This document shows, piece after piece, positions 1 to 46,406 of a stretch of 46,406 nucleotides of DNA. The number at the start of each line of letters is the position of its first letter. Position 1 is the stretch's first letter. The notes beneath the pieces were generated by a model. That model searched no databases. It was not told the DNA's origin and worked only from the letters and a program-made list of their open reading frames with translations. Position numbers and translations under genes: made by a program. Origin of the DNA: Lewinellaceae bacterium (GTDB lineage: Bacteria > Bacteroidota > Bacteroidia > Chitinophagales > Saprospiraceae); NCBI GenBank assembly GCA_947476195.1, contig CANJPT010000021.1, forward strand, positions 1 through 46,406, in the 5' to 3' direction.

Positions 1-1
1 A

Positions 2-115
2 GGGGGTTTAGAGGGTTTAAAAAGGGTAGAGGGTGTAGTAATAGTTCAAATCATTAATTTTTAGTGAAATGAAATGTACTACACCTTCTAACCGCTTTAA
101 ACCTTCTAAACCTCT
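2..115. repeat. Inverted arms of 9-nt tandem units
   Basis: Four 9-nt units of the form xxGGGTTTA (positions 2-37: GGGGGTTTA, GAGGGTTTA, AAAAGGGTA, GAGGGTGTA) face four units in the opposite orientation at 80-115 (TACACCTTC, TAACCGCTT, TAAACCTTC, TAAACCTCT). The arms are separated by about 42 nt of AT-rich core. The element could form a long imperfect hairpin. It has the same design as the 7- and 8-nt unit elements at 1376, 3460, 7426, 13384, 38327 and 39371. Confidence 0.7.
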
Positions 116-305
116 CTGAATTTTAGGCCAAGTCGTAATAGTCAATGGTATTTGGCAGGTTCTTTTATCCGCATAACTTTGCATATTGAGTCCCTAAAGG
201 CCTCGTTTAAGGTCAGCTACAGCTGCCTTACTTTGGTCGTAGCCAGCAGGGAGCAGGTACACTATTGTCCATACCCATACTACTGGACATTTTTGTTTTG
301 TCCCC

Positions 306-339
306 AGACCTATAAGGTTTTTGAAAACCTTATAGGTCT
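306..339. repeat. Perfect 16-bp palindrome in spacer
   Basis: A 16-nt arm (306-321, AGACCTATAAGGTTTT) is followed by a 2-nt gap and its exact reverse complement (324-339). A shorter relative with the same ends, AGACCT-gaa-AGGTCT, lies at 24531-24545. It is not followed by a T-run, so it is more likely a dispersed palindromic repeat than a terminator. The rest of 116-580 shows no gene I can support; the short ORFs there run through this palindrome. Confidence 0.6.
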
Positions 340-580
340 CGATTTTAGAAAATGTAAAGTAGTCTGGTCCATACCCCCTAAATAAACAGTTTAGGCACAC
401 CTGAATATCCGTCAGGACCTTAGCAGCAGCTCTTAATTCTTTAATTCCCCCCCTAAAACGTCAATATTTTACAAACTTCACAACTTTTTACCAATAAATC
501 CACAAAAGGCCTCAACTTCACGCTTCCTTTTTTGTCAAAACCAAATTTTTCACAAACCATTCTGATTCACAAACCTGACT

Positions 581-1369
581 ATGAAAAAAACGCTACCCTT
601 GCTTTTTGCGCTGCTGTGCGCACTTTCTCTTTCTGCACAAACGCCTGTGTGCATGCGCGATTCAATTATTTTTGGTACGGACTCGTTGTTCTGGCCATTG
701 CCTTACACGGCTGCAGCGCCCAACTATAACCTGAATGATGCATGTATTGACCATGCTTACAATCAGGCTGTGACCATCAATCTCCCGTCTTCATTCCAGG
801 GGCTGCCTCTAACCAAGGCTACCATCGCTACTACGGGCGCGATCAGTGATTTACCTGTAGGGATCACGTATGCCTGCGATCCGCCCAATTGTGAGTTCCC
901 GGCAGGTGCGTTGGGTTGTATCGTGCTTTATGGTACCCCAACGAGTGCCAATGTGGCGCCAGATACCTTTGACCTTACGATCACGGCAAATGCCTATGTT
1001 TTTGGGACACCAATTCCAGTTCAATTCCCTGGACAAGCGGCTCCGGGTTCACACTATTACCTCACGCTTAAATCCAGCCAGTGTCTTGTAGGTACCTACG
1101 ATCTGGGAAACCAGTTTACCATCCTGAAAAATACCCCGAATCCCTTCGGCGATCAAACCCTGATCACAGCAGAGTCTCTGGTGGCAGGTGATGTTCAGTT
1201 TGAAGTATTCGACCTACTAGGACAGCTCAAGTACATGCAGAAACTCAGCCTCGAAGTGGGCCGCAATGAATTCACCTTCGATGCCGGAGAACTCACCAAC
1301 GGTGCCTATTTCTACACCCTCAGCAACCGTGATGGAAGAGCGGCCCGGCGGATGGTCATCGCAAGATAA
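581..1369 (+). CDS. Secreted T9SS-sorted protein, 262 aa
   Basis: The protein starts with a clear Sec signal peptide (residues 1-19, MKKTLPLL... ending LSAQ) right at an ATG. The body has no catalytic motif I recognise. It contains a Cys-rich stretch around residues 100-118 with a 'CDPPNCEFPAGALGC' pattern. The last ~80 residues have the T9SS type A sorting-domain pattern: 'KNTPNPFGDQT' near residue 184, 'FDLLGQ' near 210, 'LTNGAYFYTL' and a basic tail ending MVIAR. This implies export by Sec, then T9SS passage and surface anchoring or release. The N-terminal body resembles residues 30-165 of the next gene (both have a proline/cysteine region leading into a 'GTP...D.F.LT' segment), so the two are probably paralogues. 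Specific function is unknown. Confidence 0.85.
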   Translation: MKKTLPLLFALLCALSLSAQTPVCMRDSIIFGTDSLFWPLPYTAAAPNYNLNDACIDHAYNQAVTINLPSSFQGLPLTKATIATTGAISDLPVGITYACDPPNCEFPAGALGCIVLYGTPTSANVAPDTFDLTITANAYVFGTPIPVQFPGQAAPGSHYYLTLKSSQCLVGTYDLGNQFTILKNTPNPFGDQTLITAESLVAGDVQFEVFDLLGQLKYMQKLSLEVGRNEFTFDAGELTNGAYFYTLSNRDGRAARRMVIAR

Positions 1370-1452
1370 ACTTTGACGTATGAACTTTGGTGTATGATGT
1401 ATGAACTATGAAAATGCCAGGTGCTTTTTCTACATCATACATCATACATCAT
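1370..1452. repeat. Inverted arms of 7-nt tandem units (ATGTATG)
   Basis: Directly after the TAA of the preceding gene come five heptamers at 1376-1410 (ACGTATG, AACTTTG, GTGTATG, ATGTATG, AACTATG). After a ~20-nt core come three ACATCAT heptamers at 1432-1452 in the opposite sense. The left arm uses the same unit family as the blocks at 27377 and 32751. The rest of the spacer to 1635 is AT-rich and holds no gene. Confidence 0.65.
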
Positions 1453-1635
1453 TTTAATCCCTGCTCTCAATCGGTCTCATCGAAAAGATGGTTGCCTTTA
1501 ATCCCGACGTTAGTGACGTATGGGGGAAGTAGTTTGCAATTTGCCTTTTGCAATTTGCCCTTAGCTATTTGTCCTTTATTCTTCTGCCGTCTTCCGTTAT
1601 GCAGCATTTTTTCACTTTTTTAACCGGTTGTAACC

Positions 1636-3450
1636 ATGCGACAGCTTCTGCTAACCATTTGTTTTTCCTTCTTTTTCTTTTCCAGCTTTTTTTATGCGCA
1701 ATCGGGTTGTCCGGGTTGTGTGGTCAATGTGCCAGCTGGTTTTCCGGCTGACACGATTTACTTGCCCGACTTGCCCAATGGGGTAAAAGGGACGCCCTAT
1801 GATCGTGATGTGTCTTTCCGTTTGCCCAAAACGACCACGCCCGTCAATCTTATTGACAGCACAACACCGCCCGGACTCACAATCACCAAATTTGAGATCT
1901 TATCCGTGGGAGGTCTGCCACCAGGCTTGTATTATCAGCTGAATCAGTCGGTTTTTGATCCGGCTATCCAGACAGACGGCTGCATGAAGATCTGCGGCAC
2001 ACCGCTTGAATCTGATTCTTTTGAACTGACGGTCAAGCTGAAAGCCACCGTGTTCATTATTACAAAGGAGTCGAGCTTCCCGATGTCCATTTACATCTCG
2101 CCCAAAGTCAGTACAACGGATGGGTTCTCCATCACAAATCCCACGGGTTGTGGCAGCGTTACGGTATCGTTCACTAACAATGTGCCCTCCAATGGGAACG
2201 AAGGGTTTAGCTATGTCTGGGATTTTGGGGATGGCTCCCCGACGTCCGCAGCGGAAACCCCGGCTTCACACACGTATGGGCAGTCAGGACAGTATGAGCT
2301 ATCCTACCAGGCCATTATAGACACTGCAGGTTTTTTATTGGAGCACATCAAGGTGCTTGGTATTGAATGTACGGACCCGCCATTTTATGGCAATCCGGAC
2401 CTTTATCTTGTAATTAGCCAACCTGATGGCACCATCGTGTATAATTCTTCACCGGCCATTAACAATGCTTCCCTGCCATATATTTTCCCGGTCAATATCA
2501 AGCTTGGGGCGGGTAATTACAACCTGAAAGTCTTGGACAATGATGCAGGTATTAAAGGAACGGACGACAATTGTGGCACGTTGTCGTTCAATATCCTGAG
2601 TGACGGAACCCTCGTGGCGGGTGGCCTTACCATAGAAATGAATATCTTACATCCAGTGGATACCATTCGTTCTGTGGATACCATTATCGTTTATCCACAG
2701 CCAGCCCTTCCGACTATCAATGCCCCCAATGGCTTGATGAGCTGCCAGGGTTCGACCGGGCCGGTATTGTCTTCCTCTTATGGGTTTGGAAACCAATGGC
2801 TTCTAAACGGGAATTTGATTGCTGGCGCAACAGATTTCATTTATGTGCCAACCCAAAGTGGATCCTATCAGGTCCAATATGTGTCTGCGTACGGTTGTGT
2901 GGCTACTTCGGATATTGCCTCGGTGTTGATCCATCCACTTCCGGCGCTGCCGCTGTGGTTTAACTACAACAATTCCTTGCGGGTAACCAACTCTGCGAAT
3001 TTACCGGCTCACTATGCGCTCCAATGGTACAATGCAAGCACGCTGATCCCAGGCGAAACCGGAATCTGGTATTGCTCACTGGCCAGCGGCACCTTTGGGC
3101 TGCAGGTAACGGATCTGGAAACGGGCTGTACCAATTTCTACGCAGCGCCGGTGGTACACAACCAGAATTATAACTGTCTTCTTGGCACCCAAACACCAGA
3201 GCTCCTGGCTTTTGATATTTTGCCTAACCCAACAACAGATGGGCAGGTGTTGCTGCGTATGATTGAGCCTTTAAATGTAGGCGGCACCATCCGAGTTTGG
3301 GATGTGACCGGGCGTTTATTGCAAATCATGCAAGTAGTGGCTGGATCAAATACCTTCTCAATGGATCTCGGTTCTTTGAGTTCGGGCGTATATGCCGTGG
3401 AGATTTTGGCGGAGGGTTTTCATGGATTGGGGAGAGTGATTAGAATTTGA
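1636..3450 (+). CDS. Secreted PKD-domain protein with T9SS sorting domain, 604 aa
   Basis: A signal peptide (residues 1-21, hydrophobic run of F/L/S ending FYAQ) is followed by an N-terminal region paralogous to the upstream 262-aa protein. A PKD/Ig-like domain at about residues 172-240 carries the hallmark 'VWDFGDGSP' and 'HTYGQSGQYEL'. A second Ig-like region spans roughly 335-500 and ends in a T9SS type A sorting domain (about 520-604; 'DILPNPTTDGQ', 'VWDVTGRLL', 'LSSGVYAVEI'). PKD domains in exported Bacteroidota proteins usually mediate protein or glycan contacts; no enzyme motif is visible here. It lies 266 bp after its paralogue on the same strand and is followed by a terminator at 3545. 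Adhesion or structural role is inferred. Confidence 0.87.
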   Translation: MRQLLLTICFSFFFFSSFFYAQSGCPGCVVNVPAGFPADTIYLPDLPNGVKGTPYDRDVSFRLPKTTTPVNLIDSTTPPGLTITKFEILSVGGLPPGLYYQLNQSVFDPAIQTDGCMKICGTPLESDSFELTVKLKATVFIITKESSFPMSIYISPKVSTTDGFSITNPTGCGSVTVSFTNNVPSNGNEGFSYVWDFGDGSPTSAAETPASHTYGQSGQYELSYQAIIDTAGFLLEHIKVLGIECTDPPFYGNPDLYLVISQPDGTIVYNSSPAINNASLPYIFPVNIKLGAGNYNLKVLDNDAGIKGTDDNCGTLSFNILSDGTLVAGGLTIEMNILHPVDTIRSVDTIIVYPQPALPTINAPNGLMSCQGSTGPVLSSSYGFGNQWLLNGNLIAGATDFIYVPTQSGSYQVQYVSAYGCVATSDIASVLIHPLPALPLWFNYNNSLRVTNSANLPAHYALQWYNASTLIPGETGIWYCSLASGTFGLQVTDLETGCTNFYAAPVVHNQNYNCLLGTQTPELLAFDILPNPTTDGQVLLRMIEPLNVGGTIRVWDVTGRLLQIMQVVAGSNTFSMDLGSLSSGVYAVEILAEGFHGLGRVIRI

Positions 3451-3459
3451 GTTTAAAGA

Positions 3460-3533
3460 GGAAAACCGGAGAACCGGAAAATGTTAAATTGCTATGGCAA
3501 CTCCCTCTTGGTTTTCCAGTTCCCCAATTCCCA
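3460..3533. repeat. Inverted arms of 8-nt tandem units
   Basis: Three octamers at 3460-3483 (GGAAAACC, GGAGAACC, GGAAAATG) are mirrored by three complementary octamers at 3510-3533 (GGTTTTCC, AGTTCCCC, AATTCCCA) around a 26-nt core. The element begins ten bases after the stop codon of the PKD protein. Confidence 0.6.
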
Positions 3534-3544
3534 ACTAAAACAGA

Positions 3545-3577
3545 AAAGCCCCCAGACATTACATCTAGGGGCTTTTT
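3545..3577. terminator. Bidirectional intrinsic terminator
   Basis: AAAAGCCCC and AGGGGCTTTT arms flank a loop near 3554-3565, with a T-run on both strands. It sits between the rightward PKD-protein gene and the leftward tRNA-Leu gene, so it probably stops both transcripts. Confidence 0.75.
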
Positions 3578-3580
3578 TAG

Positions 3581-3665
3581 TGCCCGGGACGGGACTCGAA
3601 CCTGCACGACCGATAAAGGTCAAGGGATTTTAAGTCCCTCGTGTCTACCATTTCACCACCCGGGC
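3581..3665 (-). tRNA. tRNA-Leu (anticodon UAA)
   Basis: Read on the minus strand, a 7-bp acceptor stem GCCCGGG/CCCGGGC closes a full class II cloverleaf of 85 nt. The anticodon arm is AGGGA-CTTAAAA-TCCCT, giving UAA. A long variable arm and the T-arm GGTTCGAGTCC are present. The discriminator base is A and CCA is not encoded. It is the second gene of a Gly-Leu pair. Confidence 0.96.
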
Positions 3666-3731
3666 TGTTGAACAACAAAAATAGTTTAAAACTTTCTAAG
3701 TTTTGAAACTTTCAGGAAAGTTAGAAACAAA

Positions 3732-3760
3732 AAAGCCTTTCCGACGAATCGGAAAGGCTT
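3732..3760 (-). terminator. Hairpin with T-run after tRNA-Gly
   Basis: AAAGCCTTTCCGA pairs with TCGGAAAGGCTTT around a CGAA loop. On the minus strand the hairpin is followed by six Ts. It lies between tRNA-Gly and tRNA-Leu, so it may separate or attenuate the two rather than end the unit. Confidence 0.7.
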
Positions 3761-3762
3761 TG

Positions 3763-3835
3763 AGCGGAAAACGAGATTCGAACTCGCGACCTCGACCTTG
3801 GCAAGGTCGCGCTCTACCAGCTGAGCTATTTCCGC
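3763..3835 (-). tRNA. tRNA-Gly (anticodon GCC)
   Basis: Minus-strand cloverleaf of 73 nt: acceptor GCGGAAA pairing with TTTCCGC, D-arm AGCTCAGCTGGTAGAGC, anticodon arm ACCTT-GCC-AAGGT and T-arm GTTCGAATC. The discriminator is T (U), as in many glycine tRNAs, and CCA is not encoded. Confidence 0.97.
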
Positions 3836-3881
3836 AATTTTTGTTTGGTGTCAAGAACCGTTGTTCTCTGTTTTGCGGCGG

Positions 3882-3913
3882 CAAAGATAAGCCCGCTACA
3901 TTTATATACACAA
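3882..3913 (-). promoter_or_regulatory. Bacteroidota-type promoter of the tRNA pair
   Basis: On the minus strand a TTG (3911-3913) is followed after 21 nt by TATCTTTG (3882-3889), an exact match to the TAnnTTTG -7 element. Transcription would start about 40 nt before tRNA-Gly. Confidence 0.75.
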
Positions 3914-4036
3914 GTATTTTTTAAAATAAATTCATAAATTTTTTAAAAATGCAAAATACAAGCTGAAAAGACACACTAAGGCTCTTACATCGTAGATGTT
4001 CAGTCCAAATAGCAAGGTGTATTCAATAAATCAAAG

Positions 4037-6124
4037 CTACACACGGTCAGTTTCCGAGTCCGCTGCTTTTCCTTCCTCAAATTTTCTTTTGAGATAGAAA
4101 TAGGTTTCCAGCTGAGTCCGTACGGGTATATCGCTGTTGGTACGGCGGTATTCATTTAGGTTCTGTGGGTCAATGATACGCGCCTTTACGTTGTCGTTGA
4201 GCTGGATATCGAGCAGGTCACGGATCTCTCGTTGAAGTAAAGGGTCGTAAACAGGGAAAATGGTTTCGATACGGAAAGAGAGATTTCGTTCCATCCAGTC
4301 GGCACTGCTGAGGAAGGTTAATTCATCCCCACCATTGTAGAAGACAAACACACGGGCATGTTCCAGATATCGGTCTACGATGCTGATGATCTCAATGTTC
4401 TCGCTCAGATCTTTTAGTCCCGGTACCAGGCAGCAGATGCCCCGAATGATCAGGCGTATTTTAACTCCTGCTTTGGAGGCTTTATAGAGCTTGGCGATGA
4501 TCTCCTTGTCTTCCAGACTGTTGATTTTTAGGATCATTTCCGCTTTCTCGCCCTTTTCTGCAGCCACCACTTCATTAGCGATCAGTTGGTATAACTTTTC
4601 ACGGAGGTTGAATTTTCCAACCAAAAGATGTTGGAAGGGCTGGGAGGGAGTCATATTTTCCAGGTGGGCCAGAACATTGCTTACTTCATTGGTGAGGCGC
4701 GGGTCGGCGGTAAAAATGCCGAAATCGGAGTAGACCTTGGCAGTTTCTTCGTGAAAATTGCCTGTGCCCAAATAGGCATATAATTTTGGGTTCCCATTTT
4801 CAACCCTGCGTACGAGTGCGAGTTTGGAGTGGACTTTCAAACCTGGCAGAGAGTAGTGTACCCGGACACCAGCTTTTTCAAGCCGTTCTCCCCATTCCAG
4901 GTTGGTTGCTTCGTCGAAACGTGCCTTTATCTCTACAAAAGCCGACACCTGCTTACCTCGTTGCACTGCTTCCATGAGTGCTTCCAGAATCCGGCTGCTT
5001 TTGGCTACCCGGTATTGGATTACCTTGATGTGGGTTACCGCCGGGTCGACAGCGGCTTTTTCAAAGAACTGAATGACAGGTTCAAAGGATTGATAAGGTA
5101 CGTGGATCAGTTGGTCAGCTTCACCAATCACTTTAAGCATATCTGGCACATCCGTTAGAGCAGGGTGGGGCAGGGGGGGCAAGGGCTTGTTTTTCAGGTG
5201 CTTGAGACCGAAGTCAGGAAAACGGAAAAAGTCGAAGTTGTTGTGATAGCGCCCTTCCGGGAGCATATCGTTTTTCCGAAGATCAAAGGTATCTTGCAGG
5301 TACGTAAGCTGATGTTCAGGCATCTCCCGGTCATAAACAAAGCGACTGGCAGGTCCAACTTGTCGTTTTTGCAGACTCATTTTTATTTTTTGGACGAGGT
5401 CACCACTGAACTCATCGTCAATATCCAGTTCGGCATCCCTGGATAGCTTGATGGAATAGGTATCCTGGATATCGTAGCCAGGGAAAAGTCGTGAAACTGA
5501 ATGGCGCACAATATCATCGAGCAGGATCACGTCATGTCGACCGCCTTTGGTTGGGAGCGATACGAATCGGGAAACCTGGTCAGAAGGGATCTTCACCAGT
5601 GCATATTCGCTGTCGGAGAGCGGCTTTTTTTTCTGGCGCAAATGAACAGCCAGATACAAGTGGGCATTGGCCAGAAAAGGGTTGATGCGGCGCTTGACCA
5701 ACAGCACGGGCATGACGAATGGTAGGAGATTGCCCTGAAAATAGTCTTCCGCAAACTGTCGCTGTTCTTCATTCAAGTCGAGCCGCCGAAGAATATGCAC
5801 ATGGTGCTTACTGAGCTCTGGAACGATGTGTTTTTCAAATATTTCGGAAAATTCTGCCTGCTGCCGGTTGACGATATGGTGGATTTCCTTGAGCAATTCG
5901 CTGGGGTCGAAATGCAATTGGGCGCGGGTTTTTTTGCCTACTTTTTTGAGTTTTCGGATACCTGCTACCCGAATACGGAAGAACTCATCGAGGTTGGAAG
6001 AGTAGATGGCCAAAAACTTGAGGCGCTCCAACAGTGGTACTGCAGGGTCTTTGGCTTCCTGAAGAACCCGGTAATTAAAAGAGAGCCAGGAGATGTCGCG
6101 GTGAGTATAAGGCAGCGGTTGCAA
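4037..6124 (-). CDS. ppk1: Polyphosphate kinase 1
   Basis: PPK1 reversibly transfers the gamma phosphate of ATP onto long-chain polyphosphate. The length (695 aa) is normal for the family. The N domain begins 'RDISWLSFNYRVLQEA' (residues 9-24) with 'SSNLDEFFRIRVAG' at 42-55. The first HKD-like core holds the phospho-acceptor His432 in 'GLKVHSKLALV', and the second holds His589 in 'RYLEHARVFVF'. These match the two active-site histidines known for E. coli Ppk. 'YRVAKSS' (371-377) and 'FVEIKARFDE' (396-405) fit the Mg/ATP site. No in-frame ATG precedes the conserved N-terminus; the start shown is TTG, and a GAGT/GAAT repeat block begins only about 10 nt upstream. No ppx partner is adjacent. Confidence 0.96.
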   Translation of the reverse strand: MQPLPYTHRDISWLSFNYRVLQEAKDPAVPLLERLKFLAIYSSNLDEFFRIRVAGIRKLKKVGKKTRAQLHFDPSELLKEIHHIVNRQQAEFSEIFEKHIVPELSKHHVHILRRLDLNEEQRQFAEDYFQGNLLPFVMPVLLVKRRINPFLANAHLYLAVHLRQKKKPLSDSEYALVKIPSDQVSRFVSLPTKGGRHDVILLDDIVRHSVSRLFPGYDIQDTYSIKLSRDAELDIDDEFSGDLVQKIKMSLQKRQVGPASRFVYDREMPEHQLTYLQDTFDLRKNDMLPEGRYHNNFDFFRFPDFGLKHLKNKPLPPLPHPALTDVPDMLKVIGEADQLIHVPYQSFEPVIQFFEKAAVDPAVTHIKVIQYRVAKSSRILEALMEAVQRGKQVSAFVEIKARFDEATNLEWGERLEKAGVRVHYSLPGLKVHSKLALVRRVENGNPKLYAYLGTGNFHEETAKVYSDFGIFTADPRLTNEVSNVLAHLENMTPSQPFQHLLVGKFNLREKLYQLIANEVVAAEKGEKAEMILKINSLEDKEIIAKLYKASKAGVKIRLIIRGICCLVPGLKDLSENIEIISIVDRYLEHARVFVFYNGGDELTFLSSADWMERNLSFRIETIFPVYDPLLQREIRDLLDIQLNDNVKARIIDPQNLNEYRRTNSDIPVRTQLETYFYLKRKFEEGKAADSETDRV

Positions 6125-6133
6125 TGGGTTGGT

Positions 6134-6163
6134 TATTGAGTGAGTGAATGAGTGAGTGAATTG
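6134..6163. repeat. GAGT/GAAT tandem block abutting ppk1
   Basis: A run of 4/8-nt units (GAGTGAGT, GAATGAGT, GAGTGAAT) lies about ten nucleotides upstream of the ppk1 start codon. A 20-nt stretch beginning ATTGAGTGAGT is identical to the left arm of the element at 13384. No opposing arm is visible here. Confidence 0.65.
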
Positions 6164-6263
6164 TGTTGGTCATTGGGGTCATTGACGACTATCCTGATTT
6201 ATGTTTGATAATCGGTGCTATGTCTTATTTACGGTGGACAGAACCTTTCACTGCCCTATCATC

Positions 6264-6335
6264 CCCACCCGAGCCCTTAAGTCTCGACAAGATGACAAGG
6301 CTTAAGGGATCGGGTGGGTACTGTAAGCAAAGATA
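6264..6335 (-). promoter_or_regulatory. 18-nt inverted repeat behind a minus-strand TATCTTTG box
   Basis: Arms at 6264-6281 and 6301-6318 (CCCACCCGA...CCTTAAG and its complement) match at 17 of 18 positions. Its right half contains 'GATGACAAGGCT', like the inverted repeat at 24436. Just beyond it, TATCTTTG (minus strand, 6328-6335) is a -7-like box pointing at ppk1, but no TTG lies at the usual distance, so the promoter is tentative. The rest of 6164-6600 holds no gene I can support. Confidence 0.45.
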
Positions 6336-6600
6336 ATTTCCGATTTCCGCTTTACCCTACCCAAATCCTTAAGTTGACGAAGTTAGACTCAAAGTCACCC
6401 GGTGAATAAACCCCCGAATCTCATTTTCGCAAACCACTTGCCATCGGGAATATATTACTTCATCAGACCACTTGACTGCGCAAAAATGAAGGTTTTTAAG
6501 TGGTTTATCTCTTAAAAGTCAAAAAAGCTTCAACAGTACACAAGAATTAACATCGAGGTCTTTTGTACAGACCTCAAGCCCGTACCTTCACCCTCCAAAT

Positions 6601-7422
6601 ATGCAAGATTTCAAAATCAACCTAGACAGGGACCTCGTTTTCTTTGATGTGGAAACAACAGGCCTAAACGTTATCCGCGATCGTATTGTACAGATTGCGC
6701 TGGTGAAACTCCGCAAAGACGGCCAGGCCGCCGAAGAACTTTCGATGCTTATCAACCCGGGTATCCCGATCTCGGAAGAATCCATGGCGATTCACGGGAT
6801 CACGCCTAAAGACCTTGCCAATAAACCATCATTTTCGCAGGTAGCGCAAAAAATCTGGGATTTCATCGGGACTTCCGACCTTGGCGGCTACAACTCCAAT
6901 CGCTTTGATGTTCCTATGTTGATGGAAGAGTTTTCCCGCGTAGGCCTGGAATTCGATATTTCAAAGCGACGTTTGATTGATGCGCAGCGCATTTTCTATA
7001 AGATGGAACCTCGTACGCTGAAGGCGGCATATCGGCTCTATTGCCAAAAAGAACTCGAAGACGCGCATGATGCCCTGGCAGATGTGCGGGCTACGGTGGC
7101 GGTCTTCCGGGGTCAGATCCAAGCCTATGAAGGTAAAGACCTGCTCGACGAAGATGGCAATAGCGTGCCTGCACCTATCAAAAATGATATGCAGGCAATC
7201 CACGAATTTACCAATGACCTCCATTTTGTAGATGCCACCCAAAAGCTTCGGGTTCAGCCCGATGGCACCGTTGTGTTCAATTTTGGTAAATTTGTGGGTG
7301 AACCGGTGAAGACAGTCCTTGCCCGCGAACGCCATTACGCAGGCTGGATCGTTGAGAAGGAATTTTCTTCCCAAGTGAAACAGTACATCAAGCAGGTTGT
7401 GAAAGAGCTGGAAGGGAAATGA
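6601..7422 (+). CDS. DnaQ-like 3'-5' exonuclease, 273 aa
   Basis: A DEDDh exonuclease of the DNA polymerase III epsilon type. Exo I is 'FFDVETTGL' (Asp16, Glu18), Exo II 'GYNSNRFDVPML' (Asp103), and Exo III 'DAHDALADV' with His156 and Asp161. All catalytic residues are present. The nuclease domain covers residues 12-172. A C-terminal module (about 205-265, 'FGKFVGEPVKTVL...YAGWIVEKEF') is seen in related Bacteroidota exonucleases and may bind DNA. It could act in proofreading or repair, or on RNA; the substrate cannot be told from sequence. The ATG directly precedes the conserved domain. Its 3' end faces a cupin gene, with an inverted heptamer element filling the whole gap. Confidence 0.9.
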   Translation: MQDFKINLDRDLVFFDVETTGLNVIRDRIVQIALVKLRKDGQAAEELSMLINPGIPISEESMAIHGITPKDLANKPSFSQVAQKIWDFIGTSDLGGYNSNRFDVPMLMEEFSRVGLEFDISKRRLIDAQRIFYKMEPRTLKAAYRLYCQKELEDAHDALADVRATVAVFRGQIQAYEGKDLLDEDGNSVPAPIKNDMQAIHEFTNDLHFVDATQKLRVQPDGTVVFNFGKFVGEPVKTVLARERHYAGWIVEKEFSSQVKQYIKQVVKELEGK

Positions 7423-7425
7423 GAG

Positions 7426-7477
7426 TCAAGTTAAAAGTGATTGCCCAGGGCTTTTAACTTGATACTTTAAACTTTCA
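7426..7477. repeat. Inverted heptamer element (CTTTAAA) filling a convergent gap
   Basis: TCAAGTTAAAAGT (7426-7438) is the reverse complement of CTTTTAACTTGA further right. The right arm runs in heptamers CTTTTAA, CTTGATA, CTTTAAA, CTTTCAT (7451-7478) and overlaps the stop codon of the cupin gene. The stem could also terminate both convergent genes. Confidence 0.6.
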
Positions 7478-7969
7478 TCTTCCAAAATCATCCTGTACCC
7501 GCACGATATCTTCCTCATCGCTTGGATTATCGGCATCAGTGTGTTGCCAGATTTCTGCGACCATACCCCAATCAGACAGTCCGATCAGCCGGTGACGCTC
7601 TCCTTGTTTTAGTTTGATGATATCTCCGTCATATAGGGTATGTTGTTGCTTTTCTTCATTGGTGTCGCTGGTTACAACGCCTACGGAGCTACTGATACAT
7701 TTCCAAATTTCGGCGCGGCGATGATGATACTGCCAACTTAAACGGGCATGCGGAGCCACTAGCAGGATCTTTGGACTTAACTTATTGGTAATCTTTAGTG
7801 CATCCAGATTTTCATCCGGAAAATAGCACGCAGCAAATTGGGCTGCCTGTGTTTCATCAAGTACAAAGAAGCCACCCCAGGGCCGGGAATCATCCATCTT
7901 TACAACCTTGAAATCAAGCTGTGCAAGCATATTTGCAGCTTGTTCAAAAACTAATCCCTTTTGATCCAT
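7475..7969 (-). CDS. Cupin-fold protein, sugar-phosphate isomerase-like, 164 aa
   Basis: The protein resembles the cupin half of type II mannose-6-phosphate isomerases. 'WGGFFVLDE' near residue 31 and 'LLVAPHARLSWQYHHRRAEIWKC' near 70-90 supply the His/Glu cupin metal ligands. 'LKQGERHRLIGLSDWGMVAEIW' near 123-145 is the second cupin motif. The reading frame extends 24 codons further to a TTG, but the ATG at 7969 fits family length and lies downstream of a promoter-like CAACTTTG box at 8039-8046; the longer form would begin upstream of that box's expected transcription start. Metal-dependent sugar-phosphate isomerisation is a family-based guess. Confidence 0.75.
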   Translation of the reverse strand: MDQKGLVFEQAANMLAQLDFKVVKMDDSRPWGGFFVLDETQAAQFAACYFPDENLDALKITNKLSPKILLVAPHARLSWQYHHRRAEIWKCISSSVGVVTSDTNEEKQQHTLYDGDIIKLKQGERHRLIGLSDWGMVAEIWQHTDADNPSDEEDIVRVQDDFGR

Positions 7970-8038
7970 AAAATTAATGTTGAACTTTAAACTTGTTGGA
8001 AAGCCTGTGCGGGCCTGAATACTTAATTTATTTCGCCG

Positions 8039-8046
8039 CAAAGTTG
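8039..8046 (-). promoter_or_regulatory. Possible -7 box of the cupin gene
   Basis: CAACTTTG on the minus strand differs from TAnnTTTG by one base. Transcription would start near 8032, so the mRNA would include the ATG at 7969 but not the TTG at 8041. The region 8047-8289 upstream of the MbnP operon holds a small hairpin (AGCACAA/TTGTGCT near 8190) and no gene. Confidence 0.4.
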
Positions 8047-8289
8047 AATGTTCGGGAGCATATTTTACTATGTGCGAGCCACCAGATTTGATAAATCCAA
8101 CTTGTAATTAGTGATCATTTTTACCGAATTTTGCAAGGTGACCAAGGTTACCCTCAATAATGACGAAAATCTGATCAAGGATTAGCACAAGTATTTGTGC
8201 TGTGGCGTAGGTTTGGGACTCTAAATTTCAGCGGAGCTTACGACCAAGGCTACTTTGTTGACCGTTTGCCTAAATTTTTACAATAACAC

Positions 8290-9111
8290 ATGAACAGCTT
8301 CGCCCTTGTCCTGTACTCCTTGCTATTCGCCCTTAGCCTGACCGCTTGTTTTGAGCCGAAAGAAGGCTGTCTCGACATCGCAGCAACAAACTTTGATGCG
8401 GCTGCGGACAAGGACTGTTGTTGTGCGTACCCAAAACTTGTACTGACGGTAAACCAGGTGTTTGACACCCTACTTTTTCGCAATGATTCGCTTTACGAGG
8501 CCTCGAACGGTCATCTGTTCCGAATTAAAAGTGTAGCTTTCTATCTCTCAGATTTTCAATTATTTCAGAATGGGGTAGTTCATTCTGTGAGCGATACACT
8601 TAGGCTCCATACTTTTTTGGGCCCGGATACTTCCACTCTACGTTTTACCAATGATTTCCAACTTGTACGACGTACGCCGGTAAATTATGTCGTCGGTACT
8701 TTTCGGCAGGATGCAAATTTTGAACAGGTTAGCATTCGTTTAGGACTATCTAAAGAAGCTCAGAAGGTAATTCCATCAAAAACTACGGTAGATCACCCGC
8801 TTTCACCTCAACCAGACAGCCTTTGGCGTGGACAAACCAATGGATTTGTGTTTCTCCAGGCGGTGGTCGTCCGGGATTCCATGGGGGCCACACAACCAGA
8901 TACGTTGCGATTCCTGCAATCCGATCTGGGGCAGCGATTCATTGAAGCCAGTGGTCTGTACGTGCATCCCACCGGTTATGACTTCCATTTGGTGCTGAAA
9001 GCCGATTACAAGCAGCTGTTCGAAGGGGTAAATTGGTCCATCCACGACATTTTAGCGTGGAAAGTGGCCATTGTTTCCAACATGACCAACGCTTTTAGCG
9101 TTTCACAATAA
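8290..9111 (+). CDS. MbnP-like lipoprotein (first copy), 273 aa
   Basis: An N-terminal lipoprotein signal (residues 1-20, lipobox LTAC) is followed by a Cys-rich segment around 27-46 ('GCLDIAATNFD...DCCCAYP') often seen in Bacteroidota MbnP proteins. The body (49-270) has the MbnP pattern: a start '.L.V..VFD', 'FRIKSVAFYLSDF', a mid 'VSIRLGL', an aromatic stretch 'DSLWRGQTNGFVF', and C-terminal 'YDFHLVLKADYKQLF'. In methanotrophs MbnP binds copper after MbnH oxidises one of its tryptophans; the Trp here (near residue 176) is a candidate. It is first of three tightly spaced genes (34-bp and 10-bp gaps). The copper role is inferred from the family and the MbnH neighbour. Confidence 0.8.
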   Translation: MNSFALVLYSLLFALSLTACFEPKEGCLDIAATNFDAAADKDCCCAYPKLVLTVNQVFDTLLFRNDSLYEASNGHLFRIKSVAFYLSDFQLFQNGVVHSVSDTLRLHTFLGPDTSTLRFTNDFQLVRRTPVNYVVGTFRQDANFEQVSIRLGLSKEAQKVIPSKTTVDHPLSPQPDSLWRGQTNGFVFLQAVVVRDSMGATQPDTLRFLQSDLGQRFIEASGLYVHPTGYDFHLVLKADYKQLFEGVNWSIHDILAWKVAIVSNMTNAFSVSQ

Positions 9112-9145
9112 TTGTAAAAAACAGACTCTCATTCATTCAACCACC

Positions 9146-9898
9146 ATGAAAAAATATACAATATTCTTTGCATTGATTTCTTTCGCTTTTTTGTCCTCCT
9201 GTGGTGAACATGGCGCTGAAGACTTAGGAGTTAATTTCGATATTACGTTCAGAGCCACTTTTGATGGCGCACAATTGGAAAAAAACAAAGACTACCAATT
9301 TGGTTCAGTTCCGATGTTTGTAGAAGCCTGCCGAATGTACCTTTCTGACATTACTTTACTCCAAGGCAACAGGGAGATCGTCCTTTCTGAGATCGAATAC
9401 CTGAATTTTACACCTTCCAACGCAGTCTTTGCTACGCCCACTATCACGTTCAAAAATGTGCCTGAAGGTGAATATACTGGTATTCGCTTGGGCTACGGTG
9501 TAAAACCCTCGCTTAACGCAAAACGCCCCGCTGACTTCTCTGCAGGCCACCCGTTGTCTATAGAAAATGATTACTGGGCTGGATGGAGTAGCTATATTTT
9601 TACAACGCTGGATGGTAAAGCGGATTCTGACAATAATGGCAGTAAGGACCTTTCTCTGGCGTATCACTGTGGTTCTAATCCTGTGTATAAAACTTTTGAG
9701 TTTGCGCATACTATACACGTTCATGCAGGAGAACCGGGTGCAAGGATTAGCTTTGATATGAAAGAATTCCTCACCCTTGCTGATGGCACCTTGTACAATC
9801 TTTTGATTCACCCGGCTACCTCCAATAGCGCTGCAGACGTAACGGTCGCACAAACATTGACTGCTAACTTTGGCCGAGCTACTACGGTAGAACAATAA
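9146..9898 (+). CDS. MbnP-like lipoprotein (second copy), 250 aa
   Basis: The lipobox is FLSSC at about residue 19. The mature part matches MbnP: 'VNFDITFRATFDG' near 29-41, 'EACRMYLSDITLL' near 59-71, 'EGEYTGIRLGYGVKP' near 106-120, and an aromatic motif 'NDYWAGWSSYIF' near 140-151. That motif has the W-x-x-W pair typical of the site that MbnH modifies. His-rich 'FAHTIHVHAGEPG' near 186-198 adds possible copper ligands. This copy is closer to canonical MbnP than the first gene and directly precedes the di-haem gene, so it is the likelier MbnH substrate. Confidence 0.85.
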   Translation: MKKYTIFFALISFAFLSSCGEHGAEDLGVNFDITFRATFDGAQLEKNKDYQFGSVPMFVEACRMYLSDITLLQGNREIVLSEIEYLNFTPSNAVFATPTITFKNVPEGEYTGIRLGYGVKPSLNAKRPADFSAGHPLSIENDYWAGWSSYIFTTLDGKADSDNNGSKDLSLAYHCGSNPVYKTFEFAHTIHVHAGEPGARISFDMKEFLTLADGTLYNLLIHPATSNSAADVTVAQTLTANFGRATTVEQ

Positions 9899-9908
9899 TC
9901 TATTGATT

Positions 9909-11075
9909 ATGAAAGACTTATTCCGTAAAAACATCCTTTGGCTGTCCTTTATTCTTTTGGCAGTCTTCTCCGTTATGGTTGCCTGCAATCCAGAAGATCC
10001 GCAGCCACTACCACAGGGGGATTTGATGGACATCGCTTATTCTCCGCAATCTTACACAATCGTAAAACCGGCGTATTTTCCGGAAATACCCATTCCTGCC
10101 GATAATCCAATGACGCTTGATGGCATACAATTGGGTCGTCGGTTATTTTACGATCCGATCCTTTCTGCGGATAGCACCATGTCTTGTGCCACCTGCCACC
10201 TGCCAGCAGGGAGCTTTACCGATAACAAAGCTGTATCCACAGGGATCGACCACATATCTGGCAACCGCAGTGCTATGGCAGTACTCAATTTAGCCTATAT
10301 CCTGCCAGAGGACGGCCTTTTTTGGGACGGTCGTGCAAAAACGATGGAAGATCAGGCCCTGGGCCCGGTAGAGAACCCCATTGAAATGCATAACACCTGG
10401 ACCAACGTGGTGGAGAAGTTCAAAAAACACCCATCGTACCCTGCGCTGTTCAGAAAAGCATTTGGTATTAACGACCGATCAGAAATTACCAAAGAGCTGG
10501 CTGCCAAGGCAATCGCTCAGTTCGAGCGCATATTTGTCAGCAGTGGCAAGTCAAAATATGATTTGTTCAAAGCGGGGAATATTGACGCTTTTGATGATGA
10601 GGAACTGGATGGGAAATTGATGTTCTTCGACGAAGGGAAAGACTACAACCTGCCCGATGCGCAATGTTTCCATTGCCATGGCAGCGAAACGCTCACAGGC
10701 GGAAAGTTTTTCAACAACGGTCTTGACAGTGTCGGCTCTTTAGATGAATTCAAGGATCTGGGGCGATTTAATGTCACGGGCAACCCTTTTGATAAAGGTA
10801 AATTCCGAGCGCCAACCCTGCGCAACATTGCCCTTACTTCTCCATACATGCATGACGGACGATTCCAAACACTCGAACAGGTGTTGGATCACTATAGCAA
10901 TAACGGCTTTGGTGTTGTGAATGAGGGCGCATTTTTGAATAACATAGGCTTTCCCAATGGCGATGGCACGTATACGGGATTGACAGCATACCAGAAAAAA
11001 GCCTTGGTTAAGTTTCTTGAAACACTGACGGACACTGATTTTATCAGCAATCCGGATATTCAAAATCCTTTTTAG
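9909..11075 (+). CDS. MbnH/MauG-type di-haem cytochrome c peroxidase-like lipoprotein
   Basis: Two c-type haem sites are present: CATCH at about residues 93-97 and CFHCH at 253-257, in the bacterial di-haem peroxidase fold. Other landmarks are 'LGRRLFYDPILSAD' near 76-89, 'FWDGRAKTMEDQALGP' near 138-153 and 'FRAPTLRNIALTSPYMHDG' near 299-317. A lipobox (MVAC) near residue 26 predicts a periplasm-facing lipoprotein. The ATG at 9909 is chosen over the TTG six bases earlier. MbnH enzymes use a bis-Fe(IV)-type state to convert a Trp in MbnP to kynurenine. The tight operon with two MbnP genes makes MbnH more likely than a simple peroxide-scavenging peroxidase. No copper exporter or methanobactin gene is adjacent. 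Confidence 0.88.
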   Translation: MKDLFRKNILWLSFILLAVFSVMVACNPEDPQPLPQGDLMDIAYSPQSYTIVKPAYFPEIPIPADNPMTLDGIQLGRRLFYDPILSADSTMSCATCHLPAGSFTDNKAVSTGIDHISGNRSAMAVLNLAYILPEDGLFWDGRAKTMEDQALGPVENPIEMHNTWTNVVEKFKKHPSYPALFRKAFGINDRSEITKELAAKAIAQFERIFVSSGKSKYDLFKAGNIDAFDDEELDGKLMFFDEGKDYNLPDAQCFHCHGSETLTGGKFFNNGLDSVGSLDEFKDLGRFNVTGNPFDKGKFRAPTLRNIALTSPYMHDGRFQTLEQVLDHYSNNGFGVVNEGAFLNNIGFPNGDGTYTGLTAYQKKALVKFLETLTDTDFISNPDIQNPF

Positions 11076-11091
11076 CGAAATCCATTTCGCT
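11074..11091 (+). terminator. Short hairpin at the end of the MbnP/MbnH operon
   Basis: AGCGAAA-tcca-TTTCGCT overlaps the stop codon of the di-haem gene and is followed by a short TT. It is weak as an intrinsic terminator. A similar AGCGAAA/TTCGCT pair recurs at 11359-11376. Confidence 0.4.
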
Positions 11092-11127
11092 TTGATCAGG
11101 AGCTATGTTTGCACCAATTAAGGCCCC

Positions 11128-11300
11128 AGACCTCGTAGCGGTCAAATCTTGGTAGTAAATAGGTTGAGAACAGGCATTAAGACCTCGTAGCGGTCAGACA
11201 TTATTAGTTTTGTGTTTTACGTCGATCAATGTTAGACCTCTACGGGGGCCATCAAAATCCTGATGCCAATGGTACCCGGCATTAAGCCTCTCCAATGCCG
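11128..11300. repeat. Three dispersed GACCTCGTAGCGGTC repeats
   Basis: AGACCTCGTAGCGGTC occurs at 11128-11143 and 11180-11195, with a degenerate third copy (AGACCTCTACGGGGGCC) at 11234-11250. Spacing is about 52-54 bp. Each copy is itself partly palindromic (GACC...GGTC). GGCATTAAG also repeats at 11173 and 11278. The spacer 11092-11384 holds no ORF worth calling. Confidence 0.6.
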
Positions 11301-11384
11301 CGGAATACCAAAATTTGAGATTGCTTTTGTTTTGTACAAACATGGCTTTTTTTAATTTAGCGAAATGTTTTTCGCTCGTTCTGT

Positions 11385-11392
11385 TACTTTTG
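11385..11392 (+). promoter_or_regulatory. Possible -7 box of the protease gene
   Basis: TACTTTTG matches TAnnTTTG and lies 76 bp before the protease ATG. Upstream of it is a T-rich stretch but no clear TTG at the right distance. Confidence 0.45.
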
Positions 11393-11467
11393 GCCTGCTT
11401 TTAGTGAGTATTCCCTCGTACCTTAATCCTTCCGGTCAAATTCTTCAACCCAAACGTCCCATTGCGC

Positions 11468-13390
11468 ATGCGAAACCGACTTATCCTCCTTGCCGTTTTG
11501 GCGGCATTTACGGCCCACTCCCAGATCAGCGAAGGCGGATTGCCTCCTAGTTTGCAGCCTGAAAACCAATCTGTTTTGGCTGGCAAAATGCCTTCTGCGC
11601 AGATGATTCCTGCCTTAGACGTAGAAAAGGCGCTGAGTGAAGATAGCCATACGCCTGGGCAAAACCGATTTGCAGCGCCCATTCTGACAGATATTTCCCT
11701 GGAGAATTCAGGTGCCTGGCAGACCCTCCCGAATGGGGATCGGGTCTGGTTATGCGCCCTTCGTTCTACAGGAGCAAAAGGCCTGACATTGATCTTTGAT
11801 CTGTTTAAATTGCCACCTGGCGCCAGTTTTTTTGCCTATGGGGCAAACCAACAAGTATTGGGAGCCTATACTGCGCAGAGCTGTTTACAGTCTGGCAAAT
11901 TTTTGATCGGGGTGTTGAAAGGCGAAATGGCTTATCTGGAACTTTACGAGCCGTCATCGGTACAAGGCCAAAGCAAGATCAGTATCAAGCGGGTAGATGT
12001 TGCCTACGACCAGAATTCTATGAACGGTGCAGAGGATTTTGGCAATGGATTGCCCTGCAATATCAACATCAATTGTACTGAAGGAAATGCGTGGCAGAGC
12101 CCCAAAAAAGGAATTGCACGAATCTTAATGGTTTTTTCGAATGGGGAAGGCTGGTGCAGTGGAACCCTCATTGCTAATACTTCCGGCACTTTTGAGCCTT
12201 ATTTCCTGACGGCACATCACTGCCAGATCATTGGTAATAACCCAGATTTTGGACTTTGGCGTTTTGATTTTGACTACGAATCTGCCAACTGTGCTAATCC
12301 TGCAGTAGAACCTGTGCCAAAATCGGTGTTGGGAAGTGAACGGATCTCCTATCGGTCAGAAACAGATTTTATGTTGTTGAAAATCAGCCCTATACCACTT
12401 AATTATGAAGTATATTTCAATGGCTGGAATCGTGATAACAACCAACTTACGGTAACGGCTAATTCAGTATATATTCACCATCCGCTTGGGGACATCAAGA
12501 AAATTTCGATCGATACGCAAGCCTCAATCATCTACCCAAACACACTTCCCTGGGGGGGCGTTTTCGGTACCAGCCCAGTTAATTCTCATTGGAAGAGTAT
12601 AACAGATATAGGCGTTTTTCAACCTGGTTCCTCCGGCAGCCCACTTATGGATGCCAATAAGCGTATTGTAGGCCAATTACATGGTGGAAGTACCGCAACA
12701 GGCAATGATTGCAAAGTGACCGGAGCCTACTTCGGACGCTTCAATTTGTCCTGGGATCAGGGAAGTGCCCCGGAATCCAGGATCAAAGAATGGTTGGATC
12801 CGACCAATACAGGGGCTGTTACGCAAAACGGGTATCTCCGGCCGGCAGTACAAGGATTTAGCATTGGTGGTAACATTAAAACCCATTGGGGAGTACCTAT
12901 AAAAGGGGTGAAGGTGGAAATTAGTGGTTCCGCATCGGCTTCTGTTTATTCAGATTCTCTCGGAAATTATCAATTTGTAAATATCCCGGTTGCCGGAAAT
13001 TACACCCTTAAATCCCTCAACGATGTTACTGACCTGAATGGTGTAACAACCTATGATCTGGTCCTGATCTCCAAACATACCCTGGGTATCGAAATACTCG
13101 ACTCACCCTGGAAAATGGTGGCAGCTGATATAAATCTAAGTAACTCGGTCACGACCAACGACATTGTAGAAGGCAGGAAGGTGATTTTGGGGATCAACCC
13201 CGGATTTCCAGCCAATACTTCCTGGCGTTTTTTTCCGGCGTATACCACATTTAATAACCCAGCGAATCCGTTCCAGGGGGGGCTGCCTCCAGATTATATA
13301 TCGGTCAATAATCTGCAGGGCAATTATATCGGGGCAGATTTCAAAGGGATTAAGGTGGGAGATTTGAATAATACGGCTAGTGGGAATTGA
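11468..13390 (+). CDS. Secreted trypsin-fold serine protease with dockerin-like tail
   Basis: The signal peptide is residues 1-19 (MRNRLILLA... ending AHSQ); the ATG at 11468 is preferred to the TTG two codons upstream. The protease domain (about 205-445) resembles lysyl-endopeptidase-type S1 enzymes. The catalytic triad is His251 ('FLTAHHC'), Asp300 ('SETDFMLLK') and Ser389 ('QPGSSGSPL'). A carboxypeptidase-regulatory-like beta-sandwich follows at about 463-518. A two-repeat dockerin-like module follows at about 520-575 ('LNGVTTYDLVLISKH', 'AADINLSNSVTTNDIV'). The same module sits in the 982-aa surface protein at 18377. Unlike the other exported proteins here it has no T9SS sorting domain: the frame ends at 'GDLNNTASGN', and the stop codon lies inside a GAGT/GAAT repeat block, suggesting loss of the C-terminus. 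Confidence 0.87.
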   Translation: MRNRLILLAVLAAFTAHSQISEGGLPPSLQPENQSVLAGKMPSAQMIPALDVEKALSEDSHTPGQNRFAAPILTDISLENSGAWQTLPNGDRVWLCALRSTGAKGLTLIFDLFKLPPGASFFAYGANQQVLGAYTAQSCLQSGKFLIGVLKGEMAYLELYEPSSVQGQSKISIKRVDVAYDQNSMNGAEDFGNGLPCNININCTEGNAWQSPKKGIARILMVFSNGEGWCSGTLIANTSGTFEPYFLTAHHCQIIGNNPDFGLWRFDFDYESANCANPAVEPVPKSVLGSERISYRSETDFMLLKISPIPLNYEVYFNGWNRDNNQLTVTANSVYIHHPLGDIKKISIDTQASIIYPNTLPWGGVFGTSPVNSHWKSITDIGVFQPGSSGSPLMDANKRIVGQLHGGSTATGNDCKVTGAYFGRFNLSWDQGSAPESRIKEWLDPTNTGAVTQNGYLRPAVQGFSIGGNIKTHWGVPIKGVKVEISGSASASVYSDSLGNYQFVNIPVAGNYTLKSLNDVTDLNGVTTYDLVLISKHTLGIEILDSPWKMVAADINLSNSVTTNDIVEGRKVILGINPGFPANTSWRFFPAYTTFNNPANPFQGGLPPDYISVNNLQGNYIGADFKGIKVGDLNNTASGN

Positions 13391-13863
13391 GTGAGTGAAT
13401 GAGTGAATGAGAGAATTAGTGAGTGAGTGAATGAGTGAGGGAACAACGCTACCTAAACTTGAAGCCTAATTCAAATGACGAAAGAAGAGTTTATTGAAAA
13501 AATGAGACAACGCACCAAGAAATTGGCTGTAGATGTCATAAGTTTTCTATGCGGACTTTCTCCGCACAAAGCGATGAGGGTGATTGAATATCAGCTAACC
13601 AAAGCTGTGACTTCAGTGGCTGCCAACTAAAGAGCCTCATGCAGGGCACGTTCACAAGCAGAGTTTCATGCTAAAATGAGTATTGTTGTTGAAGAAGCCG
13701 ATGAGTGCTTATTTTGGCTTGAAATGATTGGAGACCTCCAAATTGACCAAAGCCCTCAGTTGAAATATTTGCAAAATGAAGCCCTTTAGATCCTAAAAAT
13801 TTGCTCAAAAGCACGAAGCAATTCATAACAACCAATACTCATTCACCCATTCACTCACTCACC
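13384..13863. mobile_element. Repeat-bounded element carrying a four-helix-bundle gene
   Basis: The left arm (13384-13441) is a run of GAGTGAGT/GAATGAGT-type units; the right arm (13839-13863) is the complementary ATTCACTC/ACTCACCC series. Between them lies only a broken S23-type four-helix-bundle gene and short flanks. The left arm supplies the stop codon of the upstream protease, and the right arm ends three bases before the ATG of pepT. The layout is that of a cargo gene between inverted short-tandem-repeat arms. That it moves, or ever moved, is inferred from layout only. Confidence 0.55.
13475..13789 (+). pseudogene. Four-helix-bundle (S23/IVS-type) protein, one in-frame stop
   Basis: Codons 1-51 from the ATG at 13475 read MTKEEFIEKMRQRTKKLAVD... 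and end '..TKAVTSVAAN'. A TAA stop (13628-13630) follows, then the same frame continues 'RASCRARSQAEFHAKMSIVV' and 'EEADECLFWLEMIG' to a TAG at 13787. Intact family members have 'SVGANYRAACRARSRAEF' at this point, so the TAA replaces a Tyr codon (TAC or TAT) by one substitution. No other frame change is needed over 104 codons. The family (TIGR02436-like, also in 23S rRNA intervening sequences and related to the DGR accessory protein Avd) has ~120 residues, so the gene was nearly full length. Read-through or a sequencing error cannot be excluded. Confidence 0.8.
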
Positions 13864-13865
13864 CA

Positions 13866-15101
13866 ATGCAGCACACCGCAAAAGAAAGATTCCTTCAATA
13901 CGTCACCATTGACACCCAAAGTGACCCGAATAGCCCGACACAACCCAGTACAGAAAAGCAAAAGAACCTTGGCCATATACTCGTGAAAGAGCTTTCGGCG
14001 ATGGGCATAACGGACGCACATTTGGACGAATTCGGATATGTGTATGCTACCATTCCAGCCAATTCAGATAAAAAAGTGCCGGTCATTTGTTTTTGCTCGC
14101 ACATGGATACCTCGCCTGACTGCTCCGGCGAAGGCGTAAAGCCCATCGTTCATGCCAATTACAAAGGCCAGGATCTGGTGCTTCCCGACGACAAATCAGT
14201 GGTGATTCGTATGCAGGATCATCCGGATCTGAAAGCGCAGATCGGGAATGACATCATCACTGCTAGTGGCAGCACCTTACTTGGAGCTGACAACAAAGCA
14301 GGTTTGGCCGCCATCATGAGCGCAGCCCAGATATTGCTGACCAACAAACAATTAAAGCACGGAAAGATCCGGATCCTTTTTACCCCCGACGAAGAAATTG
14401 GTCGCGGCGTAGATAAGGTGGATATGAAAAAACTCGGTGCGAAATTTGGCTATACCATTGACGGTGAAACCGCAGGGAGTATTGAAAACGAGACCTTTAG
14501 TGCAGATGGAGCCGTGGTGACCATTCATGGGATCTCTGCGCACCCGGGCTTTGCAAAAGGCAAAATGGAAAATGCACTTAAAATTGCTGCCCGTATTGTG
14601 GCCAAATTTCCGGACAAACTCAGCCCCGAACATACCGACGGTATGCAAGGCTTTATTCACCCTGTCCACATGGAAGGGAATATTGAAAAAGCGACCATCA
14701 AACTCATCCTCCGCGACTTTACCGAGGCAGGTCTGAAACGACATGGCAAAACTTTGCAGCGCATCGTGGACACCGCGATTCAGCCGTTTCCGAACAGCCG
14801 CGCAGAGGTTAAGATCAGCGAGCAATACCGCAACATGGGCAAAGTGTTGCGCCGGCATCCGCAAGTCGTGGCCAATGCGCTGGAAGCCCTCAAACGCGCT
14901 GGATTTCCGAGTCCGATCCAAAGCAGTATTCGCGGCGGCACGGATGGCTCCCGTTTGTCATTTATGGGTTTGCCTTGCCCGAATCTTTTTGCGGGAGAGC
15001 ATGCATTCCACTCCAAACAGGAATGGGTCTCTGTGCAGGACATGGATAAAGCTGCTGAGACCATGGTACATCTGGCACAGGTCTGGGAAGAAAATGCTTG
15101 A
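13866..15101 (+). CDS. pepT: Peptidase T (tripeptide aminopeptidase)
   Basis: PepT is a cytoplasmic M20B di-zinc aminopeptidase that removes the N-terminal residue of tripeptides. The length (411 aa) is typical. Metal ligands are in place: His79 ('FCSHMDTSPD'), Asp142 ('GADNKAG'), Asp199 ('YTIDGE') and His379 ('AGEHAFHS'). The catalytic pair is Asp81 and Glu176, with Glu177 ('TPDEEIGRG') the remaining metal ligand. The dimerisation lid covers about 208-320. No signal peptide is present. The ATG lies three bases after a TCACTCACCC repeat arm, so native upstream regulatory sequence may have been replaced. Confidence 0.96.
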   Translation: MQHTAKERFLQYVTIDTQSDPNSPTQPSTEKQKNLGHILVKELSAMGITDAHLDEFGYVYATIPANSDKKVPVICFCSHMDTSPDCSGEGVKPIVHANYKGQDLVLPDDKSVVIRMQDHPDLKAQIGNDIITASGSTLLGADNKAGLAAIMSAAQILLTNKQLKHGKIRILFTPDEEIGRGVDKVDMKKLGAKFGYTIDGETAGSIENETFSADGAVVTIHGISAHPGFAKGKMENALKIAARIVAKFPDKLSPEHTDGMQGFIHPVHMEGNIEKATIKLILRDFTEAGLKRHGKTLQRIVDTAIQPFPNSRAEVKISEQYRNMGKVLRRHPQVVANALEALKRAGFPSPIQSSIRGGTDGSRLSFMGLPCPNLFAGEHAFHSKQEWVSVQDMDKAAETMVHLAQVWEENA

Positions 15102-15106
15102 GGGGA

Positions 15107-15155
15107 CATTGGACAATAGTCATTGGACAGGTCTACGCAAGTGATTGTTTTTTAA
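15107..15155. repeat. Partial copy of the TTGGACR heptamer element
   Basis: Heptamers CATTGGA, CAATAGT, CATTGGA follow the pepT stop codon. They are followed by 'CGCAAGTGATTGTT', which aligns in phase with the cores of the full elements at 38327 and 39371 ('TGCAAGTGCATGATT'). The opposing arm is missing. Further right (15178-15224) is another hairpin (TGTCCT/AGGACA) around 'CTGAGCGTAGCGAAGAATC', which looks like a dispersed Bacteroidota repeat. Confidence 0.5.
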
Positions 15156-15335
15156 CATTTTTTCCTTCCGAATAATAGGCCTTAGTGTCCTTCTGAGCGT
15201 AGCGAAGAATCCGAGGACAGTGCCTAAAAAATAATTAGGAGTAACTTTTTGCCATTCTTTCGTTTAAGATAGGGAATGTAGACCATCAGACCACTCCCTT
15301 CAATTCTTTAACCCGTCACCATATCATAACCTACC

Positions 15336-15737
15336 ATGGAAGATTTTTGGAAAAAAGCAGCCGATACAGCCAAAGAAACATTGGATAAAGCCAGCGAAGC
15401 TGCGGAACAAGCTGCCGCTGCTGCAGCCATAAAATTTGGCGAAATAAAGGAAACAGCCACAGAAAAATTCAACGAACTCAGCGTAAAAGCAGAAGCCATG
15501 GCCGCAGAAGCCAAGGTTGAAGCAGAAGAAAAACTAGCAGAGGCCCAGGCCGCCAAGGAAAAAATAGCGGCACACGGTGGTGATGCGCTGGACTACCTCA
15601 GTGAAAAAGCCAAATCAATGGTGGGCGAAATGAAGGAAGGAGCCAGCAAAATGGCCGAAGAAAGCAAGGATTTCTGGCAAAAAGCGAAAGACTATGTGTC
15701 CGGTAGCGAGGAGAAGAAAGACGACACGCCTGCTTAA
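15336..15737 (+). CDS. Small Ala/Lys/Glu-rich amphipathic helical protein, 133 aa
   Basis: The 133-residue protein is almost entirely predicted alpha-helix, dominated by Ala, Glu and Lys in 11-residue-like periodicity ('KAADTAKETLDKASEAAEQ' at 6-24). It has no signal peptide, Cys or membrane segment. Two short motifs repeat near the ends: 'DFWKKAADTA' at 3-12 and 'DFWQKAKDYV' near 111-120, suggesting internal duplication. The composition is like LEA-type, apolipoprotein-like or YtxH-like stress proteins, which shield membranes or proteins during drying or osmotic stress. That role is by analogy only. The ATG is well placed and the gene stands alone, upstream of the 3' end of a decayed kinase gene on the other strand. 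Confidence 0.75.
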   Translation: MEDFWKKAADTAKETLDKASEAAEQAAAAAAIKFGEIKETATEKFNELSVKAEAMAAEAKVEAEEKLAEAQAAKEKIAAHGGDALDYLSEKAKSMVGEMKEGASKMAEESKDFWQKAKDYVSGSEEKKDDTPA

Positions 15738-15803
15738 ATAAATGGGATCATTGGTTTGAATGTGGTCAATGTGGGGATGCTCACTTTGACCACATTTTTT
15801 TTG

Positions 15804-17061
15804 TCATTTCTTTATAACCGGCAACTCAAAAGCCACTTTAGTACCCTTCCCCACCTCCGAAGTGATCTTAATCGAGCCGCCAATATCATGCGCGCGTTAG
15901 GTCATACTTCCAAGGCCTACCCCGGTGTCGATCTTTTCAGCAACGTTGAAACCAATTCCATTATCGGCAACCAGGAGCGTCATTTTTTCCAAATCAGTTA
16001 AGAGGCTGATATCCATTCGGGTACACTCGCTGTGCTTCATGGCATTGTTGATGGCCTCTTTGAAAATTAGGAAGGCATTGCGTCGGGCCTCAATGTCCAA
16101 TTCCATGACCGGCAGATTGCGCGGAATATTGAGTTGGTAATCAATGTCCTTGGCATCCAGGAATTTTTGTGCGTGCTCGCGCATGCTGTCGGCCATGTTA
16201 TTCAAGTAATCTGGATGGGGCTTGACGGCCCAGATCAGGTCGCTGATGCTCTCCAGTGTGCTTTGGGCGCTCTTGCTGATTTGTTCAAGCAAGGGCGCAG
16301 CCTCAGGTACCTTGTGGGCAAATTGCTGGTGTGCTACTTTACTTAGGATCCGGATGCCGGACATGGAAGCGGCGATATCATCGGGCAGATCACGTGCGAT
16401 CCGGTCTTTTACTTTCTGCTTGGCGGCTTGAACGGCCAGGAGATTTTCCTGCTGCTCCATCGATAATTTGAGCTGCAAAACCGTCCGGTCGCTGTCTACA
16501 AATCCGTGCCAGCGGATAAAGGCTACGGCGAAGATCATGGCCTCAATGATGAAGCCCCACATGACCGCATATTGTATAAAGGGATAATTGGGCAAGACAT
16601 TGATATTCCCCAACAGATTGAGGGAAAAGGACGCTGCAAGGGGCAAAAAGGCAAATACCACGATCCGTGCCCGGATGCTGGTCCGGAAATTCTGGATGAT
16701 CACGATGACCGAAACCAGGGTAATGACCAGAATAGAAAGCATGGTAGCGGTGAAGATCACCTGCATCAGCAGACCATGTTCGTATTTGACCAGTACGCCA
16801 AAAACACCCGTGAGTACAAACATGGCGCCCAGGTACCATTTGGTTACCCGATCCTGCCATTTATCCAATTCCCACAATCGTATAAAATACCGGTAAAAAA
16901 GCCCGTAAGTGGCCACCATCAGGAAGAAAATGCCGTGACGCTACATAACCGGGAAGATATTGATGACCGCGGAGTAGTTATAAGCCTCCCGCAAGAGCAC
17001 CACCAGTACATAAGCCAGATAGAACAGATACATCGGGTCGCGGTACAGCGGTTCTCGGTTT
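15804..17061 (-). pseudogene. Decayed 7TM-DISM/HisKA_3 sensor histidine kinase
   Basis: Reading leftward, the frame begins inside a 7TM-DISM sensor ('NREPLYRDPMYLFYLAYVLV') at the edge of an IS end, so the 5' part is missing. A TAG at 16941-16943 interrupts '..INIFPVM*RHGIFFL'. The frame then runs through membrane helices to the dimerisation motif 'RIARDLPDDIAAS', where family members have 'RDLHDDIG': the phospho-acceptor His is Pro. The N box 'FKEAINNAMKHS' and G1 'VADNGIGF' follow. A TAA at 15897-15899 interrupts '..GLGSMT*RAHDIGG'. The same frame then finishes 'SIKITSEVGKGTKVAFELP' and ends at TGA 15804. Both stops are explained by single C-to-T changes of Gln codons. An ORF from 16919 to 15897 exists but should not be annotated as an active kinase. 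Confidence 0.85.
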
Positions 17062-17910
17062 GTAAAAAGTTAGGATGTGATTTAGTTTTTTTTGTAGTTC
17101 ATTGAACATCAATATGTTTCGTTCAAAAAATGCATGATTGATGAATTGATAAAATTGGTAAGAGAAGGCTTTAAGACTATTAAGGATCATCGCAAGTACA
17201 ATTCAACTTACTCATTAGCGGATTTGTTGAGCGCTGGTTTAGCGGTTTTTTCTCTCAAAGCCCCCTTATTATTGGCTTTTCGCCTGCAGTATCCACTTCG
17301 CAGTGAGAATTTGAAGCGGATTTATGGGATTGAGCAAATTCCCGAAGACACTGCATTGCGAGAGGGACTTGACGGGGTGGAGCCGATGCTCTTACAGGCA
17401 CAGTTCAATCCTTTGGTGGACAGGTTGCGCAAAGAAGATATGGTGAAACAGCGGCAGGTTTTAGGAGGTTTTACACTGCTTGCTGGTGATGGCACCGGAC
17501 ATTTTTGTTCCGCGAACCGGTCCTGCGCACATTGTTTGACCAAGCAGCATCGCAACGGCACCATCACAAATCATCACCAACTTTTGGGGGCGGTTTGGGT
17601 GCACCCGGAAGAGAAAACTGTTTTCCCCATTGCAGTGGAACCCTTTGTACACCAAGATGGTCATGTGAAAAACGATTGTGAACTCAATGCAGCAAAACGC
17701 CTTATCCCACAAATTCGAAAAGCTTAGATAAATCCTTTCAAAAAGCGCTAGAAACATGCAAAATCAAAAGGGCTTTGTGGGAAAAAGTCAGACAGGTTTT
17801 TGATCTCTTACCAGCCTTGTCAATGAACGCAATCTATAGGTTTATCGCTCTAAACCGTCAAGTAAATCACCCTATGCTCGAATAAATCACATGATGTTTT
17901 TTTATAAACC
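17057..17910 (+). mobile_element. Internally deleted insertion sequence
   Basis: Imperfect ~28-bp terminal inverted repeats are visible. The left end (17057-17084, GGTTTGTAAAAA...ATGTGATTTA) matches the reverse complement of the right end (17883-17910, GGTTTATAAAAA...ATGTGATTTA). Between them is a transposase lacking its middle. The left end truncates the histidine kinase gene. No clear target-site duplication is visible, and kinase sequence does not resume to the right, so a later rearrangement or imprecise deletion is likely. Confidence 0.7.
17134..17885 (+). pseudogene. DDE transposase remnant, internal deletion and frameshift
   Basis: The ORF 17134-17727 gives the N-terminal ~197 residues of an IS4-like DDE transposase. 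The first catalytic Asp is in 'LLAGDGTGHF' (near residue 127), followed by a Cys/His cluster ('CSANRSCAHC') and 'HQDGHVKNDCELNAAKR'. At 17725 the frame stops. A second frame, shifted by deletion, continues from about 17717 with 'SLDKSFQKALETCK' and 'LWEKVRQVFDLLPALSMNAI' to a stop at 17883-17885, which looks like the authentic C-terminus. The central segment with the second Asp and the catalytic Glu is gone, so the protein cannot transpose itself. Confidence 0.75.
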
Positions 17911-17958
17911 GATAACCGCTGAGAACCCGACAAACAGGTTAATTTTGTTTCATAACAC

Positions 17959-17988
17959 TTGTTTTTTTACCTGCGCTGATTATCTTTG
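17959..17988 (+). promoter_or_regulatory. Strong Bacteroidota promoter with no ORF downstream
   Basis: TTG (17959-17961), 19 nt, then TATCTTTG (17981-17988), an exact -7 match. It lies 48 bp outside the IS end and points into a 380-bp ORF-free region. Confidence 0.7.
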
Positions 17989-17994
17989 CTATGC

Positions 17995-18303
17995 CTTGGC
18001 AATTGTGAACCCGTAAGCTTATAAAAAACCAGTGTATGCCTGAATTTCAGTCGCAGAGTTTTGCTACACCCGGCTGACAAAAGACACCCCGACCACGGAA
18101 CCTAAAAGACCCCGGATGCACTCCCGGTGCTTCTACGTTCATCCGAACTGACGCTCATTCGTATTTTTTCGATCTAATCCGTATTTATTGGGCAGATATC
18201 TGCTCTACAGCATGACATTCAATGCTAAATCTCGTGTGGCGCACTGCGCCGCAATGCCGGATGTTTGCCCCGAAGCCAGGGTGGGGCAAACAAATTTTTT
18301 CTG
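17995..18303 (+). ncRNA. Candidate structured RNA or long leader
   Basis: Between the promoter at 17959-17988 and a hairpin plus T-run at 18263-18300 no coding frame is credible. The interval contains stems TCAGTCG/CGGCTGA (18047-18077) and CGGATG/CATCCG (18113-18145), the latter enclosing GCAC/GTGC. The 18040-18150 stretch is visibly more GC-rich than its surroundings. I found no match by eye to 6S, SRP, RNase P, tmRNA or the common riboswitch motifs. It could be an independent RNA, or a leader with attenuator for the 982-aa surface protein at 18377. Confidence 0.4.
18263..18300 (+). terminator. Intrinsic terminator or attenuator
   Basis: A perfect 9-bp stem GTTTGCCCC/GGGGCAAAC (18263-18271, 18283-18291) is followed by CAAATTTTTT. 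It lies 77 bp before the surface-protein start, so it could end the candidate RNA or attenuate the gene. Confidence 0.6.
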
Positions 18304-18376
18304 TTTTCTTAAACCATTGCAACCGATGTTACAATGCGTATGACCAATCTTTTTTTAAATTCTACAAACATTTTTT

Positions 18377-21325
18377 ATGTTACGCAAAATTTTCTTTTGT
18401 AATAATTGGGGGGGGGCAACGATGCTTCTGTTTTCCTCTATCTTTATTTTCCTAACATGGTTACCACTAAATGTTAAGGCTCAGGCATGTAATGATTGGG
18501 AGATTGAAATATGCAACCAAGCTAAGCCTCCCTCTGTTGTTGATCCCTCCTGTACTAATCCATTTCCTCATAATCCATGTAACACAGTCTATTATTATAT
18601 TTACCTTGCTAAATCGGGTAACGCGAACAACATAAACCTCCCCTTTCAATTCAACTTTTATGAATTTAATTTAAGTGGTTCATTGATCGTAACGCCAAGC
18701 CCAATTACCTCTCGGATTACCTCCAAGCCAAATGAAGGGGTTTCGCTTATGTGCTCACCAAATGGGCTTAATGATCCAAATATCCCCTCCAGTCCACTAT
18801 ATAGAGTAGAAGAAAACAATCAAAAATTCTCTTACAAAGTAATTGACTCTGGGGCACCTGTAAACTGGACTGTTTTTGGGCGACGACTTCTCTGCGTTTT
18901 GGCGGTTAATGCATATCCTGGAGAAATTATTGAACTGGGGCAACTTAGTGCCAGCGTGAAGTTCAGTAATGGAAATATTTGCAATTTAAGCATTAGCGGT
19001 TGTGACGGCGGGCCCATACCCTCATACCAAGTTCTGCCACCAACAAATACATGTGTGGGAACAGGGTTTCAACTTCGGCAAGGGACTGCACAAAATGACC
19101 CTGTACCAGGTTATCCCAACCGCAAAAAAATACCCGTTTTTGTCTTTTCGCAACCTAATGAGATCTATAACATACAACGACTTGACTTTTTAATGAAGGT
19201 AGAAGCTCCAGCACTTATGGCAGGGATCTCCCTCGAAGCAGGATTATTTCCAGCAAATGAACTTGAACTATACAACGAGACTACCGGGCCGATCACTAAT
19301 AAGCGAATTTTTGCAGATTATCGATTTGTTTCAATAAATGCTACCAATACAGCTACTCCCGGAAACACGCTGTTTTACATTATTCTAGATGGCCCTCAAC
19401 TGTCATCAGATTGTGGTAGTACAACTGTAACTTTTACCGATAACCGAAGGCTACTGTTAGGCCCTAGTGGTAGTTGTTGCCAACCCAGTGTAGTAGGCGG
19501 CCCTCAATTAGTGGAATGGAATACGGCCCCTTGTCCTGTTTTATGCTCGCAGTTTGAAGTGAAGGCCAAAACAGCTTCCAGTATTCCGCCAGGTGCCGAC
19601 CCTTGTCACTCGGTGTTCTTTGATGTGGATATGTTGTCCATAGTCAGTAAGAAATACACCGAAGGCAGGATACAGGTAGAGGTAAAGTACTCTGGAACGC
19701 TTACCTGGAGCCCAACCTTATCATCCAGTGCTTATTGTAGCACTATGAGCAGCTGCGTTTCAGTTGTTCAAATTGCTCCGGGTCTTTTAGGGTTGACTTT
19801 TGATATTGACGGGAATACTCTAATTGACTTAAGTGCCACCAACCCTCAAAATCTGATCCGTTTTGGTTTTGTGGCCACCAATGCTTGCATTGAGGCAGTT
19901 ACTTTCCGGAATGCCATTTTTACAGAGCAAAATGCCACGATACCTTGTTTGCCAACTACAGTGTCTCAAATCAATGGCACTGTATTGGCTGATGATATAT
20001 GCATCACCAGCCTGACGATGACCTATGAGTTGCACTTTGGCCCTTTGATGGAAGATGTCGGATACAGAGTGGGAGACGATGACCCCACTTCACCTACGGA
20101 TCCTATCACATGCGAAATGTCTGGTCAAGGTAGTAGCCTAACTAACGGAAGTGTTGCAATATGCGCTTGTTATTTGCCTAACCAACCCCAATGGGTTTAT
20201 CCTGCAAAAGTCGATAACCCGCTCAACGGTGTGACCACTTACGACCTCGTGTTGATCAGTAAACACATCCTTGGAATTGAACCTTTTGACAGCCCTTACA
20301 AGATGACCGCCGCTGACGTGAACAATTCAGGTAGTATTACTACTTTCGATATTGTTGAACTTCGAAAACTTATTTTGGGTATTTATGGTCCGCAACTACC
20401 GCCAACCCCACCGAATCCATGGCCATATAATTCGTACAAATTTGTGGACAAAACTATCCTGCTTCCACCATTTCCTTTAACACCATTATCCCAGACTGTG
20501 CAGGTTACAGTACCCCCTTTGGGCGCAATCGCTGCATTTAAAGGGATCAAAATTGGAGATGTGAACAACACAGCGTTAGGAGCAAGTCTTTTGCTCATGG
20601 ACGAAAGAAATACTTCAACCATCCCACTTGGGTTTCTGCCATCAGGAGGTAAAAAGGGTGACAGGGTGAGTATCCCTGTCTTTATCCAAGATTCCCTAGA
20701 TTACAACAGCTGGCAAATAGCGATTCATTACAACCCCTTGCAATGGAAATTAACCAACGTAGTATGGGCGTCGCAAATGGGCGAAATGCCTGAACAATAT
20801 TGGTCCGAGACCTCAAGTGGACACATTCGATTACTCGGTTACAATGCAATCGGGGGTTTGGTACATTTACCCATAGGTGTTCCTTTGTTCTATCTGGAAG
20901 GCGAATTGTTGCAAGACACTTCGGCTATTACGCTTGGGTTGGATGATAAGATAGTAGATTTTCTATCGGAATCCTACGGGATGAACGGAGACAAAGGTTC
21001 ATTTGTCCTTCGAGCCGCCAATGCGACCGAAATGGTGGTTTCGCCTCCCAACTCGATGCCTAACAAGGTCGCATGGTCTGCAGAAATCTATCCTAACCCG
21101 GCTGGGAAGGCTTTTCGGATACATATTAAAGCACCAGAGGATGGTATTGGCAGCATAAGGTTCTTTAACACGCTGGGACAATTAGTGGCAGAGGATATAC
21201 AAGGCTTCGTCAAAGGGGAAAATATCATTACTTCTGCCAGCCTTCCCGTGCTACAATCTGGTATATATGTGGTAGAAATCAATGCATCCTGGGGGCAAAA
21301 ATCGCTTCGCTTGGTAAAAAACTGA
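18377..21325 (+). CDS. Large T9SS surface protein with dockerin-like and cohesin-like modules
   Basis: The frame is 982 aa. Two starts are possible: ATG 18377, or ATG 18422, which gives a cleaner signal peptide (MLLFSSIFIF... ending VKAQA). A run of nine Gs (18408-18416) lies between them. The first ~600 residues are Cys-containing beta-rich sequence without a recognised domain. At about 612-672 is a two-repeat dockerin-like module ('LNGVTTYDLVLISKH', 'AADVNNSGSITTFDI') close to that of the protease at 11468. Residues ~763-870 look like a cohesin-type beta-sandwich ('SIPVFIQDSLDYNSWQIAIHY'). A T9SS type A sorting domain ends the protein (~902-982; 'EIYPNPAGKAF', 'FNTLGQLV', 'LQSGIYVVEI'). Function is probably adhesive or structural. 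Confidence 0.85.
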   Translation: MLRKIFFCNNWGGATMLLFSSIFIFLTWLPLNVKAQACNDWEIEICNQAKPPSVVDPSCTNPFPHNPCNTVYYYIYLAKSGNANNINLPFQFNFYEFNLSGSLIVTPSPITSRITSKPNEGVSLMCSPNGLNDPNIPSSPLYRVEENNQKFSYKVIDSGAPVNWTVFGRRLLCVLAVNAYPGEIIELGQLSASVKFSNGNICNLSISGCDGGPIPSYQVLPPTNTCVGTGFQLRQGTAQNDPVPGYPNRKKIPVFVFSQPNEIYNIQRLDFLMKVEAPALMAGISLEAGLFPANELELYNETTGPITNKRIFADYRFVSINATNTATPGNTLFYIILDGPQLSSDCGSTTVTFTDNRRLLLGPSGSCCQPSVVGGPQLVEWNTAPCPVLCSQFEVKAKTASSIPPGADPCHSVFFDVDMLSIVSKKYTEGRIQVEVKYSGTLTWSPTLSSSAYCSTMSSCVSVVQIAPGLLGLTFDIDGNTLIDLSATNPQNLIRFGFVATNACIEAVTFRNAIFTEQNATIPCLPTTVSQINGTVLADDICITSLTMTYELHFGPLMEDVGYRVGDDDPTSPTDPITCEMSGQGSSLTNGSVAICACYLPNQPQWVYPAKVDNPLNGVTTYDLVLISKHILGIEPFDSPYKMTAADVNNSGSITTFDIVELRKLILGIYGPQLPPTPPNPWPYNSYKFVDKTILLPPFPLTPLSQTVQVTVPPLGAIAAFKGIKIGDVNNTALGASLLLMDERNTSTIPLGFLPSGGKKGDRVSIPVFIQDSLDYNSWQIAIHYNPLQWKLTNVVWASQMGEMPEQYWSETSSGHIRLLGYNAIGGLVHLPIGVPLFYLEGELLQDTSAITLGLDDKIVDFLSESYGMNGDKGSFVLRAANATEMVVSPPNSMPNKVAWSAEIYPNPAGKAFRIHIKAPEDGIGSIRFFNTLGQLVAEDIQGFVKGENIITSASLPVLQSGIYVVEINASWGQKSLRLVKN

Positions 21326-21360
21326 GCGTATTGATGCTCGGAGTATCTAATTCTTATTTA

Positions 21361-21392
21361 GTTGGGGGAGTGGTTTCGATCACTCCCCCAAC
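21361..21392 (+). terminator. Perfect 12-bp stem between the two surface-protein genes
   Basis: GTTGGGGGAGTG (21361-21372) and CACTCCCCCAAC (21381-21392) form a perfect stem with an 8-nt loop, 24 bp before the next ATG. There is no T-run, so it may be a weak terminator, an mRNA stabiliser or a translation-control hairpin. Confidence 0.5.
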
Positions 21393-21415
21393 TTCATCAT
21401 ACCATCCCTTTTCCT

Positions 21416-24400
21416 ATGGTCCGCATATACATTTTATGGGTTGTTCTATGGAGCATCCCGAGCCTTTCCAGCAGCCAATCACGCTATTTTGTAGATGGAA
21501 ATGCTGTAGGGCAAAACAACGGCCAAAGTTGGGCCGATGCATTTCTTGATTTGCATGACGCGCTCGCCCTCGCCCTTTCGGGGGATGAAATTTGGGTAGC
21601 TCAGGGCGAATATTTCCCATCTGGCACAGCTGACCGATCGGCGCGGTTTCAGCTGACATCGGGCGCAAAACTCTATGGCAGTTTTGCTGGTACAGAAATG
21701 CTTATTGAAGAAAGGAAGCTGGACCAAAACCCAAGCATACTGAGCGGTGACATTGGTCTGGTTGGTGATAGCCTTGACAATTCCTACACCATTTTACACC
21801 TTGCTAATCCTGAATTGGGTACTTGGGTGGATGGTTTTACCTTCCGTTACGGACAAGCTGATGATCCTGCGCTGTCCAATTCTCAAGCAGGGACTTCAGG
21901 CGCAGCCATTTTTATAGACGGGACTAACAGCATTGCCTACCCTAACATTCAGAATTGTGTATTTGAGCACAATACTGCCCGATCCAATGGAGGTGCTATT
22001 TATGTGGAAGGTGGTGGCACAGGGTCGGTAGCGCCTACGTTTAAAAACTGTCGTTTTTACCAAAATCGGAGTTTCCTCGGCAGTGGCGGGGGCGTATATC
22101 GGAACGGAGGCAGTTGGCTTGAACGCCCCAAGGATATAGAGCACTGCCAGTTTATTGAGAACGGGGCTGCGAGATCCGGGGGGGGCTTATACTTGAATGA
22201 CTCTGAGAGGAGCGATACTGCCAACATTGTTGGATGTCAGTTCCAAGGGAATTGGGCAGGGATCTGCTCAGACGCTGTTGCTTGGGGGTATGTCAGGAAT
22301 ACGGGGTCATATATAAAAATTGTAACAAGCGATTTTGCGGAACACCATCATTCCGGAACGCTTATGATGGATGTGTTCGGGCCAGATTTAGCCACTTCCG
22401 AATTCTATGCAGTGATTGATTCTTGTGTATTTTCTAATAATAGCACGACTGAGACTTCAACAAGGTCGATGATTGGAGGGTTAAGGTTTTATAGTGATAA
22501 TAAATGGGATATTAGAAACACTTATATATCCGAAAACAGGGGCTCATTTTTTCTCTCCGACGAGAGTAACCGAGGGGAGCCACATAACTTTTATAATATA
22601 GAGTTACAAAATAATTCTTGGGATGCTCTTTTTACCATAGCATCTGACATTGTATGTAACAAAATTAGCATCCATGATAACACTACGGGCTTGTTTTTTA
22701 CCTATTTAAACGTAACACCTGGAGTACCTTACCCTTATTCAATAAAACTTTCAAATTCAGAAATCTATAATAATAAATTGTATAGTGGTTTCACTGATTT
22801 TAGAGGAACAGGTTTATGTTCTATTAATTCTTCTACGTTTTCCAACAATCAAATAATCAACGCGATAGCCGCGTTTGAGGTTTCAAAATTTTTAATTTCC
22901 AACTCGATTTCATATGATAATATTTACATTGGTCTAGGCAAACAATATCCATTTTTATTCGACGTGTTGGATTCCCTTTATGTGTCTAACTCGTCTCTTG
23001 ATACTCTTCCAGTACCCTCCCTTGTACATTTTTATGGGCCAGGGTCCTTGTTCTCTACAGACCCGCTTTTTGCAGACTATCAAGCGGGAGATTTAAACCT
23101 CCTCCCCTGCTCACCCCTAATCAATGCGGGCTCCAACGCCGCCGCCGCAGGCCTCCTAACCGACCTCCTAGGCAATCCCCGCATCCAGGGCGGCACGGTA
23201 GACATCGGAGCTTACGAGTCTCCGGCTTTCAGCCTGGCTGCAGAACCTGTGGTAAAACCCGCCTGCGTCGGCGAGTCCAACGGCAGCATCTCCATCAGCC
23301 CGGTATTTGGCTGTGAACCCTATATTTACAACTGGTCGCCTCAGGCCGGCACCGGCCCTGAACTCAGCGGCCTGCTTCCCGGCAGCTACCTGCTCACCCT
23401 CACCGACGGCAGTGGCCGGCAAATCCTGGATACTGTACAGGTTAGTACTTCCAGCCTTCCCGAACTGAGCACCAGCAGCACGGACGTGGATTGCACCAGC
23501 GGACTGGGCGGCAGCATCACCGCTTTAGTCAGCAACGGCGCTGCGCCCTATCATTATCAGTGGCTACCCGCGGCGGCAGACACGGCTTATCTCGGGCAGC
23601 TTCCACCGGGCAATTATGCCCTGACGGTCACCGACATCAACGGCTGTCGCGATTCGGCCTCGGCCAGCCTCGTGCTGCAAGGCCTGCTGAGTCTGATGGT
23701 AGATGGTCAGATCATTCGTTGTTTTGGCGAAACCGGCTGGTTGTCGGCTACGCCGGTGACAGGGATTGCGCCGTATACCTGGGCCTGGACGGGCTGGCCG
23801 GGCACAGACGCCCTTGCAGAGCCACTGGGGCCGGGCAATTACTCCGTGACGGTCACAGATGCTTACGGATGCACGTCATCGAAAACTTTTCCACCCATGA
23901 CAGAGCCGGGCTTGCTCACGATAGGCACTGGCAGTAGCGATCAGACCCAAACAAATCCACCCAATGGGGCTGCGGTGGTAACCACCATCTCCGGCGGCAC
24001 AGCACCCTTTGGATATCAATGGGATATGGGTAGCACAGCGCAGGCCATCGGGGGCCTCGTGGCGGGCACCTACACCGTGACGGTAACGGATAAAAATGGC
24101 TGCGAGGCAGTGGCGGAAGTGGTGGTGGATTTGATGGTGGGCACAGGCGAGGCGGCAGGTAGAGCGGTGCTGATGTACCCGAATCCTGCGGCGGACTGGG
24201 TGCGGGTGCTACTTCCGGAAGGCATCAATTCTTGTACGGTAGAGATTTCCGACGCGTCAGGGCGGGTGCTGCGCTCCACAACGCTGCCCCATGCGTCAGT
24301 TTCAGGTATCCTTGACCTGAGCGGATTGCCGGGCGGGAACTATTGGGTGATGCTGCGGAATGGGGAGGTTTTATTTGTTGGGAAGTTGATGAAGCGGTGA
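21416..24400 (+). CDS. Parallel beta-helix surface protein with SprB-like repeats and T9SS domain
   Basis: The ATG at 21416 (994 aa) gives a signal peptide (MVRIYILWVVL... to about residue 25); the open frame to a TTG at 21362 would run through a hairpin. Residues ~28-560 are a right-handed beta-helix of the polymorphic-outer-membrane/choice-of-anchor type. It opens 'YFVDGNAVGQNNGQSWADAF' and closes 'PLINAGSNAAAAG...DIGAYES' (~565-601). Four or so SprB-type repeats follow (~607-910; 'CVGESNGSISISP', 'LPPGNYALTVTDINGC', 'LGPGNYSVTVTDAYGC'). The T9SS sorting domain covers ~918-994 ('MYPNPAADWVRV', 'LSGLPGGNYWVML'). Base composition changes sharply near 23090: the beta-helix part is AT-rich, the SprB part GC-rich. 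Likely adhesin; related to SprB-type gliding or attachment proteins. Confidence 0.86.
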   Translation: MVRIYILWVVLWSIPSLSSSQSRYFVDGNAVGQNNGQSWADAFLDLHDALALALSGDEIWVAQGEYFPSGTADRSARFQLTSGAKLYGSFAGTEMLIEERKLDQNPSILSGDIGLVGDSLDNSYTILHLANPELGTWVDGFTFRYGQADDPALSNSQAGTSGAAIFIDGTNSIAYPNIQNCVFEHNTARSNGGAIYVEGGGTGSVAPTFKNCRFYQNRSFLGSGGGVYRNGGSWLERPKDIEHCQFIENGAARSGGGLYLNDSERSDTANIVGCQFQGNWAGICSDAVAWGYVRNTGSYIKIVTSDFAEHHHSGTLMMDVFGPDLATSEFYAVIDSCVFSNNSTTETSTRSMIGGLRFYSDNKWDIRNTYISENRGSFFLSDESNRGEPHNFYNIELQNNSWDALFTIASDIVCNKISIHDNTTGLFFTYLNVTPGVPYPYSIKLSNSEIYNNKLYSGFTDFRGTGLCSINSSTFSNNQIINAIAAFEVSKFLISNSISYDNIYIGLGKQYPFLFDVLDSLYVSNSSLDTLPVPSLVHFYGPGSLFSTDPLFADYQAGDLNLLPCSPLINAGSNAAAAGLLTDLLGNPRIQGGTVDIGAYESPAFSLAAEPVVKPACVGESNGSISISPVFGCEPYIYNWSPQAGTGPELSGLLPGSYLLTLTDGSGRQILDTVQVSTSSLPELSTSSTDVDCTSGLGGSITALVSNGAAPYHYQWLPAAADTAYLGQLPPGNYALTVTDINGCRDSASASLVLQGLLSLMVDGQIIRCFGETGWLSATPVTGIAPYTWAWTGWPGTDALAEPLGPGNYSVTVTDAYGCTSSKTFPPMTEPGLLTIGTGSSDQTQTNPPNGAAVVTTISGGTAPFGYQWDMGSTAQAIGGLVAGTYTVTVTDKNGCEAVAEVVVDLMVGTGEAAGRAVLMYPNPAADWVRVLLPEGINSCTVEISDASGRVLRSTTLPHASVSGILDLSGLPGGNYWVMLRNGEVLFVGKLMKR

Positions 24401-24435
24401 AAAAGAATAAGATTTTCGTTTGACCTGATACTAAC

Positions 24436-24484
24436 CCCCAGCCTTGTCATTCTGTCGGGTTCCGTCAGAATGACAAGGCTGGGG
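24436..24484. repeat. Perfect 19-bp inverted repeat
   Basis: CCCCAGCCTTGTCATTCTG (24436-24454) and its exact complement (24466-24484) flank an 11-nt loop. It shares 'ATGACAAGGCT' with the element at 6264 and so belongs to a dispersed family. It may also terminate the surface-protein transcript, although there is no T-run. Confidence 0.65.
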
Positions 24485-24589
24485 TACTCGAATTCGCAGA
24501 AGAAACTTGCATACCTGCCAAAGCTTGAAAAGACCTGAAAGGTCTGGTGCCCAATAATTACATCATTTATTATTTTTTCAAAACAAGAC

Positions 24590-24620
24590 TTGATTCACTA
24601 AACACTGTTCAGTAACTTTG
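24590..24620 (+). promoter_or_regulatory. tetR promoter overlapped by a palindromic operator
   Basis: TTG (24590-24592), 20 nt, TAACTTTG (24613-24620). Between and overlapping them is a 17-bp near-palindrome ACTAAACACTGTTCAGT (24597-24613), symmetric at 14 of 17 positions. Its position over the core promoter fits autorepression by the downstream TetR protein. Confidence 0.65.
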
Positions 24621-24640
24621 CGCCGTTTAGCAAAACACAC

Positions 24641-25252
24641 ATGAGCATAGCATCGAGAAAAGAACGGGAAAAAGCAGACATGCGCGCACGGATCCTGAGC
24701 GCTGCACATGATATTTTTAAAGAAAACGGCTATGACGGGCTCAACATCCGCAGCATTGCAGAGCGGATCGAGTACAGTCCCGCCACCATTTATCTGTATT
24801 ATAAAGACAAGAACGAGATCTTCTTTGCGCTTCAGTACGAGGCAGCCGCTGCCAAGCGGGACCATCTCCTGCCAGCGACCACGATTGAAGATCCCTGGGA
24901 AAGGCTCATTGCATTCGGTCGTTTATATGTCGATTTTGGCTTGAAGCACCCAGACTGGTATGATCTGTTGTTCCTGACCAGAGCCCCCATGGAGCATATT
25001 GAAAATCAGGAATGCTGGACCCTTGGGATGGCTACGCATTCATTTTTTGTGGAAACGGTTGAGGCCTGCGTGGCAGCAAGGTACTTCAAGAGCACAGATT
25101 CGGCTACCATTGCTTACACACTTTGGTGCCATGCGCACGGAATGGTATCGCTTTTTGTTCGGGAGCGTATGCGCATGTACCCGGCTGAAGTCCGCGGCGA
25201 ACTGGCAAAAAAATCTTTTGAAATGATCGTGAAAATGGCGGAGAGCTTGTAA
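24641..25252 (+). CDS. TetR/AcrR-family transcriptional regulator
   Basis: The protein is 203 aa, normal for the family. The N-terminal helix-turn-helix (about residues 15-62) reads 'RARILSAAHDIFKENGYDG', 'IRSIAERIEYSPATIYLYYKD', with the usual TetR sequence 'ATIYLYYKDKNEIF'. The C-terminal ligand-binding domain (~80-200) is diverged. It lies upstream of, and in the same orientation as, a small protein and three efflux genes, and its own promoter carries a palindrome. It is therefore a likely local repressor of the efflux locus. A 119-bp inverted repeat separates it from the next gene, so the efflux genes probably have their own promoter. Confidence 0.93.
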   Translation: MSIASRKEREKADMRARILSAAHDIFKENGYDGLNIRSIAERIEYSPATIYLYYKDKNEIFFALQYEAAAAKRDHLLPATTIEDPWERLIAFGRLYVDFGLKHPDWYDLLFLTRAPMEHIENQECWTLGMATHSFFVETVEACVAARYFKSTDSATIAYTLWCHAHGMVSLFVRERMRMYPAEVRGELAKKSFEMIVKMAESL

Positions 25253-25371
25253 TTAAGGGAGGGTGTCTCGTATGTCGCATTTTTTTACCGCAGAGGCGAA
25301 GAGTTATTGATAATCAAGTTGTTAAGGCTCCGCGTCTCTGCGGTGAAAAGAAAAATGCGACACCCTCTTAA
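25253..25371. repeat. ~119-bp imperfect inverted repeat after tetR
   Basis: The left arm 25253-25298 (TTAAGGGAGGGTGTC...ACCGCAGAGGCG) pairs imperfectly with the right arm 25333-25371 (CGTCTCTGCGGT...GACACCCTCTTAA). The inner CCGCAGAGGCG/CGTCTCTGCGG part is typical of dispersed palindromic repeats. It begins right after the stop codon. Confidence 0.65.
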
Positions 25372-25392
25372 TCCGCTTAATACTTTTAAAAC

Positions 25393-25845
25393 ATGGATCC
25401 TATTTTTAAAAAAATGAATTTCAAGAACCAGCCGGAGATCTGCGTGTTGAATGCGCCGGAAAGTTTTAACTCCAATCTGGAAGCGATGCAGGATTTAACC
25501 ATGTTCAAATCAGATCTGAATCTGGTTAAAAAGCTTCATTTTGGCCTGGCTTTCGTGACCAATCAGGCACAGGTAGATGCTTATGCTACAGCATTTGCTG
25601 AAAAGCTGGAAGGCGATGGGCAGCTCTGGTTCGCTTATCCCAAAGGGACTTCCAAACGTTACAAATGCGAATTTAATCGCGACAATGGCTGGGAGATTTT
25701 AGGTAAACTAGGCTTTGAGTCTGTTCGCATGGTCGCGATCGATGCAGACTGGTCGGCGCTCCGATTCCGTAAAGTAGAATTTGTAAAAACCATGACCCGC
25801 AGTTTTGCAATCACAGAGAAAGGAAAGGCGAAAGCTGGTAAATAG
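25393..25845 (+). CDS. Conserved hypothetical protein, DUF3052-like, 150 aa
   Basis: A soluble 150-aa protein with no signal peptide. The order of motifs resembles the DUF3052 group: 'ICVLNAPESFNSNL' near 16-29, 'GLAFVTNQAQVDAY' near 51-64, 'DGQLWFAYPKGTSKRY' near 75-90, and 'VRMVAIDADWSALRFRKVEF' near 116-135. Function of the family is unknown. Assignment is by eye and tentative. It lies between tetR and tolC and ends with a terminator-like hairpin (25899), so it is probably not co-transcribed with the efflux genes. Confidence 0.75.
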   Translation: MDPIFKKMNFKNQPEICVLNAPESFNSNLEAMQDLTMFKSDLNLVKKLHFGLAFVTNQAQVDAYATAFAEKLEGDGQLWFAYPKGTSKRYKCEFNRDNGWEILGKLGFESVRMVAIDADWSALRFRKVEFVKTMTRSFAITEKGKAKAGK

Positions 25846-25898
25846 GCGCAATTTACAGTTCAACCTGTTCAACCGACCATTCACCGCTTTTTGCTTTA

Positions 25899-25924
25899 GC
25901 AGTCCCCTTAGGCTGCCTTTTTTT
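25899..25924 (+). terminator. Intrinsic terminator
   Basis: GCAG-t-CC-cctta-GG-CTGC (25899-25916) with one bulge, followed by CTTTTTTT. It separates the DUF3052-like gene from tolC. Confidence 0.6.
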
Positions 25925-25985
25925 GCACTAATTAATAAACGTTGTTCAGAAAGTAAAACCAGTTTTTGAAAATAGCTCATTCAAT

Positions 25986-27377
25986 ATGAACAGATTTCTA
26001 TCCTTTTGGCTGATCTCAGCGTATTTATACCTTTCTCCTAATTGGCTTTCAGCTCAATCTCCGATACTCGAAGGCTATATACAGGAAGGCTTGTCCGCCA
26101 ATCTTGGACTCAAACAACAAACCCTTTACATCGCAAAAGCCCAGGAAGGAGTACGGCAGTCCAAAGCTTTGGGAAAACCCAAACTCACCTTTGACGCCAA
26201 TTATACCGTGGCAGGAGGCGGCCGGAAAATTGATTTCCCAATCGGTGACCTGCTCAATGATGTCTACGGTAACCTGAACGCATTGAATGCAGTGCCCGGT
26301 AATTTGCCACCGGGAGTGATCCCCGGGCAATTTCCGACCCTGGAAAATCAGCTGATCCAATTCCTGCCCAACAATTTTCAGGAAACAAAAGTCAGCTTTG
26401 CCTATCCGATCTTCAATACCGACCTAAAATACAACCGTCAGATACAGGGCTATCTATTGCAAAGTAAATCAGCCGGAAAAGCTGCTACCGAACTTGAACT
26501 TCGCTACCAGATAACAGAAGCTTATTTGAATTACCTCCGCGTTTTGGAAGCTGAAAAGATCTGGATCAACGCCAAAACTGTCCTGACCGAACTCCGTCGC
26601 TTTAATGAAAGCCTGGTTAAAAATAATGTGGCCACCCGGGATGTGATCGCTACGGCTGATTACGAACTCAGTAAGGCTGACAACGAGATCTTTAAATTTA
26701 AAAGCCAGCAAAACACCGCCCGGGCATACTTCAACTACCTCATCAACAAAGATCTGCAAACAGAAGTAGTGGCAGATACGGCCCTGCTTCGATCTGTTTT
26801 GCCAGGCTACCAGCCTTCAGAACTGGTGCAGCAGAGTCTGAGCAATCGCCCTGAATTTGCCGCGCTACAGGCCGGTCAGCAAGCAGCTGAAACCGATATT
26901 CGTCGCAATGCGGCCAATTCGAAGCTTCCGGATTTTTATCTGGGTGGTTCTCTGGGTTTTCAGGGTTTTGGCTACAAATTCAATCAGGACCAATTGTACG
27001 CTTTGGCTCAGGTAGGATTGAGCTACGATCTTTTTGACGGGGGAATGCGCAAAAGCAAAACGCAGGAAGCCAGGCTTCAGGCCGAAGGCGTCCGTACCCA
27101 GACGGAGCAGGTGAAACAACAGATCTCTTTACAGGTCACCTCGGCCTGGAATGAGCTGGAAGCCGCCCAAAATGCTTTCAAAAGTGCGAAAGTAGGGCTG
27201 GGCGCAGCAGAAGAAACCTTTCGCATTCTAAACAACAAATACCGGGCGAATCAGGTACTGCTGCTTGAGTTTCTGGATGCGCAAAACAGGGTCACGACTG
27301 CAAAATTGCAACAGTTATTGGCCTGGTCGGAAGTGCTGGTGAAAGAAGCTAGTCTTCGCAAAGCTGCTGGGTTGTAG
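25986..27377 (+). CDS. TolC-family outer-membrane efflux protein
   Basis: The outer-membrane channel component of a tripartite efflux pump. The signal peptide is residues ~1-24 (ending WLSAQS). The mature protein (to 463 aa) shows the two OEP repeats with long coiled-coil helices. The first half contains 'GLKQQTLYIAKAQEGVRQSKALGKPKL' (broken here at usual TolC positions) and 'VSFAYPIFNTDLKYNRQ'; the second half has 'AQVGLSYDLFDGGMRKSKTQEARLQ' and 'LLLEFLDAQNRVTTAKLQ', both family signatures. Its stop codon overlaps the first unit of a GAACTAT heptamer block. It precedes the adaptor gene by 125 bp in the same orientation. Confidence 0.93.
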   Translation: MNRFLSFWLISAYLYLSPNWLSAQSPILEGYIQEGLSANLGLKQQTLYIAKAQEGVRQSKALGKPKLTFDANYTVAGGGRKIDFPIGDLLNDVYGNLNALNAVPGNLPPGVIPGQFPTLENQLIQFLPNNFQETKVSFAYPIFNTDLKYNRQIQGYLLQSKSAGKAATELELRYQITEAYLNYLRVLEAEKIWINAKTVLTELRRFNESLVKNNVATRDVIATADYELSKADNEIFKFKSQQNTARAYFNYLINKDLQTEVVADTALLRSVLPGYQPSELVQQSLSNRPEFAALQAGQQAAETDIRRNAANSKLPDFYLGGSLGFQGFGYKFNQDQLYALAQVGLSYDLFDGGMRKSKTQEARLQAEGVRTQTEQVKQQISLQVTSAWNELEAAQNAFKSAKVGLGAAEETFRILNNKYRANQVLLLEFLDAQNRVTTAKLQQLLAWSEVLVKEASLRKAAGL

Positions 27378-27425
27378 AACTATGAACTATGAACTATAAA
27401 CGGTGAACTATAAATGATGAACAAA
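27377..27425. repeat. GAACTAT heptamer block after tolC
   Basis: Seven in-phase heptamers: GAACTAT x3, AAACGGT, GAACTAT, AAATGAT, GAACAAA. The first G is also the last base of the tolC stop codon. No opposing arm is visible. The unit is shared with 32751 and with the left arm at 1376. Confidence 0.7.
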
Positions 27426-27432
27426 CAGTAGT

Positions 27433-27478
27433 CGGAACGCTGTTCCAGACTGAATAAATGCTCCGGAACAGCGTTCCG
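27433..27478. repeat. 14-bp inverted repeat upstream of the adaptor gene
   Basis: CGGAACGCTGTTCC (27433-27446) and GGAACAGCGTTCCG (27465-27478) are exact complements around 18 nt. Each arm also contains GGAACNNTGTTCC-like dyads, so it could be a regulator site or a dispersed repeat. Confidence 0.55.
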
Positions 27479-27502
27479 GATTACAATAAAATCGCTTTCG
27501 AC

Positions 27503-28588
27503 ATGAAAAAAACAGCGTTCAAAACCATCGCTATTCCTGCCATTCTCTCCGCCTTTGCCTTCATGGGTCTCTTTGTGCTGTTCGGTGGCTGCGGCTCGAA
27601 ATCTGCTGCGGATGCCACTCCCCAAGCCATATCAGACGAATCTATTCCGGTTCATGCCGTTGCTGTGCAGCAAAAAACAGTGGCATTGCCCATTCATGCG
27701 AGTGGGATCTTGACCTCCTCAGCGGAGCAACGCTTATCCTTTAAAATCGGCGGCATCATTCGCAAAATTTATGTGGAGGAAGGGGATTTGGTGCGCCCCG
27801 GCCAATTACTGGCTGCCATGGATAAAACGGAGATTGATGCGCAGGTCAACCAGGCCCAGCAAGGTCTGGCTAAAGCGGAACGCGATCTGGCCCGGGTCAA
27901 TGGGCTTTACCGCGACAGTAGTGCCACGCTCGAACTGCTACAAAACGCCACGACCGGTCGGGATGTCGCCAAAGAAACAGTTCGCATTGCCACCTTCAAT
28001 CAGCAATACGCGGAGATTCGGGCTACCAAAGGTGGAAAGATCATCAAAAAACTCGTGAATGAAGGCGAGATCACCGGCCCGGGAATGCCTGCCTTCGTGC
28101 TGTTTGAAACTGGTGCAAACGACTGGGTCGTAAAGATCAACGTGAGTGACCGCGATTGGGCCCGGCTGAGCCTTGGCATGGCTGCCAGTATCGGAATGGA
28201 TGCCTATGAGGGTACGACCTTCAGCGGTAAGGTCAGCGATCTGGCTCCTGCTGCCGACCCCGCCAGCGGATTATATCCGGTAGAGATCCGCATTCAGCCA
28301 CAAGGGAAAAGATTCGCGCCGGGCTTGTTTGCGGAAGTGGACATTACCCCTTCAAAATCAAGGCCTTATACCATGATCCCCGTCGAAGCGATTGTGGAAG
28401 GCAATGGTCAGTCTGCCTTTGTATTTGCCTTGCAATCGGATGGAGTCAGTGTGAAGAAAATGCCTGTTCGGGTCGCGTTTCTGGAGGGGAATCAAGCGGT
28501 AATTGCCTCAGGATTGGAGGGAGTGGCAGAAGTGGTGACGAGTGGGGCGCCGTATTTGAGCGAGAAGAAAAAGGTGCGGAAGATGTAA
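27503..28588 (+). CDS. RND efflux periplasmic adaptor (HlyD/MFP) lipoprotein
   Basis: The ATG at 27503 gives a lipoprotein signal with lipobox FGGC near residue 32; an upstream in-frame start at 27458 falls in a repeat and is rejected. The 361-aa protein has the membrane-fusion layout: biotinyl-lipoyl half motifs 'LSFKIGGIIRKIYVEEGDLVRPGQLLAAMD' region near 81-110, a short alpha-hairpin near 115-165, a second lipoyl half 'IRATKGGKIIKKLVNEGEI' near 173-191, and beta-barrel 'VEIRIQPQGKRFAPGLFAEVDI' near 260-281. It links the inner-membrane pump to TolC. It is now separated from the pump gene by an opposing toxin-antitoxin remnant. Confidence 0.92.
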   Translation: MKKTAFKTIAIPAILSAFAFMGLFVLFGGCGSKSAADATPQAISDESIPVHAVAVQQKTVALPIHASGILTSSAEQRLSFKIGGIIRKIYVEEGDLVRPGQLLAAMDKTEIDAQVNQAQQGLAKAERDLARVNGLYRDSSATLELLQNATTGRDVAKETVRIATFNQQYAEIRATKGGKIIKKLVNEGEITGPGMPAFVLFETGANDWVVKINVSDRDWARLSLGMAASIGMDAYEGTTFSGKVSDLAPAADPASGLYPVEIRIQPQGKRFAPGLFAEVDITPSKSRPYTMIPVEAIVEGNGQSAFVFALQSDGVSVKKMPVRVAFLEGNQAVIASGLEGVAEVVTSGAPYLSEKKKVRKM

Positions 28589-28623
28589 CGGATGTTTGCT
28601 AAAATCCAACTACTCGCTGTCGG

Positions 28624-28689
28624 TCAAAGATAACCATCCCTGCTCGATAATTTTGGTGGCAATTGACTATCAATGATGAATTTCAACAT
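28624..28689 (-). pseudogene. Remnant of a DUF5615 PIN-like toxin gene
   Basis: Two bases after the DUF433 stop codon, on the same strand, an ATG opens 'MLKFIIDSQLPPKLSSRDGYL' and stops at TGA 28624-28626. 'MLKFIIDTQLPPKL' is the characteristic start of DUF5615 PIN-like toxins, which normally run ~110 residues and follow DUF433 antitoxins. Only the first PIN strand with its Asp remains; nothing downstream resembles the rest. The toxin is therefore inactivated by deletion. Confidence 0.65.
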
Positions 28690-28691
28690 TG

Positions 28692-28925
28692 CTAGGCTGC
28701 CAAGGCAGGAATCAAAATTTTAGAGTTTGCCATGGAGGCCGCATATACCAAGCAAGCTCGAATATCATCTTCTTCTAGGTAAGCGTAATCTTCAAGGATT
28801 TCTTCATGTGACATTCCAGCCGCTAATAATTCCAACAACTGAGTTACAGTAAACCGCATATTTCTAATTGTCGGCTTGCCTTTACGAACTTCAGGGTTAA
28901 GGGTAATACGTTCGAGAAGGTTCAT
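28692..28925 (-). CDS. DUF433 antitoxin-like protein, 77 aa
   Basis: A small protein with the DUF433 pattern: 'ITLNPEVRKGKPTIRNMRFTV' region near residues 7-27, then the helix-turn-helix part 'QLLELLAAGMSHEEILEDYAYLEEDDIRACL' region near 29-59. DUF433 proteins are antitoxins paired with DUF5615 PIN-like toxins. Here only a toxin stub follows (28624-28689), so this is an orphan antitoxin. It lies on the opposite strand between the adaptor and pump genes of an efflux operon, and its promoter region overlaps the leader of the pump gene. Confidence 0.85.
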   Translation of the reverse strand: MNLLERITLNPEVRKGKPTIRNMRFTVTQLLELLAAGMSHEEILEDYAYLEEDDIRACLVYAASMANSKILIPALAA

Positions 28926-28941
28926 TTGAAAATATTTTCAG

Positions 28942-28949
28942 CAAAGTTA
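28942..28949 (-). promoter_or_regulatory. -7 box of the DUF433 gene
   Basis: TAACTTTG on the minus strand matches TAnnTTTG and predicts a leader of about 10 nt before the ATG at 28925. No clear TTG is seen at -33. It lies within 20 bp of the pump-gene ATG on the other strand. Confidence 0.5.
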
Positions 28950-28959
28950 ATAAATACAT

Positions 28960-31900
28960 ATGAAAATCGCCGAATTCTCCGTCAAGAATCCCCAGTTCAC
29001 CTTCATCATCTTTTGTTTTGTGATGGCGCTGGGATTGGGTTCTATGTTCAATATGCCGCGAGCTGAGGACCCCAAATTTGCACCGCCCGGCTACAATGTA
29101 GTCGTCGTGTACCCAGGTGCCGGGCCTGCGGAGATCGAGAACAAAATCACTGACAAACTTGAATCCAGACTCGGTGCGTTGGAGAACATTGACCGCATGC
29201 GTTCCCTGTCTTTCAATGGAATCGCCGTGTTGACCATTGAATTCAAACACGGAGAAGACACCGATAAAAAATATGAGGAAGTGGTACGGGAGGTCAATGC
29301 TGCCCGTGCGGATCTGCCCCAGGATATCTATCGGCTCCAGATCCAGAAATTTGCCTCCTCCGACGTGGCGATTCTGCAAGGGGCCATCATATCGGAAAAT
29401 GCCTCTTGGGCCGATTTGCGCAAGGAGGCAGAACGCCTGGAGGAAGATCTGGAAAAAATACCGGGCATAAAAGCTGCCGACACCTGGGGTTACCCGAAAC
29501 GGGAAGTGCGCATTGCCCTCAATTTGCCAAAAATGGCAGCGGAAAATGTTCCGATCAGTCGAGTATTAGGCGCCCTTCAAAGCGAAAACGTCAGTATTCC
29601 GGGAGGCGCCGTAAGCGTAGGCGAACGCACCTTCAACATCGAGACCAGTGGGGATTACCAAAGCATTGATGAAGTGCGTAATACCCTGGTGAATGGCCAG
29701 AATGGTCGCATCCTTTATCTCCGCGACCTCGCGGACGTAGACTGGGCCTATGAAGAAAACCGCCACCTGGCCCGCATCAATGGCACTCGTTGTGTCTGGG
29801 TAACGGCGCGGATGAAAGACGAGCAGAATATTTTTGATGTCGGTGCATCGGTGAATAAGAAAGTTGCGGCCTGGCGCGTCGGACTGCCTAAAAGCATGGA
29901 TTATGCGAAGGTTTTTGACCAAAATGATTCCGTAAGCAAGCGCCTGGGCCGTTTTGCCAAAGACTTTGGGATTGCGATCTTACTGGTGTTGCTGACGCTG
30001 CTGCCACTCGGGTGGCGCGCTGCGCAGGTCGTCATGATCTCCATTCCGCTCAGTATCGCTATCGGACTTTTTGCGTTGGATCAGCTGGGCTATTCTTTGA
30101 ATCAGCTTAGCATTGTGGGTCTGATCATCGCCCTGGGTATTCTGGTGGATGACTCCATTGTGGTGGTCGAAAACATTGAGCGATGGCTTCGGGAAGGACA
30201 TTCCCGAAGGGAAGCGGCTATTCTGGCGACGAGACAGATCGGGCTTGCAGTGCTGGGTTGCACCGCCACCCTGGTGCTGGCTTTTTTGCCCCTGGTATTC
30301 TTGCCCGAGGCTTCTGGTGACTTTATTCGTTCACTGCCATTAGCGGTGGTTTTATGTGTGCTTGCCTCGCTCTTTGTATCGCTCACGATCGTTCCTTTTT
30401 TGAGCAGCCGCGTCCTTTCGGAACACCACGACCCACGAGGCAATATCTTCTTGCGTGGTTTGAAATGGCTGATCTCTGGTACCTATGCCCGCTTACTTCA
30501 TAAAGGGCTTGAATGGCCGAAGACCACGATGGTGATTTCAGCGGCCATTTTCGTTGGCGTGTTGAGTCTGGCTGGCAAGGCCGGCTTTGCGGTGTTCCCT
30601 GCCAGTGAGCGTCCCATGTTTTACATTGACGTAGAAGCCGCCACGGGTACCAACCTGGAGCAGACCAACAGAATTGCACAAATGGTTGATTCTGTGTTGA
30701 ATGAATACGTTGCGCCGGAGTTTCGTGCGCAACATTTGTTGCCGGATTCGGTGGCGCCCGTTTCGAGATACAATGGAGGAAAACCTCAGATCACCTGGTA
30801 TGCTACGAATGTAGGGCGGGGCAATCCGCGCATCTACTACAACGTGATCCGGGAAATCGAAGCCTTCGATTACGGACAAATTTTTGTGCAATTGCAGGAA
30901 AGAACTCCTCCGCCGGTGAAGCTCGCGATGATCGATGAATTGCGTGAAAAGTTCAAAAATGTACCCGGCGCAACCATTACGGTAAAGGACTTTGAACAAG
31001 GCCCACCCATAGAAGCCCCGATTGCCATCCGGGTCTTTGGAGAAAACCTCGACACACTCCGAGGCATAGCACTCCGTGTTGAAAATCTCCTTGCTGAAAC
31101 CGAGGGGACGATCTATATTGACAACCCCATTGCCACCGTGAAGACCGATCTACAGGTTAAGATCAACAAAGACAAGGCTGCTACCATGGGCATCCCGGTC
31201 GCGGATATTGACCGGATGGTGCGGCTCGCTATTGCAGGAATTAACCTCGGGACCTTTGCCTCCGAAGCCGACGGGGAAGACTACAACCTAACGGTGACTG
31301 TGCCAAAAACCGGTGCAAATGCCACGCTGGATGCACTCAAACAGCTGTACATCAATAATATTCCCGGCGCCGCTATTCCACTGAATCAGGTGGCAGAAAT
31401 ACAGTTTAAGCCATCTCCAAATTTTATCCAGCATTACAATAAAGACCGATTCACCGGGATAACGGCTTTTGTGAAAAGTGGATTTCGCTCAGCCGAGCTC
31501 AATCGAGCACTGGGTAAAAAAATGGCGGAGATGAAAATGCCGGAGGGGTATTCGTTCAAAATGGCTGGTGAAGTGGAAAGTGCGGAGCGCTCATTCAGCG
31601 GTCTGGGGCCGATTGTTTTGCTAACGATCTTTGGCCTTCTGGCAGTCCTGATCCTGGAATTTAAAACCTTTAGAAGCACCATTATTGTGTTGTCGGTCAT
31701 TCCATTGGGCATTATCGGGGCCATTCTGATCTTGCTTGCCACGGGCTATCCGTTCTCTTTCACGGTGGTCGTGGGCCTGATCGCACTCATGGGGATAGAG
31801 GTGAAAAACTCCATTTTGCTGGTAGATTTTACGAACCAGCTCCGGGTGGATGGTCGTGCATTGGACGACGCCATTCAGGAAGCCGGCGAGATTCGTTTTG

Positions 31901-32079
31901 TACCGATCTTGCTGACCTCACTCACAGCCATTGGTGGTCTGCTGCCGATCGCGGTGGAGGAAAATCCGTTGTACTCGCCTTTGGCCTATGTGCTGATCGG
32001 GGGCTTGATCTCCTGTACGTTGCTGTCCAGGATCGTTACGCCGGTATTGTATAAGTTGTTGGCGCCGCGGGTGGTGTAG
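28960..32079 (+). CDS. RND-family efflux pump, inner-membrane permease
   Basis: A 1039-aa proton-driven RND permease, close to the family's usual length. It starts in helix 1 ('FIIFCFVMALGLGSM' near 15-29), has a large periplasmic loop, then TM2-TM6 (~335-480). The family signature 'LGILVDDSIVVVENIERWL' near 391-409 supplies the proton-relay Asp pair. A second half has its loop at ~560-860 and TM8-TM12 ('FGLLAVLILEF', 'LIALMGIEVKNSILLVDF' near 940-957). It works with the TolC and HlyD genes upstream. Pump subfamily and substrate (drug, detergent or dye) cannot be fixed from sequence alone. A 371-bp gap with an opposing gene separates it from the adaptor, unusual for this operon type. Confidence 0.94.
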   Translation: MKIAEFSVKNPQFTFIIFCFVMALGLGSMFNMPRAEDPKFAPPGYNVVVVYPGAGPAEIENKITDKLESRLGALENIDRMRSLSFNGIAVLTIEFKHGEDTDKKYEEVVREVNAARADLPQDIYRLQIQKFASSDVAILQGAIISENASWADLRKEAERLEEDLEKIPGIKAADTWGYPKREVRIALNLPKMAAENVPISRVLGALQSENVSIPGGAVSVGERTFNIETSGDYQSIDEVRNTLVNGQNGRILYLRDLADVDWAYEENRHLARINGTRCVWVTARMKDEQNIFDVGASVNKKVAAWRVGLPKSMDYAKVFDQNDSVSKRLGRFAKDFGIAILLVLLTLLPLGWRAAQVVMISIPLSIAIGLFALDQLGYSLNQLSIVGLIIALGILVDDSIVVVENIERWLREGHSRREAAILATRQIGLAVLGCTATLVLAFLPLVFLPEASGDFIRSLPLAVVLCVLASLFVSLTIVPFLSSRVLSEHHDPRGNIFLRGLKWLISGTYARLLHKGLEWPKTTMVISAAIFVGVLSLAGKAGFAVFPASERPMFYIDVEAATGTNLEQTNRIAQMVDSVLNEYVAPEFRAQHLLPDSVAPVSRYNGGKPQITWYATNVGRGNPRIYYNVIREIEAFDYGQIFVQLQERTPPPVKLAMIDELREKFKNVPGATITVKDFEQGPPIEAPIAIRVFGENLDTLRGIALRVENLLAETEGTIYIDNPIATVKTDLQVKINKDKAATMGIPVADIDRMVRLAIAGINLGTFASEADGEDYNLTVTVPKTGANATLDALKQLYINNIPGAAIPLNQVAEIQFKPSPNFIQHYNKDRFTGITAFVKSGFRSAELNRALGKKMAEMKMPEGYSFKMAGEVESAERSFSGLGPIVLLTIFGLLAVLILEFKTFRSTIIVLSVIPLGIIGAILILLATGYPFSFTVVVGLIALMGIEVKNSILLVDFTNQLRVDGRALDDAIQEAGEIRFVPILLTSLTAIGGLLPIAVEENPLYSPLAYVLIGGLISCTLLSRIVTPVLYKLLAPRVV

Positions 32080-32098
32080 GCCTAAAGTGTACAATATA

Positions 32099-32181
32099 AA
32101 AAATCCGTGTCTCATCCGCGTTATCCGTGTTCCATTCGATCAAAGAAGAACACGGATAACGCGGATGAGACACGGATTTTT
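32099..32181. repeat. Perfect 33-bp inverted repeat between convergent genes
   Basis: Arms 32099-32131 and 32149-32181 are exact reverse complements (the left begins AAAAATCCGTGTCTC and ends TTATCCGTGTT) around a 17-nt loop. A-runs and T-runs at the ends let it serve as a bidirectional terminator for the pump and rfbC genes. Confidence 0.8.
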
Positions 32182-32203
32182 AAGGCTTCGGAGAAATTAA
32201 ACC

Positions 32204-32746
32204 TTACCTCCGTCTGCCCACAAATTCCGGCAAAACAAGATCCTTCTCAGACACCAGCACCTTCCCAAGGTCAAACGCCCAATCGATTCCCAGAAAAGGA
32301 TCATCAAAGCGAATTCCACCCTCATGCGCTTTGGAGTAAAAATTATCACACTTGTAGGAGAATTCGGCCGTCTCGCTCAGCACCACATACCCGTGTGCAA
32401 AACCACGGGGAACCAGGAGCTGGCGTTTATTCTCCGCACTTAGGCGAATGCTATACCATTGCCCCAAGGTAGGGGAATGCTCGCGCAGATCCACGGCAAC
32501 ATCCAGTACCTCGCCTTCTATCACCCGCACGAGTTTTGCCTGTGCCATTTCTCCCACCTGATAATGCAGGCCACGCAACACACCACGGGTGGAACGGGCC
32601 TGATTGTCTTGCACAAACGCGATGTTTATACCTTGCTTCGCCCAAACCTGCTGGTTGTAGCTTTCAAAAAAATAGCCCCGCTCATCCTGAAAAATGGCGG
32701 GCTCAAATACGATCAGGTCTTGAATGGGAGTTGTTGAAAAGGGCAT
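32204..32746 (-). CDS. rfbC: dTDP-4-dehydrorhamnose 3,5-epimerase
   Basis: This cupin-fold enzyme epimerises C3 and C5 of dTDP-4-keto-6-deoxyglucose in dTDP-L-rhamnose synthesis. It is 180 aa, the usual size. 'GLIVFEP..F.DERGYFFESYN'-type start (residues 10-31), 'FVQDNQARSTRGVLRGLHYQ' near 44-63 with catalytic base His61, 'VLDVAVDLREHSPTLGQW' near 80-97, 'LLVPRGFAHGYVVLSE' near 110-125 and catalytic Tyr131 in 'FSYKCDNFY' are all present. No rfbA, rfbB or rfbD gene is adjacent, so the pathway must be completed elsewhere. A GAACTAT heptamer block begins four bases upstream of the ATG. Confidence 0.95.
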   Translation of the reverse strand: MPFSTTPIQDLIVFEPAIFQDERGYFFESYNQQVWAKQGINIAFVQDNQARSTRGVLRGLHYQVGEMAQAKLVRVIEGEVLDVAVDLREHSPTLGQWYSIRLSAENKRQLLVPRGFAHGYVVLSETAEFSYKCDNFYSKAHEGGIRFDDPFLGIDWAFDLGKVLVSEKDLVLPEFVGRRR

Positions 32747-32750
32747 TTTT

Positions 32751-32778
32751 GAACTATGAACTATGATGTATGAACGGA
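32751..32778. repeat. GAACTAT heptamer block before rfbC
   Basis: In-phase heptamers GAACTAT, GAACTAT, GATGTAT, GAACGGA fill the space between the rfbC start codon (32746) and the stop codon of the next gene (32787). No opposing arm is seen. Confidence 0.65.
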
Positions 32779-32786
32779 TATGGGGT

Positions 32787-33602
32787 TTATTTTTTTCGCC
32801 AGGAGATCATGGCTGAGGGGGTAAGGCCGAGGCTGGGGTGCCATTCGGAAGCAAAATCAATGGCAAGGTTATTTCTTAGTCGAAGTCCAGCGCCGAAGCC
32901 GATTCGAGTGGTGGTGTTGCTACGCATTCCGGCACGGATCACGAACATGGACGTAGGCCGGTATTCAAATCCGGCTTTTATCATAGCAATGCGTTCAAGG
33001 TCTTTTTCTGTTTCAAAAGTCATCATAAGCAGCTTGGAAGGATTCCAGGATGCCCCGATACGTAATACTGTAGGTGCCAGGTCTTCTCCGATCTTTTGCT
33101 GGAACGGGTTTTGGATCTTTGCACCGATCCATAAATCGGGCAAAGCCCGGGCCAGGAGACTTAATCCAAAGGTAGCCATGGTAGTAGATCCATATTCCTG
33201 TGCGTCGGCCCTCAAAACATCTGCTGAACCACCGAGGTAAAAGGCTTCGGTCAATCGCCGCCCGTAAGCCAGACGAAAACGTTGTTCGGCATAAATATCT
33301 GTAGCAGAATGCTCAATGCCCAGGCCTGCACCACTGTATTTTCCGAAGCCTGCCACGGCTTGAAAATTTGCCGTTTGCCAGCCCGGTATCCCGTAGGGCA
33401 AGGCTGAACCGGCCCAAAAGGCGAGTTTTTCACCCAGACCGAGTTGGGCTTCATTGGCCAGTCCGTCAGAAAGGCTTGGCACAGCAATGGCAGAGCCACC
33501 CATGCCCATAGCCGCGGCATTTTCAAAAGGACGCATGAATACCTGCGCCCGGAGTGCAGTATGCAGCAAAAACAAAAGAACAAGAAAGGTAAGGTGGCGC
33601 AT
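32787..33602 (-). CDS. Outer-membrane beta-barrel protein, PorV/PorQ-like, 271 aa
   Basis: The signal peptide is residues 1-20 (ending ALRAQ). The start of the mature protein, 'ENAAAMGMGGSAIA' near 27-40, matches the N-terminus of FadL-like PorV/PorQ proteins. The remainder alternates short amphipathic strands, such as 'AGLGIEHSATDIYAEQRFRLAYGRR' split over two strands near 93-115, and ends in a strand terminating 'SWRKK'. PorV-type proteins help deliver or anchor T9SS cargo, which would fit the four T9SS substrates in this window, but this gene is shorter and might be an unrelated barrel. It lies divergent to the GH36 gene and shares its control region. Confidence 0.7.
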   Translation of the reverse strand: MRHLTFLVLLFLLHTALRAQVFMRPFENAAAMGMGGSAIAVPSLSDGLANEAQLGLGEKLAFWAGSALPYGIPGWQTANFQAVAGFGKYSGAGLGIEHSATDIYAEQRFRLAYGRRLTEAFYLGGSADVLRADAQEYGSTTMATFGLSLLARALPDLWIGAKIQNPFQQKIGEDLAPTVLRIGASWNPSKLLMMTFETEKDLERIAMIKAGFEYRPTSMFVIRAGMRSNTTTRIGFGAGLRLRNNLAIDFASEWHPSLGLTPSAMISWRKK

Positions 33603-33622
33603 GATTTAAAAAATTGCTTGAG

Positions 33623-33663
33623 CAAATGTAGCGTGTCGGTGCGATAGGCGCGACATACATTTG
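33623..33663. promoter_or_regulatory. Divergent promoter region with mirrored -7 boxes
   Basis: TACATTTG occurs on the minus strand (33623-33630) facing the outer-membrane gene and on the plus strand (33656-33663) facing the GH36 gene. The two form the ends of an inverted repeat GCAAATGTA...TACATTTGC spanning 33622-33664. No clear -33 TTG is seen for either. Confidence 0.5.
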
Positions 33664-33683
33664 CCACTCAAATCAGAAAAAGC

Positions 33684-35522
33684 ATGAGATTCCTCCAGGC
33701 CATCTTAAACATAGACGGGAAAGCCCAGCCCTTGCAGCCCAACCGGGCCAATACTTTTGAGGAGATCTATGTTGATTTTCAGCAGAGCGAGGTTGGGGTA
33801 GGGCAGGGAACCCGATATTCTGTTTTTCTTCATCCCAAGCAGGATGTGAAGGTTCGGGGATTAGAGATCCAGTTTGATCTTTCGCTTTCGCCAGATACAC
33901 GGTTTTTTGCCAATGGCTACCAATCCTGGAGTGAAAGCCGGCTCTTAAAAGTTACCGATCGTATTCCCCGGCTACGTTCTTTCGCTCGTCGGCACATGGG
34001 GTTGTATGGAGATGAACAGATCAAGGGCATTCCCCGAGGGCGTGGGAAACTTCATTCCTGGACCTATACTTTTATCACCCGGAATGGGGACTCTGGCAAA
34101 ACACAGAAACCGGGTTCCGGATTACTGCTAGGTTCTTTAAACGAACGTACCGGCTTTACGCTTTTTCTCTATGACCAATCCAGTGGTATACTCACTGTAC
34201 GGAAAGACCTCGATGAACTTGCGTTAAGTCACTCTTTTCCGGCACTCGATTTTTGGGTGGGGGAAGGGGAGGAACTATCCCTTTTTGATGAATATTTCCG
34301 CCTGGCTGAAGTTGCCCCTCCAACGGCTCCTCCGGCCATTGGCTGGACGAGCTGGTATAATCATTTTACGGATATTTCGGAGGCGGTTTTGTTGAAAAAC
34401 CTTGACTCGTTTGCCGTAGGCATGGATTTTAGTCCGTTGGGATACGAGCCGTTTACGGCGATTGAAAATGATCCTGATCATGTAAACGCCACCCTTCCCG
34501 ATGGACTAAAGTCCATGCCACCACGATACTTCCAAATTGACGACGGCTGGCAAACGGCCGTCGGGGATTGGCTAAGTGTTAAGCCTGCTTTCCCCAATGG
34601 AATGCGGCATATCACGCATAAAATCAAAGAAAAAGGCATGGAACCGGGTCTTTGGCTTGCCCCCTTTGTGGCTTCTGCCAAATCTGAACTGATGCGCCGT
34701 CATCCCGATTGGCTCCTGAAGGACGCTAAAGGCCGACCGATCAAAGTCGGCTGGAACCCGCTGTGGGGAGGCTGGTACTATGCACTCGATTTTTATTCTG
34801 ATGGCGTGCGGGAATACCTCAGCGGGGTGTTTCATATCGCTATGGAAAAATGGGGTTTTGAATTGTTAAAACTCGATTTTCTATTTGCCGTAGCACTCGC
34901 GCCACCGCCGGGTAAAACCCGCGGCGGGGTTATGTGGGAAGCGATGGAATTTCTCCGCCGACTGGTGGGGTCGCGGCGCATACTCGCTTGTGGGGTACCT
35001 TTAGGTGCTTGTTTCGGGCAGGTAGATTATTGTCGAATCGGGGGCGATGTTCACCTGGCATGGCAGCATACTATGCTTTCTTTTTTACGTCATCGCGAAC
35101 GGGTGGATACACTGGCCTCGTTGCGTAGCACCCTGGGGCGTTGGCAACTCAATGGGCGGGCTTTTCAGAATGATCCGGACGTATTTATACTCCGCAATGA
35201 AAATCAAAAGCTCAACCCGGACCAGCAGCAAACCCTTCTGACGATCAACGCTTTGTTGGGAAATCTGTTTTTTACTTCAGATGATCTGCGTGAATATTCA
35301 GCGGAGCAAAAGGCTGAATTTGAGGAGGCGCTTTCTCTCCGGGGCAGTCGGATCAAGCGGGTTCTTGAGTTGGAAAACGATGTTTGGGCCATTGATTTTG
35401 TTCAGGATAACGCAGGATGGTCAGCATTTTGCAATTTGACAAAAGCGGAAAAAAATTGCTCCCTCCCCAACGGTTCATGGGCAGCATTGCGTCCTTTCGA
35501 AACCCTGGTTTTGAAATCTTAA
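33684..35522 (+). CDS. Alpha-galactosidase-like glycoside hydrolase, GH36 type
   Basis: The protein is 612 aa with an N-terminal beta-sandwich (~1-205) and a TIM barrel (~215-500). Barrel motifs: 'GWTSWYNHFTD' (220-230), 'FQIDDGWQ' (283-290), nucleophile Asp398 in 'LLKLDFLF', and likely acid/base Asp455 in 'YCRIGGD'. An insert at ~241-278 sits between strand 1 and strand 2. There is no signal peptide, so it acts in the cytoplasm unless exported otherwise. GH36 enzymes hydrolyse alpha-1,6-galactosides such as raffinose or melibiose, but some relatives cleave other alpha-glycosides, so substrate is uncertain. No sugar transporter or SusCD pair is adjacent. Confidence 0.85.
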   Translation: MRFLQAILNIDGKAQPLQPNRANTFEEIYVDFQQSEVGVGQGTRYSVFLHPKQDVKVRGLEIQFDLSLSPDTRFFANGYQSWSESRLLKVTDRIPRLRSFARRHMGLYGDEQIKGIPRGRGKLHSWTYTFITRNGDSGKTQKPGSGLLLGSLNERTGFTLFLYDQSSGILTVRKDLDELALSHSFPALDFWVGEGEELSLFDEYFRLAEVAPPTAPPAIGWTSWYNHFTDISEAVLLKNLDSFAVGMDFSPLGYEPFTAIENDPDHVNATLPDGLKSMPPRYFQIDDGWQTAVGDWLSVKPAFPNGMRHITHKIKEKGMEPGLWLAPFVASAKSELMRRHPDWLLKDAKGRPIKVGWNPLWGGWYYALDFYSDGVREYLSGVFHIAMEKWGFELLKLDFLFAVALAPPPGKTRGGVMWEAMEFLRRLVGSRRILACGVPLGACFGQVDYCRIGGDVHLAWQHTMLSFLRHRERVDTLASLRSTLGRWQLNGRAFQNDPDVFILRNENQKLNPDQQQTLLTINALLGNLFFTSDDLREYSAEQKAEFEEALSLRGSRIKRVLELENDVWAIDFVQDNAGWSAFCNLTKAEKNCSLPNGSWAALRPFETLVLKS

Positions 35523-35551
35523 ATTCGTCGCCCATTGGCAACTCTTTTTAC

Positions 35552-35580
35552 TTGTCCTCTCGAACCGGTGCGTATCTTTG
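35552..35580 (+). promoter_or_regulatory. Promoter of the DUF4249 lipoprotein gene
   Basis: TTG (35552-35554), 18 nt, TATCTTTG (35573-35580), an exact -7 match, giving a leader of about 40 nt. Confidence 0.7.
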
Positions 35581-35625
35581 CCCGCCCAATAACTTGGGGA
35601 TCTATAGTCCAACGTATAAGTAAAC

Positions 35626-36657
35626 ATGAAAAAACTACTTCTTTTGCTGCCATTTGGCCTCTTTGTAGCAGCTTGTTCCAATGATTTTGAAGTAACAGCT
35701 CCCTGGAAAGAGATCCCTATAGTGTATGGGATTCTTTCCCCGACGGATTCAGCCCACTACATCCGAATTGAAAAAGCATTTATTGATCCAGTTAAAAGTG
35801 CGCTTGATGTAGCCCAAATAGCGGACTCCCTTTATTTCCCGGAAGATGCCATCACGGTGTGGCTGGAGCGTGCAGACAACCAAAGCCGGATACCTCTTCA
35901 TCGGGTGAATGGAGCGCTGGAAGGCTACCCTCGCAACCCGGGCGTTTTTGCCACGGAGCCCAACTGGCTTTACAAGACAGATCCAGGCAGCGGACTCTCC
36001 CTATTGCCGGGCAAGAAATACAAGCTGGTCATAGAACGCAAAGATGGCAAGGCTGATATTACGGCGGAGACGACGCTTCCTAATAACTTCCTTATACTAA
36101 AACCAAATATTACGGATATAGTGCCTAGAATCGCCTTTGCCAGTTCTGTTTTAACTCCGATTAAGTGGCGTACAGATGGCAACGGGGTCTTTTTCAACGT
36201 CACCTTCATTATTCGGGTGAATGAAAGGAATCTGAATGGCAGCTTGGTAAATACGCGGCAATTTGTTTGGGAAGCAGCAAAAAATATCGAACGAATTCCA
36301 GTAACGGTTGGTACGGATTTATATGAAGGGACCGTTGGGATATCTGGCAACAGCTTTTATAATTTTTTAGCTCAACACCTGAATAAGCCTGCAGCTAACC
36401 GCTACCGCGAATTTTCAACCTGCGATATAATCCTGGATGGTGGTGGCAAAGAAATAAAAGAATATCTTGTCACAGCAGACGCAAACGGAGGGATAACCGG
36501 TGCAGAAACCTTTCCCAATTACTCCAATATTTCTGAAGGATATGGCATTTTTACCTCCAAAAACCGAACCATCGGTCAAGGTATCCGGGTAGATGGCATA
36601 ACGGTAGACTCCATGAATCTGAGTTCCATTGCCGACACCCTTGGGTTCGTAAAATGA
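35626..36657 (+). CDS. DUF4249 family lipoprotein, 343 aa
   Basis: The lipoprotein signal has lipobox VAAC at about residue 17. The mature part begins with the DUF4249 hallmark '..TAPWKEIPIVYGILSPTDSAHYIRIEKAF' (split, residues 24-55). It continues with 'GKKYKLVIERKDGK' near 128-141 and a late 'NYSNISEGYGIFTSKN' near 304-319. DUF4249 genes in Bacteroidota typically accompany a TonB-dependent receptor of the carboxypeptidase-regulatory type; no such gene lies within reach here, so this copy is isolated. Function unknown; surface or outer-membrane location inferred. The gene has its own promoter and terminator, so it is a single-gene unit. Confidence 0.87.
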   Translation: MKKLLLLLPFGLFVAACSNDFEVTAPWKEIPIVYGILSPTDSAHYIRIEKAFIDPVKSALDVAQIADSLYFPEDAITVWLERADNQSRIPLHRVNGALEGYPRNPGVFATEPNWLYKTDPGSGLSLLPGKKYKLVIERKDGKADITAETTLPNNFLILKPNITDIVPRIAFASSVLTPIKWRTDGNGVFFNVTFIIRVNERNLNGSLVNTRQFVWEAAKNIERIPVTVGTDLYEGTVGISGNSFYNFLAQHLNKPAANRYREFSTCDIILDGGGKEIKEYLVTADANGGITGAETFPNYSNISEGYGIFTSKNRTIGQGIRVDGITVDSMNLSSIADTLGFVK

Positions 36658-36691
36658 TCTGACAATTGCTTTTTAAATAAATTATTCCTTG

Positions 36692-36730
36692 CGCGCCGGG
36701 CTGATAATCTTCAGTCTGGCGCGTTTTTTT
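36692..36730 (+). terminator. Intrinsic terminator after the DUF4249 gene
   Basis: CGCGCC...CTGA / TCAG...GGCGCG stem (36692-36723) with a TAATCT loop, followed by seven Ts. Confidence 0.85.
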
Positions 36731-37031
36731 AAGGCCTAATAGCGCGTTTTGTGTCGCGAGCGAGGTTTATTTGAAATAAGCGGGATCATATTTAATATTT
36801 TTTATTTCACAAATCTAAATTCAGAATCTATCCTGAATCTTCTAAAGTTTAATTTTTTGACCCTAAAAAGATATTTTTATTCACAATTGCGAATTTTTAT
36901 TCAATTTCCTGCGCTATAGTAGGCTCCTGCTTTAATCTTAATATCTGCTTGTTCTAACTATTATTTAAAATAATATTTCACAATGCTTTAAAAATGTAAT
37001 TGCCATTGGCGTTGCAGTGAGGCCACTTTTG
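36731..37031. other. AT-rich spacer without genes
   Basis: Strongly AT-rich sequence without a credible ORF, tRNA or repeat array. It precedes a promoter-like box at 37032. Confidence 0.5.
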
Positions 37032-37146
37032 TACTTTTGAAAGGTGGAAATAAATGTATTTCCGCCAGAGATATGTTCATGGGATTATACAAATTCAGGT
37101 GAGAGAGCAAGTCCTCCAAATTGTGGGAGGACTTGCTGAACCTGAT
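37032..37146 (+). ncRNA. Candidate small RNA with strong hairpin
   Basis: A TACTTTTG box (37032-37039) with a TTG 17 nt upstream (37012-37014) could start a transcript that contains a perfect 12-bp stem (AGCAAGTCCTCC, 37106-37117, and its complement 37126-37137). That stem is nested in an outer CAGGT/ACCTG pair (37096-37100, 37140-37144). There is no T-run directly after it. It may instead be only a cruciform repeat. Confidence 0.3.
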
Positions 37147-37353
37147 TCCGAAGGCCTCTGATTACGCATTACTGCGACTAAAATCAAATCCAGCTATTTC
37201 AAACTTCTTCTCTTGAAAACGGTATGGTCTCCTCAACAGTGAGCTCCTCTATTCGAAATATTCAGGCGATAATAATGGGTTGTTTTACCAATCATACTAA
37301 AATAGGCACGACTTTTTTGTTTTCAGTGCTATCTTTCGGCTTTACCTGTCGAT

Positions 37354-37463
37354 GCTTCAGCGAAGGCGGGGCTTATACCGCTTCAAAATTATCCGCCATA
37401 GCTTCAGCGAAGGCGGGTTACACCCAATCACAGATTTACCCATCATAGCTTCAGTGAAGGCGG
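37354..37463 (+). repeat. Three GCTTCAGCGAAGGCGG direct repeats upstream of panB
   Basis: Copies at 37354-37370, 37401-37417 and 37448-37463 (the last with one change) are 47 bp apart. Each contains the mini-hairpin CTTC-AGC-GAAG. The set is bordered by CTTTACC near 37340 and GGTAAAG near 37466. A 74-codon ORF across them is a by-product of the repeat. Confidence 0.7.
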
Positions 37464-37490
37464 TGGGTAAAGCATTTAGCCTTCTCAATC

Positions 37491-38309
37491 ATGTCAACAG
37501 CAACCAGCGAACTTAAGCGTGTGACGACGCACACCATTCAAGCGATGAAAAACCGTGGCGAAAAGATTGCCATGCTCACAGCATATGATTTTTCCATGGC
37601 CCGCATCCTCGATGAAGCTGGCATTGATATTTTGTTGGTAGGTGACTCCGCATCTAATGTGATGGCGGGGCACGAGACTACCTTGCCTATTACGCTGGAT
37701 CAGATGATTTACCACGCCCAATCAGTGGTGCGTGCCGTAAATCGGGCCATGGTGGTGGTGGATCTGCCTTTCGGAAGTTACCAGTCTAATTCGGAGATTG
37801 CCCTGTCAAGTGCCATTCGTATTATGAAGGAATCGGGTGCGCATGCGGTGAAACTTGAAGGCGGGGAAGAGGTTGAAGACAGCATTCGTCGAATCCTTCG
37901 GGCAGGGATTCCGATTATGGGGCACCTGGGACTTACGCCACAAAGCATTTATAAATTTGGTACCTATACCGTGCGGGCTAAAGAAGATGTAGAAGCACAA
38001 AAACTCCGGGATGATGCAAAATTACTGGACGAACTCGGGTGCTTTGCCCTGGTGCTTGAAAAAATTCCGGCTCAATTGGCCAAAGAGGTTTCCGCAAGCA
38101 TTGAAATTCCGACCATCGGAATTGGAGCCGGCAATAATTGTGACGGACAGGTGCTGGTAACCCATGACATGTTGGGTATTACCAAGGATTTCAAACCACG
38201 CTTTTTGCGCCGATATCTCGAACTTTTTGAGTCGGTAGGAGATGCCACCAAGCAGTATATCGCGGATGTAAAAAGCATCAATTTCCCGAATGATTCGGAA
38301 CAGTATTGA
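37491..38309 (+). CDS. panB: 3-methyl-2-oxobutanoate hydroxymethyltransferase
   Basis: PanB transfers a hydroxymethyl group from 5,10-methylene-THF to alpha-ketoisovalerate, the first committed step of pantothenate synthesis. It is 272 aa, typical length. The TIM-barrel motifs are all visible: '[20 protein letters not shown]' region near 25-44, '[22 protein letters not shown]' near 47-68 (Mg-binding Asp), '[11 protein letters not shown]' near 88-98, 'AVKLEGGEE' near 118-126, '[13 protein letters not shown]' near 139-151, '[10 protein letters not shown]' near 187-196 with catalytic Glu, and '[18 protein letters not shown]' near 205-222. No panC is adjacent. The ATG lies 28 bp after the last GCTTCAG repeat. 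Confidence 0.97.
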
Positions 38310-38326
38310 GGGCTCAACCAGGACGG

Positions 38327-38415
38327 TTGGACATTTTGACCTTGGACGTTGGATTTGATTCTGCAAGTGCATGATTTTCAAGTTTTCAGCGACCAAGTCC
38401 AATGTCCAATAGTCA
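38327..38415. repeat. Heptamer element copy 1 (TTGGACR arms)
   Basis: Left arm heptamers TTGGACA, TTTTGAC, CTTGGAC, GTTGGAT (38327-38354); a core with GCAAGT, GCATGAT and TTTCAAG; right arm AAGTCCA, ATGTCCA, ATAGTCA (38395-38415). It fills the gap between the convergent panB and isomerase genes. It aligns heptamer by heptamer, in the same orientation, with the element at 39371. Confidence 0.8.
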
Positions 38416-38420
38416 GGCGG

Positions 38421-39308
38421 CTACCAAGTCAGCTTCAAAAAATTCTCCCGCGCCCGCTTCACGCCATCCATGGGCGTGCTGAGATAGTGCTCTAGTTCAA
38501 TGATATAGTGTTGAAAGCCAGCAAGTTGACTTTGGCGAAAGATGCTGACAAAATCGATCGTACCATCTCCAAATTCAATGGTTTGGTGGGGTTCAGAAGC
38601 GGCCAGGTCTTTGGCATGGCAAAGCTCCCAACGACCTGGATAAAGTCTAAACCAATCCAGCGGGTTATTTTTTGCAAAGCAGACCCAATAGATGTCCATT
38701 TCCATGGCAAGGATTTTGGGGTCAATTTCATGCAGCAGCCACTCGATGAGCAAACGACCGTCAGGGCCTCGCTGTATGTATTCAAAATCGTGGTTATGAT
38801 AGCCAAAACGAATGCCAGCTTTTTGGGCATACTCGGCTCCGGCTGTGATTAGTTTGACAATTTTCTCTACCTCAGGCCGCTCTTCTACGGGTACATAAGG
38901 GTAAATAACATATTTCTGGCCCATTTTTACGGCATCGTCAATGGCTTGTTTTGCGCGGTCTGACAGACTTTTTGTGCCCTCATTATAATCTGTCAGAGAA
39001 AAACCACAATGGCTGGACGGCATACTTAATCCATTGCTTGTGAGTACATTCATATACTCGGAGATGGGCATTCCAAACATTTTTCCATCGGCATAACCAT
39101 AAGCTTCCACCTCATTATAGCCCATCGCTGCGATGGCCTTTAAGGTGGCGATCGGATCTTTTGCCATGTTATCCCGAACCGAATATAATTGTAAGCCAAG
39201 GTGTCTGACGGGCTGTACAAGGTTTTGGATGGTTTTTGGCAAAAGGGCACTTCCTGCCAGGGCGAGTGCAGAGGTTTTTAGGAATTCTCGACGAGGTGTA
39301 GTATACAT
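38421..39308 (-). CDS. TAT-exported sugar phosphate isomerase/epimerase family protein
   Basis: The protein is 295 aa from the ATG at 39308; a TTG seven codons upstream is less likely. It starts with a twin-arginine signal ('TPRREFLKTSALALAGSALL', residues 4-23), so it is folded before export. The mature part is an AP-endonuclease-2/xylose-isomerase-like TIM barrel. Metal-site-like motifs include 'GYNEVEAYGY' near 63-72, 'MPSSHCGF' near 91-98, 'FGYHNHDFEY' near 166-175, 'MEMDIYWV' near 203-210 and 'FIIELEHY'-like 'YIIELEHYLS' near 267-276. TAT-exported members of this family are common in Bacteroidota beside sugar-acid and oxidoreductase genes. Substrate unknown. Heptamer element copies flank it on both sides. 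Confidence 0.88.
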   Translation of the reverse strand: MYTTPRREFLKTSALALAGSALLPKTIQNLVQPVRHLGLQLYSVRDNMAKDPIATLKAIAAMGYNEVEAYGYADGKMFGMPISEYMNVLTSNGLSMPSSHCGFSLTDYNEGTKSLSDRAKQAIDDAVKMGQKYVIYPYVPVEERPEVEKIVKLITAGAEYAQKAGIRFGYHNHDFEYIQRGPDGRLLIEWLLHEIDPKILAMEMDIYWVCFAKNNPLDWFRLYPGRWELCHAKDLAASEPHQTIEFGDGTIDFVSIFRQSQLAGFQHYIIELEHYLSTPMDGVKRARENFLKLTW

Positions 39309-39370
39309 GATTGACAAATTTTGCCGCAAGAAAAGAAAAAGAGTTGAATTGTGCGTCTTCTTATAGGTTA

Positions 39371-39466
39371 TTGGATATTTTGACAGTGGACGTTAGACCT
39401 GATCCGGCAAATGCATGCTTTTCAAGTATTTAGAGTGCAAGTCCAACGTCCAACGTCCATCGTCAA
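39371..39466. repeat. Heptamer element copy 2 (TTGGACR arms)
   Basis: Left arm TTGGATA, TTTTGAC, AGTGGAC, GTTAGAC (39371-39398); core with GGCAAAT, GCATGCT, TTTCAAG; right arm AAGTCCA, ACGTCCA, ACGTCCA, TCGTCAA (39439-39466). By eye roughly three quarters of positions match copy 1, with no gap between the arms. Confidence 0.8.
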
Positions 39467-39510
39467 AATGTTCAGTAGTCTGGTCTTTATCACTTTTCAT
39501 GTCATCCTCC

Positions 39511-39518
39511 TACCTTTG
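39511..39518 (+). promoter_or_regulatory. -7 box almost on the sirtuin start codon
   Basis: TACCTTTG matches TAnnTTTG and ends four bases before the ATG at 39523, so the mRNA would have little or no leader. The upstream -33 region is T-rich without an exact TTG. Confidence 0.55.
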
Positions 39519-39522
39519 ACAC

Positions 39523-40215
39523 ATGAAGCAAAAAATAGTGGTCCTGACCGGTGCTGGTATCAGTGCCGAAAGCGGCATCAAAACCTTTCGCGATAGTGGG
39601 GGGGTTTGGGAAAATCATCGCATTGAAGACGTAGCAACGCCCGAAGCCTGGGCTGCTAACCCAGGGCTTGTGCTGGATTTTTACAACCAACGCCGGGCGC
39701 AGCTTCTCCAGGTGAAACCCAATGACGGCCACCATGCATTGGTTTATCTGGAACGCGATTTTAAGGTGCATATCATAACACAAAATGTGGATGATCTCCA
39801 TGAGCGGGCCGGAAGCACACATGTATTGCATTTGCATGGTCAGCTCCGACAAGTACGTTCCAATGGCTTCGAACACCTGGTGTATCCCTGGGACAAAGAC
39901 CTTTGTCTCGGAGATAGGTGCGAGCGCGGCCATCAGTTACGGCCTAATATTGTGTGGTTTGGAGAGGCCGTTCCAATGATGGATGCTGCTGCGGAGTTAG
40001 CAGAACAGGCGGATATTTTCCTGATTATAGGCACCTCTTTACAGGTTTATCCGGCTGCCGGTCTGATGCGATATGCGCACCGCAATATTCCGGTTTACTA
40101 TATTGATCCGCACCCGCAACTGAATTTTGAATTGAAAAGTATGCCCAATCTTTCGATCATTGAAGCGCCAGCCTCAACGGGCGTTCAGAAAGTGGTTGAT
40201 TTGGTGCGTGGTTGA
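39523..40215 (+). CDS. cobB: SIR2-family NAD-dependent protein deacylase
   Basis: Sirtuins use NAD to remove acyl groups from lysines. It is 230 aa. The NAD motif is 'LTGAGISAESGIKTFRD' (8-24), 'TQNVDDLHERAG' (86-97) and catalytic His105 in 'LHLHGQL'. 'FYNQRR' at 53-58 has Tyr54 and Arg57 in the spacing that defines class III (SIRT5-like) desuccinylases/demalonylases. Only one Cys pair (Cys128, Cys133 in 'CLGDRCERG') remains; the first pair expected after the catalytic His is replaced by 'QVRS'. So a normal Zn site is not formed, a feature I recall in other Bacteroidota sirtuins. The acceptor specificity is inferred. Confidence 0.9.
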   Translation: MKQKIVVLTGAGISAESGIKTFRDSGGVWENHRIEDVATPEAWAANPGLVLDFYNQRRAQLLQVKPNDGHHALVYLERDFKVHIITQNVDDLHERAGSTHVLHLHGQLRQVRSNGFEHLVYPWDKDLCLGDRCERGHQLRPNIVWFGEAVPMMDAAAELAEQADIFLIIGTSLQVYPAAGLMRYAHRNIPVYYIDPHPQLNFELKSMPNLSIIEAPASTGVQKVVDLVRG

Positions 40216-40417
40216 TTTGTAGATTGGGAATTCGTATATTGCTGACTATTTAGCGGATTATTTTTGGGTAGGGATTCTCTAAGAGCTTAATACTTAAGAG
40301 TAGGGGATTAGACCAAAGAATGACACAATTTTGCGAATACTGCGTACAATAACGGGAATTCCGTGCAAAGGCAAGCCTATCACCAAACCACCAATTAGCA
40401 ACAGACCAATCATCAAA
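40216..40417. other. Spacer before the HAMP kinase
   Basis: No gene is supported. The kinase frame is open to a TTG at 40331, but that upstream stretch (29 codons rich in Pro, Ile and Lys) has no signal or conserved character and is treated as leader. Confidence 0.5.
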
Positions 40418-41800
40418 ATGCAGATCCGTACCCGGCTCACTTTACTTTTTGTACTCATTGCAGCAGGCATCCTTGCAGGGGTGCTGTGTTCGGTCTATTT
40501 TCTATTCAAAAAAAATACAGAAGATGCGTTTTTCCATGGGCTGGAATCAAAGGCAGAAATGACAGCTCAAACAGCTTTGCGCGGCGCGGTAGCCCTAAAC
40601 CCTTTGACCAACAATTGGATCGCTCCTGATGATGACGCACTGCCTTATCAAGACAACATCAGCATTTTCAACAATGCATACGAGCGTGTTTTTACGGTGA
40701 TTCCTGACGCACCGCCAGTAACGGTGAAAGATTTGCAGGACATTTATCAAAAAGGCGAAGTCCATTTCAAGCATTACAATTTACTGGTCCTGGGTCGAAA
40801 GGTCAACATCATTTCAGGTATATCTTATGTGGTGGTAGTGGAAGGATATTTCGACCCGACACAATTGGCTCGACTGCGCAACATATTGATGCTCAGTTTT
40901 TTTGTCGGATTGATTTTGGTTGCGTTAGCAGGTTGGTATTATGCCGGACAGGCACTTGCTCCCGTGTCGCGTATTGTTGGGGAAGTAGAGTGTCTACAGC
41001 CTGCCGACTTGAGCAGAAGGGTAGAGACAGGAGTCAATCAAGATGAAATTGGCCGACTGGCAGAGACGTTCAACCGACTGCTCGATCGCGTGGAAGAAGC
41101 CTTCCGGATGCAGCGAATGTTTCTTTCCAATGTCTCGCACGAACTTCGAAATCCACTCACCGCCATTCGCACCCAACTGGAAGTAGCACTACAGCGTGAG
41201 CGTGAGCCGGCAGCCTATCGCCAGGCTCTGCAAAGTGTGCTCGATGATGTATATGCATTGAGCGAGATGGAAGAAGAGCTTTTACAACTTGCTCGTATTT
41301 ATAATGATCCCCAAGCGATCCCTTTCGATCTGACAAGGCTGGATGAATTACTTTGGCAGGCCAAACAACAACTACAGAAAAGACACTTGGATTATCGTGC
41401 CAGACTTGAATTCAGCGAAATGCCAGTGCATGAAAAGGCACTTACCATCCGCGCCAACGAAGCCCTGCTGCTTACAGCCATTCTTAACCTAATGAACAAT
41501 GCCTGCAAATATTCCCCGGATCATCAGGTTCTGGTTCGGGCTGATTTTCGGGACGATGGTTGTCATGTGGTGGAGGTTTGCGACCATGGTCCGGGTATCC
41601 CACCTGAAGAGCAAAAGCTCATTTTTGAACCGTTTTTTCGAAGTCCGCGCCATTTGATGGTCAAAGGCACCGGAGTTGGGCTTTCACTGGTACAAAGTAT
41701 CCTTGTGCTTCACAAAATTAAACTTTCAGTCGAAAGTCCAGTTTTTGGAGGAGCGGTATTTAGATTGGTTTTTCCTGGAGTGCCTTATCTTGGCGATTAA
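40418..41800 (+). CDS. HAMP-domain sensor histidine kinase, 460 aa
   Basis: The ATG at 40418 gives TM1 at once (~7-30), an extracytoplasmic loop (~31-154), TM2 (~155-176), a HAMP domain (~176-229), then the kinase. The H box is 'FLSNVSHELRNPLTAIRTQ' with His241. The N box is 'LNLMNNACKYSP', the G1 box 'VCDHGPGIP', the F box 'IFEPFFR' and the G2 box 'GTGVGLSLV'. All catalytic motifs are intact. It is a class I EnvZ/CpxA-type enzyme. No response-regulator gene lies next to it on either side, so it is an orphan here. The promoter of the next gene appears to overlap its 3' end. Confidence 0.92.
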   Translation: MQIRTRLTLLFVLIAAGILAGVLCSVYFLFKKNTEDAFFHGLESKAEMTAQTALRGAVALNPLTNNWIAPDDDALPYQDNISIFNNAYERVFTVIPDAPPVTVKDLQDIYQKGEVHFKHYNLLVLGRKVNIISGISYVVVVEGYFDPTQLARLRNILMLSFFVGLILVALAGWYYAGQALAPVSRIVGEVECLQPADLSRRVETGVNQDEIGRLAETFNRLLDRVEEAFRMQRMFLSNVSHELRNPLTAIRTQLEVALQREREPAAYRQALQSVLDDVYALSEMEEELLQLARIYNDPQAIPFDLTRLDELLWQAKQQLQKRHLDYRARLEFSEMPVHEKALTIRANEALLLTAILNLMNNACKYSPDHQVLVRADFRDDGCHVVEVCDHGPGIPPEEQKLIFEPFFRSPRHLMVKGTGVGLSLVQSILVLHKIKLSVESPVFGGAVFRLVFPGVPYLGD

Positions 41801-41816
41801 AGCTTGCTTACTTTTG
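41790..41816 (+). promoter_or_regulatory. Promoter of the lipoprotein/amidohydrolase pair
   Basis: TTG (41790-41792), 16 nt, TACTTTTG (41809-41816), overlapping the last codons of the kinase gene; the leader would be about 38 nt. Confidence 0.55.
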
Positions 41817-41859
41817 CCGGCAACCAAAATCTCTGGCAAGTGTATAAACACACAAAAAT

Positions 41860-42915
41860 ATGAAGTACATCATTTACACTTTTAGCGCACTTTTATTTCT
41901 GCTCGTTCTTTCCTGTGAGGCACAGACTCCTGTGAGGGAGCTTAAATTTCCCAATGGTAAAATCTGTATTTTACTAGACAGTGTTGAGGCTGGCAGATCC
42001 ATCACGTATGATCAGCGCGACGGTTTTTTTGAAAAAGTGAATGTCTCCGAAATGTCCATTCAAACCCATATACCGCTTTTAAAAGGGCAGACCAGGGAGA
42101 CTATTTTACCCGCATACATCCAGTTTTTAAAAACGGATGTGGAAGGGTTTTCCGCAGAGGAGGCTAGATTTATGGAAGGCGTGATGGAAAAAGTGTTTCG
42201 CACGGTCAATGCTGTTTCACCAGATATTTTCCCGGATACGCTACTATTCATCAAAACCAAAGGGAAGCATTACGGCGATGGAGTTTGGTACACGCGTGAA
42301 AACTGTATCATTATTCCTGCAGATGAACTGGGACGGCGCAAAACCTCCGCTTTCACAACCACGGTATACCATGAACTTTTCCATGTGTGGTCGAGGCTCA
42401 ATCCGGCTAAAAGCGATCGTACCTACCAACTCATTGGTTTTGAAAGTATTGGATATAATAATCTCAGCCTTCCACCAGCACTTGCAGCCCGCGTGCTGTA
42501 TAATCCGGACGGTGTTGATTTTGCCCAAAAGATTGCACTAACTCAAACCGATGGGTCCACTATTTATGCCGTCCCGATTATATATGCCAATCATGAGGGC
42601 TGGAGGGATGAGCAGAATACGTTTTTCGCTTATCTGGAATTCAACCTTTTTCAAATCGAAAAACAACCAGATGGTAAATGGAAGGTGGTTGTGAAAGAAG
42701 ACGGCTTCAGTAGTACTTTGAATATCCAGGACCAGCCGGATTTTTACCACCAGATCAAAGACAATACGGGCTACATCATTCACCCGGATGAGGTATTGGC
42801 CGATAATTTTGCCTTCATTATGCAAGAAAAAAACGGTCAGAAAGTGTCCCTTAAATTTTCTGCTGAAGGAAAAAAAATGTTGGTCGATCTCGAAACAGCC
42901 TTAAAAACGAAGTAA
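41860..42915 (+). CDS. Putative gluzincin-type metallopeptidase lipoprotein, 351 aa
   Basis: The lipobox is VLSC at residue 19. The protein carries HELFH at 171-175 in 'TTVYHELFHVWSRLNP', the zinc motif HExxH. Downstream, 'HPDEVLADNFAFI' puts Glu311 and Asp315 in the ExxxD arrangement of gluzincins, where the Glu is the third zinc ligand. The 'CIIIPADELGRRKTSAF' segment upstream resembles the edge strand of such peptidases. I do not recognise a named family. It ends one base before the M20 amidohydrolase start, so the two are co-transcribed and may act in sequence on exported peptides or N-acyl amino acids (inference). Confidence 0.7.
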   Translation: MKYIIYTFSALLFLLVLSCEAQTPVRELKFPNGKICILLDSVEAGRSITYDQRDGFFEKVNVSEMSIQTHIPLLKGQTRETILPAYIQFLKTDVEGFSAEEARFMEGVMEKVFRTVNAVSPDIFPDTLLFIKTKGKHYGDGVWYTRENCIIIPADELGRRKTSAFTTTVYHELFHVWSRLNPAKSDRTYQLIGFESIGYNNLSLPPALAARVLYNPDGVDFAQKIALTQTDGSTIYAVPIIYANHEGWRDEQNTFFAYLEFNLFQIEKQPDGKWKVVVKEDGFSSTLNIQDQPDFYHQIKDNTGYIIHPDEVLADNFAFIMQEKNGQKVSLKFSAEGKKMLVDLETALKTK

Positions 42916-42916
42916 A

Positions 42917-44215
42917 ATGAAAAGTTATTCACTGCTCTGTCTAAACCTTCTATTTATTACACCCCTTTTGGCTCAGCCTGGGTTAAAACGTCAGGTAGAC
43001 CAGATGTCTGATGTTATCGAGCCCCAAGTCGTAGCCTGGCGGCGCGATTTTCACCAAAATCCTGAACTCTCCAACCGCGAGTTTAAGACCGCTGAAAAAG
43101 TAGCGGCTCATCTTCGTTCGCTTGGCATGGAAGTCAGAACAGGCGTAGCTAAAACAGGGGTTGTAGGCATTTTGAAAGGAGGGAAGCCCGGGCCTGTTGT
43201 CGGTCTTCGCGCCGATATGGATGCGCTGCCGGTGTCTGAACGGGTGGATCTGCCTTTCAAATCAACCGTAAAATCTGAATACAACGGAGGGCCGGTAGGG
43301 GTTATGCACGCTTGTGGCCACGATATGCATGTGGCTATCCTCATGGGCGTGGCAGAGGTGCTTTCCAAGATGAAAGACCAGCTTGCAGGGACGGTCGTGT
43401 TTGTATTCCAGCCTGCCGAAGAAGGTCCTCCCGGCGCCGAAGAAGGTGGTGCGTCACTCATGATTAAAGAAGGCCTGCTCACGGATACAAAAATGGAGGT
43501 CATGTTTGGCCTGCATATCAATTCTGCCACCGAAGTAGGCAAAATAAAATACCGTTCGGGTGGCACCATGGCGGCCTCAGATTGGTTTACCATCACAGTA
43601 AACGGCAAACAGACACATGGTTCGACGCCCTGGAACGGCATAGACCCCATCGTGGTAAGCGCCGAGATTATCCAGGGTTTGCAGACCATTGTTAGTCGCC
43701 AGGTAGACCTGACCGAATTCCCGGCCGTGATCACAGTGGGCAAAATTACCAGTGGCGTGCGTGCCAATATCATCCCTGAATTGGCTGAAATGGTGGGTAC
43801 TATCCGGACGCTCGACACGTCTATGCAGCGCCTTATTCAGAAAAAAATTGAGCTTACCGTCACCAAAATTGCCGAGAGCGCGGGGGCAAACGCGGAGGTT
43901 CGCTTTGAGAACAAGACCCCTATCAATTATAACAATCCTGCCCTCACGACCTGGGCACTCACTTCCCTGCGGGAAGCAGCGGGACCTGCCAACGTATTGG
44001 AAAACAAGCCTCAAACCGGCGCGGAGGACTTTGGTTTTTTTGCCCAAAAAATACCCTGTTTTTACTTTTTCCTGGGCGGAATGCCCAAGGGTGGGGATGA
44101 GAAAAAAGCGCCCTCCCACCACACGCCAGACTTTTTTGTGGACGAAAGTGGCATGAAATTAGGGGTGAAGATTTTTTGTTACCTCGTTTTGGATTATTTT
44201 TCCAAACCACGTTAG
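42917..44215 (+). CDS. Exported M20-family amidohydrolase (hippurate-hydrolase-like)
   Basis: The signal peptide is residues ~1-20 (ending PLLAQ). The body (to 432 aa) has the M20D amidohydrolase motifs: 'RRDFHQNPELS' (42-52), 'VGLRADMDALPV' (95-106), 'MHACGHDMHVA' (130-140) with metal ligands Cys133 and His135, 'FQPAEEGPPGAEEGG' (164-178) with Glu168/Glu169, 'GLHI' His200, and a late 'PSHHTPDFF' near 398-406. These enzymes hydrolyse N-acyl amino acids or aryl amides. The export signal places it in the periplasm or outside the cell. It is co-transcribed with the metallopeptidase-like lipoprotein (1-bp gap). Confidence 0.92.
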   Translation: MKSYSLLCLNLLFITPLLAQPGLKRQVDQMSDVIEPQVVAWRRDFHQNPELSNREFKTAEKVAAHLRSLGMEVRTGVAKTGVVGILKGGKPGPVVGLRADMDALPVSERVDLPFKSTVKSEYNGGPVGVMHACGHDMHVAILMGVAEVLSKMKDQLAGTVVFVFQPAEEGPPGAEEGGASLMIKEGLLTDTKMEVMFGLHINSATEVGKIKYRSGGTMAASDWFTITVNGKQTHGSTPWNGIDPIVVSAEIIQGLQTIVSRQVDLTEFPAVITVGKITSGVRANIIPELAEMVGTIRTLDTSMQRLIQKKIELTVTKIAESAGANAEVRFENKTPINYNNPALTTWALTSLREAAGPANVLENKPQTGAEDFGFFAQKIPCFYFFLGGMPKGGDEKKAPSHHTPDFFVDESGMKLGVKIFCYLVLDYFSKPR

Positions 44216-44277
44216 TCCACCGTCTACCGTCTACCGTCTACCGTCCACCGTCCACCGTCCACCGTCCACCCATCACC
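44215..44277. repeat. Nine in-phase GTCYACC heptamers
   Basis: GTCCACC, GTCTACC x3, GTCCACC x4, CATCACC run without interruption from the stop codon of the amidohydrolase to 13 bases before the PolX start codon. It is the longest and cleanest tandem array in the window; no inverted arm is present. Confidence 0.9.
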
Positions 44278-44289
44278 AATCCAAAGTCA

Positions 44290-45948
44290 ATGAACAACAA
44301 ACAAATAGCCCTGGCTTTTGACGAATTGGCCAACCTCATGGAACTCCACGGGGAAGACCCGTTCCGCATCCGATCTTACGCCAATGCATACCTCACCCTG
44401 CGCAAAATTGATTCCTCGCTCGCAGAATTGTCGGATACCGAACTCAAAGATATCAAAGGCGTAGGGGCTGCGATTGCCGGAAAGATCCGCGAACTGCTCG
44501 ACTCCGGACAAATGGCGACACTCGAAAAATACCGAGCGCAAACACCTGCAGGAGTCCGGGAGCTGCTCAAGATCGGCGGTTTTGGCCCCAAAAAAGTCCG
44601 GCAGGTCTGGCAGGAAATGGGCATCGAAAGTCCGGGGGAGCTTTGGTATGCCTGCAATGAAAATCGCCTGGTGGAATACAAGGGTTTCGACCTGAAAACG
44701 CAGGAAGACCTCAAAAACAAACTCGCGTATTTCTTCAGAAGTCGGGGGAAGCTTCACCTTGACTCTGCACTTGCTGAAGCGGAAGCCGTATGCGAATTCT
44801 TAAGATCTAAAATTCCAGATACCCTGGTCGAACCAGTCGGTGAAGTGCGCCGCAGATGTCAGGTGGTAGAATCCGTGGAGGTCTTGGTGGCGAAGGAGGG
44901 AGATCTGATGTCCGTTTTTGAAGGTTCAGATTTTGTGCTGGAAAAGCGTGAAGACGGGAAAACCTTGCTACGCCGGGCAGAGGGTGCGGCAGTGGTTTTG
45001 TACCAATGTTCATCCGCAGCATGGGGTTCCAAATTGTTTAAGTACACGGGCGCCGTGCCGTTTTTGGAAACGTTTGTCAAAGAACACCCGGACCTGGATT
45101 TCAAAAATTTGCCGGGTGAAGAAGCCGTTTTTGAAAAGGCAAATTCAGCTTTTATCGCACCGGAATTGCGGGAAAGTGCTGAAAGTTCAGGGGCAAAATC
45201 CTCCCTTCAACTTATTCAGGATCAGGATCTAAAAGGGATTTTACACGTCCATACCACCTACAGCGACGGCTTACACACCCTTCGGGAAATGTGCGAGCAC
45301 ACCCGCTCGCTCGGGTATGCTTACATCGGGATCACCGACCACAGCCAATCTGCTTTTTATGCCAATGGCCTCAAGCCAGATCGGGTGCTGGCGCAAATGG
45401 AGGAAATTGATCAATTGAATGTCGAGCTCGCACCGTTTCGAATTTTCAAAGGGATCGAAAGTGATATTCTGAATGATGGATCGCTGGATTACGAGGATGC
45501 ATTGCTGGAAAAATTTGACTTTGTCATTGCTTCTGTCCATTCAAATCTGAGGATGAACATTGAGAAGGCCACGGAGCGCGTAGTGCGAGCCATCGGGCAT
45601 CCCAGCACGACCATTCTTGGTCACCCGACCGGACGGCTTTTGCTCAGCCGCGAAGGGTATCCACTGGACTGGGATGCCGTGTTCGAGGCCTGCGCCAAAC
45701 ACAAGGTGAGCATCGAACTCAATGCCCACCCCCGCCGATTGGACATTGACTGGAGCATGATTTCCAGAGCATTGGCCCATGGAATACGGATCAGCATCAA
45801 TCCGGACGCCCATAGTAAAGATGGCATTTTGCATACGCGATTTGGGGTGATGGTGGCGCGAAAGGGGGGATTGACGGCGGAGGGTTGTTTAAATGCGATG
45901 GGGGTAGAGGATATTATTTCGGTAACGAAAAAGGGGTCACTACCTTGA
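44290..45948 (+). CDS. polX: PolX-like protein: degenerate polymerase domain, intact PHP domain
   Basis: The 552-aa frame from the ATG at 44290 has the bacterial PolX order. Residues 4-80 are the 8-kDa-like domain with helix-hairpin-helix ('IKGVGAAIAGKIRELL'), and a second HhH lies near 92-110 ('LLKIGGFGPKKVRQVW'). The palm region is near 180-290. A PHP domain covers ~310-545. In the palm, where active PolX has G-D-[IV]-D, this protein has 'VVESVEVLV' (192-200), so both metal-binding Asps are lost. The PHP site looks complete: His319/His321, Asp326, His351, Glu390, His417, His445, Asp506/His508. I therefore predict a nuclease or phosphatase without polymerase activity. The C-terminus ('TKKGSLP') runs into transposase sequence and may be altered. 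Confidence 0.88.
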   Translation: MNNKQIALAFDELANLMELHGEDPFRIRSYANAYLTLRKIDSSLAELSDTELKDIKGVGAAIAGKIRELLDSGQMATLEKYRAQTPAGVRELLKIGGFGPKKVRQVWQEMGIESPGELWYACNENRLVEYKGFDLKTQEDLKNKLAYFFRSRGKLHLDSALAEAEAVCEFLRSKIPDTLVEPVGEVRRRCQVVESVEVLVAKEGDLMSVFEGSDFVLEKREDGKTLLRRAEGAAVVLYQCSSAAWGSKLFKYTGAVPFLETFVKEHPDLDFKNLPGEEAVFEKANSAFIAPELRESAESSGAKSSLQLIQDQDLKGILHVHTTYSDGLHTLREMCEHTRSLGYAYIGITDHSQSAFYANGLKPDRVLAQMEEIDQLNVELAPFRIFKGIESDILNDGSLDYEDALLEKFDFVIASVHSNLRMNIEKATERVVRAIGHPSTTILGHPTGRLLLSREGYPLDWDAVFEACAKHKVSIELNAHPRRLDIDWSMISRALAHGIRISINPDAHSKDGILHTRFGVMVARKGGLTAEGCLNAMGVEDIISVTKKGSLP

Positions 45949-46406
45949 TGCTTTCAGTTCTGTGTCGGGGGTTTGCTATTCCGGTGGCTTGGGTAGTCAA
46001 AAAAGGAGAAAAAGGACACTTTTCGGAGAAAATGCATACTGATTTACTTAAAATGGTCGCCCCAATTTGCCCTGCCGGGTGCCGGGTGGTGCGTTTGGGC
46101 GACGGAGAGTTCGACGGCCAAGGCCTGCAACAGTGGTGTATAGGGAACAACTGGTTGTTTGTGGTGCGGACATCCTCGGATAGCCTCATTGATTTTAATG
46201 GCGAGGTAGCCCGATTCGATACGATGCGAACCACCCGCAGTATTTGTTTCATTGAAGGCGCATTGCCCTTGGCAAATGCAGTGTATTGGTTGGAAAAAGG
46301 ACACCCAAAGCCCCTTTTCCTGTTGACAAACCTGGATTTGGGATACGAAGCCTGTCATTACTATAAACGCCGCTTCAAGATCGAAACCTTGTTCAAACAC
46401 TTGAAA
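45936..46406 (+). pseudogene. 5'-truncated DDE transposase, continues past window edge
   Basis: From 45936 the frame reads 'VTTLMLSVLCRGFAIPVAWV', entering an IS4-like transposase core with no N-terminal part. An ATG at 45948 overlaps the polX stop (TGATG) but gives no plausible native N-terminus. A second catalytic Asp is likely in 'VVRLGDGEFDG'. 'CHYYKRRFKIETLFKHLK' at the end contains the Y-x(2)-R-x(3)-E-like motif with the catalytic Glu. The family differs from the IS remnant at 17057. The 3' end is beyond the window, so its length is unknown. Confidence 0.75.

Follow-up and report, generated by a model that had tools for sequence, protein, structure and literature searches.

The window studied here (the whole stretch of DNA that was analysed, 46,406 nucleotides from a Lewinellaceae bacterium) contains a small element set between two host genes of the same orientation. 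Upstream is a gene with a trypsin-like peptidase domain scoring below the Pfam cut-off (11462..13390, + strand), and downstream is pepT, encoding peptidase T (13866..15101, +). The left (5′) arm of the element (13384..13441, +) is built of the 8-nt tandem units GAGTGAGT/GAATGAGT and holds the stop codon of the protease-like gene, TGA at 13388-13390, while the right (3′) arm (13837..13865, +) is a C-rich complement of the left one and abuts the start codon of pepT at 13866. Both junctions had been pointed out in a preliminary description of this DNA, made from the letters alone, which also proposed that an S23-type gene lies between inverted tandem arms. The latter is borne out by TRF (arrays at 13388-13439 and 13837-13865), by inverted-repeat alignment (24 nt at 96%, 29 nt at 83%) and by shuffling: the arms score 22.5, whereas none of 15 dinucleotide shuffles exceeded 15.5.

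The enclosed gene (13475..13825, +) belongs to the S23, or four-helix-bundle, family (PF05635, TIGR02436), as recognised by profile match (43.9 bits against a PF05635 cut-off of 33.8) and by an orthologue in another genome, G005. The family had been named rightly, but two in-frame stops (TAA at 13628-13630 and TAG at 13787-13789) had gone unnoticed: the window copy is a pseudogene and this copy of the element is degenerate. The G005 orthologue is intact, 85% identical to the window copy, and passes both profiles (TIGR02436, 74.3 vs 24 bits; PF05635, 50.8 vs 33.8 bits). The closest PDB match is 2gsc (XCC0516), which together with 2rld represents the solved relatives. S23 is the only gene between the arms, and no HUH/Y1 transposase gene is found there. 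The insertion site lies between the protease-like gene and pepT, not in a 23S rRNA gene, and an Rfam search of the element matched no known RNA.

Related repeats in the window and its genome

A solo array of the window element's own unit (TGAGTGAGTGAA; 6137..6161, +) was detected by TRF and is a gene-less relative of the element. Other short elements, to which no strand is assigned, have inverted arms and different units. Two lack a gene, one at 5..112 (GGTTTAGA unit, arms 86% complementary) and one at 1388..1452 (TATGATG-type unit). Two more, at 38327..38410 and 39371..39475, share a GGACGTT/GGACATT unit and, by eye, related spacers; the unit of the former also matches, by eye, that of the S23 element L004 of this genome.

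Six further elements had been listed in the preliminary description, and five exceed all of 40 shuffles, a comparison that is not a genome-wide test since the intervals were set at the places already named: 1-125 scores 29.5 against a shuffle maximum of 12.5, 1365-1465 scores 18.5 against 10.5, 38315-38425 scores 13.0 against 11.0, 39360-39480 scores 18.0 against 9.0 and 7420-7490 scores 12.0 against 8.0. The last is a short palindrome with no clear tandem units, and the element near 3460 fails, its inverted-repeat score of 10.0 lying below the maximum of 12.0 in 40 shuffles.

A profile search of the window's own genome returned seven PF05635 matches. By eye, five of them (L001-L005) stand between inverted tandem arms made of five different units, one (L006) is an S23 fragment with one arm, and one (L007) is DGR Avd-like by its setting and has no arms. 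Allowing at most one mismatch, the window unit occurs 44 times in this genome, a small number of these falling inside the window element itself, vs 8 occurrences of the reversed pattern. Our 350-kb census of the own genome is biased because S23-bearing contigs were chosen, and no rate is claimed from it.

Association of tandem arms with S23 genes

The association between S23 genes and such arms is specific. To score the arms, the right flank was reverse-complemented and aligned locally to the left one, the best alignment giving the score; a stricter tandem condition asked for a score of at least 15 with both arms tandem (self-match of at least 0.5). The genus set comprised the seven S23 genes of the own genome and the best match from each of 29 further genomes; the gene controls were HU and Y1 transposase genes only, and loci with short flanks were dropped (2/36 S23, 1/30 HU). 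Under the tandem condition, 23/34 S23 loci of the genus pass, compared with 0/29 HU and 0/30 Y1 loci. A score of at least 20 alone is reached by 28/34 S23, 0/29 HU and 15/30 Y1 loci, the repeats at Y1 loci being non-tandem and REP-like. Beyond the genus, the tandem condition is passed by 16/30 best-scoring loci of the class and 15/26 of the phylum, where S23/IVP genes are present in 232 of 296 sampled genomes.

The same holds in a set of named records, the best 80 of 590 relatives from many phyla, 57 of them outside Bacteroidota by record titles. Here 45/80 S23 loci pass the tandem condition (34/57 outside Bacteroidota) vs 4/276 offset windows. By score alone, 69/80 reach 15 and 44/80 reach 20, compared with 32/276 and 4/276 of the offset windows. 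The condition is failed by 11/34 genus loci and 35/80 named loci. The earlier expectation that arms would be commoner at S23 genes than elsewhere is thus upheld for the control genes and offset windows used. The element class that had been proposed also finds support, but it is wider than Saprospiria: it spans many bacterial phyla and some archaea, mostly with a 7-nt period.

That period stood out in a survey of tandem arrays (self-match of at least 75%) around 172 S23 loci, i.e., 344 flanks. Arrays are present in 188/344 S23 flanks vs 18/322 control windows, and the period is 7 in 151 of the 188 arrays at S23 flanks and in 16 of the 18 control arrays. The dinucleotide AG occurs in 113 of the 151 heptamer consensus units, where 500 letter shuffles gave a mean of 82 and a maximum of 99, and with the heptamers aligned on AG, conservation is highest at these two letters and at the position after them. 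The arms also have a polarity. The 5′ arm is richer in G than in C at 52 vs 4 named loci and, in the first sets, at 61 vs 2 Bacteroidota loci (score of at least 17), so that the G-rich strand faces inward at both ends.

We then asked how the arm unit relates to the S23 protein that it encloses. Within the genus, and only among sites whose flanks show no blastn match to one another, S23 identity correlates with arm similarity (r = 0.494, p = 0.0005, Pearson/Mantel; 29 loci, 404 pairs); the 15 pairs with at least 55% S23 identity have a mean arm similarity of 0.58 vs 0.22. The correlation is weaker in the named set (r = 0.182, p = 0.0005, 68 loci) and absent in the class/phylum set (r = 0.040, p = 0.28, 45 loci). 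Read by eye along the S23 lineage of the window, the unit is GTGAATGA at 100 and 68% identity (G005 and G011), TTTTGAG at 56%, GTGAGAG at 47-49% and GGGAATAG at 44%, and a locus at 40% (L403) has a different, mixed array. No paired arms were obtained for a partial locus of 84% identity in G033 (L395).

Dispersed copies of the unit point the same way. An exact 15-mer of the window unit is present in 14/42 genomes (157 in G011, 21 in G033, 19 in G022, 13 in G000, 8 in G005, 6 in G014, 4 in G024 and 1 in each of seven others). About 155 of these lie outside the S23 element's own arms in G011, 18 in G033, 11 in G000 and 1 in G005, the genome with the intact gene. At least 8 copies outside the element are found in 3 of the 4 genomes that have the window lineage (at least 68% identity) vs 1 of the 38 others (Fisher 0.0014, uncorrected for relatedness); G022, an assembly 77% complete, has its 19 copies and no S23 gene of that lineage. 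Judged from these sequence comparisons, the S23 gene and its arms belong together in the genus. Two loci that share a site and differ in gene and unit (L011 and L018) had suggested to us that the unit might be host-derived, an origin that we dropped because the unit tracks the S23 lineage in the genus.

These observations bear on one alternative, namely that the arms are ordinary microsatellites grown by slippage, with S23 genes lying among them by chance. Variable unit and length, as well as the large number of gene-less arrays, are what slippage would give. However, the arms are specific to S23 genes among the controls used, the G-rich strand faces inward, and in the genus, elements at unrelated sites have units that go with their S23 lineage; we regard slippage as highly improbable.

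Copies, gene-less relatives and empty sites

Mobility of the S23-arm element is well supported. In the genome G004, two copies of an element share 96.4% identity across 499 nt that take in the arms, and their flanks are unrelated. Such near-identical copies were sought in 11 genomes having at least two S23 matches of similar score; the other ten held no pair as close, and four of them had pairs at 66-69% DNA identity. When one G004 copy was used as query, at least 84 places in that genome matched it, a count for which 40 of 214 initial candidates are reported as scored. Besides the two intact copies, these form 39 clusters, of which 27 are convergent pairs (one a degraded S23 copy) and 12 are solo arrays. 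Pairs in the opposite order number 0, which again argues against slippage. Among 18 of the cluster loci (two overlapping), the S23 part is matched beyond arm-like fragments only in the degraded copy, and by eye their inner parts differ among one another. Together with the multicopy unit of the window, the G004 pairs and solo arrays support, within the genus, the earlier suggestion that the short forms are non-autonomous relatives. No target duplication was found in 14 two-ended G004 elements, whose ends were placed by reference to the unit motif.

The hairpin ends and the lack of a target duplication suggest a single-stranded DNA or RNA intermediate. They would also suit a Y1 (HUH) transposase that acts in trans in the way a RAYT does for REPINs, with S23 as an accessory, and Y1 matches are present in 34 of the 42 genus genomes. 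However, five genomes with S23 genes (G017, G027, G028, G034 and G037) have no Y1 match, which makes Y1 unlikely as the general mover, and the palindromes at Y1 loci are different and non-tandem. We therefore consider Y1-driven movement improbable.

Empty sites were found in a different genus and at an S23 site other than the window's, the junction between fadB and a thiolase gene. Thirty loci were fetched from 36 genomes: 9/30 contain S23 with arms, 6/30 have only 6-9 nt between the stop and the start codon, and the remaining 15/30 have different contents, for example remnants, unrelated genes or short hairpins built on other units. The clean empty sites that had been called for do exist, in that genus. 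An arm supplies the stop codon, TAG, in 8 of the 9 filled loci. Across the 42 genomes of the window's genus, 30 loci upstream of pepT were fetched, and S23 was detected in three of them: the window, G005 and G011. G005 has an intact S23 gene and longer arms of the window element's unit, and G011 has S23 in the opposite orientation between like arms. By eye (a reading that excludes L167 and most of L168), all that is left in G001 and G010 is a short stretch of the right arm, and other genomes either lack an element or show short hairpins whose units are quite different.

In sets A and B, many S23 copies have been passed down at a fixed site, and some S23 genes may therefore serve the host. At the fadB-thiolase site, dN/dS is 0.02-0.14 among seven orthologues (18 computable of 21 pairs), rough ratios given that dS is mostly above 1; two of the nine ORFs, L197 and L206, are excluded from this range as divergent and apparently neighbouring second S23 genes. 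Such low values indicate that the S23 protein is kept by selection there. It could be supposed that S23 is a conserved, host-beneficial gene and that its arms are insulators or autoregulatory binding sites. Purifying selection would fit, as would the one operon site that carries S23 in genomes from several families of a class. On the other hand, presence at one site varies sharply inside one genus, and near-identical duplicates, pseudogenes and gene-less cognate arrays all speak against a settled host gene, so that we give this reading little credence.

Gene orientation is biased outside the window's genus. Counting loci whose two neighbours are co-directional, and leaving out orthologous duplicates and short-flank loci, S23 is co-oriented with its neighbours in 52/56 named and 28/31 class/phylum loci; in the genus, there is no bias (9/17, with 6/11 for Y1 loci). 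At the sites that we read, the element lies between the stop codon of one gene and the start codon of the next, both genes running in one direction. Having S23 in sense with such neighbours fits an element reliant on host transcription. It also favours an RNA-level intervening sequence, in which the arms would pair in the transcript and loop out S23, RNase III would excise it and an insertion in an operon or in rRNA would be tolerated, mobility being secondary or extinct. To the 80/87 sense-oriented loci and their placement between codons can be added the report that RNase III cuts the Coxiella element in its arm stem (PMC4990558, as far as its available text goes). Pairing in RNA predicts tolerance of G.U mismatches; yet on the S23 sense strand, G.U is not above A.C (125 vs 166, p = 0.019; second set, 137 vs 179, p = 0.021), the opposite of this prediction, and upkeep of the arms by RNA pairing alone is unsupported. 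The unbiased orientation in the genus and the inverted S23 between like arms at the G011 pepT site also count against it. We consider this explanation unlikely, if less so than a host gene or a Y1 mover.

A proposed mechanism and its known counterparts

The explanation that we favour, and hold to be fairly probable, is a small mobile element in which a single S23 gene is enclosed by inverted arrays of short tandem units, and where S23 putatively recognises its cognate arms. In this model, the S23 protein, a member of the Avd-like pentamer family, would bind the unit repeated in its own arms and deliver the element's hairpin, in the form of RNA or single-stranded DNA, to an enzyme acting in trans. 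The element itself encodes no transposition enzyme. The enzyme acting in trans would insert the element into intergenic DNA with no target duplication, and gene-less elements with cognate arms would be mobilised in trans. Outside the window's genus, sense copies in co-directional genes would allow S23 to be expressed from the host transcript and make the insertion harmless. The 23S rRNA intervening sequences would be the same element where RNase III cuts the stem. A reverse transcriptase as the partner is an idea that comes from the relationship with Avd. The cognate arms offer a concrete candidate binding substrate for the S23 protein, for which we found no stated function in the open literature available to us.

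REPIN/RAYT systems consist of a small HUH-transposase gene flanked by inverted repeats with a GTAG palindrome, have many gene-less inverted pairs and produce no target duplication. Our elements resemble them in having one small gene within inverted repeats, dispersed gene-less pairs and no target duplication; in G004, for example, two intact S23 copies and a degraded one stand beside 26 other pairs and 12 solo arrays. They differ in lacking an HUH transposase and in having tandem units of 7-10 nt rather than a GTAG palindrome. Unlike DDE insertion sequences and MITEs, the 14 G004 elements show no target-site duplication. Diversity-generating retroelements, whose Avd protein is of the same family as S23 according to a comparison of 4DWL with 2GSC (PMC10053308, available text), differ in turn: a reverse transcriptase, a template repeat and a variable repeat are all absent from between our arms.

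The nearest counterparts are the intervening sequences (IVS) of 23S rRNA genes in Coxiella and Leptospira. In the portion of PMC4990558 available, these are described, like our elements, as terminal inverted repeats whose loop carries an S23/PF05635 ORF. The Coxiella IVS has its S23 ORF in a 28-bp terminal stem with 5′ tandem heptamers (GACAGAT) of variable number, and its ORF is decaying, as in the window element. With respect to that account, ours are intergenic or within operons, have tandem arrays in both arms, and show gene-less relatives, near-identical copies and lineage-specific units. Given the same anatomy as the Coxiella IVS, our elements are best classed as a variant of the IVS kind found outside rRNA. 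In all probability, the rRNA intervening sequences represent this element lodged within rRNA genes. An Rfam search that covered the window and 79 of the 80 named loci (all but L328) matched no rRNA, so this link draws on the literature and the shared gene.

The role of S23 genes in such repeats had been presented as not known to be described. In part, this does not stand, since one rRNA IVS has been published with S23 lying within inverted repeats and with heptamers (PMC4990558, available text); as a mobile class, S23 genes within inverted heptamer arms were not found described in the accessible open literature.

More tentatively, and with somewhat less than even confidence, the elements may form a distinct class of transposable elements in many bacterial phyla and archaea, with an Avd-like four-helix bundle as the sole protein, arms that co-evolve with it and gene-less families mobilised in trans. 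Heptamers of Xanthomonas, cyanobacteria and Beggiatoaceae as well as rRNA IVSs would be members, and the hairpin intermediate would perhaps be copied by a reverse transcriptase via S23. An orphan protein family, an rRNA curiosity and scattered heptamers become one testable system once S23 genes are seen to be framed by cognate arms, copied along with these and joined by gene-less relatives.

The membership of these heptamers is a prediction. Direct heptamers occur in Beggiatoaceae (TAACTGA), cyanobacteria and some Bacteroidetes (PMC4679880, available text). In Xanthomonas, GGGAATC forms intergenic tandem heptamers, with 70 and 75 convergent inverted pairs in two genomes, and these are generally not linked to mobile elements (PMC4692102, available text). 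Like our arrays, the Xanthomonas and Beggiatoaceae heptamers are intergenic and tandem, and the available parts of both reports mention no link to S23. Xanthomonas is also the genus with a solved S23 protein structure, according to the accessible text of PMC4990558.

Different occupants of one site

Loci L011 and L018 represent one shared site in two genomes; their flanks are about 95% identical, but the S23 genes and the arm units differ, so that either one element has replaced another there or the two inserted independently. In one genome (locus L184), the fadB-thiolase junction, which also receives S23 elements, contains other small genes that by eye look like a nucleotidyltransferase/HEPN pair.

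Arrays, hairpins and nested palindromes

Solo tandem arrays of the units GTCCACC and GAACTAT are located at 44215-44277, 27377-27422 and 32750-32775 of the window and are probably single arms. GTCCACC is the complement of ACGGTGG, the unit of the S23 elements at loci L013, L015 and L019. The window also carries a perfect inverted repeat of 34 nt with a 15-nt loop (32099-32181), built of ATCCGTG/ATCCGCG units; by eye, relatives have this kind of hairpin upstream of pepT as well (L165 and L170). A second dispersed palindromic element, of the type CGTAGAGTACACC / GCCCGTCGTAG...CTACGACGGGC, was noticed by eye nested within several heptamer-arm pairs: in the flanks of loci L026 and L028 and at L353, L355, L360 and L366 of G004, a genome of the same genus.

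Avd-like and RAYT-like genes

One PF05635 match of the window's own genome (L007, G000:C5:2511-2810; 1501-1800 in the locus) showed no arms by eye, and the protein end upstream of it resembles a variable protein of diversity-generating retroelements; judged by eye, it is probably a true Avd of such a retroelement. At Y1_Tnp loci L067-L096 the genus carries 30 RAYT-like genes, 15 of which have non-tandem REP-like inverted repeats on their flanks, some containing GTAG. They are a second system in the same genomes, unrelated to S23 elements.
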